This document shows positions 1 through 64,000 of a stretch of 64,000 bases of DNA, piece after piece. Origin of the DNA: Oligoflexia bacterium. Its GTDB lineage: Bacteria; Bdellovibrionota; Bdellovibrionia; Bdellovibrionales; Bdellovibrionaceae. The notes under the pieces are model-generated. The model was not told the origin of the DNA. It was given only the letters and a program-made list of their open reading frames with translations, and made no database searches. The stretch covers positions 1 through 64,000 of the forward strand of contig BOLD01000006.1 of NCBI GenBank assembly GCA_016861345.1, given 5' to 3'. Every line of letters starts with the position of its first letter. The stretch's first letter is position 1. The position numbers and the translations under genes were made by a program.

Positions 1-1
1 G

Positions 2-97
2 AGAACGGCTCATGAGTATCTCAGGGACTATAAAGTATTTTGCGAAAGCACCGAACAGGGGCAAGTACTAGTAGCTGATCTCAAAAAAGCAGCATGA
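2..97 (+). CDS. possible 3' end of an unknown gene (partial)
   Basis: One frame is open from the left edge for 31 codons and stops with TGA at 95-97. The tail (ending ADLKKAA) has a protein-like composition with mixed charged and hydrophobic residues. It converges on the fibre-like gene that ends at 208. I do not recognise it, and the piece is too short to rule out chance. Bases 98-207 show nothing clear. Confidence 0.25.
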   Translation, partial: RTAHEYLRDYKVFCESTEQGQVLVADLKKAA

Positions 98-207
98 TCT
101 TGCTGACAAACTCAACCTCGGCCTACATGTTATGAGAAAATAGTGTTTCAAATTGAGTCAGAAAGACAAAGAAATTCTCAGTAAACATGATCTGATTTTA
201 TTTGTTA

Positions 208-2160
208 TTAGTGAAAACAGCAACGATAGGGCTTTGTAATTAAGGAATATGAACCCCCATTTGTTCCCTGATACAGCTCCCAGGTTTCAGGGCTGCATCC
301 AGAGTAGCTTACGATAGAGATCGCCCCGCCACCGTCATGATTGCTCGTCCACTCATGATTTGGGTTTGTTATGCCGTCAGAAATTTGTGAAATGATTGTC
401 AAGGCGACGCCTCCTTTTCGGCAGGCAGTGACGCGTTCTTCAATACTGCATAGTCGCGCGCCGAGATCAAAGCAGCTATCCAAAGCCCCACTCCATGTGG
501 CAGCTGTTTTTTGATCGGAAATACAAAAAGCACTTCGAGATCCTGCCGTTCCGACAAGCGTGTATCCGGTTGGACAATTAAATGGTCCGAGATTTCGATC
601 CTGCCAGGTCGCGTTTCCTGACGCATCTGTTGAAGCGAGGACTCGTCCGACAGCGGGTGTTCCGCCAGAGACCTTGAGGGCAGCCGTTTCAAAGGATCCT
701 GTGTCATCGTAAAAGCGGAAGAATTTTCCGCTATTTGTTCTAACCAAGAAGGTATTTGAAGACCCTGTATATATTTGAGTATATCCAGTGTTGTTTTTTA
801 TATTAATTATTGAGGTAATTGAGTTACTTTCAAAAGTGGCGCCAGTGCTTGTGGTATCATAGACATGAAAAGTTGCACCTGGGGAACTTGTTCCCACTCC
901 AACTTTTCCATTCAAGATTGTGTGGCCTGCACCACTAGGCGTAAGCGTCACGTTTTGATTTGTGCCGCCAGCAGCAAAAGTCAAAGCACCTGTACCTGTG
1001 ATTGATCCTGTTGTGGAGCCCGTGCCGCCATTTGCGAGACCCAAAATTCCAGTGACATCAGATCCGCTTAAATCAATAGCTCCCGTCGAAGGATTTCCAT
1101 TGGCATCCGTTTTCATCGGCAAGTTGATGGACATCACATTAGCATTTTCAACAATAGCGCCGCCACTTGAAATCATAATTTTATTTCCAATTAGAGTTGT
1201 GCCGCTATTTGTGCCCCCTCTTGCGATTGGAAGAATTCCAGAAGTTAACTTGCTCGTGTCAAGATTTGGGATGTCCGCTGTGCCACAAATCCAACGTAAA
1301 GCAGTGTTGTCCCACTTGAGCAACTCTCCGTTGGCGCACGCTGTGCCATTGGGAGCATAAGTAAAATATTTCCCAGATCCACTTGTGATTTGATCCACAG
1401 AAACTGTTATCGATGGCAAGAGTGCTGCTGGGATTTTTCCGGCGCCATCAAGCTGTGGAATTTTTCCTGCCGTTGTTCCCACGTCCACAGCAAGCGTTCC
1501 TGATGTGGTGATTGTGCCACCTGTTAATCCTGTTCCAGCAGTGATGCTGGTGACAGTGCCCGTGCCACCACCCAGTGTTGTGGGTTCCCACTTTCCAGAA
1601 GTTGCATCGTAAAGAAGAGCTTGCCCGTTTGTTGGTGGTGTTGTCGAAATTTCAACGCCGCCCATTTTTAAAGCCTCTCCCGCTTTTTCAGCGTAGAGAG
1701 CCACAGGCACAGCTTTCATGGATTGTTTGTTTAAAGAGGTATAGGTCACTCCGTTGTCAGTTGAAAATTCAATTTGAACTTGGCGATCATCTGTAGAGGC
1801 GACCGAGCAGGCACCAGAGACTCCATTAATTGAAGTAACCGAGTTATTAAAGACCTCTGTGATTGAAGAAATGCCGGCATCTTTTTCTTGGCTTGAGCCT
1901 AGCCCTAAATAAAAAAGAAATAGCCCATCAGTTGTTGAAAGATTTTGAGTGTGTGTTTCTCTCCAGAGAAGGCAAGAGCCGCTCGAGACCGCAGTAAATA
2001 CAGAAACTCTGAATTTGACACTGGTTGCAGTTAAGGGCTGGCCGGTTTGCTCATCAAAAATCTGACCCTCGATGGGAATAGATTGATAGGTATCCGCAGC
2101 AATGGCTTGCAGAGAGAAAATGGCTAAAAAAACAAATACCCACTTTGATAAGTGATTCAT
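208..2160 (-). CDS. exported tail-fibre-like / adhesin-like repeat protein
   Basis: This 650-residue protein opens with a clear signal peptide (cleavage likely after AIAA, about residue 22). Residues 25-150 form a domain starting IPIEGQIFDEQTG. The middle is rich in Gly, Thr and Ser with recurrent units such as GTGTVTSI, AGTGLTGGTI, LANGGTGST and GALTFAAGG, the composition of phage tail fibres and trimeric surface fibres. The C-terminal 120 residues are Cys-rich (CPTGY, CFDLGARLCSIEE, KPYRCCFH) and probably fold through disulfides. An exported surface fibre is the best reading. The role (prey or surface attachment) is inference; no enzyme motif is visible. It is divergent from tnaA. Confidence 0.7.
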   Translation of the reverse strand: MNHLSKWVFVFLAIFSLQAIAADTYQSIPIEGQIFDEQTGQPLTATSVKFRVSVFTAVSSGSCLLWRETHTQNLSTTDGLFLFYLGLGSSQEKDAGISSITEVFNNSVTSINGVSGACSVASTDDRQVQIEFSTDNGVTYTSLNKQSMKAVPVALYAEKAGEALKMGGVEISTTPPTNGQALLYDATSGKWEPTTLGGGTGTVTSITAGTGLTGGTITTSGTLAVDVGTTAGKIPQLDGAGKIPAALLPSITVSVDQITSGSGKYFTYAPNGTACANGELLKWDNTALRWICGTADIPNLDTSKLTSGILPIARGGTNSGTTLIGNKIMISSGGAIVENANVMSINLPMKTDANGNPSTGAIDLSGSDVTGILGLANGGTGSTTGSITGTGALTFAAGGTNQNVTLTPSGAGHTILNGKVGVGTSSPGATFHVYDTTSTGATFESNSITSIINIKNNTGYTQIYTGSSNTFLVRTNSGKFFRFYDDTGSFETAALKVSGGTPAVGRVLASTDASGNATWQDRNLGPFNCPTGYTLVGTAGSRSAFCISDQKTAATWSGALDSCFDLGARLCSIEERVTACRKGGVALTIISQISDGITNPNHEWTSNHDGGGAISIVSYSGCSPETWELYQGTNGGSYSLITKPYRCCFH

Positions 2161-2184
2161 AGATATCTTATCGGACGTTGAAGT

Positions 2185-2213
2185 TTGAGACTTTAATGAT
2201 ATTTTTCTATCAT
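2185..2213 (+). promoter_or_regulatory. candidate sigma-70 promoter for tnaA
   Basis: TTGAGA at 2185-2190 and TATCAT at 2208-2213 are separated by 17 bases, a good match to the -35/-10 pattern. A start near 2220 would leave an untranslated leader of about 140 bases before tnaA. The call rests on pattern only. Confidence 0.4.
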
Positions 2214-2363
2214 AAGTATATGTAATTATTCATGATTATTTAGCGCCACTGGACTTGGGCAGATTGTGGGCTGATCTTGCTCAACTTCTTGAACTCTTTT
2301 GGGAATTCACGGTACAACTAACATCTTCAATGCGAACGAGAAAAATTTGAAGGAGAGTGTCTC

Positions 2364-3758
2364 ATGTCATCGGAAAAGTCAGGTTCACCAAAGCGAAAAA
2401 CCATTATTGAGCCATTTAAAATTAAGATGGTTGAACCCCTTCCCATGACCACACGTGAGCAGCGACAAGAAATTTTAAAAGCAGCTGGGTACAATCTATT
2501 TACCGTGGCTGCGAAAAATGTGACTTTTGATTTCTTAACTGATTCTGGAACAACAGCCATGAGCGCCAAGCAGTGGGCGGCGATGATGGTTGCCGATGAG
2601 TCCTACGCAGGATCGCAAAGTTTTGAACGCTTTGATAAAGCAGTCAAAAATGTGACTGGCTATAATTTCGTTATTCCCACTCACCAGGGGCGTGCAGCCG
2701 AGCGGCTGTTGTTCTCTGTTTTAGTGAAGTCGGGGCATAAAGTTCCATCCAATAACCACTTTGATACAACCCGAGCCAATATTGAATTCATGAATGCCGA
2801 GGCAGCTGATCTGGTCATTGAAGAGGGAAAAGATCCCCAAAACACTCACCCCTTTAAGGGCAATATTGATCTCAAAAAATTAGAATCTTTCTGTCGTGAG
2901 TATCAGGGGAAAATTCCCTGTGGAATGCTGACGATCACGAACAACACCGGTGGCGGTCAACCCGTGTCACTTGAAAATATCAAGGGCTGTTCAGAGATTT
3001 ATCACAAGTACAACATTCCATTTATCATCGATGTTTGTCGATTTGCAGAGAACGCATTCTTCATTAAGGACCGCGAGCCTGGTCAGAAAAATCGATCTAT
3101 CAAAGACATCGTTGCCGAGATTTTTTCATATGCAGATGGCTGCATGATGAGCGCAAAAAAAGATGGAATGGTGAATATAGGTGGGTTTATCGCTTTGAAA
3201 GAATCGAAGTGGGTGGATCAGCTTCGGAATATGTTGATTCTCACAGAAGGCTTTCCGACTTACGGGGGGCTTGCTGCCAGAGACCTTGAGGCCCTTGCTG
3301 TTGGATTAGAAGAAGCCATGGATGAAAATTATCTTTCTTACCGAATTGCTGTGAGCAAGTATATGGCACAGGGATTAAACAAGGCGGGGATTCCAACATT
3401 GCAGCCTCCCGGAGGCCATGCTGTTTATATTGATGCAAAGGCTTTTTTGCCCCACATCCCGCCAGAGCAGTTCCCGGGTCAGGCCTTGGTTTGTGAGCTC
3501 TATCTAAGCGAGGGAATCCGTGCCTGCGAGATTGGTTCAGTGATGTTTGGAGCAAAAAAAGATGGAAAATTTATACCCTCTAAAATGGAGTTAGTTCGTT
3601 TAGCGTTTCCTCGTCGAGTGTATACCCAGAGCCATTTCGATTATATTCTCGAGGGGATGGCGGATATTGTTGCCCGCAAAAATGAGCTTAAGGGCTTAAA
3701 GATGACCTATGAGCCCCCATTTTTAAGGCACTTTACTGCAAGGTTTGAGTTGCTTTAA
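2364..3758 (+). CDS. tnaA: tryptophanase (L-tryptophan indole-lyase)
   Basis: This PLP enzyme splits tryptophan into indole, pyruvate and ammonia. The 464-residue protein has the full family fold: LTDSGTTAMS near 58, IPTHQGR near 104, and the PLP lysine K266 in MSAKKDGMVNIGG. Tyrosine phenol-lyase is the close alternative. Three sites favour tryptophanase: FDTT at 133-136 (phenol-lyase has FTTT), CEIGS at 388-392 (phenol-lyase carries Arg in MERG) and RHFTA near the C terminus (phenol-lyase has RFFTA). The ATG has AAGGAG nine bases upstream. A perfect inverted repeat follows the gene. With hppD and hmgA at 57 kb it fits a life on amino acids. Confidence 0.88.
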   Translation: MSSEKSGSPKRKTIIEPFKIKMVEPLPMTTREQRQEILKAAGYNLFTVAAKNVTFDFLTDSGTTAMSAKQWAAMMVADESYAGSQSFERFDKAVKNVTGYNFVIPTHQGRAAERLLFSVLVKSGHKVPSNNHFDTTRANIEFMNAEAADLVIEEGKDPQNTHPFKGNIDLKKLESFCREYQGKIPCGMLTITNNTGGGQPVSLENIKGCSEIYHKYNIPFIIDVCRFAENAFFIKDREPGQKNRSIKDIVAEIFSYADGCMMSAKKDGMVNIGGFIALKESKWVDQLRNMLILTEGFPTYGGLAARDLEALAVGLEEAMDENYLSYRIAVSKYMAQGLNKAGIPTLQPPGGHAVYIDAKAFLPHIPPEQFPGQALVCELYLSEGIRACEIGSVMFGAKKDGKFIPSKMELVRLAFPRRVYTQSHFDYILEGMADIVARKNELKGLKMTYEPPFLRHFTARFELL

Positions 3759-3763
3759 ATTCA

Positions 3764-3784
3764 AGTCTGTTTTACAAACAGACT
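3764..3784 (+). terminator. perfect hairpin between tnaA and dus
   Basis: AGTCTGTTT at 3764-3772 pairs with AAACAGACT at 3776-3784 around a three-base TAC loop. It begins six bases after the tnaA stop and ends four bases before the dus ATG. There is no T-run afterwards, so it may be a weak terminator, an mRNA end-stabiliser, or a structure controlling dus translation. Confidence 0.45.
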
Positions 3785-3788
3785 CTTC

Positions 3789-4829
3789 ATGCAGAGCCCC
3801 AAACAAGAGAAATTACAGCAGAATTTGTTATCCGAACTTCGTCGTCGGCCATTTGCTCTAGCGCCAATGGCGGGCATAACAGACCATGCTTTTCGCTCAT
3901 TCATGAAAAAAAACGGAGCTGGCATTGTGGTGACTGAGCTGGTGTCGGCGACAGGGCTTGAATACAAGTCAAAAAAAACACAGGCCCTGATGAGCTTTGA
4001 TGAAGACCAGCGTCCTGTTGGTATTCAGTTATTTGGTGATAACCCCGAACATCTTGCACATGCAGCAAAACTTGTTGAAGAAGTGGGTGCAGATTTTGTT
4101 GATCTCAATTTTGGCTGTCCTGTTCCCAAGGTTGTAAAAAAGGGAGCTGGTTCTGCTATGATGAAAGATCTGCCAGCAATGAAAAAAGTTTTGCAGTCGG
4201 TTGTTAGGGCTGTGGAAATCCCTGTGACTATCAAAATTCGTACAGGTTGGGATCAGTCTTCTCGAAACGCTTTGGATGTTTGTCGCCTTGCTTTAGACGA
4301 GGGGGTTACTTGGGTTGCGATTCATGGTCGTACTCGAGCCCAAGGATATTCCGGATTAGCTGACTGGGATTTTATTGGTGACATTAAAGCAAAAACTCAA
4401 ATCCCCGTTATTGGAAATGGCGATATACACACTGGACATCAGGCTGTCAGCAGACTGAAAGATTATGGATGTGATGGGGTTATGATTGGTCGGGGCTGCC
4501 TGAAAAACCCACTTATTTTTCAAGAGGCCCAAAACCTGCTGGAAAAAAACAATATCCATGTTGAAAAGGACTACGTTCGCCTCTTCTCTGGACTAAAGCA
4601 GGAGCTTGTGTCGCGCTGTGATGATCATATTACACAGATTCAACTGAAAAAGTTTGCGGCCTGGTTTGCCTCGGGGTTTCCGGGCGCCGCCCAATTTAGA
4701 AAAAACATTTTTCAAAGTAAGACAACTGATGAGATATTACTCACGGCCAATAATTTTTTTGAAACAGTTAAAATCTCACACCAAGAGGATACCTCGGGAG
4801 AGGGGTTCTTGTTGGGTGGGCATGGTTAA
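3789..4829 (+). CDS. dusB: tRNA-dihydrouridine synthase, DusB type
   Basis: This flavin enzyme reduces uridine to dihydrouridine in the tRNA D-loop. The 346-residue protein carries LAPMAGITDHAFR near residue 24 (FMN site), DLNFGCPVPKVVKKGAG with the catalytic Cys, KIRTGW, AIHGRTRAQ, IGNGDI and VMIGRG, the standard Dus motif order. The ATG at 3789 has no visible ribosome-binding site, because the preceding hairpin occupies that space. A TTG a few codons downstream is possible. The gene ends 19 bases before typA on the same strand. The subfamily (B) is judged from motif likeness only. Confidence 0.88.
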   Translation: MQSPKQEKLQQNLLSELRRRPFALAPMAGITDHAFRSFMKKNGAGIVVTELVSATGLEYKSKKTQALMSFDEDQRPVGIQLFGDNPEHLAHAAKLVEEVGADFVDLNFGCPVPKVVKKGAGSAMMKDLPAMKKVLQSVVRAVEIPVTIKIRTGWDQSSRNALDVCRLALDEGVTWVAIHGRTRAQGYSGLADWDFIGDIKAKTQIPVIGNGDIHTGHQAVSRLKDYGCDGVMIGRGCLKNPLIFQEAQNLLEKNNIHVEKDYVRLFSGLKQELVSRCDDHITQIQLKKFAAWFASGFPGAAQFRKNIFQSKTTDEILLTANNFFETVKISHQEDTSGEGFLLGGHG

Positions 4830-4848
4830 AGAAAGCTAAGGAGACAGA

Positions 4849-6672
4849 ATGCTTGAACCTGCTAAAATTCGGAATATTGCCATCATTGCTCACGTTGACC
4901 ATGGTAAGACAACTCTTGTCGACCATTTGATTAAGCAAGCAGGGACATTTCGCGACAACGAACAAGTTGATGAACGATTAATGGACTCGATGGATCTTGA
5001 AAAAGAACGTGGAATCACAATCGCGGCAAAGAACGCCTCGTTCGTTTACAAAGATATCAAAATTAATATCGTGGATACTCCCGGCCACAGTGATTTCGGT
5101 GGAGAAGTTGAGCGTATTTTGAACATGGTGGATGGCGCCATTTTACTTGTTGACGCTTCTGAGGGACCACTTCCTCAAACTCGATTTGTTTTGAAAAAAG
5201 CTCTTGAGCAAAATCTCAAAGTTATCGTCTGTGTAAATAAAATTGACCGCCCAGATGCTCGAATTCAAGAAGTTCTCAATGAAGTTTTTGATTTGATGAT
5301 TGATTTAGATGCTTCTGAAGAGCAGGCCGATTTCACACCTGTGTATGCAATTGCCCGAGAGGGAATGGCGACCCTTGATCCAAACGTGAAAACAAATTCT
5401 CTTGAGGCACTTTATGAGAAAATCATTAATGAAGTTCCGCCGCCCAAGGTCAGCGAGAACACTCCACTTCAGGTGATGGTCTCTAATCTGTCTTACAACT
5501 CTTTCGTGGGTCGATTGGCCATTGGCCGTGTGCGTTCTGGAATGATCAAAGTCGGCGACGAAGTTCTTTGTATGCAAGATAAAAACATCAACAAGAAAGT
5601 AAAAGTCTCTGCCCTTTATCAATACAAGGTGAATCAACAGGTTCCCGTTCAAGAAGTTGGCGCAGGCGATATCGCCATCATTGCAGGACTTGAAGATTTT
5701 AATATCGGGGACACCATCACCTCTGTCACTGATCCACGACCACTTCCGCGAATCCGTGTGGACGAACCTACGGTGGGAATGATTTTCTCTGTTAATGATG
5801 GTCCATTTGGTGGACGAGATGGAAAAAATGTGACCTCTCGAAAAATTTTAGAGCGCCTTGAGAAAGAGCTTCTTCACAACGTTGCTATTCGAATGGAAAA
5901 GACTTCGAGCAACGAATCTTTCAAGGTTGTTGGCCGAGGCGAGCTTCAGCTTGCGGTCTTGATTGAGCAAATGCGACGAGAGGGCTATGAGCTTTGCGTC
6001 TCGAAGCCTCAGGTTATCTTTAAAGAAGAAAATGGCAAAAAACTTGAGCCATTTGAAATTGCCATTGTTGATATCGAAGACGCCTATGTCGGTGTTGTCA
6101 CAGAAAAGATGGGCCTTCGAAAGGGAATCATGACGAACATGAATTCAAAGGGCACAGGTCGTACACGATTGGAGTTCCGAATTCCTGCTCGTGGTTTGAT
6201 TGGATACCGATCAGAGTTTTTGACTGATACTCGCGGAACAGGTCTTCTCAATACCCAATTTGATGGATGGGATGACTACCGGGGCGAGATCAGCTCTCGC
6301 AACACTGGAGCCATGATCAGTGATCGTCAGGGCATTACCACGGCCTATGCGATCTGGAATCTTCAAGAGCGAGGTCGAATGTTTGTTCTGCCTGTTGCTG
6401 ATGTTTATAACGGTATGATCGTTGGCGAGCATGCCAAAGAAAATGATCTTGAAGTGAATATCACTCGAGAAAAGAAATTAACAAACGTTCGTGCTTCCGG
6501 ATCTGACGAAGCCATTCGTCTGGTGCCAGTAAAGCCAATGACACTTGAGCAAGCGATGGAGTGGATTCGTGACGATGAGTTGATCGAAGTGACACCGAAT
6601 CACATTCGACTTCGTTGCCGTGAGCTTGACCCACATAAGCGCAATCGTGCTCGAGCGACAGATAAAGAATAG
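4849..6672 (+). CDS. typA: translational GTPase TypA/BipA
   Basis: This ribosome-associated GTPase of the EF-G family is linked to 50S assembly and stress or cold growth. The 607-residue length is normal. G1 AHVDHGKT lies at 14-21, the switch II DTPGH at 75-79 and NKID at 129-132. The ERGITI switch I region is present. The EF-G-like domain III/V and the TypA C-terminal domain follow ([18 protein letters not shown], then [17 protein letters not shown]). The ATG has AAGGAG six bases upstream. It sits between dusB and an ABC exporter with only 8 bases to the next gene, so co-transcription is likely. Confidence 0.96.
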
Positions 6673-6680
6673 GATGGGTT

Positions 6681-7607
6681 TTGAAAACAGTTGTCGAGGC
6701 TAAAGGGCTAGTTAAGCAATTCGCAGACAAACTTGTCGTTGAAGGAATCAATCTTGAGATCCATCGTGGTGAGTGTTTTGGCATTCTTGGTCCGAATGGG
6801 GCCGGCAAAACAACAACAATGAAAATGATGTACTGCTCAAGCCTGGTATCATCGGGCGAGCTTTACGTCTTGGGATTGAATGTCAAAAAAAATCATCGTG
6901 AAATTAAAGCCCGCATTGGGGTAATCCCCCAGGAAGATGGGCTTGATGTTGATTTTACGGCAAAGGAAAACCTGCTTATATACTCAAGCTACTACAACAT
7001 TGATAAACAAGTTGCGGCTCGTCGGGTTGATGAGCTGTTACGCCTTGTTCGTTTAGAAGAAGATAAAGACAAGTTTATTCATGAACTCAGCGGGGGCATG
7101 AGGCGGCGCTTGGCCATTGCTCGTGGAATGATTAATCAGCCAGAATTGCTTTTTCTTGATGAACCAACAGCGGGATTAGATCCGCAGGCCCGGGTTTGGA
7201 TTTGGGAATTTTTGAGAAAAATTAAAGCTGAAATGGGGACGCTGATTATCACCACTCACTATATGGAGGAGGCTGAGCAGCTCTGTGATCGCATTGCTTT
7301 GATGGATCATGGAAAGGTCTTATCAGTTGGTACCCCGAAAGAACTTATTGCTAAGTATATCGGAAAAGAAGTTGTCGAGTTTGAGTGCAGTCAAAAAGAC
7401 TTGAATTATTATCTGAATCGCTTGCGAGAATTAGGATATAAATATCAAGTGATCGGTCGTATGGTGAATATCTACATTTTGCCTGAGCAAGAGGGGAAAA
7501 AAGTTTTTGATCTGATTTCAAGTCCACGGATGACAATCCGAAGACCAACATTAAATGACGTCTTTTTAAGCCTTGCGGGACAGTATTTGCACGAGGAGTT
7601 CATGTGA
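6681..7607 (+). CDS. ABC transporter ATP-binding protein, NodI/CcmA-like
   Basis: This is the ATPase of an ABC-2 type exporter. It has Walker A GPNGAGKT at 37-44, signature LSGGMRRRLAIARG from 136, Walker B LLFLDEP around 157-162 and the switch-His region ITTHYMEEAEQL. At 308 residues it resembles the NodI/DrrA group with a C-terminal extension. The start is TTG at 6681, preceded by AGGATGGG; no ATG or GTG is in frame nearby. Its stop overlaps the GTG of the permease gene (GTGA), so the two are translationally coupled. The substrate is unknown; a NodI name would imply a lipo-oligosaccharide that nothing here supports. Confidence 0.88.
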   Translation: MKTVVEAKGLVKQFADKLVVEGINLEIHRGECFGILGPNGAGKTTTMKMMYCSSLVSSGELYVLGLNVKKNHREIKARIGVIPQEDGLDVDFTAKENLLIYSSYYNIDKQVAARRVDELLRLVRLEEDKDKFIHELSGGMRRRLAIARGMINQPELLFLDEPTAGLDPQARVWIWEFLRKIKAEMGTLIITTHYMEEAEQLCDRIALMDHGKVLSVGTPKELIAKYIGKEVVEFECSQKDLNYYLNRLRELGYKYQVIGRMVNIYILPEQEGKKVFDLISSPRMTIRRPTLNDVFLSLAGQYLHEEFM

Positions 7608-8392
7608 AGAACCGCATAAGGTCCTCAATTGCTGATTCACTGACATCCATTTCTCGAATTTGGGCTCGTAATTTTTTTCTTTTTAAACGAGCTTGGTTGG
7701 TTTCAGCATTTTGGATCGTACTAGAGCCACTTTTTATTCTTGGTGCCTTAGGGTATGGATTGGGTTCGTATGTGACGACAATTAACGGTCGCCCTTACGT
7801 GGATTTTTTCTTCCCCGCCCTTCTTTGCAATAGCTCAATGTTTGTCGCTTTTTTTGTCTCAACATATGATAACTTCTCAAAACTAACTTATCAAAGGACT
7901 TATTTAACGCAAATTCTGACTCCAATCGAACCAAATGAAATTGTACTTGGAGAGATCCTGTGGGGTGCGACTAAGGGAACGATGAGTGCAATCGGGGTAT
8001 CGATTATTGCCATGTTTTTTGGTCTTGTTGACCCAGTGACAATTTTGCCAGCATTTTTGGTTATTTTTATTTCATCAGCGGTTTTTGCGGCGCTCGGAAT
8101 GATTGTGACAACGATGGTTCATAATTATGAGCAAATCATTTACCCCTCTTCAGGAATTATTATTCCGATGTCATTGTTTTGTGGCACATTCTTTCCCGTT
8201 GAAAGTCTACCCATCGGTATCAAGCAGGCGATATATTTACTGCCACTGACGCACTCAGTATCTGCCGTGCGGTCGTTGCTGCTGAACGGTTTTGAATGGA
8301 CAGTATTACTGCACAGCCTTATTTTGATTATTCTTCTTGTTGTCCTTACTCGGATTGCTATTCGCCGTTTAGCAGGAAAACTTCTAAACTAA
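7604..8392 (+). CDS. ABC-2 type transporter permease, NodJ-like
   Basis: This 262-residue membrane protein has about six hydrophobic segments and belongs to the ABC-2 permease family, as in NodJ (FKRAWLVSAFWIVLEPL near the N terminus, ALGMIVTTMVHNYEQI and FFPVESLP in the second half). It starts with GTG at 7604 inside the ATPase stop, with GAGGAG upstream. It pairs with the preceding ATPase to form an exporter, presumably as a dimer of each. Its end overlaps the convergent mtgA stop by four bases. Confidence 0.87.
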   Translation: MKNRIRSSIADSLTSISRIWARNFFLFKRAWLVSAFWIVLEPLFILGALGYGLGSYVTTINGRPYVDFFFPALLCNSSMFVAFFVSTYDNFSKLTYQRTYLTQILTPIEPNEIVLGEILWGATKGTMSAIGVSIIAMFFGLVDPVTILPAFLVIFISSAVFAALGMIVTTMVHNYEQIIYPSSGIIIPMSLFCGTFFPVESLPIGIKQAIYLLPLTHSVSAVRSLLLNGFEWTVLLHSLILIILLVVLTRIAIRRLAGKLLN

Positions 8393-9228
8393 TTTACATG
8401 TTCGGGCGCAGCTTCAGACTCCGCCTCTGGATCAAGCTCGCTCTCAGATGGTGATTTTGATTCCTGAACTTCTCCGGCAGGATTGAGAAATCGCGATAGC
8501 TCATCTTTGGCTAAGGTATACTCATCTTCGCTGATGCGGTGATATTGAAATAAATTATCAATAATTTGGTTCAGTCTTTGGCGAGCAAATGGCGTTAGCT
8601 GTTTCTTTTGAAAGGAAACAGAATATTTTTCTGGGCTTGGTAAAAGAAAAGTCAGAAAGGCTGATTCCACAAGGGTTAAGTCTTTAGGTCTTTTTGAAAA
8701 ATAATATTGCGACGCCTTTTGTATTCCAAAAAGATCTTTTCCGAACTGTACGACATTCAGGTAGCGTTCCAAGATCTCAGATTTCTTCAGTGTTTTTTCG
8801 ATTCGGATAGTAATGAGAGCTTCCATGAGTTTGCGAGATAAAGTTTTTTCTTTGGTTAAAAACATATTTTTCGCTAATTGCTGAGTAATTGTTGAGCCTC
8901 CTCGAGCAAATCGTTTTTCCTGAATGTTTTTTTTCAAACTTTTCTCAAGCTCTTCAATGTCAAACCCATTGTGATTCCAGAAAGAGGCGTCCTCTGTTAG
9001 AACCACGGCCTTTTCAAGATAGGGTGAAATTTGATTTAATCGAACATACTGATCTGAACCTGGGCAAAGGTGGACATGATACATTTTGGTGGTCAGGCAT
9101 CCACGAATTTCCTTATCGCTCGGAAAAAGGCTCCATACCCAAAGAGCAACAAAGGTTGATAAGAAAAACAGCGCAATCAGTATTCGAAGGAGCAAAGCAA
9201 GAGTGCGAAGAGATGTTCTAATGGGCAT
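8389..9228 (-). CDS. mtgA: monofunctional peptidoglycan glycosyltransferase (GT51)
   Basis: This enzyme polymerises lipid II into glycan strands at the periplasmic face of the inner membrane. One membrane anchor lies at about residues 10-33. The GT51 motifs appear in order: TEDASFWNHNGFD (catalytic Glu at 79), RGGSTITQQLAKN at 109-121, KLMEALITIRIE from 133 and ILERYLN. No transpeptidase domain follows, so it is the monofunctional type. The C-terminal 30 residues are acidic and low complexity (SESELDPEAESEAAPE), an unusual tail. It lies two bases downstream of the epimerase gene, so they are probably one transcript. Confidence 0.9.
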   Translation of the reverse strand: MPIRTSLRTLALLLRILIALFFLSTFVALWVWSLFPSDKEIRGCLTTKMYHVHLCPGSDQYVRLNQISPYLEKAVVLTEDASFWNHNGFDIEELEKSLKKNIQEKRFARGGSTITQQLAKNMFLTKEKTLSRKLMEALITIRIEKTLKKSEILERYLNVVQFGKDLFGIQKASQYYFSKRPKDLTLVESAFLTFLLPSPEKYSVSFQKKQLTPFARQRLNQIIDNLFQYHRISEDEYTLAKDELSRFLNPAGEVQESKSPSESELDPEAESEAAPEHVN

Positions 9229-9230
9229 AA

Positions 9231-10220
9231 TTATTTTAACAATCCGTGCTCAGCCATCCAGCCGACGCTTTTTTCAATGGCCTGGCGAGCGGAGCTTGGG
9301 CAGAAGTGAAGCTCATTTTGAGCTTTTGTTGAGTCAAACCAATGGTACAAGGTTGCAGTCCAGGCATTTTCACTGCTAATCGAAGATGAGAAGCCAAATG
9401 TTGATAAAAGATCTCCAAAATAACCAAGCGTGTGAAGGGCAAAGTTTGGCATGTATAAGCGAGGGGGCTCAACATTCGCCGCCCTTGCAATTTCAGTAAA
9501 GAGCTGCTCGATTGTCAGATTTTCCCCAGCAAGGATATATCTTTCTCCGGTTCGGCCAATGTTCCAGGCGCTGAGAATTCCATGCACAACATCTTCAACA
9601 GCGACAACGTTGACACCACCGGAAGTGTAGAAGGGGAACTCGCCTCGGGCGACTTTGATTTGAGTTTTTCGACTGCCCTTTTTGGCATCGCCGGGCCCAT
9701 AAATAGTGCTGGGATTAAGAATAACCGCATCAATTTCCTTTTTGGCACAGGCTTCTCGGACGAGTAGTTCTCCTTGATGTTTGGTTTCAAAATATCCCAA
9801 ATTCAAGTGATGGACGTTGTATTCAGAATTTTCATTTAATACTTGGTTAGGGCGAAAGCCGGCGCCAATTGCAGTGACTGAGCTTAAATGAACAAGTCTT
9901 CTGACCGAGTTTAATTTGCAGGCGTGAATGACGTTTTCTACTCCGCCCACATTAATTAGATCCATCTTCTCTCGCTCTGATTTTTTATAAGCGATCAGTC
10001 CTGCTAGATGAAAAACTGAATCCTGTCCCTGAAAGGCTTGGATCAGGCTTTCTCGATTTGTGATATCACCATAAAGATAGTGACAAGAAAGATGTGCTAA
10101 CTCCGAGACGTCGCTGTTTTTACGAACTAAAACTGAAACTTCGTGACCCTCGTTCAAGAGTCCCTTGACGAGCCAACTGCCTAAAAAACCATTTGCTCCA
10201 GTAACAAGAACCTTAGCCAT
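9231..10220 (-). CDS. NAD(P)-dependent epimerase/dehydratase (extended SDR)
   Basis: This 329-residue extended short-chain dehydrogenase has the Rossmann motif TGANGFLG at 7-14, the HLAG segment, the LSSVTAIG strand and the catalytic YxxxK as YFETK at 143-147. It resembles HpnA or dihydroflavonol-reductase-like sugar or lipid epimerases; the substrate cannot be told. It starts eight bases inside the end of the PAP2 gene and is followed after two bases by mtgA. The three genes form an operon that may serve the envelope. Confidence 0.85.
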   Translation of the reverse strand: MAKVLVTGANGFLGSWLVKGLLNEGHEVSVLVRKNSDVSELAHLSCHYLYGDITNRESLIQAFQGQDSVFHLAGLIAYKKSEREKMDLINVGGVENVIHACKLNSVRRLVHLSSVTAIGAGFRPNQVLNENSEYNVHHLNLGYFETKHQGELLVREACAKKEIDAVILNPSTIYGPGDAKKGSRKTQIKVARGEFPFYTSGGVNVVAVEDVVHGILSAWNIGRTGERYILAGENLTIEQLFTEIARAANVEPPRLYMPNFALHTLGYFGDLLSTFGFSSSISSENAWTATLYHWFDSTKAQNELHFCPSSARQAIEKSVGWMAEHGLLK

Positions 10221-10779
10221 ATTTTTCTGCCACGCGCTTTCGAAGAAGAAGAAAAATTCGAGAAATCATGAAGCCAATCAGTGAACCAACAAGAGCACCA
10301 AAGATGACGTCGGATGGATAATGAACTCCGCAGTAGACTCGGCTATAGGCAACCAAAAAAGCATATGCGAACATAATCCACCTCATACGGGGGAAAAAAG
10401 CTGTCACAAAAACAGCGGCGCAAAACATGTTTGAGGCATGGTTTGAGGTAAAACTAAATCCGCCAAAATGAGGTGCGCGTAGGATGACCTCGATTCCTGC
10501 AACGGGGGGGCGGGGGCGCTCAAAAAAAGGTTTGATCAATTTTCCGCCGATAAAATCATTCAAAGCCAAAGAGCTAACTAGACCACCTAAGAAAATAGCT
10601 CCATTCCATTTTCGATAAACAACAAAGAAAAGGATAAGGCCTGGAACGAAAATATATTTAAATGCGTTTGTGTGGTGAAGATCAGTGATCAAGGGAAAAA
10701 ACAAATCAAAAAAGCCGTTGGTCCAGCTCTTATTGATAAGCAGAAGTAATTCTTTGTCGAGATCAATTAAATAATTCAT
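10213..10779 (-). CDS. PAP2-family membrane phosphatase
   Basis: This 188-residue integral membrane protein carries the acid-phosphatase signature: KPFFERPRP at 83-91, SNHA at 112-115 (the usual PSGH site, here TSNHAS) and SR-x5-H-x3-D at 146-157. Such enzymes dephosphorylate undecaprenyl diphosphate or phosphatidic acid. Multiple hydrophobic segments and the motif spacing support an LpxE/BacA-like lipid phosphatase, but the substrate is unknown. It is the first gene of the three-gene envelope operon and diverges from motA. Confidence 0.85.
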   Translation of the reverse strand: MNYLIDLDKELLLLINKSWTNGFFDLFFPLITDLHHTNAFKYIFVPGLILFFVVYRKWNGAIFLGGLVSSLALNDFIGGKLIKPFFERPRPPVAGIEVILRAPHFGGFSFTSNHASNMFCAAVFVTAFFPRMRWIMFAYAFLVAYSRVYCGVHYPSDVIFGALVGSLIGFMISRIFLLLRKRVAEKYG

Positions 10780-10854
10780 GAATTCTTCTCGGACTTTAGG
10801 TTGAATCTCAGAAAATGTCTAGTGAAGACAAATTTCGTCTGACATACTGTGCTT

Positions 10855-11607
10855 ATGGAAACCACTGCAATATTTGGACTCTTACTTGGAATTGGCGGAA
10901 TTTTACTTGGAAATGTGATCGAGGGTGGCCACGTTGGCTCTCTGGTCCAGGGTGCTGCGGCTGTGATCGTTTTCACAGGAACTTTTGGCGCAGTCCTGCT
11001 TTCTTCGAAAAAACGAGATGTGAAGCTTGGGCTTCAGATGCTCAAAAAGGCCTTTGCAGAAGAAGATCAAACGGAACCCCGTAAAATTTTAACCGAGATT
11101 ATCGAGTGCGCCCGAATTGCAAAAAAAGAATCTATTTTGGCTCTCGAGGCTCGAATTCCAAACATGCAAGACAAATTTTTACAGAGTGTGATGAAGGCAG
11201 TAGTAGACAATGTTGAACCTTCAGTGATGAGAGATGTATTTAATAAGCAAATCGATCTGGAAGAAGAAAAACTGCTGAATGCTGCAAAAATTTGGACTGA
11301 GGCCGGCGGCTACGCTCCGACAATTGGAATCATTGGGGCTGTTCTGGGTTTGATTCATGTGATGGGAAATTTGTCAGATACAAGCAAGCTGGGCGCAGGT
11401 ATCGCTGTGGCCTTTGTTGCGACAGTTTACGGAGTGGGATCTGCGAATCTGATCTTTTTGCCAATTGGAAGCAAGCTTAAGAAACGCGTGGCTGATGAAA
11501 TCAAAGTGAAGGAAATGATTCTTGAGGGGGGACTTGGTATTCAGGCGGGAATGTCGCCCTCGCTGATTGATTTAAAACTAAAAGCATTTTTTGAAAAACA
11601 GAGATGA
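10855..11607 (+). CDS. motA: flagellar motor stator protein MotA
   Basis: MotA forms the ion channel of the flagellar stator together with MotB. It has 250 residues from the ATG at 10855; a GTG two codons earlier is possible. There are two N-terminal membrane segments, a cytoplasmic loop (KLGLQMLKKAFAEED and EARIPNMQDKFLQ), then the TM3-TM4 pair AGGYAPTIGIIGAVLGLIHV and GAGIAVAFVATVYGVGSANL, both typical and carrying the conserved prolines and glycines. No strong ribosome site is visible. motB follows after nine bases. Bdellovibrios carry several motAB pairs; this is one such pair. Confidence 0.93.
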   Translation: METTAIFGLLLGIGGILLGNVIEGGHVGSLVQGAAAVIVFTGTFGAVLLSSKKRDVKLGLQMLKKAFAEEDQTEPRKILTEIIECARIAKKESILALEARIPNMQDKFLQSVMKAVVDNVEPSVMRDVFNKQIDLEEEKLLNAAKIWTEAGGYAPTIGIIGAVLGLIHVMGNLSDTSKLGAGIAVAFVATVYGVGSANLIFLPIGSKLKKRVADEIKVKEMILEGGLGIQAGMSPSLIDLKLKAFFEKQR

Positions 11608-11616
11608 AAGTAACAG

Positions 11617-12345
11617 ATGAGAGCAAAAAAGCACGAAGAGCATGAAAATCATGAGCGATGGCTGGTTTCCTACGCCGACTTCATCACCCTGCTCTTTGCC
11701 TTCTTTGTCGTTATGTACGCCACCTCAACTCGGAATGAAGAAAAAGAAAAAAATTTTGAAAAAACAATTCGAGCGGAATTTAAGCTTGCTGGTAACTATG
11801 GCCAACAAGTTGGCTCTCATGGCGGAGTGGTGGGCCCAGTTATTGATTCTCTGGAGCCTATGCAAAGGCGTGGGGTACGTAATGATGAAATCAAAAATGC
11901 TCTTGAAAAGGTCCTGCAAGAGGCCATGAAGGATGAAGAAAGAAAGCTCGCGATTCAAGATATTCGTGCAGATCAAAACGGAGTGCGAATTAGCTTATCC
12001 GCAGAGGCCTATTTTGCCTCTGGCTCAACCAAGCTGAAAAGGCCAGCTCTTCAGTCGCTGGATAAAGTCGCCAAAATCATCAAGGCCATGCCTTATCGGA
12101 TAGTTGTTGAGGGGCACACCGATGATTTACCCCTTCCGGGCAACACAAAAGAAAGCAATTGGGAGCTAGCCAGTATGCGAGCGACAAGCGTTGTTAAGTA
12201 TCTCATCCAGGTTCATCAGCTTGACGGCTCTCGTCTTTCCGCCACATCTTTTGCAGATCAAAAACCACTGGTTCCAAATACCAATGCCGAAAATCGGATG
12301 AAGAACCGTCGTATAGAAATAGTGATTATTAATGAAGAGCCTTAA
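11617..12345 (+). CDS. motB: flagellar motor stator protein MotB
   Basis: MotB anchors the stator to peptidoglycan and carries the proton-binding Asp. The 242-residue protein has a short basic cytoplasmic start, then one membrane helix beginning at WLVSYADFITLLFAFFVV, where D21 is the ion-binding residue. An OmpA/MotB peptidoglycan-binding domain closes the protein (VVEGHTDDLPLPG, ELASMRAT, NRRIEIVI). The coupling residues and the plug region after the helix are present. The gene is co-transcribed with motA and converges on the histidine kinase with a four-base overlap. Confidence 0.93.
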   Translation: MRAKKHEEHENHERWLVSYADFITLLFAFFVVMYATSTRNEEKEKNFEKTIRAEFKLAGNYGQQVGSHGGVVGPVIDSLEPMQRRGVRNDEIKNALEKVLQEAMKDEERKLAIQDIRADQNGVRISLSAEAYFASGSTKLKRPALQSLDKVAKIIKAMPYRIVVEGHTDDLPLPGNTKESNWELASMRATSVVKYLIQVHQLDGSRLSATSFADQKPLVPNTNAENRMKNRRIEIVIINEEP

Positions 12346-13205
12346 GCGGCTTGTTGATGACCGACTAATGCTGGGATGACTACCACAAACTTTGTATGCT
12401 CAGAGGTCTCATCAAGATAAAGATCTCCGCCATGATCTGTCGCAATACTGTGAGAGATCGTCAGCCCAAGCCCAGACCCATCTCCAACCTCGCGGGTTGT
12501 AAAAAATGGATCGAAGATTCGCTTGCGATTTCCAATTGGAATGCCAGCGCCGGAATCTGAAACAGAAATTTCAATTCCCTTCAGAGAGCTAATCACTTCA
12601 AGTTTGATCCAGGCATGATTCTTAAATTCGTTTCGTGCGGATCTTGAAGCGTGAAAAGCATTTGAAAGTAAGTTCAAAATAACAGTTGTAATTTGTGCTT
12701 CTCGACAACGGAGTCGAGCCTCTGGACAATGAATTTGTATTGAAAAATCAATTTCATGATTCTTCAGGCGGGCGGCCCAGAATGTTTTTACGTTATCTAT
12801 CAATCTTGTAATCTCGATGATAGAGATGGGCTCTTTGGTGCCGTCTTTAGTAATTAGGCGTAGCGCACTGACGATACTGCCAATTCTTTGACTTGCCTCT
12901 TCAACTTTAGCCATGCTTTCTTCGAGAAATTCAGGGCTGAGAGAACTTTTCTTTGAGCGAATTTTAACCAGTTGTGCGCGACCTAAAATAATGGCGAGAG
13001 GATTATTGATTTCATGGGCAATTCCTCCGGATAACTCTTTAATTGAATTGATAGAGGCGCACAGTTCTAATTGTGATAACCCTTCACTTAGAAGATGATT
13101 CGAGTTCGGCCCCGTCGAGCAGTCTCTGTGTCTACCAAGGAATGGAAATACTTTCTTTAAAATGCGATTAACCTTAGCCATCAACGGATTTATCGGAAAT
13201 CTCAA
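12342..13205 (-). CDS. orphan soluble sensor histidine kinase
   Basis: This 287-residue kinase has the phospho-acceptor His at H64 in GGIAHEINNPLA, an N box (NLLSNAFHA, about 178-186), G1 DSGAGIP, F box FDPFFTT and G2 GSGLGL. Only 50 residues precede the dimerisation helix, with no membrane segment or PAS domain, so the signal input is unclear. No response regulator is adjacent. The start shown is TTG at 13205; an in-frame ATG at 13181 is equally possible, and neither has a strong ribosome site. The HEINNP motif places it in the NtrB-like HisKA class. Confidence 0.85.
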   Translation of the reverse strand: MRFPINPLMAKVNRILKKVFPFLGRHRDCSTGPNSNHLLSEGLSQLELCASINSIKELSGGIAHEINNPLAIILGRAQLVKIRSKKSSLSPEFLEESMAKVEEASQRIGSIVSALRLITKDGTKEPISIIEITRLIDNVKTFWAARLKNHEIDFSIQIHCPEARLRCREAQITTVILNLLSNAFHASRSARNEFKNHAWIKLEVISSLKGIEISVSDSGAGIPIGNRKRIFDPFFTTREVGDGSGLGLTISHSIATDHGGDLYLDETSEHTKFVVVIPALVGHQQAA

Positions 13206-13269
13206 GAAAAGCTAAAGGAAAATAAACTAGACCTTGGTCTAAAAATTCAATTATCTTAGTTTGTTTAAG

Positions 13270-13707
13270 CTATTTTACTGTCTCAAATGCTGAGAACGTA
13301 AACCATCCCTGCATGTAGAGTGGATCATTGTCGGACTTAATTCCAGCGACACGCCAGAAATAATGCATACCTGGAGCAAGGCCGCTGACCTGGTAAGTTG
13401 TTCCCTTGTGAAGAGGAGCTTCTGCGACAATCCATTTAAAAGCTGGGTCTTTTGCGACTTGAACATTATAAAGGTCAGCTTTCTCTGCCGCTTTCCACTT
13501 TAATGTTGCGGATGTACCGCTGACTTTTTCCATGTACGCAGGAGATTCAAATTCGATTTTTCCAGGGCGGAGAACCTTTGTGCGGTCTGGTTGAGGTGCT
13601 GCCATCAGATCCAAGTTAACTCCACCATGTCCCCCAGCTTTTGGCGCTCCGCCACTGGCTAGTGCTACTGAGGATGCGAATAGAGCTAATGAAATCAAGT
13701 ACTTCAT
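13270..13707 (-). CDS. exported fibronectin type III-like protein
   Basis: This small protein of 145 residues has a signal peptide (MKYLISLALFASSVALA, cleavage near 18). A Gly- and Pro-rich linker follows. The single beta-sandwich domain from about residue 45 has fibronectin-III features: SATLKWKAAEKADLYNVQVAKD, then TYQVSGLAPGMHYFWRVAGI. It is probably periplasmic or surface exposed. The ATG has AAAGGA upstream. It diverges from the RNase P RNA gene. No function beyond a protein-binding fold can be given. Confidence 0.75.
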   Translation of the reverse strand: MKYLISLALFASSVALASGGAPKAGGHGGVNLDLMAAPQPDRTKVLRPGKIEFESPAYMEKVSGTSATLKWKAAEKADLYNVQVAKDPAFKWIVAEAPLHKGTTYQVSGLAPGMHYFWRVAGIKSDNDPLYMQGWFTFSAFETVK

Positions 13708-13787
13708 GGAGTAATCCTTTCCCTTTGGATAAACTTAAAGAGCCAAATTAAAAGACCACTGGACAAAACTCAACCGGAAACCGACCC

Positions 13788-13816
13788 TTGTGGAAAATGC
13801 CGTGGTGTGCTAGCTT
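13788..13816 (+). promoter_or_regulatory. promoter of the RNase P RNA gene
   Basis: TTGTGG at 13788-13793 and TAGCTT at 13811-13816 are spaced by exactly 17 bases, placing the start near 13822, which is the first base of the closing helix P1. The agreement of predicted start and RNA 5' end supports it. Confidence 0.5.
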
Positions 13817-13820
13817 ACCA

Positions 13821-14212
13821 ATGGTTTTGCAGATGATCGCTTCTGCTTTGGCGCAAGCCAAGGTGGGGGAGGAAAGTCCGGACTCCATAGGGTAGCGTAA
13901 AGGTTAACGGCCTTCGCGGGTAACCGTAGGAACAGTGGAACAGAGAGAATGTCCAGGGCTATGAGCCTTTTGCCGGGAACGGGAAGCTTAAGGGGAGCTG
14001 CTGGAGTGAAAACAGCCAAACTCTACGTGGAGCAAGATCAAATAGGAGGGCTCTTGTTTCTGAAAAGAAACAAAAAGTGCGACCCGCACGTGGCCTTCGG
14101 GTCAGATCGCTAAAGCCCTTTAGTAATAAAGGGACGAGAGGAATGATCGTCATCTCTTTTGGGTTGGGAAACTGAAAGAGAAACAGAATCCGGCTTATCG
14201 CAAAACCAATTC
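13821..14212 (+). ncRNA. rnpB: RNase P RNA (catalytic M1 RNA)
   Basis: This is the ribozyme of RNase P, which trims the 5' leader of pre-tRNA. The universal 5' block GAGGAAAGTCCGGACTCC begins near 13868 and the 3' block ACAGAATCCGGCTTATCG lies at 14183-14200. TGGTTTTGC at 13822-13830 pairs perfectly with GCAAAACCA at 14200-14208 to form P1, which fixes both ends to within a few bases. The length of about 390 nt is usual for a type A bacterial RNase P RNA. It has its own promoter and terminator. Confidence 0.96.
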
Positions 14213-14220
14213 CTACTTAT

Positions 14221-14257
14221 GAGGCGCTGAGATGAAGAGTTTCAGCGCCTCTTTCTT
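14221..14257 (+). terminator. intrinsic terminator of rnpB
   Basis: GAGGCGCTGA at 14221-14230 pairs perfectly with TCAGCGCCTC at 14242-14251, followed by TTTCTTAT. It is a ten-base-pair GC-rich stem with a T-rich tail, placed ten bases after the RNA. Confidence 0.88.
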
Positions 14258-14280
14258 ATGAGAAACTCGTCAGGGCGAAG

Positions 14281-15822
14281 ATGAAAGATATTTTACTCTG
14301 TACATTGACCGGTCGCTATCACCATCCCTCGCTGGGACTGAGATATCTTTTTGCGAATTTGAGTGAGTTTCAAGCTCAGACGAAAATTTGTGAATACGTG
14401 ATTCAAAAACATCCTCGGGATGTGGTTGAAGATTTACTTCAATATCATCCTAAAATTGTGGGTTTTGGAGTTTATATTTGGAACGCTCCGCAGACTTTGC
14501 AGGTGATCTCAATTCTGAAGAGAGTGGCTCCTGAGGTCACTGTTGTTGTCGGTGGGCCAGAGGTCAGCTTTGAAATAGAAACTCAAGAGATCTGTCAAAT
14601 TGCTGATCATGTTTTTAAGGGTGAATCGGATATTAGTTTTTATCAGTTCTGTAAAAGTTTTTTTGAGGGCCACCGGCCACTCAATAAAATCATTCAAGCC
14701 GACTTGCCAGATGTCGTGACATTAAAAAGTCCGTATCCTTATTACACCGATTCAGACATTAAGCACCGAACGATTTATGTCGAGGCCTCTCGGGGTTGTC
14801 CCTTTAAATGTGAATACTGTTTGTCGTCGCTCGATACAGCGGTTCGCAATTTTCCAACGGAGCAGTTTCTAGCGGATATTCAAGCTTTAATGGACCGGGG
14901 AGCAAGACAGTTTAAATTTGTAGATCGCACTTTTAATTTGAGTCCCACAATTAGTACTCAGATTCTTAAATTTTTTCTCGACCGAGTGGATTTGGGATTA
15001 TTTTTGCATTTCGAGTTAGTCCCAGACCGACTGCCGCCGGAGCTTAAAGAATTGATGAGCCAGTTTCCTGCTGGCAGTTTGCAATTTGAAATTGGGATTC
15101 AAACTTGGAATCCTGAGGTCGCCAAAAATGTGAGCCGCAGACAAGATTATGAAAAAATAAAAGAAAATTTTAAATACCTGCGCGAGCACACCAAGGTGCA
15201 TACTCATGCGGATCTGATCTTTGGCTTGCCCGGCGAGAATCTTGAGAGCTTTGCCAGTGGTTTTGATCAACTTTACAAGCTTGAGCCTGATGAAATTCAG
15301 CTTGGGATTTTAAAACGCCTCAATGGTGCTCCCATCTCAAGACACATGAAGACCTACGAGATGGCTTTCATGCTCGAAGCTCCCTATCAAATTCTGAAAA
15401 CCAAAGACATTGATTTCGTCACGATGCAAAAGTTCCATCGCTTTTCTCAGTTCTGGGATCAGATTGCGAATAGTGGAAATTTTATTTTAACAATGAAACA
15501 GTTGAAAATCGTGGCAGAGGAAAAGTTCTCAGGATCTTTGTTCTGGATGTTCTGGTCGATGACTGATTTTCTCACAAGACGTCATGGTCAATCGCATTCG
15601 ATTTCCTTAATCAGTTTATTAGAATCAGTTTATTATTTTCTCATCGATGAAGTAAGGTTAGACAAAGATCAGGTCCGAACACTATTAGCAGAAGATTTCT
15701 GTCGACATGAAAAGCGAGATTTGCCGAGTTTTCTTAAAACACAGCGCCGAGAGATCCAGAGCGAAAATGGCGGCAGAACCAAGGCTACTCCATCCAGGCA
15801 GAGACGGCATTTAAGACCGTAA
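14281..15822 (+). CDS. B12-binding radical SAM protein with DUF4080-like C terminus
   Basis: This 513-residue protein has a cobalamin-binding-like N-terminal domain (about 1-135, with VGFGVYIWN and VVVGGPEVS) and a radical SAM domain with the iron-sulfur motif CPFKCEYC (C173, C177, C180). HLIFGLPGE-type motifs (ADLIFGLPGENLESF) lie near 315. The C-terminal 150 residues resemble the DUF4080 region found in this group. Such proteins modify unknown substrates; the true role is not known. It ends directly against the convergent gene at 15823 with no spacer. Confidence 0.85.
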   Translation: MKDILLCTLTGRYHHPSLGLRYLFANLSEFQAQTKICEYVIQKHPRDVVEDLLQYHPKIVGFGVYIWNAPQTLQVISILKRVAPEVTVVVGGPEVSFEIETQEICQIADHVFKGESDISFYQFCKSFFEGHRPLNKIIQADLPDVVTLKSPYPYYTDSDIKHRTIYVEASRGCPFKCEYCLSSLDTAVRNFPTEQFLADIQALMDRGARQFKFVDRTFNLSPTISTQILKFFLDRVDLGLFLHFELVPDRLPPELKELMSQFPAGSLQFEIGIQTWNPEVAKNVSRRQDYEKIKENFKYLREHTKVHTHADLIFGLPGENLESFASGFDQLYKLEPDEIQLGILKRLNGAPISRHMKTYEMAFMLEAPYQILKTKDIDFVTMQKFHRFSQFWDQIANSGNFILTMKQLKIVAEEKFSGSLFWMFWSMTDFLTRRHGQSHSISLISLLESVYYFLIDEVRLDKDQVRTLLAEDFCRHEKRDLPSFLKTQRREIQSENGGRTKATPSRQRRHLRP

Positions 15823-16425
15823 TTACTTGTCTCCCGAGTCTCTTTTTTTCTGAAACCCGCCACCATCATTTGATATTTTCTTAAAAGTTTCAGCGTCTCC
15901 ATAGTCAGCGAAGTGCTGATAATACTGGTGGGGATCATAATTCGGTTTACGTGCAGCCTTAATCGGACACCAATATCTTTCTGTTCGGCCACCAATCTCA
16001 ACAGCATAGGCGAAAAGCCCGTTCACGTAGGTGCAGTACATGCAATTCACTTTTTCAATAATGTTCAGATAGGACAAAAACCGGCGATCAAAGACAATGT
16101 AATCAGATCTTTTGACCTTCGGAATTTGGTAAAGAGGAAAGGCAAAAGCTTGATACATCCATAAAAATAGGTCTAAAACCACGGCGGGTATAATCATCGC
16201 ATAAATAAAGGGCGCAGAAAGAATATTTCGTATGCTTGCGGAAAGTACATAGGAAACCAGTCCAGTTCGAACGTGGATGTGGTACTGGCGCATTTGCTCA
16301 AGAAAAATGATTTTTCTTTTCTGAAAAGAGTACTCGTATTTTTCTGCTAGGCGAGCGTACTCTTTTGAAAGTTCTTTCTGTAGGTCTTCAATTTTTGCTA
16401 TTAGCTCATTGATTTTTGATTTCAT
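15823..16425 (-). CDS. conserved protein of unknown function with coiled coil, membrane segment and Cys motif
   Basis: This 200-residue protein starts with a charged coiled coil (about 1-45) and then a hydrophobic stretch at about 65-100 that likely enters the membrane. The C-terminal domain has NCMYCTYVNG (C128, C131) and RYWCPIK (C153), which may bind a metal or form a redox site. I recall similar Cys-containing proteins of unknown function in other Proteobacteria but cannot name a family. The ATG at 16425 follows an AT-rich region. It is convergent with the radical SAM gene. Confidence 0.65.
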   Translation of the reverse strand: MKSKINELIAKIEDLQKELSKEYARLAEKYEYSFQKRKIIFLEQMRQYHIHVRTGLVSYVLSASIRNILSAPFIYAMIIPAVVLDLFLWMYQAFAFPLYQIPKVKRSDYIVFDRRFLSYLNIIEKVNCMYCTYVNGLFAYAVEIGGRTERYWCPIKAARKPNYDPHQYYQHFADYGDAETFKKISNDGGGFQKKRDSGDK

Positions 16426-16765
16426 AGGTGCTTTTTATATATGGAAATGCCTTAATATTCAAACCAATCTATATTCAGGCAGCGTACCACCTCGGACTTA
16501 GAGGGGATAACCATTTTGCTGAGTTTTTCAATAAAGGCAGTTATTCCAGCGCAGGATTTTTTAATCCAATTGGCGCAAGGCGCTTATCTCTGAAGTGAGT
16601 ATAAGTTCGGTTGGCTCGGTTCCCAAGATTGGTGTCTTCAGTTCTAAAAGGGATTTTTGTGTTAGTTCAGGCAAGTGACCTCTGTCTTCTGAGGGTGGAC
16701 TATGCCGACAGTCAAGATTGTGATTAGCCCGTCCTAGGCATTTCTGCTGACGTAGGGTACTTTGC
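16426..16765. other. 340-base intergenic region without a recognised gene
   Basis: It lies between two minus-strand genes, so it should hold the end of the aro operon transcript and the promoter of the gene at 15823-16425. I see a small GGATT/AATCC hairpin at about 16554-16567 and GC-rich GGCGC repeats near 16574-16586. There is no convincing terminator, tRNA or open frame. Confidence 0.4.
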
Positions 16766-18541
16766 TTAAAACCGCTCCCAGAACTGACGTTGAGCTTGGG
16801 CTTGGGACTTAAACATCAAAAGTCCTGAGATGTATTTGGCTCCCGTGATTTGGCAATATTCTTTTGCTCTTGAATCATCCCGGTAGTTGAGATCAATAAC
16901 TCGTTTGGGGGTCCAATTGTGTTTTGGCAATTCAGCATTTGGTGCCGCCGCCCAAATCAGTGTTTCTGGATTTGCGGTAGGGGCTTCGTCGGCGTCCTCA
17001 CCTCTCATCTGGCCTGTTCGAGACGAGTAGGAAATTGCGCTGGGGATAAGCTCGTGGATAACAGGCAACGTGCCCCCGCCACCCCAAATGACAACTTCAC
17101 CCAGATCAGACTCGGTTTCAAGTAGAGAGCTTAGGCCCTCAAGGTCAGTGTTGTGAGCCCACCAGCCATGATTTGATTCAAGAACAAGAGTGTTCGCTGA
17201 TTGAAGTTTCTGTGCAATTTCTGTGTGGTCTTTTGCAAAATGAAAGGCTTTTATTTTTAGAGGCGAGGTCACCGCCGCATATCGTAGCCCCATTTTTTCA
17301 AGTAAAGGGAGAGATTCATCCCATTCATGCTCAGAAATATCAATTGCAAAGAAGGGAATTCCTCGGCTTCGAAAATAGGGCTGGTGTTCAGCAGGGGAAT
17401 AGCTATGCATCACTGGGTGTCCCAGTACAGCTGCAAATTCTTGATGGCAAGAAGAAATGTTGAGCCATTCGCTCAGAGTGGGCTGATCCAGATGGGGACT
17501 GCCAAAATCATGTATGAAATTTAATTTTTGTTGATGCTTGAGCCACAGTCGAACCCAGGTCCATCTGCCGCTTTTTGATCGTGGCAAGAAGGATCGATTC
17601 TTTGGATCTTGGCTTTGCCAAGATAAACACTGACGTAATTCTGAGTAATTATGAATTTCAATAGCCAATTTCAGGTGTCGGTTTTTTCCGTTGGATTCAA
17701 GATCATTCAGAAGATCAGAAATTGATTTCTCACCGCGCTCGTGAAGAGAAATAATCGTGGGCTTGATTTGGTCTGGAGTGCCCAGCTCAAGAGCCCAATC
17801 TGTTTCATAACCTTCGGCATTCATCTTTTGCAGGATCGTCTTTGTCGGTTGAGTTCGACATGAGATGAGAATTTGATTCTTAGGAATCAAAGTGAGAGCT
17901 TTTTGAAATTCAACCTCTGTTAAGAGATCATCTCTGAGTTCATATTGATCAAATCCACGAGAGAAATAATAGTTTTTAAAAATCTCGGCATTTTGTAGGT
18001 GAGCTGCGGTCAAAGTTAAAATTCCACCAGCATCATCCACCTGGTTCAAAAAAATCATTTTTTCAATTTCGTTGGGACTGGTGAGTCCTTCAGGCATTTC
18101 GTAATGCCAGTGAGCAAATCGTGAATACAATTCAGATCTTTTCTGGTAACGCTCTTGGAATTCTTCAAGCGGAGTCAGATTTTGATTGAGTCTTGGACGA
18201 TCCAGAAAAATTCGACCCAGCGAATCTGTTTTGCGTGACACCCAAACGATTTCGACATCGGGATGAATTTGGATTTGAGTCAGGTCGAATCCAGCTCCCA
18301 GAGAAATAATGAACTCGGACCTTCGCATCAGGTATTCCAGGGTTTTCAATTCAATCTGGCGAAATGTTTTTTCTCCAACCAGTTCAAAGATATCAGCAAT
18401 CTTTGCTTGAGCCCCTTTTTCGATCTCACGGTCCAGATCATGGACGGCTATCGACGATCCCCGAAGCGAATGATAAATCTGCAGTCTTTGGACTAAGGCA
18501 GTTTTTCCGACCCCCCGATGACCGATGAGCAGCATTTTCAT
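16766..18541 (-). CDS. trifunctional fusion: shikimate kinase, AroD-like domain, shikimate dehydrogenase
   Basis: This 591-residue protein joins three shikimate-pathway domains. Residues 1-165 are shikimate kinase (Walker A GHRGVGKT at 7-14, HDLDREIE near 34, DRPRLNQ near 114). Residues 175-357 look like type I dehydroquinase (YELRDDLL at 200, ILISCRT at 224, EIHNYSEL with the His at 297, DQPTLSEWL at 352). The Schiff-base Lys position appears as Arg331 and the barrel's end is short, so it may be inactive. Residues 368-591 are shikimate dehydrogenase (GHPVMHSYSP, TSPLK with K429, SANTLV, HNTD with D466, GGGG cofactor loop, SGLLMFKSQAQ). The ATG overlaps the aroA stop (ATGA). Symbols would be aroK-aroD-aroE. 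Confidence 0.85.
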   Translation of the reverse strand: MKMLLIGHRGVGKTALVQRLQIYHSLRGSSIAVHDLDREIEKGAQAKIADIFELVGEKTFRQIELKTLEYLMRRSEFIISLGAGFDLTQIQIHPDVEIVWVSRKTDSLGRIFLDRPRLNQNLTPLEEFQERYQKRSELYSRFAHWHYEMPEGLTSPNEIEKMIFLNQVDDAGGILTLTAAHLQNAEIFKNYYFSRGFDQYELRDDLLTEVEFQKALTLIPKNQILISCRTQPTKTILQKMNAEGYETDWALELGTPDQIKPTIISLHERGEKSISDLLNDLESNGKNRHLKLAIEIHNYSELRQCLSWQSQDPKNRSFLPRSKSGRWTWVRLWLKHQQKLNFIHDFGSPHLDQPTLSEWLNISSCHQEFAAVLGHPVMHSYSPAEHQPYFRSRGIPFFAIDISEHEWDESLPLLEKMGLRYAAVTSPLKIKAFHFAKDHTEIAQKLQSANTLVLESNHGWWAHNTDLEGLSSLLETESDLGEVVIWGGGGTLPVIHELIPSAISYSSRTGQMRGEDADEAPTANPETLIWAAAPNAELPKHNWTPKRVIDLNYRDDSRAKEYCQITGAKYISGLLMFKSQAQAQRQFWERF

Positions 18542-19716
18542 AGGTTGACTCCGATTGTTGACCAGAACTCAGGAAAACTTTTACTAACAACTTGGGGGCT
18601 CTCAAGCTTGATATCAAACCCAGCTCGTATCAAAAGACCAGCGGCCATAGCCATTCGGTGATCATGATCGGGATTAAATGCAAACGATGTGGGCTTAAGT
18701 TTTCGACCCTTGCCGTGAATAACAAGGCCGTCCTCTTTCATGTCGCAATCAACTCCAGCGAATTGAAGAAGCTCCCAGGTCTTTGCAATTCGATTGGATT
18801 CCTTATGAACCAGATGGGGGGCACCGCTTAGACGCGAGATTCCATTCGCAAAAGAGCAAAGAACTCCAAGGACAGGAAAGAGATCAGGGCAATTCTCTAA
18901 GTTCATTTCGATGGGCAGAAGTTTTTCGGTTTGCTTGATTTTCAAAGTATCGTTTTGAATTTGTAGATCAGCGCCCATTTCTTTCATCAGTCGAACAAAG
19001 ATGTAATCTGGTTGAAGGCTATGGGTGTTGAATCCAGAAATTTCAACTTCTCCACAAATCGCTGCTGCAGCAGCCACGGCAAAGGCAGAAGAGTAATCTG
19101 GCTCCACAGTAATTTCAGTAATCGTGACCTTTTGATTTTGAGGAATAACAACGTGATGCTCATCTTCACTGAACGTCATCCCAACCTGGCGGACAAGATC
19201 AAGGGTCATTTGCCAATAACTGTCAGATACAGAGGGTCCGCTGAGATCCAACTCAAGCTCAAAGGGCAATTCCCAAGCGTTCAATAAAACAGCAGAGGCA
19301 AACTGACTTGATCTTTCTCTCTGAATTTTCAAGGCCCCATTGGGCATGCGCCAACCTGTTGTTTCAATAATTAGAGTGTTCTTCTCAATATGTGCAAGAA
19401 CCCCTAACTGATGAAGAGAAGAGAGAAGTTCACCCTGAGGTCTCTCAAATAGTCTTGGGGAACCTGTTAATTTCCACTGCCCGGGAATTCGAGAGGCTCG
19501 AAGCGCCATAAATCGAAAGGTTGTTCCGGCTTCGCCACAAAAAATTTCTTGATTGGCAGTTAGGCTTTCAAGGGCTTTTTTCATGTGAACAACATCATCA
19601 CAAAGGGAAAGGCCATTGATAATTAAGTCTGGAAAATAACTTTTCAGAATAAGGCAACGATTCAGAATTGATTTTGATCCTGGAATTGTTCCCTTATATT
19701 GAAAGCAGTTAGACAC
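18538..19716 (-). CDS. aroA: 3-phosphoshikimate 1-carboxyvinyltransferase (EPSP synthase)
   Basis: This enzyme transfers enolpyruvate from PEP to shikimate 3-phosphate. It has the family motifs PGSKSILNR, CGEAGTTFRFM (the GNAGT site), RPQGELLSSL, SSQFASAVLL, EPDYSSAFA and FNPDHDHRMAMA. I place the start at GTG 19716, giving 392 residues: AAAAGGCAGG lies just upstream and it overlaps the aroB stop by eight bases. A TTG at 19776 would add 20 residues but overlap aroB by 68 bases. It is the middle gene of the aroB-aroA-aroKDE operon. Confidence 0.93.
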   Translation of the reverse strand: MSNCFQYKGTIPGSKSILNRCLILKSYFPDLIINGLSLCDDVVHMKKALESLTANQEIFCGEAGTTFRFMALRASRIPGQWKLTGSPRLFERPQGELLSSLHQLGVLAHIEKNTLIIETTGWRMPNGALKIQRERSSQFASAVLLNAWELPFELELDLSGPSVSDSYWQMTLDLVRQVGMTFSEDEHHVVIPQNQKVTITEITVEPDYSSAFAVAAAAAICGEVEISGFNTHSLQPDYIFVRLMKEMGADLQIQNDTLKIKQTEKLLPIEMNLENCPDLFPVLGVLCSFANGISRLSGAPHLVHKESNRIAKTWELLQFAGVDCDMKEDGLVIHGKGRKLKPTSFAFNPDHDHRMAMAAGLLIRAGFDIKLESPQVVSKSFPEFWSTIGVNL

Positions 19717-20704
19717 GAAGGGCCTGCCTTTTCCATTCGGTAACGAGTTCTGAGATTTTAACTTTTGTGACAACAATTTTGCCCGGGCTCTTCACAAATA
19801 TATATCTGATCTGGCTGTGTGCAGAAATTTTTTTATCTTGTGAAAGATAAACGCCAGGATTGTTGATTTCGGCCAATTCGTTAGAAAGGATCCATTGGTC
19901 AAGGGGCAGAGTGAGTCTTGGTTGGGTGATTCCTCTTTTTTTGCCCCAGTTTAGAGCAAACAATGTTCCCAGTAAGACGGCATATCCATGGGGAAGTCCC
20001 GAGGCCGACTCAAGCACATGACCTACGGTGTGCCCCAAATTAAGAACGTGACGAAGACCTTTTTTTTCATAAGGGTCTTTATTGACGATTTTTAATTTGG
20101 CTTGAACAAGGCTGGGAAGAAGTTTCCACAACTGTCTTTCGTCCCAAACCTTTATTTGAGAAATATTTTTCCATAAGCCCCCACCGGATATGAGCCCAAT
20201 TTTATAGACCTCACCCAGAGCCTCAAAAACTCTTTCTGATGGCAAGGCCGAGAGAACAGATTTCACGAGGTAGACTTTATCGGCGGGATAAAATGTGCCA
20301 ATTTGGTTTTTAAATTGAGCACAATTCAGAGCTGTTTTCCCGCCATGAGAAGAATCAATGGCTGAGAGCCAAGTACTTGGAATGTGAATTAAGCCCACGC
20401 CGCGCTTTAGAATACTGGCGACAAACCCGCCAAAATCACCAACAGAGCCTCCGCCAAAAACAACAATTTGCATTGTGTCCTTGGGGATCCCCTCTGAAAT
20501 TTTTAAAATGGTATCCAGGTGTGAAGAAAAATGTTTAAGATCTTTAAGATTCTCCCCAGAGCTAACCGAATATCGCCTTGGAAATTTTTTGATCCAGGAA
20601 GAATATTTATTACTCAAAATCTGGTCATAAACCAGAATTTGATTTTTGAAATCGACTTTCGGTAACGAATTTGAAAAATGCAGTTGAGATTTTTTAAAGC
20701 TCAT
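19709..20704 (-). CDS. aroB: 3-dehydroquinate synthase
   Basis: This metal- and NAD-dependent enzyme cyclises DAHP to dehydroquinate. The 331-residue protein carries VVFGGGSVGDFGGFVAS (NAD site), RGVGLIHIPSTWLSAIDSSHGGKTALN, KNQIGTFY, GEVYKIGLI and LNLGHTVGHVLE with the metal-ligand His residues. Some positions differ from the enteric enzyme (SHGGKTA where SVGGKTA is usual) but the order is complete. It begins eight bases after the coiled-coil gene at 20713 and overlaps aroA at its end. Confidence 0.92.
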   Translation of the reverse strand: MSFKKSQLHFSNSLPKVDFKNQILVYDQILSNKYSSWIKKFPRRYSVSSGENLKDLKHFSSHLDTILKISEGIPKDTMQIVVFGGGSVGDFGGFVASILKRGVGLIHIPSTWLSAIDSSHGGKTALNCAQFKNQIGTFYPADKVYLVKSVLSALPSERVFEALGEVYKIGLISGGGLWKNISQIKVWDERQLWKLLPSLVQAKLKIVNKDPYEKKGLRHVLNLGHTVGHVLESASGLPHGYAVLLGTLFALNWGKKRGITQPRLTLPLDQWILSNELAEINNPGVYLSQDKKISAHSQIRYIFVKSPGKIVVTKVKISELVTEWKRQALRV

Positions 20705-20712
20705 GTGTGTGT

Positions 20713-21126
20713 TTATTTCTTTTGCTCAGACGAAGATTTATCAAACTCATCCTTTGCTTTTTTAAAGGATTCTTTCATTTTATCTAAAGCGAGACTCATG
20801 CCCTTTTCAATTTCATCCCAAGCTCGGCCACTGCTTTTTTTCAATTCCACTAATTTTGATTTCAATTTTTTTTGCTCTTTTTCGAGCTCAGCAATTTCTT
20901 CTTTGATTTCTTTTTTGGCAGAGTTTGATTTGCTTTTTGCTTCTTGTTTTAAGGACTCGATCTTCTGATCCATATCCTGAAGTGCTTCTTCGAGTTCTTT
21001 TTGGATTTTATCCTTGGCTTCTCGACCTTTTTCTTGTGCCTTATCGACAACATCTGCGGCAAGCGTCGCAGAAGGTAATCCAAGAACTAGGAATAATGAT
21101 AAAAAGATTGTCAGGACTAGCCTCAT
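20713..21126 (-). CDS. exported coiled-coil protein
   Basis: The 137-residue protein has a signal peptide (cleavage likely after ATLAA, about residue 24). Almost all of the rest is Lys/Glu-rich heptad sequence (from DKAQEKGREAKDKIQKELEE to the end), so it forms a long periplasmic alpha-helical coil. It ends eight bases before aroB and is probably co-transcribed with the shikimate genes, though no metabolic link is obvious. The ATG has GGAGG upstream. It diverges from the gene at 21251. Confidence 0.7.
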   Translation of the reverse strand: MRLVLTIFLSLFLVLGLPSATLAADVVDKAQEKGREAKDKIQKELEEALQDMDQKIESLKQEAKSKSNSAKKEIKEEIAELEKEQKKLKSKLVELKKSSGRAWDEIEKGMSLALDKMKESFKKAKDEFDKSSSEQKK

Positions 21127-21250
21127 AAAATGCCTCCGTATGTCTCAAGTTTACACACCACCAGAAAATCAACAAGTTGATATAAAAAATCATTAAGTTG
21201 CTGGGCATCATTTACCGATAGAAGGTTACTTTAATTATAAGGAGACAATT

Positions 21251-21631
21251 GTGACAAAAAATAAAACATACAAATTTGGTGATCTGACATACAAAGCATA
21301 TTGCAAACCAGCAGGACATGGCTGGGAAGTGGGCTTTACTTATGGTGGCAAGCCAGTATTTGTGGGCAACTTTGTACATGCCTCAGAGGCTAAGCAGTGG
21401 TGGAAAAAGATGTGTTATGAAATGACATATTTTTGCAAGCACCATGAGTACGTTCCAACTGCTTCGCCCGCTTGGTACAGCAAGTATTTCGGTAACTATA
21501 TGTATAAGTCTTATTATACATGGCTGGATAAATGCTTTTCAAAGTACACTCGTGAGTACACGACAGCGACGAAGAATGACTATAAGAAGTATAAAAATTA
21601 CGAGAAGCACTTTCATTATAAAACTGCTTAA
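21251..21631 (+). CDS. small aromatic-rich protein of unknown function
   Basis: The 126-residue protein starts with GTG preceded by AAGGAGAC. It opens with a compact domain (YKFGDLTYKAYCKPAGHGWEV, then GGKPVFVGNF and a WWKKM helix). The C-terminal half is extremely rich in Tyr, Lys and His. It has no signal peptide. Strong ribosome site and domain-like N terminus argue that it is real. I recall similar short proteins from Bdellovibrio but no function. A perfect 11-base-pair hairpin follows the stop. Confidence 0.65.
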   Translation: MTKNKTYKFGDLTYKAYCKPAGHGWEVGFTYGGKPVFVGNFVHASEAKQWWKKMCYEMTYFCKHHEYVPTASPAWYSKYFGNYMYKSYYTWLDKCFSKYTREYTTATKNDYKKYKNYEKHFHYKTA

Positions 21632-21637
21632 TTTGAA

Positions 21638-21664
21638 TTGGGCCACAAATTCCTTGTGGCCCAA
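21638..21664 (+). terminator. 11-base-pair perfect hairpin between the 21251 gene and aroC
   Basis: TTGGGCCACAA at 21638-21648 pairs with TTGTGGCCCAA at 21654-21664 around a five-base loop. It starts six bases after the stop of the upstream gene and ends ten bases before the aroC ATG. No T-run follows, so termination is uncertain; it could also shape aroC translation. Confidence 0.5.
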
Positions 21665-21674
21665 CCCTATTTAG

Positions 21675-22643
21675 ATGTATCAAATCCCTATGTCTGGGAA
21701 TTCATTTGGCCGACATTTTATTATTCACACATTTGGCGAAAGCCACGGCGCGGCCCTTGGTGCTATCGTTGATGGCTGTCCTGCAGGATTGGATTTTGAT
21801 CTTTCATTTCTCCAGAGTGAATTAGATCGTCGCCGCCCCGGCACGAATCAATCTGTATCAAGTCGTCAAGAGCCTGATCAGGTCGAGGTTTTAAGTGGAG
21901 TCTTTCAAGGAAAAACTCTCGGTACCCCAATCGCACTGATCGTTCGCAATCAAGATCAGCGATCTGCTGACTATGACCAGATTCAAAATCAACCTCGTCC
22001 CGGTCATGCCGATGATATCTGGCGACAGAAGTACGGCCACGTTGATCATCGTGGTGGGGGGCGATCCTCGGGCCGCGAGACGGTCTCTCGGGTTCTTGGT
22101 GGAGCAGTCGCCAAGATGGTGCTTCAAAAAATATATCCAAATTTAAAATTTGAAACCCGCATTATCCAAATGGGGCCATTTCAGAATCCATCAGAGACTC
22201 AAATTGCAGAGGCTCTTGAAAAAGCAAAGGCCCAGGGGGAAAGCTTCGGAGCTCAAATCGAGCTTCGAATTCAAAACCCCCCGCCCAGCCTTGGTCAGCC
22301 TGTTTTTCATAAGCTGAAATCAGATTTGGCTGGTGCGATGATGAGTGTTGGAGCGACAACAGCAATTGAATTTGGCGCAGGCACAGCTGCGGGCTTTGCA
22401 AAGGGCACCGAGTTTCATCGGTCAAACCAGGCTGTTTATGGTGGTCTACGGGGCGGAATCAGCACTGGTGAAGACATTGTGATGAAGATCACAATGAAGC
22501 CCACCTCTTCAATTCTTGACGTAGCAAAGCAGGGTCGCCATGATCCTTGCATCGGCCTTCGAGCTCGTCCCGTGTTCGAGGCCATGGCCGCACTTGTTTT
22601 AGTTGACCATCACCTTGGATTAAATCAAGATCAGTTTCGTTAA
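21675..22643 (+). CDS. aroC: chorismate synthase
   Basis: AroC makes chorismate from EPSP using reduced FMN. The motifs are GESHGAALGAIVDGCPAG, RRRPGTN, RPGHADDIWRQKYGHVDHRGGGRSS (joined over a normal spacing), GGISTGEDI, KPTSSI and GRHDPCIGLRARPVFEAM. At 322 residues it is shorter than the usual 350-390, with a shortened loop between the KPTSSI and GRHDP motifs. Neither the ATG at 21675 nor a second one at 21690 has a clear ribosome site, perhaps because of the hairpin just upstream. It supplies chorismate to the men genes downstream. Confidence 0.94.
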   Translation: MYQIPMSGNSFGRHFIIHTFGESHGAALGAIVDGCPAGLDFDLSFLQSELDRRRPGTNQSVSSRQEPDQVEVLSGVFQGKTLGTPIALIVRNQDQRSADYDQIQNQPRPGHADDIWRQKYGHVDHRGGGRSSGRETVSRVLGGAVAKMVLQKIYPNLKFETRIIQMGPFQNPSETQIAEALEKAKAQGESFGAQIELRIQNPPPSLGQPVFHKLKSDLAGAMMSVGATTAIEFGAGTAAGFAKGTEFHRSNQAVYGGLRGGISTGEDIVMKITMKPTSSILDVAKQGRHDPCIGLRARPVFEAMAALVLVDHHLGLNQDQFR

Positions 22644-22661
22644 TATACTGCCGAGGTTATC

Positions 22662-23123
22662 ATGAAAAAACTAATTCTTTTGCCCCTTCTTTTCTTCTCT
22701 CTTATTTCCTGCGAAGCCTTTAAAGATCGTGATTTGAAATTGGCAGCAGTCGATACCGCAAAACAAAATTATACATTGGCTGTCGAAAAAGAGGCGGCAG
22801 AGGCACTTGGTAAAGACCACACCCGTTTGCAAGATTGTGTCTCCTACTTTGTGAATCATACTGAATTTTTGATTGAGAATATCGAGCGAGGGGGTGAGGT
22901 TAAGGCCACTGTTGGTATTGAGATGGTTGCGCTTTCAACACAGGTTCGTAAGCATATGTTGGGTATTCTTTCTCAAGCGCAGGGTAAGACTGTGAATTCG
23001 TTTAACTTTACTGAGGCACTGAGACTAATGAAACAGCAGGAGCCCAAGCTTGCGGAAAATGAATTTCACAAAATGAAAGTCAACTTGATCAAAACCGATA
23101 AGGGCTGGGTTGGAGCCAATTAG
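22662..23123 (+). CDS. small lipoprotein of unknown function
   Basis: The 153-residue protein has a lipoprotein signal peptide with lipobox LISC (Cys about residue 17). The mature part is mainly helical and charged, with two Cys-poor segments (KQNYTLAVEKEAAEALGKD and ALRLMKQQEPKLAENEFHK). No family is recognised. It lies 18 bases after aroC and may share its transcript. Its 3' end overlaps the convergent ubiE by four bases. Confidence 0.65.
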   Translation: MKKLILLPLLFFSLISCEAFKDRDLKLAAVDTAKQNYTLAVEKEAAEALGKDHTRLQDCVSYFVNHTEFLIENIERGGEVKATVGIEMVALSTQVRKHMLGILSQAQGKTVNSFNFTEALRLMKQQEPKLAENEFHKMKVNLIKTDKGWVGAN

Positions 23124-23839
23124 TCCTTTTTAGTGCCGCGGTAGATGTAGGCCACGCCACCCGTTAAAGATGTGTAGTCACAGCTGTAAAAGGCGTCAGT
23201 TTTTTTCATCAGATTCAAGAAGTCCTGTCGGCAAGGGAACAGAGCTGAAGACTTCTGAAGATAGCGGTAGGCCTCTTTTTCGCCAGTCACCCATCCGCCA
23301 ACAACGGGAAGAATTTTCTCGGAATAAAAATTAAAAATTTGGGCAAATCCAGGCATGGTGGCTTGACCGAACTCAAGCACCATGACTCGCCCGCCAGGCT
23401 TTGCAACCCGGACCATTTCTTGAAGGGCCTTGAGAGGATCGGCGACGTTTCGAATACCGAAAGAGATGCTCACAACGTCAAAGGTGTTGTCTGGGAATTG
23501 AAGATTCATCACATCAGCTTGGGTAAATTCAATGTCTAGATTTTTGGACTTTGCTTTTGCAGGAGCAGGAATCATCATCTCTGGGCAGAAGTCTGTGCCG
23601 ATCACTTTTCCCTCTGGCCCGACTGCTTTTTTAAACTCAATCGCCAGGTCACCTGTTCCTGTTGCGCAATCAAGAACCGCATCGCCGTGATCAACCTCAG
23701 AAAGTTGAACCAATTTTTTTCTCCAAGCATGGTGAATTCCCATAGAAAGAACAGAGTTGGCTTTGTCGTACTTGTTCGCCACGCGAGCGAACATTTGTCG
23801 TATTTTTTCTGGCTGGGGCGAGTGCGTCTGTTGGCTCAT
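23120..23839 (-). CDS. ubiE: demethylmenaquinone C-methyltransferase
   Basis: This SAM enzyme makes the last step of menaquinone synthesis (menG activity) and in some bacteria also ubiquinone. The 239-residue protein has FARVANKYDKANSVLSMG near the N terminus, motif I LDCATGTGDLA, SFGIRNVADPLKALQEM and the C-terminal TGGVAYIYRG. All are diagnostic for the UbiE/MenG family. The neighbouring menF-menD-menH genes point to menaquinone as the product. It starts one base after the DAHP synthase stop, so the two form an operon. Confidence 0.93.
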   Translation of the reverse strand: MSQQTHSPQPEKIRQMFARVANKYDKANSVLSMGIHHAWRKKLVQLSEVDHGDAVLDCATGTGDLAIEFKKAVGPEGKVIGTDFCPEMMIPAPAKAKSKNLDIEFTQADVMNLQFPDNTFDVVSISFGIRNVADPLKALQEMVRVAKPGGRVMVLEFGQATMPGFAQIFNFYSEKILPVVGGWVTGEKEAYRYLQKSSALFPCRQDFLNLMKKTDAFYSCDYTSLTGGVAYIYRGTKKD

Positions 23840-23840
23840 A

Positions 23841-24692
23841 TTACAACTTCTGAAGTGGGTGGTTCAGGGCTGATAAAACGCCCTCAATTTGCTTCATTAA
23901 TATTTTAAAATCTTCAAGGGTCAGTGCTTGCTTGCCGTCAGAGAGAGCCTCTTCGGGACGTGGGTGGACCTCAACGATCACGCCATCGGCGCCAACGGCG
24001 GCTGCGGCAAGAGCGACTTTTGGAACGAACTCTCGAATTCCAACTGCGTGGGAAGGGTCAACGATGACGGGATAGTGAGTTCGAGCTTTTGCGAAAATCA
24101 CAGCATTGAGATCAAAAGTATAGCGAGTCGCCGTTTCAAAAGTTCGAATTCCCCGTTCGCAAAGAACGATTCCCTCGTTTCCTCCAAGAGAAATGTATTC
24201 TGCAGCTTTGATCCACTCTTCAATCAGGGCTGAAAAACCCCGCTTCAGCATGATGGGTTTTCGGCTCATGCCGAGCTCTTTTAGAAGAGCATAGTTAAAC
24301 ATATTTCGAGCCCCGACTTGGTACATAGCTACATAGTCATCGAGTACTTCAATTTGTCGAGGGTCAGTCACCTCTGTGACAAGGCCCATCTTTGTTTGAT
24401 CAAGCACGTTGCGGATAAAATGTAGGGCCTCAGATCCTAACCCTTGAAAAGCTTTCGCGCTGGTGCGCATTTTCCAGATGCCACCGCGTAAAAGAACGGC
24501 ACCAGAGTTTTTAACTCCTTGGGCAGTTTCAAGAAACTGACCGTAGCTTTCAATTGAACAGGGACCTGCAATGACAGAAAAATCAGGTCCGCCAATTTTA
24601 ATATCGCCGACTTGGACTGCCTTAGTTTTTCGTAAAGGCAACACTGCGCCATGAGTTCTAAGAAGAGGACTTGTCTCTGAAGTAATTTCCAT
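23841..24692 (-). CDS. aroF: 3-deoxy-7-phosphoheptulonate (DAHP) synthase
   Basis: This is the first enzyme of the shikimate pathway, joining PEP and erythrose 4-phosphate. It is the short AroF/KDO8P-like (type I beta) form. Motifs are VIAGPCSIES, LLRGGIWKMRTS, VTEVTDPRQIE, YQVGARNMFNY, IMLKRG, ERGIRTFE and IVDPSHAVG, with metal-binding residues retained. There is no ACT or chorismate mutase domain. I choose the ATG at 24692 because AGGCGGA precedes it (283 residues); an upstream ATG at 24731 would add 13 residues with no ribosome site. It diverges from menF and precedes ubiE. Confidence 0.92.
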   Translation of the reverse strand: MEITSETSPLLRTHGAVLPLRKTKAVQVGDIKIGGPDFSVIAGPCSIESYGQFLETAQGVKNSGAVLLRGGIWKMRTSAKAFQGLGSEALHFIRNVLDQTKMGLVTEVTDPRQIEVLDDYVAMYQVGARNMFNYALLKELGMSRKPIMLKRGFSALIEEWIKAAEYISLGGNEGIVLCERGIRTFETATRYTFDLNAVIFAKARTHYPVIVDPSHAVGIREFVPKVALAAAAVGADGVIVEVHPRPEEALSDGKQALTLEDFKILMKQIEGVLSALNHPLQKL

Positions 24693-24784
24693 GTATCCGC
24701 CTGTTAAGGTGAAGGTGGGAAGGTATACCATTATTTTAGATTAGAGAAACTACTTCAGGTGAAGTTTTGTAAGAAAGCTAGGGT

Positions 24785-25876
24785 ATGACGCAAGAGTTTT
24801 ACAGTGCCTTAAACCGTTTCGATTGGGCCCAGTTCCTGGAGCAGGGGGCTTTTTTACGTTTAGATGGACAGCATTCTTTGATCTGGAGTGGGCCTTTTCA
24901 GATTTCAAAAGAATTAGATTATTCAATAGGTTACGCCGATTTCTTTGCCGGGTCAGTTCAGTGGACGAAGGCCCCCCGGGGGCCCCTTCGGGTGTCCAAT
25001 GCTGATTTTATTCAGGGGCTTCGGGACTTTGTTAAAACTCAGGTCCAAACTCTGTCAAAATCCGATTTTTTAAACCCCTCTCGCCAAGATTTTGAAACTT
25101 CTTTTCAGGTGATCCAGGGCAAAATTCAGCGCGAAGAAATTGAAAAGGCAGTTCCCATTGTTGTCTCGGCCACAGAAAAGCGACCCGCAGCTGCAGATCA
25201 AGCCAATTGGATGATTTCCTTGATGGATCAGCCCCAGGCCCTTCGGGTTTATGGATTTTGGCAGGATGAATCTGGAATATTGGGGGCGACTCCTGAAATT
25301 TTGTTTGAACAAAAAGGTGGAGTAGTTCGAACCATGGCCTTGGCGGGAACTCGGGTCGTTACTCAAGCTGAAACGAGAGAGGAATCTGCAAGAGCTTTGT
25401 TGTCTGATCGAAAAGAGCTTCATGAGCACCAAGTTGTTGTCCAAGATATTGAAAAACGCTTAGAAACAATTGGCTGGGTTCGTCGATCAGAGACCAGGGT
25501 TCTTGAGTTACCCCATCTTCAACATCTTCTGACCGAACTTACGGCAGAGGGCTCGCAAAAGACACCAGCAGAACTGATACGGCTGCTTCACCCCACTCCA
25601 GCTTTGGGGGTGGCTCCTCGCGCTTATGGATTTCAATGGATGAAGGACCTGTCACCACAAGAGGGTCGAGAGAAAATGGGCGGACCGCTCGTGTTCTCAC
25701 TACCCAATGGGGAAAGCCTGTGTCTGGTTGCTATTCGCAATATTCAATGGAGTCCAAAGGGCACAAAAGTCTTTGCTGGATGCGGAGTTGTACGCGAAAG
25801 CCAACTTGAGAACGAGTGGAGAGAAGTACACCAAAAGCTCGATTCCATTTTTCGATCGATCGGACTGGTTTCATGA
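24785..25876 (+). CDS. menF: isochorismate synthase
   Basis: MenF converts chorismate to isochorismate, the entry to menaquinone. The 363-residue protein shows the chorismate-binding enzyme core: LGATPEILFE, MALAGTR, ELHEHQVVV, LLHPTPALGVAPR, CLVAIRNIQW and FAGCGVVRESQLENEW. The link to menD (four-base ATGA overlap) favours menaquinone over salicylate or enterobactin synthesis. The ATG has no strong ribosome site. It lies in a divergent pair with the DAHP synthase gene. Confidence 0.92.
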   Translation: MTQEFYSALNRFDWAQFLEQGAFLRLDGQHSLIWSGPFQISKELDYSIGYADFFAGSVQWTKAPRGPLRVSNADFIQGLRDFVKTQVQTLSKSDFLNPSRQDFETSFQVIQGKIQREEIEKAVPIVVSATEKRPAAADQANWMISLMDQPQALRVYGFWQDESGILGATPEILFEQKGGVVRTMALAGTRVVTQAETREESARALLSDRKELHEHQVVVQDIEKRLETIGWVRRSETRVLELPHLQHLLTELTAEGSQKTPAELIRLLHPTPALGVAPRAYGFQWMKDLSPQEGREKMGGPLVFSLPNGESLCLVAIRNIQWSPKGTKVFAGCGVVRESQLENEWREVHQKLDSIFRSIGLVS

Positions 25877-27426
25877 ATATAGATCTGAGCGAAAAAGTCA
25901 TCCGTTTACTTGTGCAAGAGGGAGTCTCTTGCTTTTGTATCTGCGCCGGCGCCCGCAATTCGCCATTGGTGAGAGTTCTCTCTTCTGCAGCAGGAATTCG
26001 AGTTCTACATTTCTTTGATGAAAGATCAGCAGCCTTTTTTGCCCTGGGGATGATTCAAGCCAATCACAATCCTGTGGTGGTGGTGACAACCTCGGGCACA
26101 GCTGTTGCTGAACTTCTGCCCGCAGCAGTTGAGGCCACATACACATCACTGCCCCTTGTTTTTCTGACGGCTGACCGTCCGCGGGCATATCGAAATACCG
26201 GGGCCCCGCAGTCAATTGAACAAGTGGGAATATTCTCCCACTATGTTGAGACGACACAAGACATTGAAAGTTTGGACGAAGAAATCAATTTAAGTCAGTG
26301 GACGAAGAGCGGGCCTTTGCATTTGAACATTTGTTTTGATGAACCTTTGCTGGACAGAGCTATTGAGCCACTGGATTGTTCAAAACTGGTTTTAAATAAT
26401 CGCCAATTTCCGCAATTGGTCTCAGAGCAAAAGCGACTATTGAATAAACCCATGGTGATTGTTGGTCCACTCAAACATAAGTATCGCGCCCAGGTTGTTG
26501 ATTTCTTAAAAAAACTAGGGGCGCCCATTTATGCCGAGGTCCTTTCAGGCCTAAGAGGAGAGCCCAGTCTTCAGAATTTACTTTTACAAGGAGGGGAAAA
26601 ATCTGTTGAAAAGGCCTTCCAAGAAAATCTGACTCAATCTGTTTTGCGAGTGGGGGGCGTGCCAACATTAAGATTTTGGAGAGATCTTGAGGTCAAGCTC
26701 TCGCATGTGCCCGTTTATTCGATTTCAGATAATGACTATTCGGGTCTTTCTCGCCGCGTGAGCCATTTGGTGGGTTATCATAATCTGGATTTAATCCAAC
26801 TGAAGTCAGTGGCAGATAAACAAGAGCTTGAAAAAATTTTCTTACAGGATACAGACATTGCCAACCGTCTGCAGGGACTATTTCAAGATTATCCCAAAAG
26901 TGAGCCGTCCCTGGTTTCGCGCTTGGCAAAGATGCTTCAAGAGAAAACAATTTACATTGGGAATTCTCTTCCAATTCGAGAGTGGGATTTAGCCTCGCAT
27001 ACAAGTATTCATTATAAGCAAGTTTTTGGGAATCGGGGAGCCAACGGTATTGACGGGCAGATTTCAACTTTCTTGGGAATGGCCTATGAGCTTCATGAAA
27101 ATCAGGCCTGGGCCGTTGTTGGCGACTTAACAGCGATGTATGATCTCAACAGTCTTTGGATCACACAGAAAAATCAATTTCAAAAATTGCGAATTGTTGT
27201 CGTGAACAACAATGGCGGAATGATTTTTAAAAATTTATTTGGACGTGAAGAGTTTTTAAATCGTCATGAAGTTGGCTTTCAGCACTGGGCAGAGATGTTC
27301 GGCTGGGGTTACGTGCAGTGGACGGATGTTCACCCGAACCAAAATTTGCCAGATCATTGTATCATTGAGCTTCTTCCTGACGAGGATTCATCAAATCAAT
27401 TCTGGAAAAAATATCGTGAAATCTAG
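25873..27426 (+). CDS. menD: SEPHCHC synthase (MenD)
   Basis: This thiamine diphosphate enzyme joins 2-oxoglutarate to isochorismate. From the ATG at 25873 it has 517 residues. Motifs include GARNSPLV near the N terminus, FDERSAAFFALG, TTSGTAVAELLPA, ADRPRAYRNTGAPQSIEQ, GNSLPIREWD, NRGANGIDGQIST and the ThDP-binding VGDLTAMYD with NNNGGMIF. The start forms an ATGA overlap with menF. An in-frame start at 25816 would overlap menF by 61 bases and is less likely. menH overlaps its end. Confidence 0.93.
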   Translation: MNIDLSEKVIRLLVQEGVSCFCICAGARNSPLVRVLSSAAGIRVLHFFDERSAAFFALGMIQANHNPVVVVTTSGTAVAELLPAAVEATYTSLPLVFLTADRPRAYRNTGAPQSIEQVGIFSHYVETTQDIESLDEEINLSQWTKSGPLHLNICFDEPLLDRAIEPLDCSKLVLNNRQFPQLVSEQKRLLNKPMVIVGPLKHKYRAQVVDFLKKLGAPIYAEVLSGLRGEPSLQNLLLQGGEKSVEKAFQENLTQSVLRVGGVPTLRFWRDLEVKLSHVPVYSISDNDYSGLSRRVSHLVGYHNLDLIQLKSVADKQELEKIFLQDTDIANRLQGLFQDYPKSEPSLVSRLAKMLQEKTIYIGNSLPIREWDLASHTSIHYKQVFGNRGANGIDGQISTFLGMAYELHENQAWAVVGDLTAMYDLNSLWITQKNQFQKLRIVVVNNNGGMIFKNLFGREEFLNRHEVGFQHWAEMFGWGYVQWTDVHPNQNLPDHCIIELLPDEDSSNQFWKKYREI

Positions 27427-28150
27427 AAAAAGAATTTTTTTTCTTCACGGTTTTTTAGGCCTGCCAAGTGATTGGGATGAAATCATCAAAGATCTCAATC
27501 TTGACCACATTCAAACTGAGTTGATTCGAGTTGACCTGCTGAACGACGCTCAGATTTGCCCTGAAATAACCCTTGAACAGTTTGGAAAGCGTTTTCTTGA
27601 GAGATTTCAGATTTCAGAAAAAGATGAAAATTATCTCGTCGGATATTCGATGGGTGGCAGGCTCAGTCTTCATGTCGTTCAAGAAAATCCAAAACTCTGG
27701 TCCGGAGCACTTTTTGTTTCAACAGGGACGGGATTAAAGACTCAGGCAGAAAAAAAAGACCGGGTTCCTGCAGATCAGAAATGGGCCAAGCGGTTTTTAG
27801 AAGAGGAATTTCAGTCCGTGCTTCGTGATTGGAATCAGCAGCCGATTTTTCTGCATGGATATGAGCCCGCCAGAGAAGAAAAGAACTATGATCATGGCAT
27901 GCTTGCTCAGGCTTTAACAAATTGGTCGCTGGCTAACCAGAAGGATTTTACCCAGATTGTTGGCGCTTGGCCAATGAAGCAAATATGGATCTGTGGAGAG
28001 GGTGATCCAAAATATCAAAAAATCTATAGCGCATTGCCAAAGTCAGATCAGATTCAAATTCAAATTGTAAAGAACGCGTCTCATCGCCTACTCTTTGATC
28101 AGCCCAAATGTGTCAGTGATTTGATTCAAAATGAACTGATTCAGAAATGA
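27416..28150 (+). CDS. menH: SHCHC synthase, alpha/beta hydrolase (MenH)
   Basis: MenH removes pyruvate from the MenD product. It starts with GTG at 27416, eleven bases inside menD and eight bases after GGAAAAA, giving 244 residues. The core is FFLHGFLGLPSDW (oxyanion loop), nucleophile elbow YLVGYSMGGRLSL and the catalytic His in NASHRLLF. These fit MenH, and the location directly after menD supports it over a generic hydrolase. Its stop overlaps the next gene's ATG. Confidence 0.88.
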   Translation: MKSRKRIFFLHGFLGLPSDWDEIIKDLNLDHIQTELIRVDLLNDAQICPEITLEQFGKRFLERFQISEKDENYLVGYSMGGRLSLHVVQENPKLWSGALFVSTGTGLKTQAEKKDRVPADQKWAKRFLEEEFQSVLRDWNQQPIFLHGYEPAREEKNYDHGMLAQALTNWSLANQKDFTQIVGAWPMKQIWICGEGDPKYQKIYSALPKSDQIQIQIVKNASHRLLFDQPKCVSDLIQNELIQK

Positions 28151-28839
28151 TAAGCACTATGCGAAATGTCTACCTTCTGATTTTGTTTTTTTCGTTGGGC
28201 GCTCACGCTGCAGAAACAAATTTTTACCAAGACCAAATTCAGCCGACACTTGAAAAATCGTCAGACGAGATCGGAGTAAAGCTCTGGCTCGGGGGAGTGG
28301 CTTCGGTGCTCGTTGCCAGACACTATGATGACCAAGTTCGCGAGCAGTGGCGGCTTAATCAAAAAATGTCGAGAAGCGAAACGAGGTCATTTAACGACTA
28401 TATTGATAACGGTGTGAACTTTGGAATTGCACTTACGCAGTACTTTGTTGATCGTGAAAACGGGATTTCACATCTGCGGGCTCTTGGGTTTACAGCGGTG
28501 ACCACAACAGCGATGAAAAAGGCCTTTCGACGTGAACGTCCGAATCAATCTAATCATGATTCATTTCCCTCGGGACATACCTCAAGCGCTTTTGCGACAG
28601 CGACATCGTTGACGCATGCTTATGGGTGGAGGGCCGCAGTCATTTTTTATCCACTTTCAGTGGGGGTTGGATTAAGCCGAATCTCTTCAGATGACCATTG
28701 GTTCAGCGATGTGGTGGGCGGAGCTTTTCTTGGGTTTATTTGGGGACGCGCGGGATATTTTCATTCGACTTCGAATTCAGCAGTGGTGCCATGGATCGAG
28801 GGGGATGCGGGTGGCTTAATCTGGACGGCAAGGTACTAA
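28147..28839 (+). CDS. exported PAP2-family phosphatase
   Basis: This 230-residue protein has a signal peptide (cleavage near GAHA; the ATG at 28159 gives a cleaner signal than that at 28147). The phosphatase motifs are complete: KKAFRRERPN, FPSGHTSSAFATAT and GLSRISSDDHWFSDVVGG. It is likely a membrane-associated periplasmic lipid phosphatase. It overlaps menH by four bases, which suggests co-transcription; whether it acts on a prenyl diphosphate of quinone synthesis is speculation. Confidence 0.83.
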   Translation: MISTMRNVYLLILFFSLGAHAAETNFYQDQIQPTLEKSSDEIGVKLWLGGVASVLVARHYDDQVREQWRLNQKMSRSETRSFNDYIDNGVNFGIALTQYFVDRENGISHLRALGFTAVTTTAMKKAFRRERPNQSNHDSFPSGHTSSAFATATSLTHAYGWRAAVIFYPLSVGVGLSRISSDDHWFSDVVGGAFLGFIWGRAGYFHSTSNSAVVPWIEGDAGGLIWTARY

Positions 28840-28844
28840 AAAAA

Positions 28845-28865
28845 AGAGGCTCGTCCTGAGCCTCT
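28845..28865 (-). terminator. intrinsic terminator of the trypsin-like gene
   Basis: AGAGGCTC at 28845-28852 and GAGCCTCT at 28858-28865 form a perfect stem with a five-base loop. Read on the minus strand it is followed by a run of T (the A-run at 28838-28844), as in a standard terminator. It may also stop transcripts from the convergent PAP2 gene. Confidence 0.85.
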
Positions 28866-28894
28866 GTCTATAGTGGTTTTGTGTTCAGTTCTAA

Positions 28895-29788
28895 CTACAA
28901 CGAGAAAAAGTTTGCAGGTTGAGCAATTGGCTCAGGTTTATACTTTGGAGACATCAATTCTGCTGCAGTTGATTTTAACCAAGACATATGGGCTGAAACG
29001 CTCGTGTAGATCGAGGAAACTCCGCATGTATCTCGGGGATCGTTGATCCCACGGCTAGTGACTCCCATCAGTGCTGATTTGCCGCCAATCGTGACATAGG
29101 CTGGACCGCCAGAATCACCATGGCAGGCACCTTTTCCTTTGCTTTGGTCAAACATGACTTCTGTTTCGCTAAAATGAACGGACTGAATTGAAACTGTTGT
29201 TTTTCTCATTTCCGAGGATTCGGTTTTCTTCACCCCGTCCATTAATCCAAATCCTGCAAGGACGGCGAGCATGCCATCTTTTAAGGATTTTTTGCTATTG
29301 AGAAGTCGCGCAGGTTTAAATCCCTCTGGTAGTTTTCCAGAAAATTTAAGTAGTGCAATGTCGCCCCAATTCTTTTCTTGATTGTTTTGCAACTTTGCCC
29401 AAAGTGGCGAAGCCTTTCCGCCAACAACGTGACGAATTGTTTTTCCCATAATGTCGTAGATTGAGTCTGGCAGAGTCGTGCTAAAAATAACGACAGTGCT
29501 TGTCGGATCTGAAGATGTACAGTGAGCTGCTGTTAAAACAAGATTAGAGGCAACAATTGTTCCTGTGCAAAGCGAGCCACTGCTAATGTCCATAAGAGCA
29601 ACAGTGGATTGCGAAAGCGGGTCAGTCGAATCCACGACTGACCCACCAATAATACCCTCTGAAGATTCAACAATCTCCAAAGGTGAATCCGGCATAGAGG
29701 AATCATACTTTGGACCGCATGCGATTAATGAAGAAGCAGTCGATATTGCGAGTATGCCGATTTCTAAAATCCCTCTCACGTTTTTCAT
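28895..29788 (-). CDS. trypsin-like serine protease, lipoprotein
   Basis: The 297-residue S1-family protease has the catalytic triad H89 (LTAAHC), D143 (GDIALLKF) and S226 (GDSGGP). The N-terminal IIGG activation-like site is at 46-49 and Cys pairs are placed as in chymotrypsin folds. A lipobox SLIAC at about 20-24 shows it is a lipoprotein, tethered to the envelope rather than free. The short segment between the lipid anchor and IIGG (about 22 residues) would be removed if activation occurs. Such proteases are plentiful in predatory bacteria. Confidence 0.88.
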   Translation of the reverse strand: MKNVRGILEIGILAISTASSLIACGPKYDSSMPDSPLEIVESSEGIIGGSVVDSTDPLSQSTVALMDISSGSLCTGTIVASNLVLTAAHCTSSDPTSTVVIFSTTLPDSIYDIMGKTIRHVVGGKASPLWAKLQNNQEKNWGDIALLKFSGKLPEGFKPARLLNSKKSLKDGMLAVLAGFGLMDGVKKTESSEMRKTTVSIQSVHFSETEVMFDQSKGKGACHGDSGGPAYVTIGGKSALMGVTSRGINDPRDTCGVSSIYTSVSAHMSWLKSTAAELMSPKYKPEPIAQPANFFSL

Positions 29789-29959
29789 AGTTCCCCCGGG
29801 GTCCCCCCATACTTTTCTTCAAGCTTAGATCTTCGATCACCATTCTTGAAGCCGACACTTAATGCGTCAGTTGGACCAATAAACTACAGGGCCTTGTTTT
29901 TTCACAAGACGATTCTTTTCAGAGGGAACATAAGAAAATCTTATGGATATTTTGGGGCC

Positions 29960-30910
29960 CTATTTGATCTCGCGGAACTGATCTGTAGCTTCGACAAGAG
30001 CACTGCAAATGCCTGATTCCCATGCAGAATGGCCAGCATCGGGTATTATTTTCAGCCGTGCTTCGGGCCAAGCTCGGTGTAAATCCCAAGCGCTTCTCAT
30101 GGGGCAAACAATGTCATAGCGACCTTGAACAATCACACCAGGAATATTTTTCAGCTTGTGTGCGTTTTCTAATAGGTAATTGTCTGTTGAGAAAAAGGCC
30201 TTGTTCACGAAGTAATGACATTCGATACGAGCAAAGGGAAGAGCCTTTGCAGGATCGTCGTACTCTTCGATGGCAGATTCCTTCACAAACAAATAGGATG
30301 TCGAGGACTCCCACTTGCTCCAGACACGAGCCGCATCCAATCGAACCTTTTCATCTGAGCTTGTTAAGCGCTTGTAGTAAGCGGAAACAAAATCATGTCG
30401 CTCGTTTTCGGGGATGTGATTGTTGTAAATCTCCCACTGGTCTGGGTAAATTTGGTGAGCACCCTCTTGATAGAACCACTTAATTTCAGAGGGACGACAA
30501 AGAAAAATTCCCCTCAATATCAAAGCGCTGACTTTCTCGGGATGAGTGACCGCATAAGCAAGAGCCAGTGTCGATCCCCAGCTGCCACCAAAGACATGCC
30601 ACTTTGAAATTTGTAAATGAGTTCGTAATTTTTCAATATCAGATACAAGATCCCAGGTGGTATTCTCGCGCAACTCGGCAAAGGGAAGGCTTCTTCCGCA
30701 GCCACGCTGATCTAAAAGAACAATTCGGTAATGTTTGGGATCATAAAAACGGCGATGGTCAGTGCTGCAGCCTCCGCCAGGTCCGCCATGAAGAAAAATG
30801 ATGGGGTAGCCTTCAGGATTTCCGCACTCTTCGAAATAGATTTGATGAAGATCAGAGACTTTTAGCATTCCAGAGTTAAAGGGCTGGATTTCGGGATACA
30901 ACTGGGGCAT
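29960..30910 (-). CDS. pip: proline iminopeptidase
   Basis: This cytoplasmic alpha/beta hydrolase removes N-terminal proline from peptides (S33 family). The 316-residue protein has FLHGGPGGGCSTDHRRFYDP, DQRGCGRSLP and the nucleophile S110 in GGSWGSTLALAYA. The acid-His part is IVQGRYDIVCP and DAGHSAWE. Length and motifs match the bacterial monomeric enzyme. The ATG has AAAGGA upstream. It diverges from the membrane protein at 30968. Confidence 0.92.
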   Translation of the reverse strand: MPQLYPEIQPFNSGMLKVSDLHQIYFEECGNPEGYPIIFLHGGPGGGCSTDHRRFYDPKHYRIVLLDQRGCGRSLPFAELRENTTWDLVSDIEKLRTHLQISKWHVFGGSWGSTLALAYAVTHPEKVSALILRGIFLCRPSEIKWFYQEGAHQIYPDQWEIYNNHIPENERHDFVSAYYKRLTSSDEKVRLDAARVWSKWESSTSYLFVKESAIEEYDDPAKALPFARIECHYFVNKAFFSTDNYLLENAHKLKNIPGVIVQGRYDIVCPMRSAWDLHRAWPEARLKIIPDAGHSAWESGICSALVEATDQFREIK

Positions 30911-30967
30911 GACAAGTCCTTTCAGTTCGTGGTAAGACCAAGACAGTTTTCACTAAAAGAGGTGCTT

Positions 30968-31588
30968 ATGTCTATCAGCGTATCGTCAATCTTTAACAAA
31001 AGCTGGGCTGCAATGAAGGATCAACTGCCTTTGGTCGCAGGATTGACTCTTGTAAATGCAGTGGCGCTGATGACTTTATCTATGATCCCCCTTCTGGGCG
31101 CCTTTCTTTCGGCCCCGATTTCTGCAGGGTATATTGTGTGTCTGCTTAAAATTCGCAAGGGCGAAGCTTTTGAATACAAAGATTTTTTCTGGGGATTTCA
31201 GGATTTTAATCGACTGCTTCATTTGGCGCTGCTCAATGTTCTTATTTTCTTGGCAGTCTTGGTGGGAGTTATCCTGCTTGTTATTCCTGGTATTTATGTC
31301 GGTGTTGCGATGGCCATGTCGACTCAAGTTTTTGTTCTACGCAAGCAAGACGCGGTTGAAGCGTTTAAATATTGCTTGCAACTTGTGTCGGGTCGTTGGT
31401 GGAAAACTTTTTGGATTTTGATAGTGATTGGCCTGATCATGCTGGCGGGGGCAATCTGCTTTGCGATTGGTCTTCTGGTTTCCACTCCACTAGTCACATT
31501 GATGCTTGTTCATATGGTCGAGGCCTATGAAGAAACTCAAGCCGCCAACCCTGTTGAGCCTGCGAATGCGGTCACTCACCAGACGTAA
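30968..31588 (+). CDS. polytopic membrane protein of unknown function
   Basis: From the ATG at 30968 (AGAGGTGC upstream) the protein has 206 residues. An earlier in-frame start at 30929 would add 13 residues and lacks a ribosome site. It has about four to five hydrophobic helices with a repeated pattern (SIPLLGAFLSAPI and VGVILLVIPGIYVGV) typical of the DUF975-like or YciC-like membrane families with an early KSW motif. I cannot assign a function. It converges on add with a 12-base gap. Confidence 0.7.
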   Translation: MSISVSSIFNKSWAAMKDQLPLVAGLTLVNAVALMTLSMIPLLGAFLSAPISAGYIVCLLKIRKGEAFEYKDFFWGFQDFNRLLHLALLNVLIFLAVLVGVILLVIPGIYVGVAMAMSTQVFVLRKQDAVEAFKYCLQLVSGRWWKTFWILIVIGLIMLAGAICFAIGLLVSTPLVTLMLVHMVEAYEETQAANPVEPANAVTHQT

Positions 31589-31600
31589 TGGCGATATTTT

Positions 31601-32620
31601 TTATTGAATAGGCCGTGGCCAGTGTTTTTGTTTTTCTGCTAGCGGAATAAAGCTGGCTCGAGCGGCGATATCGTTTAAGTGATCAAACTCGGCTTTTGTG
31701 AAGCTGTATCTGGTCGCCAAAAGTTCATACTCGTGGGGTAAATCAATTCCAAAAATCCCGGGATCATCCGAATTCAAAGTCACCAAGACGCCTGCGTTGA
31801 TCAGTTTTCGAATAGGGTGAGCGTCAACAGATGTAATGGCGTTCGTGAGCCAATTGCTGGTGACAGAAATTTCAAGTGGGATTTTTTGGTCACGAACAAA
31901 ATTCAGAATCTCAAGATTGTTGATGATCTGCAGTCCATGTCCAATGCGTCGGGCGCCGAGAAGTTTGATCGAGTCTTTGACATTTAGGGGCGAGGTTGGG
32001 CTAGGCGTTTCTCCAGCGTGAATGGTGATGGGTACGCCTGCATTTTGAACACGTTCAAAAAGTTTTTGAAATTGGTTTGCTGGCCCAGAATCTTCATCAT
32101 CAGCAAGGTCAAAGCCAACCCAAGTGTTTTTACATTCAAGAGCGAAATCGAGAACTTTTTCTGATTCTTTAAGGGGTAAAGTTCTTTGTAGAATACAGAT
32201 TAAACCCACGGCGATTGGTAAATCCTTGGCCATGGCTACTCCGCGAAGAATGGCTCGATGGATTTTCTCAAAAGAAAGATGTTCGTGGCCCAAGCGCATA
32301 AACGTTGGGGCATATCGCAGTTCAAGAATACGGATTCCCTCGTTCGCGGCGTCCTCGATGCATTCATAAGTGATACGAGTGATGATTTCCTCGGATCGAA
32401 AGATTTGCTGAGTGCTTCCAAAGGCATGGATGACGGCGGCAAGGTCTTTCATGGGTTTTAGGACCAAATATTCAGCTCTCTGCTGAGCAAGTTCGGCCGG
32501 AACCTCAAGCCCAAGGGATTTTCGAAGTTCAATTAGGCTTGAAAAACGCACAGCGCCTTCAAGATGGCGGTGCAGTTCAACTTTAGGATATTCGCGAAAA
32601 TTGATTTGACCCTCTGACAT
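31601..32620 (-). CDS. add: adenosine deaminase
   Basis: This zinc enzyme deaminates adenosine to inosine in purine salvage. The 339-residue protein has the metal-binding VELHRHLEG near residue 15, ITIHAGE (zinc His and catalytic Glu), RIGHGLQII, SVTSNW and LNSDDPGIFG with the final Asp ligand. The SVTSN motif is typical of adenosine deaminase over adenine deaminase, though the latter cannot be fully ruled out. It diverges from the transketolase gene 49 bases away. Confidence 0.9.
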   Translation of the reverse strand: MSEGQINFREYPKVELHRHLEGAVRFSSLIELRKSLGLEVPAELAQQRAEYLVLKPMKDLAAVIHAFGSTQQIFRSEEIITRITYECIEDAANEGIRILELRYAPTFMRLGHEHLSFEKIHRAILRGVAMAKDLPIAVGLICILQRTLPLKESEKVLDFALECKNTWVGFDLADDEDSGPANQFQKLFERVQNAGVPITIHAGETPSPTSPLNVKDSIKLLGARRIGHGLQIINNLEILNFVRDQKIPLEISVTSNWLTNAITSVDAHPIRKLINAGVLVTLNSDDPGIFGIDLPHEYELLATRYSFTKAEFDHLNDIAARASFIPLAEKQKHWPRPIQ

Positions 32621-32669
32621 TCAGAAAGGATAAAAGAGAGGTCAAAAAGATGCAAGAAAAGGGGATGTT

Positions 32670-34697
32670 ATGACTCAACCACTTCCGATCCAAAATAAAC
32701 TTGCGGGCAATCCATCCGGAGATCTTCAATTTGCTATTCCAGTTCAAACGAAAGATGGGGTCGAGATCAATCTTGCGGACCCTCGGGCAACAAGAGCTCT
32801 GGTGGCGCTGATGGACATGAATGCGGTTATGGGCGGAGCAGCCAGTCACTATGGTGGGCCAGCCGCTTTCGCTGAGTTGATGTCTGCCCTTCATGGTTAT
32901 GCTTTTTACGACGCGAAGAAAAAGGGTCAGAACTGGTACGAGTTATACAATCTCATCAACGATGCTGGTCACTGTGAAAATGGACTTTACGCGCTGAAAG
33001 CCAATTATGGGTTTGCAGGTTTAAAATTAAATGACCTGAAAGGTTTTCGCTCTATTGAAAGTCGTCTGACCGGCCATGGAGAGTCTCATTTATTTCCAGA
33101 AGCAGTGCTCTTGAGCAACGGTCCGTTGGGATCTGCACTTCCTCAATCTCAAGGACTGGCAATGGCCGATGCTCTTGCTGGAAAAAGTCGAGTTACTGTG
33201 ACTGCGATTTCTGATGGCGCTTGCATGGAGGGCGAAGCTCGTGAAGCGATGGCTGCTATTCCTGGACTTGCAGCTCGAGGGCAGCTGGCTCCCTTTGTGA
33301 TGATTATTAGTGATAACAACACAAAACTTTCTGGTCGAATTGATAAAGAAAGTTATTCAATGGGTCCCTCATTCCAAGCCCTTGCGACTTTGGGTTGGAA
33401 ATTAGTAAAGCTTGAAGATGGCCATGATCTACGACAATGTTTTGATGTTGTTTCTGCAAGCATTGAAGAGGTTCGTCAAAATCCAAAAGTTCCCATTGCG
33501 ATTCATGCGAAAACAATTAAAGGCATCGGCACGAAAAAGACGGCAGAGTCCTCTTCTGGGGGACATGGATTTCCATTAAAGAGTCCGACAGAGCTTGGAG
33601 CTTTTCTCTCTGAAATTTACGACGGCCAATCCTATCCAGCTCTGTTTAATGAATGGATTGATGAATTAATCGCTGTCGAGAAAAAAATGAAGGCTGAGGC
33701 CAAACCCCCAGCTCAACCTGAAGAGAAAATTCAAAAAGGAATTTCTGCCGCCATGGTTAAGGCCAAGAAGGCAGGGCTTCCTGTGATTTCAATTACCTCG
33801 GATCTTCCTGGCTCAACAGGAACAGCTGAATATCGAAAAGAATTCCCGCATGACTCTTATGATTTAGGTATTGCGGAAAGCAATATGGTCTCAGCTGCGG
33901 CGGGATTTTCAAAGTGTGGTTATATTCCTGTGGTGGATACCTTTGCACAGTTTGGCGTGACGAAGGGAGCTTTACCGCTGACGATGGCCAGTATTTCCGA
34001 AGCTCCTATTATTTGTGTTTATTCTCACACAGGGTTTCAAGACGCGGCTGATGGGGCTTCTCATCAGGCTCTGACTTATTTATCAATGACAAATTCAATT
34101 CCTCATTGCGATGTTTATTGTCTGACATGCAGTGAAGAGGCCGAGGCCCTGATGACCCAAGCGCTTCATCAATTTGCTGATGCTCGAAAGTCCGGTAAGG
34201 TTCCTCGATCAACTATTTTCTTTTTAGGAAGAGAAAACTTTCCGAAGAATTTTGTTCAAGGGGCGACTTATGATTTAAACAAGGCTCAGATACTTCATGA
34301 TTCATCATCTCAGTATCCCAAGTCTGTCACCGTTTTAGCTTCCGGGTCCTTAGTTCCGCAGGCTATGCAGGCGGTAAAAGAGCTTGAGGCCCAAAAGGTC
34401 GGTGTTATTGTCGTGAATCCAGGAAATCACAATCGCCCTGATTTAAAAACAATCACGGCTTGTGTTGAAAAGACCCAAGGCCGCTTTATTACCGTTGAGG
34501 ATCACCAGGCGATCGGTGGATTGGGTCACTTGATGACTGCTGAGATTACTCAGCACCAGATGAAGAACAAGGTTCGCATTCTGGGTGTGCACGATCAGTT
34601 TGGTCAAAGTGCTTACAACGCCATTGACCTTTATAAAAAGCATAATATTGATGCTTCGAGTATTGTTCGAAATGCGCTAGAGTTAGCGAAAAGTTAG
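32670..34697 (+). CDS. tkt: transketolase
   Basis: This thiamine diphosphate enzyme exchanges two-carbon units in the pentose phosphate pathway. The 675-residue chain has an N-terminal ThDP-binding half (TGHGESHLFPEAVLLSNGPLG split by GSAL, DGACMEGEAREAMAAI, ISDNNTKLSGRID) and the pyrimidine half (DLGIAESNMVSAAAGF, YSHTGFQDAADGASHQ). It is divergent from the enteric TktA, for example SDGACMEGE in place of GDGCLMEGI. It resembles a less common transketolase branch. The ATG has AAGGGG upstream. Erythrose 4-phosphate from this enzyme feeds DAHP synthase. Confidence 0.85.
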   Translation: MTQPLPIQNKLAGNPSGDLQFAIPVQTKDGVEINLADPRATRALVALMDMNAVMGGAASHYGGPAAFAELMSALHGYAFYDAKKKGQNWYELYNLINDAGHCENGLYALKANYGFAGLKLNDLKGFRSIESRLTGHGESHLFPEAVLLSNGPLGSALPQSQGLAMADALAGKSRVTVTAISDGACMEGEAREAMAAIPGLAARGQLAPFVMIISDNNTKLSGRIDKESYSMGPSFQALATLGWKLVKLEDGHDLRQCFDVVSASIEEVRQNPKVPIAIHAKTIKGIGTKKTAESSSGGHGFPLKSPTELGAFLSEIYDGQSYPALFNEWIDELIAVEKKMKAEAKPPAQPEEKIQKGISAAMVKAKKAGLPVISITSDLPGSTGTAEYRKEFPHDSYDLGIAESNMVSAAAGFSKCGYIPVVDTFAQFGVTKGALPLTMASISEAPIICVYSHTGFQDAADGASHQALTYLSMTNSIPHCDVYCLTCSEEAEALMTQALHQFADARKSGKVPRSTIFFLGRENFPKNFVQGATYDLNKAQILHDSSSQYPKSVTVLASGSLVPQAMQAVKELEAQKVGVIVVNPGNHNRPDLKTITACVEKTQGRFITVEDHQAIGGLGHLMTAEITQHQMKNKVRILGVHDQFGQSAYNAIDLYKKHNIDASSIVRNALELAKS

Positions 34698-34707
34698 AGG
34701 TTAACCT

Positions 34708-35919
34708 TTGAAGCTCTTCAGTCGTCAGGAAAAGGCCTTGCTGGCTCTGCTGGCCTTTATGCAGTTTAGTCACATTGTGGACTTCATGATCATGATGCCC
34801 TTGGGTCCACAACTCATGCGTATGTTTGAAATCACTCCAAAGCAATTTGGTCTTTTGGTTTCCAGTTATACTTTTGCAGCAAGCTTAAGCGGATTTCTTG
34901 CCGCTTTTTTCGTGGATCGATTTGATCGTAAAAAGACAGTGCTTTTCTTTTATTCAGGCTTTGCCCTGGCAACGTTACTCTGTGCCTTAAGTCCCAACTA
35001 TTATTCATTGCTGGTTACTCGCGCGATGACCGGCGCTTTTGGTGGAATTCTGGGATCTCTCATTTTTGCTATTGTCGGAGATTCTATCGAAGCTGCTCGG
35101 CGAGGCTCCGCGATGGGGATTGTCATGGGAGCCTTTTCAATTGCATCGATTTTTGGAGTGCCATTTAGTCTTTACTTAGCGAACACTTTTTCTTGGCATG
35201 CGCCTTTTTTCTTTTTGGGACTTGTCAGTTTACTGATTGTTGGCGTGGCGGGAAAACAACTGCCTGCTGTGAATGCGCATTTGCAAAAGGGGATGAAGCA
35301 CGATTCTCCTGTTCAAACACTTTTTCGTGTAGCTACTGATTCAAATCAATTGCTTGCACTTTGCTTTTTGTTTTTACTCGTGATGGGACAGTTTACTGTG
35401 ATTCCTTTTATGAGCCCCTCGTTCGTTGCTAACGGAGGACTCTCTGAAGCCCAATTGCCACTCATTTATTTATTTGGTGGAGTTGTCTCTATGGTAACAT
35501 CTCCTCTTGTTGGAAGAGCCGCAGATAAATATGGAAAAAAAAGAGTGTTTACTATTGGCGCTTTAGGCTCGATTATTCCTCTCTATCTCATCACCAATAT
35601 GGGGCCCTCTTCTGTTTATTATTTGATTCCTGTTTCTTGTCTGTTTTTCCTTGGTATGGGAGCACGGATGGTGCCAGCAATGTCGATGGTGACATCAACA
35701 GTGAAAATGCAATATCGAGGAAGCTTCATGAGCCTTTCTAGTTCAACTCAGCAAATGTCAGCTGCTTTTGCCTCGTTTATTGCAGGTCTTATTGTTGTGA
35801 AATCAGAGACAGGGACTCTCGAAAATTATGATATTGTTGGTTATATTGCGATCATTGGGACGATCTTAGCTGTTTTGGCTGCACGGATGATGAAATCCGT
35901 TGAAGCTCACGGAGAGTAG
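34708..35919 (+). CDS. MFS transporter
   Basis: The 403-residue protein has twelve hydrophobic segments and MFS signatures: FVDRFDRKKTVLFF in loop 2-3, GIVMGAFSIASIFGVPF and GRAADKYGKKRVF in loop 8-9. It resembles the DHA1/arabinose-efflux drug:proton antiporter group. The start is TTG at 34708 with AGAGG upstream. It follows tkt by ten bases and may share its mRNA. The substrate is unknown. It converges on the methyltransferase fusion at 35923. Confidence 0.85.
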   Translation: MKLFSRQEKALLALLAFMQFSHIVDFMIMMPLGPQLMRMFEITPKQFGLLVSSYTFAASLSGFLAAFFVDRFDRKKTVLFFYSGFALATLLCALSPNYYSLLVTRAMTGAFGGILGSLIFAIVGDSIEAARRGSAMGIVMGAFSIASIFGVPFSLYLANTFSWHAPFFFLGLVSLLIVGVAGKQLPAVNAHLQKGMKHDSPVQTLFRVATDSNQLLALCFLFLLVMGQFTVIPFMSPSFVANGGLSEAQLPLIYLFGGVVSMVTSPLVGRAADKYGKKRVFTIGALGSIIPLYLITNMGPSSVYYLIPVSCLFFLGMGARMVPAMSMVTSTVKMQYRGSFMSLSSSTQQMSAAFASFIAGLIVVKSETGTLENYDIVGYIAIIGTILAVLAARMMKSVEAHGE

Positions 35920-35922
35920 GTT

Positions 35923-36954
35923 TTATTTCATCTGAGCGTAGACAAGAAGCTCTTTTCCATTTCTATTTTGAATGGACTGGTGCCATCGGCCCCAGAAAAT
36001 AAAATGAAAATATTTTTTTAATCGCTCACGAAGTTCCCACTCTGTGCCACCAAAAGGTGGCGCGGATCTTCGTTCCATAGCAAAGAAGACTCCGAGCAAG
36101 TGGCCACCAGGGCTTAATAGGCGGCGCCAAGTTTTAACCAATTCGTTTCGGCGTTCAGGCTGAATGGCGCAGTAACAGGTGTGTTCAAAGATCACATCAA
36201 ACTGACCTGAATATTCTTGTCCAAGAGTGAAAACGTCAGATTCAATAAAGGTGAGATTGGTAAGATGACCGTACTTTGACCGTGCTCGCTGAAGAGCCTC
36301 TGGTGAAATATCAATAGCAGTGACAAGATGTCCAGCTTGAGCGAAAAAAGCGGCATCGTTTCCTGATCCGCATCCAAGGACAAGCACTCTGGACTTTGAA
36401 ATTTTCAGTCGCGGGAGCATATCCACAAGCGCGGGTGCGGGTTGATTGAGCTCCCATCGAGGTTCCTCAGTCTGATAGATCTTCGTCCAAAACTGTTCTT
36501 TCGATATTTCAGGATCAGAGGTCATCCACGGAGTAACAGATATTTTTTTCCCATTTAGTGTGATGGAGTCATCATCATACTCATCAGCAATTCGAAAAAG
36601 TTCCGCCTGAGCCTTTCGAGTGAGAACAAAGGGAACTCCATTAACAGCCACACCATGAAAGCGGTCCCATTCGTCTACGGTGAAAGTGGTGGGATTAAAT
36701 TTGAACTCGACAAAATAGGGCAGTTGAATTTTCCACTCAGAATCAGTTTTCAAAATTTGTTGGACAACGTAAGGTTCATCAAAGGCTTCAACAAAGACTT
36801 GTGTGCCTGCAAGCTCAGAGACAAAGGCTCCATTCTCGTGGATGCGAATATTTTTAAGAAGTTCGGCGCCGACTAAGGGATCTGTGACGCGGACTTCTCC
36901 GAAGAGGGGGAAGCCCTCTTCATCAATCGCGACATATTTATCTGGAAGCGACAT
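35923..36954 (-). CDS. SAM methyltransferase (TPMT-like) fused to a DUF1285-like N-terminal domain
   Basis: The C-terminal half (about 165-343) is a class I methyltransferase: EPRWELNQPAPALVDMLP, motif I VLVLGCGSGNDAAFFA, IDISPEALQRA, FDVIFEHTCYCAI. These match the thiopurine/thiocyanate methyltransferase-like family. The first 150 residues (AIDEEGFPLFGEVRVTDPLV, VFVEAFDEPYVV) resemble the DUF1285 fold, which is an unusual partner; this part of the call is tentative. It lies zero bases before the minus-strand gene at 36955, so the two may be co-expressed. Confidence 0.75.
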   Translation of the reverse strand: MSLPDKYVAIDEEGFPLFGEVRVTDPLVGAELLKNIRIHENGAFVSELAGTQVFVEAFDEPYVVQQILKTDSEWKIQLPYFVEFKFNPTTFTVDEWDRFHGVAVNGVPFVLTRKAQAELFRIADEYDDDSITLNGKKISVTPWMTSDPEISKEQFWTKIYQTEEPRWELNQPAPALVDMLPRLKISKSRVLVLGCGSGNDAAFFAQAGHLVTAIDISPEALQRARSKYGHLTNLTFIESDVFTLGQEYSGQFDVIFEHTCYCAIQPERRNELVKTWRRLLSPGGHLLGVFFAMERRSAPPFGGTEWELRERLKKYFHFIFWGRWHQSIQNRNGKELLVYAQMK

Positions 36955-37368
36955 TTATTTTGATTCGCCAGTTGAAACAAGAAGGGCATCTTCAAACACA
37001 ATGACATCATTTGTGGTTTTCACTTGAGTCAGAGCCCACTTTTCAACTCCAGGCTCGCCGTCTTCTTGACGCTCGAGAAGACCGTTTCCAGTAATTTGAA
37101 CATTGGCAGTGCCCTGATTGTCAGTGTCTTTAAAAGAGTAAGTGAAGTGGGCACGGATGCGATTTCCCATAAGAAGCTCAGTCCAAACCTTTTCAACCTT
37201 GATGTCCAGGGCTGTCGGTTTTTTTGCTTGAACTGTTTCAACGATGAGCCCAGAGAGGCGCTGCTGTATGCCGGAGTGCGTCTCGAATGAAACACCTTGT
37301 TTCGTGTGGATAACGTTCCAAGTCCAAATCAAAACGACGGCGAAAAAGACCACACTTAAATATTTCAT
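36955..37368 (-). CDS. small membrane-anchored protein of unknown function
   Basis: The 137-residue protein has an N-terminal hydrophobic signal or anchor (about 1-20) and a beta-rich periplasmic part (LMGNRIRAHFTYSFKDTDN, then TANVQITGNG). The ATG has GAGG upstream. It is immediately upstream of the methyltransferase fusion on the same strand. I do not recognise a family. Confidence 0.65.
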   Translation of the reverse strand: MKYLSVVFFAVVLIWTWNVIHTKQGVSFETHSGIQQRLSGLIVETVQAKKPTALDIKVEKVWTELLMGNRIRAHFTYSFKDTDNQGTANVQITGNGLLERQEDGEPGVEKWALTQVKTTNDVIVFEDALLVSTGESK

Positions 37369-37418
37369 CGCTTCCTCCCTTGAATATCTGCTCGATATCA
37401 GCTTAATTCCTAATAACC

Positions 37419-37982
37419 ATGAGATTACGCGATTTTCAACAGAATCTAGATAAAAAGTTCCAAAGCAACATCAATAAGATAACTAATCTTGTTGAAGAGG
37501 TCGCTGGTCACTTAGAAACTCCGACGCCAAAAGCTGCCTTGAACTTCGCGTTAGAGTTATTGAAACCCTATCTGCGATCGATTGATTTAAGAACCAGTCG
37601 ACTTTCGCCTACTCATGTTGAAGTCATTGTTCCAAATAAAAAAAAGAATCTCAATGAAAATGAGGAAGTCGACGAAGGCATTTTATTGTCATCAGCCATA
37701 TACGCGGCAGAACTGCTCTGGAAGAAAAAACAGCCTGAGGGTGGTTCTACATTGCGAATGACCTCTGCACAAATTGAGATTTTAAAGCCACGCAAAACTC
37801 ATCTTCGGCTTAGAACTGAGCTGAGCTTGATTGCTCGAGAGGCCATCTTTGCCGAGCTAGCTGAGAAAAATGAATCTCACCAGGATTTTACAGTGCAAAT
37901 TTACGATGCCGAAGATCAAATCGTGGGTCAGATATTCTTAAAAATTACCCTTCATTACCAACCCGTTTTGAAATGGAAATAA
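37419..37982 (+). CDS. unknown protein, possible hotdog-fold (DUF4442-like) first gene of the leucine operon
   Basis: The 187-residue protein has a helical first part (about 1-60) and a beta-rich end. The end pattern, TELSLIAREAIFAELAEKN then FTVQIYDAEDQIVGQIFLK, resembles the central strands of hotdog thioesterases of the DUF4442 type. This is a weak inference. It starts three bases ahead of mccB in an operon of acyl-CoA enzymes, so an acyl-CoA-related job is plausible. No catalytic residue can be named. Confidence 0.6.
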   Translation: MRLRDFQQNLDKKFQSNINKITNLVEEVAGHLETPTPKAALNFALELLKPYLRSIDLRTSRLSPTHVEVIVPNKKKNLNENEEVDEGILLSSAIYAAELLWKKKQPEGGSTLRMTSAQIEILKPRKTHLRLRTELSLIAREAIFAELAEKNESHQDFTVQIYDAEDQIVGQIFLKITLHYQPVLKWK

Positions 37983-37985
37983 ACT

Positions 37986-39593
37986 ATGGAAGTCATTCAA
38001 AGTGAAATAGATGTTCACTCGCCAGAATTTAAAGCAAACAAAGAAGCAATGCTTTCTTCAGTGGACCTTTTTCGTGACCGTCTAGCCCAAGTAAAATTAG
38101 GTGGCGGCGCTGATGCCATTTCAAAACACAAATCAAGAGGAAAGCTAACCGCTCGAGAGCGGATCGAAGCTTTAGTTGATGCGGGAACTTCCTTTTTAGA
38201 ATTTTCGACACTAGCTGCCTGGGACATGTACGAAGGACAAGCTCCCTCGGCGGGTGTGATTACAGGAATTGGAGTCGTCTCTGGTCAGGAATGCATCATT
38301 GTTGCCAATGATGCCACAGTCAAAGGTGGAACTTATTACCCCATGACTGTGAAAAAGCATTTACGGGCTCAAGAGATTGCTTATGAAAATGGTCTGCCTT
38401 GTATTTATTTGGTGGACAGTGGGGGAGCATTTTTGCCTCTGCAGTCGGAAGTTTTTCCTGATCGCGATCACTTTGGACGAATTTTTTATAATCAAGCGCG
38501 TATGTCGGCAGCGGGGATTCCTCAGATTGCTGTTGTGATGGGTTCATGCACCGCAGGTGGAGCTTACGTTCCTGCGATGTCTGATGAAAACGTGATCGTG
38601 AAGGATAATGGAACTATCTTCTTGGGTGGGCCACCGCTTGTGAAGGCAGCTACGGGTGAAGAGGTTTCAGCCCAAGATTTGGGTGGAGCCTATGTTCACT
38701 GCGAAATCAGTGGAGTGACTGATCACTTTGCTGAAAACGATGAGCATGCAATTCACATTACTCGTCAGATTGTTTCTCATTTGAATAAGAAAAAAGCTGT
38801 TGTCATGAAAACAATGACGGTCGAAGAACCACTGTATGACACAAAGGAAATTTACGGTGTGATTTCAAAAGATCCAAAGGTTCCCTACAATGTGCGAGAA
38901 ATCATTGCTCGCATTGTGGATGGATCACGTTTTCATGAATTCAAAGCAGGGTATGGAACGACATTGGTATGTGGTTTTGCTCATATCTGGGGATACCCTG
39001 TGGGTATTGTCGCCAACAATGGAGTTCTCTTTAGCGAAAGTGCATTGAAGGCGACACATTTCATTGAGCTCTGTGAGCAACGTGAAGTTCCACTAATTTT
39101 CTTGCAAAACATTACGGGCTTTATGGTGGGACAAAAATACGAAAATGAGGGGATTGCCAAGCACGGAGCGAAAATGGTGATGGCCGTTTCCAATGCTCGT
39201 GTTCCGAAGTTCACAGTGGTCATTGGCGGCTCTTATGGTGCTGGTAATTACGGAATGTGTGGCAGAGCTTATCAACCTCGACAGATGTGGATGTGGCCAA
39301 ACGCAAAAATTTCAGTTATGGGTGGCGAGCAGGCAGCGAATGTTCTTCTCACTGTGAAAATGGACCAGATGGCCGCAAAAAATCAAAAAATGTCTCCTGA
39401 AGAGCAAGCTCAATTCAAAAAGCCAACTCTTGATAAATATGAACACGAGAGTTCTGCTTATTATGCATCTGCTCGAATTTGGGATGATGGAATTATTGAC
39501 CCAGCAGATACTCGACGAGTTTTGGCATTGGGAATTGCAGCAAGTTTAAACAAGTCTTGGGGTGAAAAATCTCAAGGCGTCTTAAGGATGTAA
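37986..39593 (+). CDS. mccB: 3-methylcrotonyl-CoA carboxylase, carboxyltransferase subunit
   Basis: This subunit moves the carboxyl group from carboxybiotin to 3-methylcrotonyl-CoA in leucine breakdown. The 535-residue length and the pattern [45 protein letters not shown] (split across a normal spacing), [31 protein letters not shown] and [23 protein letters not shown] match the MCC beta type better than propionyl-CoA or acetyl-CoA carboxylase. The operon context (hydratase, biotin carboxylase, HMG-CoA lyase) fits. Confidence 0.93.
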
Positions 39594-39595
39594 GA

Positions 39596-40375
39596 ATGAG
39601 CTTAGTTCAAGTTACAGAATCTCAATCCATTGCGACCGTCACTCTTCATAGACCTGATCTTCGCAATGCCTTTAATCCAGAAATGATTTCTCAAATCACA
39701 AAGGCCTTTCGCCAGTTCTCAGCAAGTTCAGGTATTCGAGCTATAGTTCTAAGGGGATCAGGTAAAGTTTTTTGTGCTGGCGGGGATTTGAGCTGGATGC
39801 AAGAGATGGTGAACTACGATTTTGCCCAGAATAAAAAAGACGCTGAAATATTATTTGAAATGTTTCAAGCAATTTTAACATGTCCACTTCCGGTGATTTG
39901 TGTTGTCCACGGGGCCGCCTTTGGCGGCGCCTTGGGATTGATTGCAGCCTCAGACTACGTCATTTGCGAAGAGAAAACTCAGTTGTGTTTTAGCGAAGTC
40001 AAACTGGGTATTGCACCAGCAGTGATCAGTACTTTTGTTCTTCAAAAATCAAATTTGGGCCTTGTAGGACCGGCAATGTTGACAGGTCATCCTTTTACGG
40101 CAGCTGACGCAAAGATTATGGGACTTGTTCATGATATCTGTGATGAAGAATCACTGAATGATAAAATTTTAACAGCATGCCAGTGGTTTCGCGACAGCGG
40201 ACCAGAGGCCGTCCGCGCCACAAAAAAACTGATTCATGAAATTTCAGGGGCATCGCCCGCTCAGGCCAAAGACGCTGTGACTCAGGTTATTGCAGAGAGA
40301 AGAGTCAGTGCCGAGGGGCAAGAGGGGCTCAAGAGCTTTCTTGAAAAAAGAAAACCTTCTTGGAGGCTTTCATGA
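39596..40375 (+). CDS. liuC: enoyl-CoA hydratase, likely methylglutaconyl-CoA hydratase
   Basis: The 259-residue crotonase-fold protein carries the oxyanion motifs GSGKVFCAGGDLSWMQ and HGAAFGGALGLIAASD, plus the acid region EVKLGIAPAVIS. In the operon between the MCC subunits it should hydrate 3-methylglutaconyl-CoA to HMG-CoA. The substrate is inferred from context; the fold itself is certain. The ATG is two bases after the mccB stop and its own stop overlaps mccA (ATGA). Confidence 0.88.
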   Translation: MSLVQVTESQSIATVTLHRPDLRNAFNPEMISQITKAFRQFSASSGIRAIVLRGSGKVFCAGGDLSWMQEMVNYDFAQNKKDAEILFEMFQAILTCPLPVICVVHGAAFGGALGLIAASDYVICEEKTQLCFSEVKLGIAPAVISTFVLQKSNLGLVGPAMLTGHPFTAADAKIMGLVHDICDEESLNDKILTACQWFRDSGPEAVRATKKLIHEISGASPAQAKDAVTQVIAERRVSAEGQEGLKSFLEKRKPSWRLS

Positions 40376-41859
40376 AGCCACAAAAAATTACTCGTATTGC
40401 GATCGCCAATCGTGGCGAGGTCGCTGTTCGAATCATTAAAGCTTGTGAAGAGATGGGAATTGAAACAGTTCTTCTTCACTCTGAAGTTGATATGGGAACT
40501 CGGGCTTATCGAATGGCGACAAAGACGATTTGTATTGGCCCCGCTCCCACATCAGAAAGCTATCTCAATATTCAGGCGAACATTGATGGGGCTTTGGCTG
40601 GTGGAGCTCAAGCGGTTCATCCGGGTTTTGGTTTTTTATCTGAGAATGCAGATTTCGCTCAAGCCTGTATGGACGCGGGTTTAATTTTTATTGGTCCTTC
40701 ACCAAAGGCGACGCGCACTCTTGGGGATAAGGTGAACTGCAAAGCTTTGGCGCAAAAATTAGGACTTCCCCTTGTGCCAGGATATCAAGGCGCAAACCAA
40801 GAGCTTAAGCATCTGATTCACGAGGCTGAGAGAATTGGATTTCCTTGCATCGTGAAAGCTGCTGCGGGCGGCGGTGGTCGAGGCATGAAAGTGCTGAGAA
40901 CAAAAGAAGAGGCGGGAGAATTGATCGAGTCCGCTCAGCGTGAAGCTCAATCGGCCTTTGGCTCCGCGCAAGTTTTCTTGGAAAAATATTTAGATAGGGC
41001 AAAGCATATTGAGTTTCAAATTTTTGGCGATGCGAGCGGAAAGGTGCATAACCTTTTTGACCGCGAGTGCTCGGTGCAAAGGCGTCACCAGAAAATAATT
41101 GAAGAGGCCATTTCTCCATCTCTGACGCCAGAGACGCGAAAGAAAATGGGAGAGGCCGCCTGTTTGATCGCCGAAAGTGCTGGATATCAAGGTGCCGGCA
41201 CGGTTGAATTTTTATATCAAGACGGAGAATTTTATTTACTTGAAGTGAACACAAGACTTCAGGTCGAGCACCCTGTCACAGAAATGGTTGTGGGAGTGGA
41301 TTTGGTGAAAGCTCAGATTCTGACAGCTCAGGGTGAGCCGGTTTTCAACTCGAAAAATCCGATGATTCCTCGGGGACATTCAATTGAGTGTCGATTGTAC
41401 GCTGAAAACCCTTACTTGGGCGGAGTGCCCAGCACCGGAGTGCTTGGAAAAGTGGAGTGGCCAGAGGGGCCAGGGCGACGATATGAGTATGGCTTTGAAG
41501 AAGGAGATGAGATCACTTCTTTCTATGATCCTATGATTGCCAAAGTGATTGTATGGGATGAGACCCGCCCAAGAGCCATTCAAAAAATGATTCGCGTTTT
41601 AAAAGATTCCGTTGTCTTTGGAGTGCACACGAACATTCCTTACTTGATTGAAATCCTTTCTCACCCAGAATTTGTATCTGGCGAAATGACAACACGATTT
41701 ATTGAAAAGCATTTCTCTGAGCCACTGCAAGTTCAGGTATTAACGGAACAAGAAAAGCAAATTGCAGAAGAAGTGGCAAAACAACTGGCTCCAACTGCAG
41801 CAGAAAATAGAATAATATCAGAAACGTCTCCGTTTCAAACTTTCTGGAGGGGCATCTGA
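40372..41859 (+). CDS. mccA: 3-methylcrotonyl-CoA carboxylase, biotin carboxylase subunit (without carrier domain)
   Basis: This subunit carboxylates biotin using ATP and bicarbonate. From the ATG at 40372 (GGAGG six bases before) it has 495 residues. It shows IAIANRGEVAVRIIKACEE, HPGFGFLSENADFA, VKAAAGGGGRGMKV (ATP-grasp loop), RDCSVQRRHQKIIEE-like ECSVQRRHQKIIEEA and EVNTRLQVEHPVTE. Usual MCC alpha chains are about 650 residues with a biotin domain; here the biotin part is a separate gene starting at its stop. A TTG at 40360 is in frame but lacks support. Confidence 0.92.
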   Translation: MKPQKITRIAIANRGEVAVRIIKACEEMGIETVLLHSEVDMGTRAYRMATKTICIGPAPTSESYLNIQANIDGALAGGAQAVHPGFGFLSENADFAQACMDAGLIFIGPSPKATRTLGDKVNCKALAQKLGLPLVPGYQGANQELKHLIHEAERIGFPCIVKAAAGGGGRGMKVLRTKEEAGELIESAQREAQSAFGSAQVFLEKYLDRAKHIEFQIFGDASGKVHNLFDRECSVQRRHQKIIEEAISPSLTPETRKKMGEAACLIAESAGYQGAGTVEFLYQDGEFYLLEVNTRLQVEHPVTEMVVGVDLVKAQILTAQGEPVFNSKNPMIPRGHSIECRLYAENPYLGGVPSTGVLGKVEWPEGPGRRYEYGFEEGDEITSFYDPMIAKVIVWDETRPRAIQKMIRVLKDSVVFGVHTNIPYLIEILSHPEFVSGEMTTRFIEKHFSEPLQVQVLTEQEKQIAEEVAKQLAPTAAENRIISETSPFQTFWRGI

Positions 41860-42245
41860 TGATCACTCAAGTGACAATCAATGGAAAAACAATTCCTGTT
41901 CTGGCCCAAAAAGTAAAAGGCCAAATTTGGATTCACTTCAATGGGCGAACTTTTCAATACGAAGATGAATCAAAGAAGAAATTTGGATCTCAATCCAGTC
42001 AAACGGGTCATGCCGGGGATATTCTTGCTCCCATGCCCGGCAAGGTAACAAAAATTCTGAAGCAAGCCGGTGATTCTGTATCTAAGGGCGAAGCGGTCAT
42101 TGTGATGGAAGCTATGAAGATGGAATACACGCTCAAATCTGACGGTGATGGGGTCATTCAGAAAATTGGTTGTAAACTTGGTGAGCAAGTGAGCTTAGGA
42201 AAAGTTCTTGCCCATATTGATCCCAAAAAAGAGGGCCAGGCATGA
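41859..42245 (+). CDS. biotin carboxyl carrier protein of the methylcrotonyl-CoA carboxylase
   Basis: The 128-residue protein has a C-terminal biotinyl domain with VIVMEAMKMEY, where K87 is the biotinylated lysine, and the paired motif ILAPMPGKVTKIL at about 55-67. The N-terminal 45 residues resemble the BT-like linker of acyl-CoA carboxylase alpha chains. Its ATG shares one base with the mccA stop (TGATG), so this seems to be the split-off carrier domain of MccA. It would work with MccA and MccB as a three-part enzyme. Confidence 0.9.
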   Translation: MITQVTINGKTIPVLAQKVKGQIWIHFNGRTFQYEDESKKKFGSQSSQTGHAGDILAPMPGKVTKILKQAGDSVSKGEAVIVMEAMKMEYTLKSDGDGVIQKIGCKLGEQVSLGKVLAHIDPKKEGQA

Positions 42246-43150
42246 AGACTAAAGTGACAATCGTCGAAGTGGGCCTTCGAGATGGATTGCAAAATGAAAA
42301 GTTTCAGCTCACGACTGAGCAAAAGGTGCAGTTCGCCCACAAGTTGATTGATGCGGGCATTGAACGAATTGAGCTCGGGGCTTTTGTTCGTCCGGACTGG
42401 ATTCCTCAAATGGCAGGGTCCAAGGACGTGATTGATCAAGTGCTTCAGGCCACAACTCCAAAAACAAACAAAAAAATTCAAGCGGCCGCTCTTGTCCCAA
42501 ATGAACGGGGAATGCAAGATGCCCTTGAAACCAAAATTAAAGAAATTGCGATTTTTGCCGCGGCCTCTGAATCATTCTCAAAAAAGAATATTAACTGCAC
42601 AATTGAGGAAAGTTTTGAGCGATTTGTGCCAGTGATGAAACTTGCAAAGAAAAACAAAATTAAAGTGCGCGGCTATCTTTCAACCTGTTTTGGCTGCCCC
42701 TATGAAGGAAACGTACCTGAAAAGAAAGTTGTTGAACTGGCAAAAAGACTTTACAAAATGGGCTGCTATGAAATTTCAATCGGTGACACGATTGGCGTGG
42801 CTTCTCCAGCACAGGTTGAATCACTTTTCAAAAAACTAAAAAAAGTTATTCCAGTTAAAAAACTTGCCGGTCATTTTCATGACACCCGAGGCACAGCTTT
42901 GGCGAACATCTATGCTGCCTACAAGCTGGGAGTTCGCGTCTTTGACACAAGCCTTGGCGGTCTTGGCGGCTGCCCCTATGCTCCCGGCTCTGCAGGAAAT
43001 GTGGCCACCGAGGACGTCGTTTACATGTTTGATCAGATGAAAATCAAAACAGGCATTGATCTTAAGAAATTGATTAAGACCAATACCTGGGTATCGACAC
43101 TTATGGGCAAGGAATTGCCATCGCGAGTGAGTAAGGCCGAGAGAAACTAA
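42242..43150 (+). CDS. mvaB: hydroxymethylglutaryl-CoA lyase
   Basis: This enzyme cleaves HMG-CoA to acetoacetate and acetyl-CoA, the last step of leucine breakdown. The 302-residue protein has VEVGLRDGLQNE with the catalytic Arg13-Asp14, GYLSTCFGCPYEG, IGDTIGVASP, the metal-binding HFHDTRGTA and the Cys loop GGLGGCPYAPG. It has an ATGA overlap with the carrier protein and closes the operon. Isovaleryl-CoA dehydrogenase is not in this window. Confidence 0.93.
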   Translation: MKTKVTIVEVGLRDGLQNEKFQLTTEQKVQFAHKLIDAGIERIELGAFVRPDWIPQMAGSKDVIDQVLQATTPKTNKKIQAAALVPNERGMQDALETKIKEIAIFAAASESFSKKNINCTIEESFERFVPVMKLAKKNKIKVRGYLSTCFGCPYEGNVPEKKVVELAKRLYKMGCYEISIGDTIGVASPAQVESLFKKLKKVIPVKKLAGHFHDTRGTALANIYAAYKLGVRVFDTSLGGLGGCPYAPGSAGNVATEDVVYMFDQMKIKTGIDLKKLIKTNTWVSTLMGKELPSRVSKAERN

Positions 43151-43162
43151 GCCCTCAAATTG

Positions 43163-43206
43163 CAAAAGCAAGCCCCTGCAGACTTCGCCAGGGCTTGCTT
43201 TTGAGG
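43163..43206 (+). terminator. terminator of the leucine degradation operon
   Basis: CAAAAGCAAGCCC at 43163-43175 pairs with GGGCTTGCTTTTG at 43191-43203, extended inwards by CTG/CAG. It starts 13 bases after the mvaB stop and ends in TTTTG. The stem is long and strong. Confidence 0.8.
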
Positions 43207-43236
43207 CCACATCCGAACCGGATTTTGGAGGTTCGT

Positions 43237-43356
43237 ATGTCGGACAAAACACAGTTAGTTGCGTCTCGGCGAAAAAAGAAAAAAACTGAAGAATTTTTGA
43301 GGTTGGTTTTAACCATTCTTGAAATTCTTAGGACTATTCTCGACCTTTTGAAATAG
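43237..43356 (+). CDS. 39-residue basic amphipathic small protein
   Basis: A short frame starts at ATG 43237, five bases after a perfect GGAGG (43227-43231), and ends with TAG at 43356. The product has a basic start (SRRKKKKTEE) and then a Leu/Ile helix (EFLRLVLTILEILRTILDLL) that would be amphipathic, with charges every three to four residues. It could bind membrane, RNA or another protein. It follows the mvaB terminator and so needs its own promoter. The excellent ribosome site and the clear sequence pattern favour a real gene. I know no family. Confidence 0.5.
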   Translation: MSDKTQLVASRRKKKKTEEFLRLVLTILEILRTILDLLK

Positions 43357-43568
43357 GTTTACCCAAGGGTGCTTCAACATGTACAGGTCCTTGGGAGGGG
43401 ACTTTAAATCCTTCTGGTGTGGTGTCAGGGATGTAGGTCTGGTGCGAAGTCTGCGCTTTATGCCCTCATTTTTTTGAGATTTTTTTTCCCACAAATGAGG
43501 CAGATTATCCGCAACACATACAGCCATGCAGGTTATTTTTCAGTTTAGATTGGAACATAAATTGCTCA
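43357..43568. other. intergenic region with two imperfect hairpins
   Basis: CCCAAGG at 43362-43368 pairs with CCTTGGG at 43389-43395 and could end the small-protein mRNA, but it lacks a T-run. CCTCATTT at 43464-43471 pairs with AAATGAGG at 43493-43500 across a T-rich loop. No convincing open frame or tRNA is seen on either strand. Confidence 0.35.
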
Positions 43569-43574
43569 TATAAA
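43546..43574 (+). promoter_or_regulatory. weak candidate promoter of the hairpin-rich RNA
   Basis: TATAAA at 43569-43574 is a good -10 box; TAGATT at 43546-43551, 17 bases earlier, is a poor -35 box. A start near 43581 would give an RNA of about 190 bases ending at the 43739 terminator. Confidence 0.25.
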
Positions 43575-43580
43575 AAGGCA

Positions 43581-43775
43581 GAAGGAGGTCAGGGATTAGA
43601 AAACAAAAGTTTTTGAGATCTTCTACGGGACCGTCCGTAGCTCCGATTAAAAAATTAAATATGGGTATGTTAAATACCCGGCATTGCAAGATTAATTGCA
43701 ATTATTGAGATGACGACTTTTCTGCCGTCAATATTATAAAGCCCAAGATGTTGTGATCTTGGGCTTTCCTATTTT
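43581..43775 (+). ncRNA. candidate structured small RNA or regulatory leader
   Basis: Four short perfect stems follow one another: CTACGG/CCGTAG at 43623-43640, GGGTAT/ATACCC at 43663-43679, ATTGCAA/TTGCAAT at 43683-43702 and TGACG/CGTCA at 43711-43730. Then comes a strong terminator. No open frame runs through. It could be a free small RNA, or a leader that controls read-through into the gene at 43809. It does not match any riboswitch, 6S, tmRNA or SRP consensus that I can recall. The 5' end is a guess. Confidence 0.35.
43739..43775 (+). terminator. strong intrinsic terminator upstream of the 43809 gene
   Basis: AAGCCCAAGAT at 43739-43749 pairs perfectly with ATCTTGGGCTT at 43756-43766, followed by TCCTATTTTTAT. 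It ends only about 34 bases before the next gene, so that gene depends on read-through or on a promoter overlapping the terminator. Confidence 0.82.
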
Positions 43776-43808
43776 TATCTTTGGCCCTGGGCTTGCTACT
43801 CAAATGGC

Positions 43809-45320
43809 ATGTCCCAAAAAACAGTTACATCTGCTCTTATTTTCGTCCTCTGTAGCGCCCTAATTGCATTTGCCTACATCGCGCGAAAACCACTTTGTAT
43901 AGATTCCAAGATTGTCGAGAAAATTGACAGAGTCAGTGTCGAAGCTACTTCCGAGGCCTATCGCTGCGGATTGGGTCATCATGTCCCCTTTGATGAAAAG
44001 CTCTATTCAATTCTACCTGATTTGGCTCGGCGACTTTCACATTTTGAACGACTTTTTGAAGATGTGTCGCCATTAAAATATCGAATTCAAATTAGCTTGC
44101 TTGAGGGAGATCGCGACAGAACTTATAAAGTTCAAGATCATCATATTTTTTTAGGAACAAAATTGCTTCAGCAGCCAGGCGTTCTTGAAAAGGCAGTGAT
44201 CAAAGTTTGGCTTCAAGAAAAAATTGCTCCTGCCGTTTTAGCCGTGCCCACGTTTGAGGGTATTTTTGAAGACCTTTATTACAATGCGGTCACGGGAGAA
44301 AAAACGACCACCCAAAGTCGATGGCCCTTTGTTCTGAAGAATCTTCGATCTTACTGTCGAAGTGCAACACTTGCGCCAGAGCATATTGCAACTTGCAGTC
44401 AAGCGAATGAGGGGCAACTGCAATCTGATCTCGAAATAGTTCTTCCAAGTCTGCGGCCATTAATTACGGAGTCGCTCGTCTCAGCCTACTCTCAGTTGAA
44501 TGCTGAAGAGCGTATTCAGCTTTTGCACGGACTGCTTGCAGAAGCTCAACAGTGGAAAACGCAAAAAAAAGAAATCGTTTTCTCATCAGCTCTTATGCAT
44601 GAACAAGTCTATCTGGCGGCACAAGAAGTAGAAATGGTCTTGGATAATCTCTTGCGTTGGGGAAGGGATATCCCAACACTTTTGAAGCTTGGGCAATTGT
44701 TTGAACAAGAGCTGGGATTGCGGGGCTATTCTCAGTCTGGAGCTGCAACCTATGTGGATTATATTTTTATTCCTCAGGATGGGCTCGAGTTTTCAAAAGA
44801 ATTTACAACTGATTTATCAGCAGCAGCAGATCGTCGACCAGGTTTAATGGCAGCATTATTTGTAGGTAATAAACTGCAATTTCTGCCAAACTTGGAAACA
44901 ATTGATCAGGCATTATTCTCAAATATCCGTGCGCACCGAGCAGTCCTTCTTTCGTGTGAAGTTCCTAGTCACGACAAACTTTTATTCTTAGCAAAAAAAT
45001 CAGAAAAGCTTTTGGTCGTTCATCAATGTCTTGAGCTCGAAAAGTTAAAATTTAATGGTTATTTTAGTCATGGAATCGAGGGCTTTGCCCGAGAAAATCC
45101 AAATGTATCCTTTATTCAGTTGCACATGCCCTCGCTGTTGCAAGCTTGGCACTCTGGAGGAGCTAACCCACTGCCCTTGATTATGAGTCAGAACTGGAGA
45201 GATCCATTCTTTCAAAAGTTAGGCTGGCAGACGCCGAGATGGGACCAGCAGCTCAAAATCTATAAGCCCCAATCAGCGATTGAGGCTGTCGAGGCTTATC
45301 GATTAAAACCATCTTTATGA
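43809..45320 (+). CDS. single-pass membrane protein of unknown function
   Basis: The 503-residue protein has one N-terminal membrane anchor (about 8-26) and a large outer domain. No enzymatic motif is recognised. The text is mostly helical with conserved-looking aromatic patches ([40 protein letters not shown]). The start lies close to a strong terminator, suggesting conditional expression. The 3' end overlaps panD on the other strand by six bases. It is probably lineage specific. Confidence 0.7.
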
Positions 45321-45692
45321 TTTTTTCTTGTGAACTTCGAAGCTACGCTTTTCTTTAATTTTATTTTTCGAATCGACAAAAACAACAGTGGGTTTGTGTT
45401 TTGGAGCCTCTTTGGCGTCCATTCCGCAATAGGCGCAGATAATCACAAGATCTCCCTTTTGAACATGGCGTGCGGCTGCGCCGTTCAGGCAGATGTCACC
45501 GCTTTTTCCTTCGATGACGTAAGTTGAAAATCGAGCCCCATTATTGCAATTATAAATATCAACTCGCTCATTCAAAAATAAGCCAGAGGCCTTGATCAGT
45601 TTCGGGTCAATTGAAATAGATCCTTCATAATTCAGATCGGCATCAGTGACAGTGGCGCGGTGAATTTTGCATTTCAACATTGATACATTCAT
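45315..45692 (-). CDS. panD: aspartate 1-decarboxylase
   Basis: PanD makes beta-alanine for pantothenate. The 125-residue proenzyme is self-cleaved between Gly and Ser in NYEGSISID to form the pyruvoyl group at the Ser near residue 25. [16 protein letters not shown] and [19 protein letters not shown] are typical. Its C-terminal tail is basic. The ATG follows AGGAGG by five bases. It is the last gene of the pan/coa operon, eleven bases after coaX. Confidence 0.94.
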
Positions 45693-45703
45693 GTGAGCCT
45701 CCT

Positions 45704-46474
45704 TTACGAATTGAGCTTTAAAGCAAGTAGAAGACCTTTCAGGACAAGGTCAGGTTGGATTTCATCACAGATATTTTGCTTTTCAAAAAGGCTTGAGAAG
45801 CCTCCGGTGCCAATAATGTAAGGCTTCTCGCCTTGAAAACATTCTTGAGCAATTTGATGAGAAATTTCTCGCATTGTTCCCATGTGGCCAAAATAAAGAC
45901 CCGACTGGATACTCTCAACTGTAGAGCGGCCGAGAGCTTCTTGCAGGGCAATGATTTCAACTGAGGGAAGTTTTGCCGTCTTGCTTTCAAGAGCCTCCAT
46001 GCAAAGGCGAAGTCCCGCGACAATCGATCCACCTAAGTATTGTTTCTCGCGAGAGATCGCGCAAAAAGTTGTGGCTGTGCCCAGATCTATAACAATCATA
46101 TTCTTATTGGGATACATGTGAGTTGCTGCAATGGCATTGGCTATTCGGTCGGCACCGACCTCAACAGGATTTCGATAATTAATTTTAAGACCTGTTTTGA
46201 CTCCAGCCTGGAGTAGAAAAGGAGTGATATTAAAATATTTTTTGCAAGCGTTTCGGAGTGAGTGAACCACGTCAGGAACGACTGAACAAATGGCAATTTG
46301 TGTGACTTGCTTTGGGTCAATGCCGTTTTCTCGCAATACTGAGCGTAGAAAAATCCCGGTCTCATCTGAAGATGATCCACTTTTTGAGGTTTTGCGGAAT
46401 CGAAACTTTAATTCATCTTTCTCAAAGACGCCGCCGAAAATTTGGCTATTGCCGACATCAAGGGCTAAAATCAT
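45704..46474 (-). CDS. coaX: type III pantothenate kinase
   Basis: CoaX phosphorylates pantothenate and is not inhibited by CoA. The 256-residue ASKHA-fold protein has [15 protein letters not shown] (phosphate 1), [26 protein letters not shown] (phosphate 2) and [14 protein letters not shown]. These are diagnostic of CoaX and not CoaA. Its ATG overlaps the coaBC stop as ATGA, so the two are coupled. Confidence 0.93.
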
Positions 46475-47724
46475 ATAAGTACCTCTGATAAATACTGGCC
46501 CAGGTATTGGCCCAGTTCTGTTTTGCTATTTAACGTTATTGAATCCTGACCGCTCTGGTGAGCATGAAAAATATGAAGGCCTGTGTCCCAATTCATCTCG
46601 CTCATGTCGTTGTGAATGACAAGATCTGGCTTTGATCGAGATAAGACTTTATTGACAGCTTCTTGCCATTTGGCTTTTTGGTGAGTCGCCGTCATTTTGA
46701 ATGCGACAATCTTAATAGCTGAATTTTTTGAAAAGTCTCTGATTTGATCTAAGAGTTTGGGATTTCTCTTCAGTCGGATAGTCACTTCTGACTCGGAAGA
46801 AATTTTTTGGTCGGGGTTTGGCTCTAGGGTTTCGTCCCCTGCCTGAATTGATAAAATTGAAAAATCAGACACCGCAGCAGCATGAATAACAGCAGCGTAA
46901 TCATTGGTCTTCAACAAACTTTGCAGTTGACGTTCAAGATCAAGAAAAGTTTCAAAGGTCACTTTTTCACAAGAGTTCTGGGGTCTGACTGCATTCTTCG
47001 CATGCAGATAAGTGACGTCAAATCCAAGTTCAATCAAAACATCAGCAAGATGGGCACCAGTTGTGCCTGTGCTTTTATTTGAGAGAACTCGGACTTGATC
47101 TATGGGCTCCGCAGTTCCGCCCGAGGTGATGAGAATTTTTTTTGCTTCACTTTTTCGAATTGGCTGTGTTTGAGTGCTCGCGGGGCGTTTTAATGCTGTT
47201 TCGATTTCGTGAAAAATCAATTCAGGATCAAGAAGTTTTCCATAGCCCACTTCGCCGCAGGCAAGCACTCCAGAGGCTGTTTCAAGAATGCCCACACCAA
47301 GGGCCTTCAGTTTTTGGATCGAGGCCGCAGTTACAGGATGCAGATACATCGCTGTGTTCATCGCAGGAGCGATGAGAAAGGGTTTTTCAAATTGATGAGA
47401 TAGAAATAAGGTTGTTGCGATGTCGTCTCCGACCCCTTGAGAAATTTTGTTTATATAGTTCGCTGTGGCGGGGCAAACAAGAACAAGGTCTGCCCAGCGG
47501 CTCAGGTGAATGTGGTCCATAATCGTTCCACGTTCCCACATATCCGAGACCACAGGCTTTCCGGTAAGGCCCTCTAGCGTGGCGTTTCCCACAAACTGAA
47601 GTGCCGACTTGGTGGCAACAACTTGGACTTCAAATCGATTTTGAACCAGCTTTGAAATCAATGCGCAAGCTTTGTAACAAGCAATTGATCCCGTCATAAT
47701 GAAGAGAATTTTAGATTTGGACAT
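46471..47724 (-). CDS. coaBC: bifunctional phosphopantothenoylcysteine synthetase/decarboxylase
   Basis: The first half (about 1-180) is the FMN flavoprotein Coa[31 protein letters not shown] across the active-site His, and APAMNTAMY. The second half is Coa[23 protein letters not shown] with the nucleotide site, HAAAVSDF and VAFKMTAT. I choose the ATG at 47724, giving 417 residues and a 14-base overlap with panC; GTGAGG lies upstream. A TTG two codons earlier is less likely. It catalyses two consecutive CoA steps. Confidence 0.93.
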
Positions 47725-48466
47725 TGTCAATTAACCTCACTTCACCTAAACGAACGGCAACAAAGCGGCGACCGAGTAAATCCACACAGTAATCCACACC
47801 AAAGCCCGCCTGTGTGAGCTGATGATGAGCTTCTGTTGCTGATATTTTTTGATTAATAATTCTGTAAATTTCTGGAGCTTTTTTTCTTTCCTCATTTGAA
47901 AGACGAACATTGCGAGAACTCATCGCAAGCCCATCTGATTCGCGCAGGGTTGGGCAGGGAACAATTGTGACAGGAAGAAAGAAAGCCTTGACCATGTTTT
48001 GAATCAAGGTCAGCTGTTGAAAATCTTTTTCGCCGAAATACGCCCGTGTCGGCTGTACAATTTGAAAGAGCTTCATAACAATTGTCAAAACTCCGTCAAA
48101 GTGGCCGGGGCGGTCTTTACCACACAAAAGTTTACTGAAGTCAGACTCAATAATTTTATAGGTGTATTGGTCAGGGTAAATGGATTCAAAAGTGGGGGCA
48201 AAAATAATATCGACCCCGTTTTTTTCTGCGAGAGCAAGGTCAGCATCCCAGGTCTGGGGATATTTTTCAAAATCCTTCTTGTCGTTAAACTGAGTTGGGT
48301 TCACAAAAATACTCAACACAGAGATTTCATTTTCCATTCGAGCTTTTTGAAGCAAAGACTCGTGTCCAGCGTGTAGAGCTCCCATTGTTGGAGCAAATCC
48401 AAGGCTTTTGCCCGCATGCGATTTTCGAAGCTCGATATATTCAGCAGGAGTCCGTGCAATGATCAT
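47711..48466 (-). CDS. panC: pantothenate synthetase (pantoate-beta-alanine ligase)
   Basis: PanC joins pantoate and beta-alanine with ATP. The 251-residue protein shows GFAPTMGALHAGHESLL (the HIGH-type motif), SIFVNPTQFNDKKDFEKYP, YFGEKDFQQLTLIQNM and GLAMSSRNVRL (KMSKS-like). It is slightly short for the family (about 280). It has an ATGA overlap with panB and overlaps coaBC at its end. Confidence 0.94.
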   Translation of the reverse strand: MIIARTPAEYIELRKSHAGKSLGFAPTMGALHAGHESLLQKARMENEISVLSIFVNPTQFNDKKDFEKYPQTWDADLALAEKNGVDIIFAPTFESIYPDQYTYKIIESDFSKLLCGKDRPGHFDGVLTIVMKLFQIVQPTRAYFGEKDFQQLTLIQNMVKAFFLPVTIVPCPTLRESDGLAMSSRNVRLSNEERKKAPEIYRIINQKISATEAHHQLTQAGFGVDYCVDLLGRRFVAVRLGEVRLIDNVQI

Positions 48467-49251
48467 GAGTAGGATTCCTTATCGGTCGGAAATTTTTCAG
48501 CAACCACGTCTTCGTGATAGTCATTTAGTGCGCCCAAGAGAAGATCATAGCCATTCAAATATTTTTTTAAAAACTTAGGAGCAAATTTATTGTTCATTCC
48601 TAACATATCTTGAAGAACCAAGACCTGGCCATCGGTGTGGACTCCGGCACCGATTCCAATTGTGGGAATATCTAGCTTCTCAGAAATTTCCTTTGCAAGT
48701 TCAGATGGCACACATTCAAGCACAATTGAAAAACATCCCGCTGTTTGCAATTGTTCTGCTTGCTCGAGAATGTCTTCATACTCTTGCGGAGTTTTTCCCT
48801 GAACTTTAAATCCGCCCAGCTGGTGAATCGATTGCGGAGTTAGTCCAATATGACCCATGACAGGAACTCCGCTCTCAACGACGTGACGGATAAAGCCTAA
48901 ATTTCCTTTTGCGCCCTCAAGCTTCACGGCGTGGGCACCGGCCTTCATAATTTTTTCGACAGCAGTCATGTTTGTTGTGAGATCTTTTCGATAAGAGAGA
49001 AAGGGCATATCGCCCACAATAAATTTAGAGGGTGCACCCTTAGCAACAGCTTGGGTATGAAGAGCCATCAGAGAAACGCTGGCGTTCAGAGTGGTTGGGT
49101 GCCCGTGCATGACCATGGCCAGGCTATCACCCACAAGAACCGTATCGATTTCAGAGTCATTAATAATTTGTGCTGACCAGTAATCGTAACAAGTGACCAT
49201 TGAGATTTTTTTTCCAGATTTTTTGTGAGCAGCAAAATCACTGATTTTCAT
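48463..49251 (-). CDS. panB: 3-methyl-2-oxobutanoate hydroxymethyltransferase
   Basis: PanB adds a hydroxymethyl group to ketoisovalerate to make ketopantoate. From the ATG at 49251 it has 262 residues, the normal length: MVTCYDYWSAQI, VLVGDSLAMVMHGHPTT, DMPFLSY, KLEGA, VMGHIGLTPQS, LGGFKVQGKT and IGIGAG. AAAGGATC precedes this ATG; a longer reading from 49359 would run 36 residues into the previous gene. It overlaps the Rossmann gene by 14 bases. Confidence 0.94.
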   Translation of the reverse strand: MKISDFAAHKKSGKKISMVTCYDYWSAQIINDSEIDTVLVGDSLAMVMHGHPTTLNASVSLMALHTQAVAKGAPSKFIVGDMPFLSYRKDLTTNMTAVEKIMKAGAHAVKLEGAKGNLGFIRHVVESGVPVMGHIGLTPQSIHQLGGFKVQGKTPQEYEDILEQAEQLQTAGCFSIVLECVPSELAKEISEKLDIPTIGIGAGVHTDGQVLVLQDMLGMNNKFAPKFLKKYLNGYDLLLGALNDYHEDVVAEKFPTDKESYS

Positions 49252-49960
49252 AGAAAGATCCTTTGTATTCGGGGAAATAAGTTTGAACGAAGGCAGAATA
49301 AATTTTTTGTCCAGCATGTCCTTGAAGGGCCTGCAAATGTCGAGATATAGTGAGAGCATCTTTTCTGGCCAGCGGCCCTGTTAAAGCGCTCTCGGGGTGA
49401 GCTTTGAGATTCGACACGATTTGCTCTAGGTAGGGAACCAAGGCAGAATTGGGCAGTCCCATTTTTTGAAACTCTTTAAAAGTTTCTTGCCAAAGAAGCG
49501 TTGTGAAATTGCCGCTAAAAACACAGAGCCCGTGATAAAGAGCCTTTCTCTCAGGTGCAATCATGTGGCAAGAATTATGAAGCCCCGGCAAGAGTACATT
49601 GATGGGCTTATCTGAAGAGGTCACAAAATGGATTTTCTTGTAAGTCGGCAGATCATAGAGATCAAAACCAAAGGTCATCAAAGGGTGAATCCCAATCAGA
49701 CCTGGGATTTCAAGAGCGCCAGAAAAATGAAGCAGGATTTTATTTTGCAGATGTTTCAGGTGAGCTTGATAAAAAGGCTCAATCTGTGAATCAGAGATCA
49801 AAATCAGAATGTGGGTCGCTGTTTCGGCCCTGGATTGAAGCAGTTCAGGAGCTGTTTTTTTATTCCAAGAATCAAAAGGGATATTTAATAGTTCAAGATA
49901 GTGCGAAAAGTGTTTGGCCATTCGGCCATCGCCAATAATAAGATACTTTGGTGAACTCAT
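49238..49960 (-). CDS. Rossmann/DUF2520-type oxidoreductase, candidate ketopantoate reductase
   Basis: From the ATG at 49960 (AGGGACAGG upstream) it has 240 residues. The N-terminal Rossmann start is YLIIGDGRMAKHFSHYL. HFSGALEIPGLIGIHPLMTFG and the C-terminal TGPLARKDALTISRHLQAL fit the DUF2520 group of the 6-phosphogluconate-dehydrogenase-like superfamily. It opens the operon panB-panC-coaBC-coaX-panD, which otherwise lacks ketopantoate reductase. PanG of Francisella is a known PanE-unrelated ketopantoate reductase. Ketopantoate reduction is therefore my leading inference, but the identity with PanG is not proven. Confidence 0.75.
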   Translation of the reverse strand: MSSPKYLIIGDGRMAKHFSHYLELLNIPFDSWNKKTAPELLQSRAETATHILILISDSQIEPFYQAHLKHLQNKILLHFSGALEIPGLIGIHPLMTFGFDLYDLPTYKKIHFVTSSDKPINVLLPGLHNSCHMIAPERKALYHGLCVFSGNFTTLLWQETFKEFQKMGLPNSALVPYLEQIVSNLKAHPESALTGPLARKDALTISRHLQALQGHAGQKIYSAFVQTYFPEYKGSFYENQ

Positions 49961-50197
49961 GGTACCTGTCCCTTTCTGGATCAAGTCCTACTTCAACAAA
50001 AAACAAAATACGCAAGGAGGTCATTGTTCGCGAATCAAAAAACACGAATCACTGCCTCAAGGGGCAATCTATTCAATTTGGCCTGTGAAATCAATGGGTT
50101 TGTTTAAAATCAATTTATTGCGAAATGGTGTCTGGATTCGGTCCGAGAATCTCATAAATCACAAGCAAGAGCGGCCTGTGCGGATATTTTCAATTCT

Positions 50198-50222
50198 AAC
50201 TCTGGGCACTTAGCCCAGAGTT
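50198..50222 (-). terminator. perfect hairpin downstream of the haem protein gene
   Basis: AACTCTGGGC at 50198-50207 pairs with GCCCAGAGTT at 50213-50222 around a five-base loop. It lies 33 bases past the stop of the minus-strand gene at 50256. No T-run is present on either side. The rest of 49985-50255 shows no gene I trust. Confidence 0.45.
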
Positions 50223-50255
50223 ACTCTGACTAAATGAATGATAACTACAAACGAT

Positions 50256-50789
50256 TTATTTCTTCAGCTCAACCCAAACAATCCCACGGAAATCGCCAAC
50301 ATTGAATCCGGTCGCCTGATCTTTGGGGTAAATTTTTGTAATGGTCTTTTTTAACTCGGGGTCAATCTGAGTTCCATGGCATGTCACGCACAACTGTTGT
50401 GCATATAATGGTTCAGCATAGCCCCATTTGCCTTTTTCAATTTCGACGACTTCAGGTGCGGCAGGAGCATTTCCGTTTGTGGCCTTATATTTTTCCAAAA
50501 TAGACAGGGCCCATTTGGGAGCGGCATTATTTTCGTTACGCAATTTTAGGCTGGTGCGACCAATCTTCATATTTTCAGTCGATTTTTCTTTGGCAATCTG
50601 CGGGGCTTTGTTTTTGCAGACCTCAATTGCCTCATGTGGAGATTTTTTTAAACCTTCTTGCAATTGTCCTATTAAAGTTTTTTTGAAATCCGCTACTTTT
50701 GGTTGAGCTTCTGCTATAATGGACTCTTTTGTTGTTTGTGCATTTGCGACAATAGCCAAGAGCGATAATGATAAAATAAGAATCTTCAC
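50256..50789 (-). CDS. exported c-type haem protein, DUF3365 (Tll0287-like)
   Basis: The 177-residue protein has a signal peptide (cleavage near ANAQ, about 17). One haem site is CVTCHG at about 133-138. EAIEVCKNKAPQIAKEKS, IGRTSLKLRNENNAAPKWA and the end GFNVGDFRGIVWVELKK match the DUF3365 family. Such proteins are thought to be redox or gas-sensing haem proteins in the periplasm. The ATG has AAGGAGG upstream. It is a single-gene unit between divergent or unlinked neighbours. Confidence 0.85.
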   Translation of the reverse strand: MKILILSLSLLAIVANAQTTKESIIAEAQPKVADFKKTLIGQLQEGLKKSPHEAIEVCKNKAPQIAKEKSTENMKIGRTSLKLRNENNAAPKWALSILEKYKATNGNAPAAPEVVEIEKGKWGYAEPLYAQQLCVTCHGTQIDPELKKTITKIYPKDQATGFNVGDFRGIVWVELKK

Positions 50790-50903
50790 GATTCCCTCCT
50801 TGTAACTGTATTAACTCAATTTAATCTGATTTTTAGGGCTTATCAATACGATTATCGATAGATCCCTGCGGCAAAAGAATGTCGGGGGTAATTTCGACGA
50901 TTA

Positions 50904-51698
50904 TTAATTCTGCCTCTGCGCACTCATGCCTGAATTACTCTGATATCTTTTCAGACCAAGATAGAAAAAGGCGCGCACGAGAATAAAGAGAATGATGCCG
51001 CCAACAATTTCGAGCCCAAGCAGTTCCAAGCTGGGATTAGTGATCGCGCGAGCTGGAATAACACCTGCAAGTAAAATCGGAGAGAGAAAAAGAATCCACC
51101 GCAATCCAGATGCGGTGTCGATGACTGGATAGGTATTAAACGCAAGACAGATGTTGAGCAGAACAGAGTTGGCCGATTCAGTTCTTCGAAACCAAAAAGC
51201 CAGACACCCAATAAAGAGAAAAAAAGCGTAAAGTGAAAGTGTCGAGACAGCAGTTGCGAGAATCGAGTGTGCAAAAAAGAAAGGCCCATAATAAAAAGAA
51301 TAGATCACAATGCCGATCAAGCCCAGAATGACATCGCCCCAGGCGGGCAGATGAGATTTAGAGTATGAGAGAAGAAGAAAGGGAGCTCTGGGGGTTACTA
51401 GAGCGAGATCAAGACCGCCCTCATTGATTTGTTGATCAAGATTGGTGACTCCACCCAGAAAGACGTGAACGACGCCCCAGCCAATCATTAATAAAAAATT
51501 GGTGATCAGAAAAACATCTCTTGCCGGATCGAGATCTGGCTTTCCGGCAAAGAGCATGGCCCATATGCCGAGCAAGGTGAGGGCATTGTTGACCAGCATT
51601 CCTAAAACACCAGACCAAAAGTGAGCCCGTGAAGACCAATGGGTCTGAAAATGAAAGATGGCAGATTTGATGAATAAGGAATTCATTAGCCGCCCCAT
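50904..51698 (-). CDS. ABC-2 family transporter permease (ABC2_membrane_6-like), subunit 2
   Basis: The 264-residue protein has about six membrane segments and the GGLDLALVTPRAPFL region that is typical of the DUF990/ABC2_membrane_6 family. The ATG at 51698 has AGGAG nine bases upstream; a second ATG at 51686 overlaps the previous stop. It works with the permease at 51686-52471 and the ATPase at 52461-53405 as one exporter with two different membrane subunits. The substrate is unknown. Confidence 0.83.
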   Translation of the reverse strand: MGRLMNSLFIKSAIFHFQTHWSSRAHFWSGVLGMLVNNALTLLGIWAMLFAGKPDLDPARDVFLITNFLLMIGWGVVHVFLGGVTNLDQQINEGGLDLALVTPRAPFLLLSYSKSHLPAWGDVILGLIGIVIYSFYYGPFFFAHSILATAVSTLSLYAFFLFIGCLAFWFRRTESANSVLLNICLAFNTYPVIDTASGLRWILFLSPILLAGVIPARAITNPSLELLGLEIVGGIILFILVRAFFYLGLKRYQSNSGMSAQRQN

Positions 51699-52471
51699 GC
51701 TTGAAACTCCTGACGGCCTTTTTTGTAAAAATAATGAACAAGTAAACCAAGAACAGCATTGATGATGATAAATCGAAGGAACCAGTTCTCAAAAGAGGAT
51801 TGATAAAGGTATCCATACACTGCAAAGTGAGCCGGCTGGAAAAAGAGATCTGATCCTGGCAAATTAAGAAAAATACTTCTCCAGGGCTCACCGTAGTCAC
51901 TTAAGGGGCCAAAGACTCCGCCGAGGGATAAAAAAAGTTTGCTGAAAGGCAAAATAAAATATTCTGTCTGTGGATAAGAAAGTCGAAGTGCACTAAAGAG
52001 TGAGGCAAGTAAGGCCTGGGGCAGCGCGAGCAACACCAAAAGCAAAAGAGATCTGAGTAGAAACAAAAAATAGTCAGAGTACTGAATTTGGAGCAACTGA
52101 GAAAAGATCAGCAGAGTGCCCAGAAAAGCGAGGCGTCGTCCAAAGTTGGCTCCAATATTAGAGGCAATTTCTCGACCGATCCAGGAGCGGGGGCGGGCAA
52201 GAAAAAGAGCAAAGTCCTCAACTCCAGAGCTAATTGCGCGAGTGCTGATAAAACTCATAAAAAGCATTTCGGTAATGCCAACATAGAGAAAAACTGTTTC
52301 ATATGTAAAATGCGAGTGGCTTGACTGAAATCGGGACCAGACATGAGACAATAGCCAAATAAAAAAACAATAAAGTGAATAAGTAATCCCCGTGGCTTTT
52401 AAATCTGTGAAATTTTCTTTCAGTCGAAAGACCGCCAAAACAAAATAGTATCGCAAATGATTAATGGCCAT
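51686..52471 (-). CDS. ABC-2 family transporter permease, subunit 1
   Basis: From the ATG at 52471 (CAGAGGCACT upstream, eleven-base overlap with the ATPase) the protein has 261 residues and six hydrophobic segments. The family signature GVEDFALFLARPRSWIGREI, the GELD-like region of ABC2_membrane_6 partners, is seen. An upstream in-frame start at 52564 would overlap the ATPase by 104 bases and is unlikely. It makes a heterodimer with the next gene's product. Confidence 0.83.
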   Translation of the reverse strand: MAINHLRYYFVLAVFRLKENFTDLKATGITYSLYCFFIWLLSHVWSRFQSSHSHFTYETVFLYVGITEMLFMSFISTRAISSGVEDFALFLARPRSWIGREIASNIGANFGRRLAFLGTLLIFSQLLQIQYSDYFLFLLRSLLLLVLLALPQALLASLFSALRLSYPQTEYFILPFSKLFLSLGGVFGPLSDYGEPWRSIFLNLPGSDLFFQPAHFAVYGYLYQSSFENWFLRFIIINAVLGLLVHYFYKKGRQEFQAWGG

Positions 52472-53405
52472 AGTGCCTCTGAATAACCTCTTCCAGACGG
52501 ACGCCCTGAATCTGAATATCTTGCAAATAGGGCCCATAGGTTTCAGAAAAATAATCCATGACATGTGTCAAAGAAATTTTGTTCAAATCAAATTCAAAAT
52601 ATTTTTCTAACTCACTTTCAGCCGAAAGCTCTGTCAAACCAGTCAGTGGACTTGCCTTGAGCTGAGTGACTTCGCCCAAGAGAAGTTTCACTCTACGGAT
52701 ACCGGCAAGGTCGCCTTTGGCCTCTTGCAGACGACCGTCGTAAGCTTTTTGACCTTGGTTAATTAAAATACATCGATCACAAAGAGCTTCGACATCAGTC
52801 AGATCATGACTGGTTAAGAGCATGGTTGTGTTTTCATTTTTTTGCCATTCTTTCAAACTTTCGCGAAGTCTTCGTTTGGCGATAATATCAAGTCCGATCG
52901 TCGGCTCATCTAATAAGATGACCTTCGGTTTATGGATCAGGCTCGCAATGATTTCACACCGCATTCTTTCACCAAGAGAAAGTTCTCGAACTCGTTTATG
53001 AAGCAAAGCCTTTGCACCAAAAATTTCTGCAAGAAGATGAATGCGGTTTAATTGATCATTTGATGGAACAAAGTAAACCTCTGCTTGTAGCTTCAGGCAC
53101 TGGATGACGGTCATATGAAAATACAACTGCGACCTTGCGCCAAAAACTAGGCCTAGAGAAATGTTGGCCTGGGGGCTGCCAGCGGCTTGGCCAGAAATCA
53201 GGGCTTGTCCTTGATCTGGAGTTAAAATTCCACAGAGCATTTTGATCGTGGTGCTTTTGCCAGCACCGTTTGGTCCTAAGAAGGCGACAGATTCGCCAGC
53301 TAAAATCTCAAAATTCAAATCATGAACGGCTGGCTTTTCTGATGAGGGAAATTTTTTACCCAGATGAATTGCCTGGATCGCAAATTGAGAAAAAGAAGAA
53401 CTCAT
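52461..53405 (-). CDS. ABC transporter ATP-binding protein
   Basis: The protein has 314 residues from the ATG at 53405 (AAGGAAATCACT before it). Walker A is GPNGAGKST, the signature ELSLGERMRCEIIASL, Walker B VILLDEPTIGLD and the switch LLTSHDLTDVEALC. The early LGLVFGARSQLYFHM Q-loop region is typical of the DUF990-linked exporters. A C-terminal regulatory extension follows. It opens a three-gene exporter operon. Confidence 0.87.
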   Translation of the reverse strand: MSSSFSQFAIQAIHLGKKFPSSEKPAVHDLNFEILAGESVAFLGPNGAGKSTTIKMLCGILTPDQGQALISGQAAGSPQANISLGLVFGARSQLYFHMTVIQCLKLQAEVYFVPSNDQLNRIHLLAEIFGAKALLHKRVRELSLGERMRCEIIASLIHKPKVILLDEPTIGLDIIAKRRLRESLKEWQKNENTTMLLTSHDLTDVEALCDRCILINQGQKAYDGRLQEAKGDLAGIRRVKLLLGEVTQLKASPLTGLTELSAESELEKYFEFDLNKISLTHVMDYFSETYGPYLQDIQIQGVRLEEVIQRHYGH

Positions 53406-53467
53406 AGTGATTTCCTTTTCAAAAGTAGCCCGCAAATATTTTAAGTAGCGAGATAAAACTTTTTGAA

Positions 53468-54844
53468 CTAATACAACTCGTGCGAAAGAGGCCTGCGCGG
53501 AGACCGGAAGTAAGTTCGCGGAGAGAGTTCGAGCAAGTCTGAAAGCTTTGCCATGTAAACGCAGGCGAAGCGATCCACCTGATGAGCAAAGTAGCTTTCC
53601 TCGTTTCCAGAGCGCATCAGTTGGCCCCAGTGCTCGTTGTACATGGACTGCTGTACTTTGATATTGCCGCTGATTTGAGAGTCGATTTCAGAGATTTGCG
53701 TCTGAAGGGCATCAATTTTTGCATCATCAACAGAGCCGGCTTTTTCGATTTTTAAAGTCATCAGATTTGTCAGCTCATCTTCAAAGGGCTCTTTTTTCTT
53801 CATCAATGTTTCAATTTCAGTACTGACTTTTTCAGCTTTTTTGTTGGCCTGAACTTCATTTTCAAGCTCTTCGATCACCATGGCCGTTCTCCATCCGCAG
53901 TCTTTCTTTAAGCGTAAGATGTCGCCGTAGATGTGGTCCCCGATGTAAAGAATTTCGTCTCCCTCAAGGCCGAAGTCACGAGTAAATGGTTTTGCACTTC
54001 CGCCTTGGTAAACACCCGGGGTCAACTTATCATCAACATTGGTCATTGTTCCGTTCTCGGGATTGATGCGAAGGTATTTTAGATCATCATAGAAAAATCT
54101 TGGCTTCTGAGCGCTTGTAACCACGACTTCGAAAAGATCAAGCCAACTTTTATGATTTTTCAAGAATGGGTTGATGGCGTAATCAAGAAGCAGTTTTGTG
54201 TAGAAGAAATCAGAGTTGGTCACGATGAAAATCTTCTTGCCGTGTAATTTGTATTTTTCAAGTCCAGCAACAACCTCTGGATCTTTGATGATGAATCGGG
54301 CGAGATCTTTTTTCACAGCCTCTTTCAGGGACCCATCTCGGTGAGCTTCGTCTAGTGCTTGAAGGACGTCGTCTGCAATAATGGCATAATCTGGAAGTGT
54401 CAGAGTTTTGTCGTTACTTTTCAGTTCAATAATTTGAGCAATCAGTGTCGCTAAAGAAATTGAAAACGAGGTATCAATGGCCATGTAGCGATTATCGCTG
54501 AGATCAATGTAAGTGCTCTTGTATAATTTTTGCTGAGTTTTAAAATCTAGTGGCTTTAATCCGTGATGACTTGCTCGAATGGCGCTATGACGATTCAGTT
54601 TCAAAATATTTCCACGAATTCTGTCAATAACAAGACCCCGAATGGCAAGATCAAAATTAAAAGGAAGAGATTTCACAACTTCAGGGTAGCCCTTATTTTT
54701 GACCAATTTTTCTTTGATGGCCGAGTGAGATAATTTTTCGAATTCATCAGTGTAGTAACGGATCAAAGTGTGATCCATATCCAAACCAATGTAGCGAATG
54801 CGTTTCATATTCAAGGTTCGATTGACATATACTTTTGAATTCAT
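53468..54844 (-). CDS. HAD-IG family 5'-nucleotidase
   Basis: The 458-residue HAD phosphatase has motif I LDMDHTLIRY with D22 and D24, motif II IVTNSDF, and the metal loop ILYIGDHIYGDI of motif IV. This fits the cytosolic purine 5'-nucleotidase (HAD-IG) family, which cleaves IMP and GMP. A helical insertion (about 330-400, EVSTEIETLMKKKEP) is rich in Glu and Lys. A family role in purine turnover would match add at 31.6 kb. It follows the rhodanese gene by seven bases on the same strand. Confidence 0.88.
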   Translation of the reverse strand: MNSKVYVNRTLNMKRIRYIGLDMDHTLIRYYTDEFEKLSHSAIKEKLVKNKGYPEVVKSLPFNFDLAIRGLVIDRIRGNILKLNRHSAIRASHHGLKPLDFKTQQKLYKSTYIDLSDNRYMAIDTSFSISLATLIAQIIELKSNDKTLTLPDYAIIADDVLQALDEAHRDGSLKEAVKKDLARFIIKDPEVVAGLEKYKLHGKKIFIVTNSDFFYTKLLLDYAINPFLKNHKSWLDLFEVVVTSAQKPRFFYDDLKYLRINPENGTMTNVDDKLTPGVYQGGSAKPFTRDFGLEGDEILYIGDHIYGDILRLKKDCGWRTAMVIEELENEVQANKKAEKVSTEIETLMKKKEPFEDELTNLMTLKIEKAGSVDDAKIDALQTQISEIDSQISGNIKVQQSMYNEHWGQLMRSGNEESYFAHQVDRFACVYMAKLSDLLELSPRTYFRSPRRPLSHELY

Positions 54845-54851
54845 ATTTGAC

Positions 54852-55250
54852 TCAGATTTCTGTTGGAAGATGAAGTTCGGACCAAAGAAGCATGCCCCCT
54901 TTAAGATTCACAACGTTGGTGATCCCGTTCTCAATGGCATAAGCAGCAGCTCGAGCAGAACGGCCACCGCTGCGGCAAACAAAGACAATTGTTTTATCCT
55001 TGGGCAGTTCAAAAAGTCTTGCGGGGATGGTATCAAGAACCATTAATTTAGCCCCTGGAATGTGACCATCGCCTTTGTATTCTTCGGGCTGACGAACATC
55101 GATAACGATAACATCTTTGAGAACTTTATGAAGTTCACGAGGATCGACATCGAATAGATTTTCGTAATGAAGGCTTTCTTCTGCATTTTGAAATGGACTT
55201 GGACACTTTGCCATAGATTCACCATTAGATTCATGACTTTGGAATAACAT
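54852..55250 (-). CDS. rhodanese-domain sulfurtransferase
   Basis: The 132-residue single-domain protein has the catalytic Cys at C92 in VFVCRSGGRSARAA and the CDC25-like VIDVRQPEEYKGDGHIPGA. The six-residue loop CRSGGRS matches a rhodanese rather than a phosphatase. The ATG at 55250 has GGTAGGT upstream; an ATG 12 codons later is also possible. It carries persulfide sulfur, substrate unknown, and precedes the HAD nucleotidase. Confidence 0.88.
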   Translation of the reverse strand: MLFQSHESNGESMAKCPSPFQNAEESLHYENLFDVDPRELHKVLKDVIVIDVRQPEEYKGDGHIPGAKLMVLDTIPARLFELPKDKTIVFVCRSGGRSARAAAYAIENGITNVVNLKGGMLLWSELHLPTEI

Positions 55251-55331
55251 AGTACCTACCTCTCATCCTTGAGATGAAGAAGAAGAGTATCAAGGAATCA
55301 GGTCGTTTTAGTAGATGAGATTAAAGACTTT

Positions 55332-55370
55332 GCGCATTATCTATGCGCATCAACTTGGGCGCATTATCTA
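55332..55370. promoter_or_regulatory. GCGCATTATCTA direct repeats upstream of the helicase
   Basis: GCGCATTATCTA occurs at 55332-55343 and again at 55359-55370, 27 bases apart. The first copy also forms an inverted pair GCGCA/TGCGC at 55332-55348. The repeats lie between the divergent rhodanese and helicase genes, just before the helicase ATG, so they may be an operator. Confidence 0.35.
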
Positions 55371-55373
55371 AAG

Positions 55374-56663
55374 ATGCTTGGATTCTCTAATGGGGGCCTT
55401 CATATTGATTCGGTGGCCAAGAACTCAAATTTTGATCTCACTGATGAACAACAAAAAGCGATGGAGCTTCTGAACTCTGGAGAAAATATTTTTCTCACCG
55501 GCGGAGCTGGGTCAGGGAAAAGTTACGTTGTTCGGGCTTTTATGCAGGATAAGGACCCTAAAACCTTCCCGCTCTTGGCAAGTACAGGAGCTGCCGCAGT
55601 CTTGGTTGGCGGTCGAACTTTTCATAGTTTTTTTGGTTTAGGCATTATGGAGGGCGGTCCCGTTGCCACCTTCGAGCGAGCGTCAAAAGAGGGGCGAGTT
55701 CTCAAACGAATCGCTGCTGTAGAGGGTATTATCATTGATGAAATTTCGATGATTCCTTTGGCAGCTTTTGAGATTGCTGAAAAGCTATCTCGACTTGCTC
55801 GTCAGTCGAGCCTTCCTTGGGGTGGAATGAGGGTGATTATCGTTGGTGACTTCGCTCAATTGCCCCCGGTTTCTCGAGAGAGAAAAAAAGAATGGTGTTT
55901 TCGCAGTCCAACTTGGGAATCCACAGGCCTGATGAATTGTACTTTGACACACAATCAAAGAGTTCAGGAAAACGATTTTTTAGATGTTTTGGCTGACGTT
56001 CGACAGGGGCAGGTGACCTCGCGGGTAAAAACTTTTTTAGACAATCATCTTCGTGAGCATGACCAAGATGATAAGAGCACAAGATTGTTTCCGAGACGAG
56101 ATCAGTCTGAAACTCATAACAAAAATGAGCTCGAAGAGATTGGTCGTCCTTTGCATGAAATTGATTCGATCTACATTGGTGAAGCCAAGTATGTCGAAGC
56201 TCTTAAAAAAGCCTCTCCCGTTCCTGAGAAATTACTTTTAAAAGAGGGCGCTCAAGTCATGTTCTTGCAAAATGACCCGCAGAAACGTTGGGTTAATGGG
56301 ACTCGGGGAACAGTTGTGGATATTTCTGCGGATAAGATCATTGTTGAAAAAAAATCTGGTCGGGATGTCACTGTTGATAAGGCTCAGTTTTCTTATTTGA
56401 ACGCGGACGGGAATATTATCGCCTCGGTCATCAACTTTCCTTTAACATTAGCATATGCGACAACGATTCATAAATCCCAGGGCGCCACTTTGGATGATCT
56501 CTGGGTGGATTTAACCCGGCTTTGGGAGCCCGGTCAGGCCTATGTGGCGCTGAGCCGTTTAAAAAAATCCAGCGGGCTAAAACTACTGGGTTGGAGTCCT
56601 CGTTCTTTTATAGTAGACCCAGAAGTGATCTCGTTCTACCGTAGGATGGAGATAGTAAAATAA
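55374..56663 (+). CDS. PIF1-like DNA helicase
   Basis: The 429-residue SF1B helicase has motif I GGAGSGKS at 43-50, Ia TGAAAVLVGGRTFHSFFG, II IIIDEISM, III VGDFAQLPPV, IV region LTHNQRVQEN and the C-terminal YATTIHKSQGATLD and YVALSRLK (motifs V and VI). A PIF1/RecD2 helicase of this short form likely unwinds forked or G-quadruplex DNA. No mobile element surrounds it. No ribosome site is strong at 55374. Confidence 0.9.
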   Translation: MLGFSNGGLHIDSVAKNSNFDLTDEQQKAMELLNSGENIFLTGGAGSGKSYVVRAFMQDKDPKTFPLLASTGAAAVLVGGRTFHSFFGLGIMEGGPVATFERASKEGRVLKRIAAVEGIIIDEISMIPLAAFEIAEKLSRLARQSSLPWGGMRVIIVGDFAQLPPVSRERKKEWCFRSPTWESTGLMNCTLTHNQRVQENDFLDVLADVRQGQVTSRVKTFLDNHLREHDQDDKSTRLFPRRDQSETHNKNELEEIGRPLHEIDSIYIGEAKYVEALKKASPVPEKLLLKEGAQVMFLQNDPQKRWVNGTRGTVVDISADKIIVEKKSGRDVTVDKAQFSYLNADGNIIASVINFPLTLAYATTIHKSQGATLDDLWVDLTRLWEPGQAYVALSRLKKSSGLKLLGWSPRSFIVDPEVISFYRRMEIVK

Positions 56664-56685
56664 TCAGTCACCGAAGGAGTCTCGG

Positions 56686-57738
56686 ATGAGTATGACAGAG
56701 TCAAATCCAGTTGGATTAAATGGCGTTGATTATGTTGAGTTTTCAGGTCCAGATGGTAAATATCTTGAAAATCTTTTTTTGGCCTATGGATTTAAAGAAG
56801 TCGGAAAAATTCAAAATAAAAACATTAAACTTTTTCGTCAGGGCAGAATTAATTTTATTTTAAATTGTGAGCCCAATACTTTTGCGACAGACTTTGCCCA
56901 AAAACATGGTCCCTGCATTAATGCCACAGGTTTTCGTGTTCACGATGCAGAATTCGCATTTAAAACAGCAGTAGCTCGCGGAGCAAAACCCTATGATGGG
57001 AATTCTGCTCAAAGAGGGGCGACTCCATTTCCAGCCGTTTATGGAATTGGTGATTCACTGATTTATTTTGTAGATGAAAAACTATCGAAGAAACTTTATT
57101 CCCAGATTTTTTCAGTGTCGGCTCAAGATCAAAATCCAGCTGGTGCAGGATTACATGAAGTGGATCATTTTACCAACAATGTTCCTGTGGGTGAAATGCA
57201 AAAGTGGTGTGATTTTTATATCAACGTCTTTAATTTCAGAGAGACTCGGTACTTTAATATTCAAGGAAAGCTCACGGGCCTTTATTCAAAGGTAATGAGA
57301 TCTCCTTGCGGAAAATTTTCTGTTCCGATCAATGAACCTTCAGATAAAAAATCACAAATTCAAGAGTATCTGGACGAGTACAAAGGATCTGGCATTCAAC
57401 ACTTAGCCCTTCAATCGGACAATATTATTGCGACACTTGAAAAATTGAAATCTCAAAAGCTTGAGTTTTTAACTCCGCCTCCAGGGACTTATTACAAGAT
57501 GCTGAACGACCGAGTTCCCAACGTCAAAGAAGATGTTGAAAGACTACAGAGTAACGCCGTACTCGTTGACGGTGATGATCAGGGGTATTTGCTTCAGATC
57601 TTTAGTAAAAATATTATTGGCCCAATTTTCTTTGAACTGATTCAAAGACAAAATCATTCAGGATTTGGCGAGGGTAACTTTCAAGCACTTTTTGATTCAA
57701 TCGAACGCGATCAACAAGAGCGCGGATACTTAAAATAG
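56686..57738 (+). CDS. hppD: 4-hydroxyphenylpyruvate dioxygenase
   Basis: HppD turns 4-hydroxyphenylpyruvate into homogentisate with oxygen and Fe(II). The 350-residue vicinal-oxygen-chelate protein has LHEVDHFTNNVPVGEM (first His), GIQHLALQSDNI (second His) and IFFELIQRQNHSGFGEGNF (Glu ligand and the C-terminal gate helix). AAGGAG precedes the ATG. It is eight bases ahead of hmgA, and together they form the middle of tyrosine breakdown. Confidence 0.94.
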   Translation: MSMTESNPVGLNGVDYVEFSGPDGKYLENLFLAYGFKEVGKIQNKNIKLFRQGRINFILNCEPNTFATDFAQKHGPCINATGFRVHDAEFAFKTAVARGAKPYDGNSAQRGATPFPAVYGIGDSLIYFVDEKLSKKLYSQIFSVSAQDQNPAGAGLHEVDHFTNNVPVGEMQKWCDFYINVFNFRETRYFNIQGKLTGLYSKVMRSPCGKFSVPINEPSDKKSQIQEYLDEYKGSGIQHLALQSDNIIATLEKLKSQKLEFLTPPPGTYYKMLNDRVPNVKEDVERLQSNAVLVDGDDQGYLLQIFSKNIIGPIFFELIQRQNHSGFGEGNFQALFDSIERDQQERGYLK

Positions 57739-57746
57739 GACAAGAT

Positions 57747-58853
57747 ATGTTTCACTATTCTCAAGGCAAACACACAACTCAAGGGCATAAGGGAATTCCC
57801 GAAGGCCACTATGAAGAAGAAATGGGGCGAAAGGGTTTTTCTGGTCCCGTATCGCATTTGATTAAGCCTGAGCCCAGCACAAGATGGACAAGTATCGAAG
57901 GACCACTTCGTCCCCAACTATTTGATTGTGTGAAGCTTCCTCAGCAATGGGGACAGTGGCAGCGACTTCTTTACAATAACGATGTGACGATTTCTTATCT
58001 TTGGGAGAAGAAAACTCAAGGGACTGTGACAAAAGGTTTTCGAAATGCAGACGGCGAAACGCTTTACTTTGTCCACGCGGGTAAAGGCAGTGTTGTGACT
58101 GATTTTGGTTTGCTTGAATTTCGTCGTGGTCATTACATCATGATTCCGAAATGTGTGGGGCACACATTTATTTGTGAAGAGGACACTCAGTTTTTAGTGA
58201 TTGAATCAAGATCAAGTCAGTTCAGAGAGCCTGATCGAGGAATGGTCGGGCGAAATGCTTTCTATGACACTGAGGCCTTGGCTCGTCCTGATCTGCAAAA
58301 ACAAATTGATTTGAAAAAATCAAAAGCTGTCAATGTGACTGAAATGTTTGTCAAACGTAAGGATCAGCAGACTCGTTTTACCTATTCCGATTGTGTTTTT
58401 GATGCTGTTGGATGGAAGGGGGATTTCTTCCCTTTCACATTACATGTCGATGACATGATGCCAATGTTGAGCGCTCGTGTTCACCTACCACCCAGTGCTC
58501 ATGCAACTTTTGTGGCCCACAATTTTGTGATTTGCACCTTCTTGCCTCGTCCTCTTGAAAGCGACAAGGATGCTTTAAAAGTTCCCTTTTACCATCAAAA
58601 CATTGATTACGATGAAGTGCTTTTTTATCACGATGGAAATTTCTTTAGTCGAGATAATCTTCATGCGGGAATGATGTCCTTTCATCCAGCAGGATTTCCT
58701 CACGGGCCACATCCGAAGGCTGTTCAAAAAATTGATCAAAAAACTCATACTGACGAGTACGCTGTGATGATTGATACTTGGAATCCACTGAACGTGGACC
58801 CTGGTTTTGAAAAAACCGAGGTTAAAGAGTACTGGCAGTCCTGGATGAAATAA
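57747..58853 (+). CDS. hmgA: homogentisate 1,2-dioxygenase
   Basis: HmgA opens the homogentisate ring to maleylacetoacetate. The 368-residue cupin protein is the short bacterial type: FRNADGETLYFVHAGKGSV, FIMIPKCVGHTF-like YIMIPKCVGHTFICEE, LPPSAHATFVAHNFVI and SFHPAGFPHGPHP. The iron-ligand His and Glu residues sit in the last motifs. It is co-transcribed with hppD. Fumarylacetoacetase and maleylacetoacetate isomerase are not in this window. Confidence 0.88.
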   Translation: MFHYSQGKHTTQGHKGIPEGHYEEEMGRKGFSGPVSHLIKPEPSTRWTSIEGPLRPQLFDCVKLPQQWGQWQRLLYNNDVTISYLWEKKTQGTVTKGFRNADGETLYFVHAGKGSVVTDFGLLEFRRGHYIMIPKCVGHTFICEEDTQFLVIESRSSQFREPDRGMVGRNAFYDTEALARPDLQKQIDLKKSKAVNVTEMFVKRKDQQTRFTYSDCVFDAVGWKGDFFPFTLHVDDMMPMLSARVHLPPSAHATFVAHNFVICTFLPRPLESDKDALKVPFYHQNIDYDEVLFYHDGNFFSRDNLHAGMMSFHPAGFPHGPHPKAVQKIDQKTHTDEYAVMIDTWNPLNVDPGFEKTEVKEYWQSWMK

Positions 58854-59009
58854 TATTGTTACTTGTCAATACCCCTGGACCTTCATCTGGTTCAGTTTAT
58901 AGGAACATATTGTCATTCTTAAGGTTCAGTTAGGAATGCTTGTGAATATATTTCAGTCTAGTCTGATTCTAGGCGCCAATACTAGTAAGCATGAGGGGCT
59001 CGGTATAAA

Positions 59010-59453
59010 ATGTTGCTTATGGATAACGATGGTCCTTCGAGGAATCAAAATAATAATAAAAGCTTAATATCAGAGTGGAAAATGTTCTGGGAAGGCTTGG
59101 TTGGTGATACCGAGTCTGCCCATGATCAAGATCCTTTTGAAACTGGAAAACTGGAAAGTTTGACTCTTGATCAGATCAAAGCAATTACAAAAGCTCTAAG
59201 TACAGACAAAAAGAAAATCAATCAGCAGCTTGAGAAAATTAGCCAAGAAATCGAAGAGAATACAGAGAAATTAAATTCCTTAAGGCTTGTCGGAGGCGCT
59301 CAAGAAGAAACAATTGAAAGTTTGCATGAGCTGACTGATGTTGGCCAAAAGATGAGCGGACAGATTGCAAAGATTGATGCCCGCCTAAAGGCTGCCCGTC
59401 AGCGCGAAGATATCTTAAGAAAAACAGATCTGTTGAAGAAATCTGCAAAGTAA
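59010..59453 (+). CDS. coiled-coil protein of unknown function
   Basis: The 147-residue protein is cytoplasmic with no signal. After a short Asn-rich start (SRNQNNNKS), the part from about residue 55 is a long coiled coil (LSTDKKKINQQLEKISQEIEE and KIDARLKAARQREDIL). The ATG at 59010 or 59019 could start it; neither has a clear ribosome site. It is 14 bases ahead of the ATP-grasp-like gene, so they may work together. A promoter region with a repeated GGTTCAGTT lies upstream. Confidence 0.65.
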   Translation: MLLMDNDGPSRNQNNNKSLISEWKMFWEGLVGDTESAHDQDPFETGKLESLTLDQIKAITKALSTDKKKINQQLEKISQEIEENTEKLNSLRLVGGAQEETIESLHELTDVGQKMSGQIAKIDARLKAARQREDILRKTDLLKKSAK

Positions 59454-59467
59454 TTAATCATTGTTTA

Positions 59468-60817
59468 ATGAATATTCGAAGCCACTATCAAGAGCATTTA
59501 TCGCCATATTTTCAAAATCTCTACAACAAACATGTAAAGAATGATTTGAAAACAAATCTTTGGAATGCTTTTGTTGATTCGAATCTTTCTGGAATTAATG
59601 AAGATGACTGCACAATTTTTCCAAGAATTCTGCCGGGCTCTTATTTGCCAGTGATCGAGAAAGTATCGCGCGAGCTCAGTCTTTTTTCTCTTCGATTTCT
59701 TTCTCTTCCTGAAAAAGAAATTCGAGCTATTTTGCCTGAGGGGCCGATTCGAGATTTTTTGATTGATGACCTTCAGGTTTTAAAATACAGAAATGGTCGC
59801 ATCACAGGGAGTTTTCGATTTGATATGGCCATTGTGGGTGAGCCAGAAAAAGAAAATCCCCCTAAACTTCTTGAGTTAAACGAAATTGGCTTTGATGGAC
59901 TGGCAAGGTCCTCTTTTATTCAGAAAACAATGTTGGAAATTATGCCTGAACTGGGTCGTCATGTGTTTGCTCTTGATACGGCGAAAGCCGAGGCTCAAAA
60001 CATGCGGCGATTGGGAAAGAAAATTGCCCGATTTCAATATGACTCTTACAACTGGGAAGAAGAAGTTCTGATTCAAAAATCAAAAGACGAAGGTGTTGAT
60101 GTTCGCATGATCTCGCCAAAACAATTTCGCGCTCAACCTGGAAAAGAAGAGCCCCTTCTCTTGAAAGAAAATGTGACGCTCTCAAAAGGAAGAATAAAAA
60201 TAGGATCTGATTATTATCCTGATGGATTGCAAATGGGTTTTAGCTATGAATTAAGTGATTATAAAATGGCAGCCCAAATGTATCGAGATATCGTGAGATC
60301 AAAGACCCCGATGTATGGATCTTTTTTAACAGGACTTGTGGCATCTAAAATTATTCTCGTTCTTTTTTCTGATCCAAGTTTAAGAAGAAAATTATTAGGA
60401 ACAGCAGATGCGCTTAAAGATGTTATTCTGCCAGCCGCAGTGCTTAAGGGGCAGGAAGAAGAAGTGAAAAATCACTACCAAGATAAAGTGATTAAACACA
60501 TCGACGGAATGGGTGGCGAAATGGTCTTTATGGATCAAGATCTTCTGCGTACACTTAAGAAAATTCCACCGAGCGAACGCACCCACTGGGTCGTGCAGAA
60601 GCGGACAAAGCTCAACACAATTTTAGTGAACGGTATTCTTTCAAAACCAAGACGAGTGATTTCAGATCTCGGTGTCTTTGTTCAATACGACTGGAGCAAA
60701 GATAAATTTCAACACTTTGGCGTCGGTGGCTTCATCACCCGGGCCACAAATCGCAGTTTTAAAGTCAATGTGAGCGGTGGGGGCATTCAAGTGCCGGTGA
60801 TGTTCACGAAGAAGTGA
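59468..60817 (+). CDS. putative circularly permuted ATP-grasp protein
   Basis: The 449-residue protein has PKLLELNEIGFDG at about 133-145 and, near the end, WVVQKRTKLNTI, then FVQYDWSKDKFQHFGVGGFITRA (spaced) and VNVSGGGIQVPV. That pattern (ligand loop, then strand with Gln-Lys/Arg and the Gly-rich end) resembles glutathionylspermidine-synthase-like or DUF404/407-type ATP-grasp ligases. This is an inference from pattern only. It could make an amide bond in an unknown peptide or modification. It follows the coiled-coil gene. Confidence 0.6.
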   Translation: MNIRSHYQEHLSPYFQNLYNKHVKNDLKTNLWNAFVDSNLSGINEDDCTIFPRILPGSYLPVIEKVSRELSLFSLRFLSLPEKEIRAILPEGPIRDFLIDDLQVLKYRNGRITGSFRFDMAIVGEPEKENPPKLLELNEIGFDGLARSSFIQKTMLEIMPELGRHVFALDTAKAEAQNMRRLGKKIARFQYDSYNWEEEVLIQKSKDEGVDVRMISPKQFRAQPGKEEPLLLKENVTLSKGRIKIGSDYYPDGLQMGFSYELSDYKMAAQMYRDIVRSKTPMYGSFLTGLVASKIILVLFSDPSLRRKLLGTADALKDVILPAAVLKGQEEEVKNHYQDKVIKHIDGMGGEMVFMDQDLLRTLKKIPPSERTHWVVQKRTKLNTILVNGILSKPRRVISDLGVFVQYDWSKDKFQHFGVGGFITRATNRSFKVNVSGGGIQVPVMFTKK

Positions 60818-60828
60818 ATCTTCTGAAA

Positions 60829-61722
60829 TTATATCGACAAATCCTGAACGGACTTTCCGAGCTGTTTCAGCAGTTTTCGTGCGGGCTCATAGTCCGCATC
60901 CGTGGCTCTTTTTAGGCCATCACAATTATAGAGTCCTTTTAAAGTGTTTTTTCCCTCTCGTGTTTTGATCCACTCTTCGAGTGAAGAAATAAGATCTGTT
61001 TTTATTTTCGAGTCGATGTCTGCTCTTATCGCGAGAGCCTCGTTGGGAAGTTCTTTTGTATAGGCAATGACTTTTACCTTTTCAAAGACGTCTGGGTATT
61101 GAGTGATAATCAGACGTCTGCCGTCCATCGGTTCTCCGCTTTCATCAAGAGCATAAAATGTCGCTCCAGCGTCTACCTGCTTTTGGTAAACCATTGTGAC
61201 CACAGTATCGTGTCGTCCGGCAAAAACTTGATCTTTAATTTTAACTCCATTTTCCTTAAAAAGGGCTGCTGGCATCAGGTGACCTGAGGCTGACAAGGGG
61301 TCGACAAAGGCGATTCTTTTATTGTTCAAGTCTGTTAATTTTTGGGGACCATTTTTATGAGCAATGATTTCACCTTTATAAGTGGCTGTATTCTGATTTG
61401 TCAGAGTAAAGATGGCCTCGACTTTGTACTTTTCATTGGCCAGTAAGTATCCAAAGGTATTGAGGACAGCTATGTCGGCTCTTTTGGAGCCCATGGCTTC
61501 GATCACGGCCACATAGCTATGGGGAACGAAAACGTCATAGTGATAGGGTGTTTTTTCCTCGAGCCACTTTTTGAGAAGCAATCCATTTTCAAGAAGAACA
61601 TTGGTGTCTTTGCCTGGTATCAGAGCGATTTTAATGGGATTCATTTTGGTGCCAAGTTCTCTACGCTCTGTGCATCCACTTGTGAGAATTAAAAGAAAAA
61701 GGAACGAGAAAAAATATTTCAT
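60829..61722 (-). CDS. PhnD-like phosphate/phosphonate-binding lipoprotein
   Basis: The 297-residue solute-binding protein has a lipobox LTSGC (Cys about 17). The PhnD/PtxB core is IKIALIPGKDTNVLLENGLL, SKRADIAVLNTFGYLLA, FVDPLSASGHLMPAALFKENG and AGRHDTVVTMVYQKQVDAGATFY (long motifs spaced normally). No permease or ATPase gene is adjacent, so it may serve a transporter elsewhere or act as a sensor. It shares its final base with the thioesterase stop at 61722. Confidence 0.85.
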   Translation of the reverse strand: MKYFFSFLFLLILTSGCTERRELGTKMNPIKIALIPGKDTNVLLENGLLLKKWLEEKTPYHYDVFVPHSYVAVIEAMGSKRADIAVLNTFGYLLANEKYKVEAIFTLTNQNTATYKGEIIAHKNGPQKLTDLNNKRIAFVDPLSASGHLMPAALFKENGVKIKDQVFAGRHDTVVTMVYQKQVDAGATFYALDESGEPMDGRRLIITQYPDVFEKVKVIAYTKELPNEALAIRADIDSKIKTDLISSLEEWIKTREGKNTLKGLYNCDGLKRATDADYEPARKLLKQLGKSVQDLSI

Positions 61723-62258
61723 TAGTGATCTCTTTTCGTATGGGCAAAGAACTTTTCAGCATCAAGCCATTTTTGGACGGCATCGGGTAAAGTCGGAGAC
61801 AGAAGACCTGGGGCGATGGAATCTATGACCTTTTTTGTTGGTATGGTTTCGTTTTTATTTCGAATCAGGGCTTTAACAACTGCGACCATGGTGACGGCGC
61901 CTTGTTTCGTAAATTTTTGTTCTAGATAAAACCATTTTTCATCCCATCCTAGAACTTTAGTGTGAAGAGTGTATTTATCAAAGGGATTCAAAGGAGCGCG
62001 AAAAGAAGTCAGAATCGATCCGACAACGGGAAACCATTTATTGGCTATAATTTTAGGCCCTAAACCAGTTCGCATCATTAAGTCTGTTCGGCCGAGATCC
62101 ATAATGGTTAGGTATCTGCCGTTATTCATATGCATATTCAGATCGAGATCGTTGGGTAGAACTCGATATTGGATGGTGGAATCTTCAAAGAAGTGCAGAC
62201 GTCTCCTTGAAAAGTGTGTTTTGATGAGGAGCCAAAAAAATCGGAGGAGTAAACTCAT
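61722..62258 (-). CDS. hotdog-fold acyl-CoA thioesterase-like protein
   Basis: The 178-residue protein has a hydrophobic N terminus (about 1-15) and the 4HBT-like core YRVLPNDLDLNMHMNNGRYL, where DLNMHMNN is the DxNxHxNN active-site motif of thioesterases, followed by FRAPLNPFDKYTL. It resembles the THEM6-like group. The substrate is an acyl-CoA or acyl-ACP of unknown type. The ATG overlaps the TrmJ stop by four bases, so the genes are co-transcribed. Confidence 0.83.
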   Translation of the reverse strand: MSLLLRFFWLLIKTHFSRRRLHFFEDSTIQYRVLPNDLDLNMHMNNGRYLTIMDLGRTDLMMRTGLGPKIIANKWFPVVGSILTSFRAPLNPFDKYTLHTKVLGWDEKWFYLEQKFTKQGAVTMVAVVKALIRNKNETIPTKKVIDSIAPGLLSPTLPDAVQKWLDAEKFFAHTKRDH

Positions 62259-63040
62259 TTTCTTTCCTGTTTTTCTTTGTAGAGCTGATTGTATTCTCGT
62301 AATTTGCGAATACCCTGGTTGAGAACAATCTCAAGTATGCGAAGTTCCTTTGACGTGGGAACGGTGCTCATGAGCATTTTTTTGAGCACGGAGTAGGCGC
62401 TCACTTTTCGGTTTTCAATTTTAAATCCCATCTCGGAAATCCATGTTCTTAAGGCCTCATCCGGAAAGGGGTTTTGAGAGCTCTGTTCTCGGGCGGGCTG
62501 CTGGCCTTCGAGCTTTGAGCGGCTTCCACCCCATTCGGTTCTCAAAATGAAAAGTCCAAGGAGTACAGCTTGGGCAAGATTTAAGCTGGTGTTATTTCCA
62601 AAAGTAGGAATATTTGCCGCAATGTGGCATTGATCGAGATCATCGGTCGAAAGTCCCCAATCCTCAGGGCCAAAAAAAAGATAAATGGGCACAGGAATTT
62701 CAGTTTTCAATTGAAAGCGCGAATCATTGTTTTGAAGCCACATCAGTGTTTCAGCAAAATCGCGTACCTGGCGCATTTTTCCATCCCGAGCTGAAAACGC
62801 TATCCGAATTCCATCTGAATGTGTTTTTAAAAAATCGTTCCAATTCGAATACTCAACGCGCGAAGACAATGGTTCTTGTCCTGTGGCGGCCGCCTGTTGG
62901 GCATCGTAAGTAATCTCACATTTGCGGTCGATCAGAATTAATTTTGATGCCCCCATATTGCACATTGCACGTGAAACTGAGCCAATGTTTCTTTCATAAA
63001 GTGTGCGAACTAGGACAACGTGAATTTCAAAATTTCTCAT
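62255..63040 (-). CDS. trmJ: SPOUT RNA 2'-O-methyltransferase, TrmJ type
   Basis: From the ATG at 63040 (AGAGGTTCA before it) the protein has 261 residues. The SPOUT knot is seen as VLVRTLYERNIGSVSRAMCNMG, LFFGPEDWGLS and FGNNTSLNLAQAVLLGLF. This fits TrmJ, which methylates position 32 of tRNA, but it could be another TrmH-like enzyme. A longer reading from 63091 adds 17 residues with no ribosome site. The C-terminal part is helical and poorly conserved. It diverges from the transporter at 63172. Confidence 0.83.
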   Translation of the reverse strand: MRNFEIHVVLVRTLYERNIGSVSRAMCNMGASKLILIDRKCEITYDAQQAAATGQEPLSSRVEYSNWNDFLKTHSDGIRIAFSARDGKMRQVRDFAETLMWLQNNDSRFQLKTEIPVPIYLFFGPEDWGLSTDDLDQCHIAANIPTFGNNTSLNLAQAVLLGLFILRTEWGGSRSKLEGQQPAREQSSQNPFPDEALRTWISEMGFKIENRKVSAYSVLKKMLMSTVPTSKELRILEIVLNQGIRKLREYNQLYKEKQERK

Positions 63041-63103
63041 TGAACCTCTATATATAGATAACAACAGAAAGAGTCTAGTTTCCTCGACCATGATGGGGTG
63101 AGT

Positions 63104-63132
63104 TTGACAGAGTACTCTAGTTTGATCAGTAT
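63104..63132 (+). promoter_or_regulatory. promoter of the interrupted transporter gene
   Basis: TTGACA at 63104-63109 matches the consensus -35 box, with a CAGTAT -10-like hexamer 17 bases on. GGAGG at 63160-63164 lies seven bases before the ATG. The signals for transcription and translation look intact. Confidence 0.4.
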
Positions 63133-63171
63133 TAAATAAGTTTAATTAATCAACATCATGGAGGACTTCGA

Positions 63172-64000
63172 ATGGCAGGACAAACAGCGTCACAAATTTC
63201 AGCTGAAGAGCGCAAGGTGATCTTTGCGTCTTCACTAGGTACGGTATTTGAGTGGTAAGACTTTTATCTCTACGGATCTCTTGCTGCGGTGATCAGTAAG
63301 CAGTTCTTTTCGGGGGTAAATGAAACCACAGGTTTTATCTTTGCCCTTATGGCATTTGCGGCGGGATTTGCCGTACGTCCTTTTGGTGCCGTGTTCTTCG
63401 GCCGACTGGGCGACATCGTCGGTCGTAAATATACATTTCTGGTTACAATTTTAATCATGGGTATTTCAACAGCTATCGTTGGTATGTTACCAACTTATGA
63501 ATCCATTGGCGTCACTGCGCCAATTATTCTTATTCTTTTGCGTTTACTTCAAGGTCTCGCTCTCGGTGGCGAGTATGGTGGCGCGGCGACATATGTTGCT
63601 GAGCATGCTCCTATGGGTAAGCGGGGCGCTTACACCGCATGGATTCAAACAACAGCGACTCTTGGCCTTTTCCTATCGCTGCTAGTGATTTTAGGTACAA
63701 GAATTGCGACGGGAGATAACTTTGATAAATGGGGATGGAGAATTCCATTCTTGATTTCAATCTTACTTCTGATCATTTCTGTGTACATTCGTTCTCAACT
63801 GAATGAATCCCCGGCCTTTAAGCGAATGAAAGAAGAAGGAAAGGGATCTAAGGCTCCAATTACTGAATCATTCGGAAAGTGGAAGAATCTCAAGATTGTT
63901 CTTCTTTCTTTATTCGGTGGTACGGCAGGACAAGCCGTTGTTTGGTATACAGGTCAATTCTATGCCCTGTTTTTCCTGACTCAGATGCTTCTTGTTGATG
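63172..64000 (+). pseudogene. MHS-family MFS transporter with an in-frame stop (incomplete at the right edge)
   Basis: From the ATG at 63172 the frame reads ...GTVFEW, then TAA at 63256-63258, then DFYLYG and on without a stop to the end of the window. In this family the motif is EWYDF.LYG; the Tyr codon has become TAA by one base. The rest is well kept: RPFGAVFFGRLGDIVGRK, LQGLALGGEYGGAATYVAEH and WGWRIPFLIS, as in the proline/betaine, alpha-ketoglutarate and shikimate symporters. Either the gene is newly broken, or the stop is read through, or the base is an error. The 3' part lies outside the window. Confidence 0.75.

Follow-up and report, generated by a model that had tools for sequence, protein, structure and literature searches.

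Results

A shikimate operon in AROM order

The window (the whole 64,000-nucleotide stretch that was analysed) carries a minus-strand operon transcribed in the order aroB, aroA and a gene for a 591-residue protein in which shikimate kinase (K), 3-dehydroquinate dehydratase (D) and shikimate dehydrogenase (E) domains follow one another. The aroB product (19709..20704, minus strand) is a 331-residue 3-dehydroquinate synthase (step 2 of the pathway; Pfam DHQ_synthase, 1e-28, in agreement with NCBIfam) that retains the metal-ligand motifs GEV, GH..GH and HG when aligned with AROM. AroA (18538..19716, minus strand) is an EPSP synthase (step 6; Pfam EPSP_synthase, 2e-59, with which NCBIfam again agrees); its GTG start lies inside the 3' end of aroB, and its frame is open from a TTG at 19776. 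The K-D-E gene (16766..18541, minus strand) begins with ATG, and its product would be responsible for steps 5, 3 and 4.

Within K-D-E, the K domain (residues 1-165; 18047..18541, minus strand) matches Pfam SKI at 1.2e-13, passing the cut-off with 51.9 versus 22.1 bits, and contains the motifs GHRGVGKT, DLD, FRQIE and RPRL. The E domain (residues 366-591; 16766..17446, minus strand) is a short shikimate dehydrogenase that matches Shikimate_dh_N (2.2e-9; 37.8 bits versus a cut-off of 27) and TIGR00507 (9e-22), with the motifs TSPLK, NTD, GGGGT and SRTG, the first two of which include the catalytic Lys and Asp. Besides this domain, no AroE was found in the genome of the window, which is 85% complete, and this absence is weak when taken alone. 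Between them lies the D domain (residues 166-365; 17447..18046, minus strand), recognized by its motifs and by profile-profile comparison. Thus, the gene order B-A-K-D-E and the K-D-E fusion, both proposed in an earlier note on this DNA, are borne out by the open reading frames, Pfam, NCBIfam and, for the D domain, the profile and motif evidence. In the literature searched, no earlier description of such a bacterial operon was found.

The three genes overlap on the minus strand, aroB and aroA by 8 bp (19709..19716) and aroA and K-D-E by 4 bp (ATGA, 18538..18541), just as the earlier note had read them. Its further suggestion, that the loss of two stop codons would produce an AROM-like polyprotein, does not hold, because both overlaps put the neighbouring genes out of frame, so stop-codon loss alone would not join them. 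The chorismate synthase gene aroC (step 7; 21675..22643, plus strand; Pfam, 4e-99) has a divergent orientation here, unlike in most relatives, where it lies directly 3' of K-D-E, and a DAHP synthase gene (step 1) is found at 23841..24731 on the minus strand (Pfam DAHP_synth_1, 4e-69). All seven shikimate steps are therefore encoded within 8 kb of the window.

The D domain as a probable divergent type I dehydratase

In the Pfam search, the D domain gave no match to the type I 3-dehydroquinate dehydratase model PF01487 above the cut-off, which is a criterion of detection and not a biochemical one. Profile-profile alignment with type I enzymes, on the other hand, yielded an hhalign E-value of 3.5e-7, and the best PDB profile match was a 3-dehydroquinate dehydratase (E 0.011). 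The domain contains the motifs ELR, SCRT, SLH, LKLA, WVRL and DQP; the catalytic Glu, Arg, Arg, His, Lys, Arg and Gln are kept in 74, 70, 71, 74, 74, 73 and 73 of 74 sequences, respectively, and the S.H motif in all 74. As regards the TIM-barrel fold of type I dehydratases, a model from the single sequence was poor (pLDDT 48), and its Foldseek matches were not significant.

Could this domain be dead, or serve a purely structural role, with step 3 performed by some other enzyme? Its failure to be recognized by Pfam would fit such a case, and there is a precedent in Candida albicans Aro1, whose dehydratase domain is reported to be inactive, a type II enzyme making good the loss (PMC9074039). Yet the catalytic columns have been preserved while the remainder of the domain diverged, and of 369 genomes from the phylum, 136 have the fusion and 142 have AroQ, but none has both (overlap 0, p 1e-39). 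No type I or type II dehydratase was detectable by Pfam in the incomplete genome of the window, although this absence, too, is weak on its own. We regard an inactive domain as improbable; the D domain is a very divergent type I dehydratase, predicted to be active and to stand in for AroQ.

Distribution of the fusion among relatives

The K-D-E protein was found in 128 of the 141 genomes of the host's order (a 129th match, in G069, proved to be a stand-alone AroE), including many single-contig genomes, and nearly always as one continuous frame. The possibility that separate genes had been united by an assembly error, as raised in the earlier note, or by a frameshift finds nothing in its favour at this locus; one artefact of this kind was a K-D-E-C fusion at another locus (L041), created by scaffold gaps. 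Since the same protein recurs throughout the order, chance is excluded and such an error is refuted as the source of the fusion, and we give it practically no weight.

At 58 of 80 loci, the five genes are contiguous and arranged as in AROM, while other lineages of the phylum have different shikimate gene orders. In ten genomes, aroA is also fused, giving an A-K-D-E protein with four of the five AROM domains; on the trees of B and E, its distribution requires three changes, which points to about three origins. No five-domain bacterial protein was found, with four domains as the maximum among the relatives. Just one frame, of 1366 residues at locus L093, had the length for a complete AROM, but it consists of A-K-D-E together with a non-coding overlapping frame, aroB itself being read in a different one.

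Comparison with AROM

AROM is the pentafunctional protein of fungi and protists, which carries five shikimate enzymes in a single chain in the order B-A-K-D-E and assembles as a dimer. The earlier note had left two explanations for the common order, descent from a relative of the AROM ancestor or two separate origins, and had seen a sign of kinship in the TSPLK motif of the E domain. That motif is not diagnostic: AROM proteins have TMPLK, TIPLK or, in S. pombe, TIPYK, and TSPLK is also found in one stand-alone bacterial AroE.

In the trees of all five domains (B, A, K, D and E), the operon-bearing bacteria form a single 100/100 clade with AROM outside it. The AroA domain of AROM is placed among class I EPSP synthases (100/96) and its AroB domain beside a non-operon AroB (100/99). 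Every AROM domain also prefers ordinary bacterial enzymes to those of the clade, with scores two to four times as high: the median bit scores of the C. albicans domains against the clade and against other bacteria were 92 and 192 for B, 66 and 239 for A, 18 and 44 for K, -1 and 20 for D, and 19 and 73 for E, the contrast for A being partly built in, as the reference bacteria for aroA were picked by closeness to AROM. An AROM-led query of the genomes of 84,980 species returned ordinary class I EPSP synthase genes and none of these operons. The AroB domain of AROM groups with that of one bacterial genome, G201, whose cluster was examined as a possible lead; it reads A-K, aroC, B, D-E, an arrangement different from that of AROM, and neither the D nor the E domain of G201 follows AROM in the trees.

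These data bear on the possibility that AROM and the operon both stem from one bacterial B-A-K-D-E cluster, which evolved rapidly and became fused at K-D-E in these bacteria, while eukaryotes fused all five genes. The order and direction of the five genes are indeed identical, both systems use a type I dehydratase, and AU tests do not formally reject a split shared by AROM and the clade (p 0.063 for A, 0.153 for B, 0.42 for K, 0.59 for D and 0.56 for E; an uninformative 0.39 for B and A joined in a reduced set). The very long stem of the clade hides deep relations. Against this stand the failure of AROM to join the clade in any tree, the preference of its domains for other bacterial enzymes and the different gene orders elsewhere in the phylum. 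Moreover, given that B-A and D-E units are recurrent in bacteria, a match of order by chance would be expected in roughly 1 case in 6. Common descent of the operon and AROM is thus not supported by the sequence comparisons, and we consider a shared ancestral cluster unlikely.

Still less probable, in our judgement very much so, is that these bacteria acquired AROM from a eukaryote by horizontal transfer and that it was split afterwards. Apart from the shared order of the five enzymes, nothing was found that would favour it, whereas the fusion is distributed deeply and throughout the order, every domain has low similarity to AROM, and in no tree is AROM nested within the clade or around it. Of the two explanations in the earlier note, therefore, the trees, domain scores and genome search favour an order that arose twice.

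Discussion

Most probably, this operon represents an independently evolved, AROM-like shikimate multi-enzyme, with a K-D-E fusion, a predicted active D domain in place of AroQ, and a gene order that came to match AROM by convergence. The match would most likely have been built from units that recur in bacteria, namely the adjacency of B and A, the fusion of D with E, and the joining of K to a neighbour. The K-D-E fusion probably goes back to the last ancestor shared by the whole order, with aroA joining it in frame about three times later. Judging by the domains, an entire bacterial order is predicted to produce three successive enzymes of aromatic amino-acid synthesis, or four in certain genera, on a single polypeptide.

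The K-D-E protein would carry the middle steps from dehydroquinate via dehydroshikimate and shikimate to shikimate 3-phosphate, with aroB making its substrate, aroA consuming its product, and the nearby aroC and DAHP synthase completing the pathway. Translation is probably coupled through the overlap of start and stop codons, which would keep production of the enzymes in step.

Natural three- and four-domain proteins in AROM order offer a way to study the stepwise assembly of a textbook multi-enzyme in bacteria, where fused and unfused close relatives can serve as controls. Should the shared ancestral cluster prove true after all, the B-A-K-D-E order would be homologous in the two systems, and eukaryotic AROM would go back to an old bacterial operon that survives in this lineage in a rapidly evolving and partially fused form. 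In addition, a dehydratase lineage missed by the Pfam model means that such genomes can seem to lack step 3 of an essential pathway.

The system differs in several ways from those already known. Compared with type I 3-dehydroquinate dehydratases, the D domain keeps the positions of the Schiff-base Lys, His, Arg and Gln, but is about 200 residues long and has no loop after the second conserved Arg. Plants and chlamydiae have a bifunctional dehydratase/shikimate dehydrogenase (NCBIfam PRK09310, which matches residues 259-490 of K-D-E) in which D is likewise joined to E in this order; K-D-E has K at the front as well, and differs in gene order and sequence clade, the plant sequence, which stood for this family in the trees of D and E, being placed there among other bacteria. 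Neighbouring shikimate enzymes have been united independently in other bacteria, as B-A (L135), D-E (L187, L207, L215 and L283), A-K (L303) and E-K (L116 and L284). Such partial fusions in a Clostridia MAG (B-A), Oscillibacter (E-K), G201 (A-K) and Thermomicrobiota (K-B) involve other pairs and orders, and none has three or four of the present domains. AROM itself is one chain, whereas the window encodes three, with aroB and aroA separate, and the bacterial D and E domains are shorter and very divergent; beyond the same five enzymes in the same order, a further likeness to AROM is seen in the ten relatives that carry four of them in one chain.

Operon organization and distribution

On the minus strand of the window, aroB (19709–20704), aroA (18538–19716, GTG start) and a single 591-residue frame (16766–18541) overlap by 8 and 4 bp, as the earlier note had reported. 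The last of these unites shikimate kinase (K), 3-dehydroquinate dehydratase (D) and shikimate dehydrogenase (E) domains. Pfam matches above cut-off were obtained for DHQ_synthase in aroB, EPSP_synthase in aroA, and SKI (residues 29–146) and Shikimate_dh_N (residues 372–452) in the K-D-E protein, which is also matched by the NCBIfam models TIGR00507 (aroE) and PRK09310 (AroDE; residues 259–490), each under its curated cut-off. With a divergently oriented aroC (21675–22643) and a DAHP synthase gene (23841–24731), all seven steps to chorismate lie within 8 kb. The cofactor half of the E domain (16766–17446) is ~50 residues below the usual shikimate dehydrogenase length, and GGGGT stands where the GAGGA motif is usual.

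The K-D-E fusion is real and widely conserved. It was matched in 129 of 141 genomes of the order (128 after correction) and in eight further genomes of the phylum. Many bearers are single-contig genomes, which rules out the joining of separate genes during assembly, an error that the earlier note had considered. At 58 of the 80 loci fetched for gene-order comparison, the five coding regions run contiguously as B-A-K-D-E, with aroC immediately downstream in most. One candidate bearer, G069, was rejected, its match being weak; it has a stand-alone 269-residue AroE plus the type II dehydratase AroQ. Two genomes of the order, G001 and G090, both 100% complete, contain no K-D-E protein, AroQ or AroE domain, and have possibly lost the shikimate pathway.

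A divergent dehydratase domain

The Pfam type I dehydroquinase model (DHquinase_I, PF01487) matched neither the middle region of the 591-residue protein nor any other part of the window's genome, in which AroQ (PF01220) also had 0 matches and the only AroE domain is that of the fusion. Nevertheless, Glu and Arg (ELR), Arg (S.R), S.H, Lys (LKLA), Arg (WYRL) and DQP are invariant in the D domains of 17 aligned relatives, and stand in the order in which type I dehydratases carry their catalytic residues (Glu46, Arg48, Arg82, His143, Lys170, Arg213 and Gln236 in the Salmonella enzyme). Among 74 relatives these columns are conserved in 74, 70, 71, 74, 74, 73 and 73 sequences, respectively, despite only 32–40% identity to the window sequence. 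Profile–profile comparison with type I dehydratases from bacteria and fungi brought the catalytic residues into alignment (E 3.5e-7), and the top PDB profile match was a 3-dehydroquinate dehydratase (E 0.011); the fold predicted from the single sequence was of too low quality to be informative.

Across the phylum, a strong fusion match is present in 136 of 369 genomes and AroQ in 142, with none carrying both (Fisher p ~1e-39, a descriptive value, as related species are not independent). DHquinase_I detects a dehydratase in just five of the 369, none of them a fusion bearer. This mutual exclusion, together with so few Pfam matches, supports the prediction that the D domain is an active dehydratase replacing AroQ. 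The K-D-E protein would then catalyse steps 3, 4 and 5. The gene overlaps would couple translation of aroB, aroA and K-D-E, while the fusion would hold three enzymes at equal amounts and may reduce loss of pathway intermediates. In Aro1, the Candida albicans form of the five-domain AROM protein (order B-A-K-D-E), the domains have been described as relatively autonomous (PMC9074039).

Four-domain proteins

In ten genomes (G037, G038, G079–G083, G089, G326 and G333) aroA is in frame with K-D-E; the G082 protein is truncated by a contig end, and that of G326 has one TGA flagged inside the match, yet a 1149-residue frame covers all four domains. The aroA C terminus (KSFPEFWS) runs into the kinase P-loop (GHRGxGKT) directly or with a few linker residues in between. 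Mapped onto the AroB and AroE trees, the four sampled loci that carry this fusion require three changes. A single chain with all five domains, B-A-K-D-E, was found at none of the bacterial loci compared. Nor would lost stop codons alone yield an AROM-like polyprotein, as had been suggested earlier: the 8- and 4-bp overlaps place neighbours in different frames, so that fusion needs an indel as well. A seeming D-E-chorismate synthase fusion in G128 (L041:8065-10655) proved to be an artefact of N runs at scaffold gaps.

Relation to AROM

AROM was represented by PDB entries 7u5s, 6hqv, 1dqs and 5swv. An AROM-led alignment against the genomes of 84,980 species listed class I EPSPS genes, mainly from Proteobacteria and relatives, together with a few clusters; among the matches listed, from which near relatives of the window are possibly omitted, there was no bacterial AROM and no such operon. 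In mixture-model trees the operon's clade received 100/100 for all five domains, with AROM on the opposite side. AROM AroA is nested in class I EPSPS (100/96), and AROM AroB groups with its nearest neighbour in the tree, the AroB of G201 (100/99), a genome from another family (f12) of the phylum. The B, A, K and E domains of AROM score ~2 to 4 times higher in median bits against other bacteria than against the operon clade, and its D domain has no score at all against that clade. An origin of AROM inside the operon clade is therefore not supported by the five domain trees. The two may still be deep sisters: although AROM falls outside the clade for every domain, AU tests constraining them together gave p values of 0.063 (A), 0.153 (B), 0.42 (K), 0.59 (D) and 0.56 (E), and 0.39 for B and A combined on a reduced set, the long stem of the operon clade restricting what the trees can resolve. 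Of the two origins proposed in the earlier note, a relative of the AROM ancestor or an order that arose twice, trees and domain scores thus favour the second.

Convergence of the order is plausible, because pieces of it recur elsewhere in bacteria. B and A are fused in a Clostridia metagenome-assembled genome and adjacent in Bacteroidota; D-E fusions occur in Syntrophaceae, Nitrospinota and Phycisphaerae, and E-K fusions in Oscillibacter and in genomes of family f17, which belongs to the window's phylum. If B-A and D-E behave as units, there are three units and six orders, and a match to AROM would not be improbable. The Clostridia protein (L135/L237; 770 residues) consists of AroB followed by AroA, as at the start of AROM, and the f17 genomes G296–G299 (L284–L287, L305) have the arrangement B, D, E-K fusion, A. 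G201 (L302/L303, G201:C114) carries fused A-K (611 residues), aroC, aroB and fused D-E (513 residues), an order known from chlamydiae; this cluster was likely acquired by transfer, since the relatives of G201 use AroQ.

Full-text searches of the open-access literature turned up no account of K-D-E or A-K-D-E proteins in bacteria, in line with the earlier note's view of the gene order with its fusion, and the K-D-E fusion is apparently undescribed. According to one survey, multi-domain EPSPS proteins are rare in bacteria and usually have two domains (PMC9394408). Fused shikimate enzymes are a known kind, to which the K-D-E operon adds a form most likely convergent with AROM.
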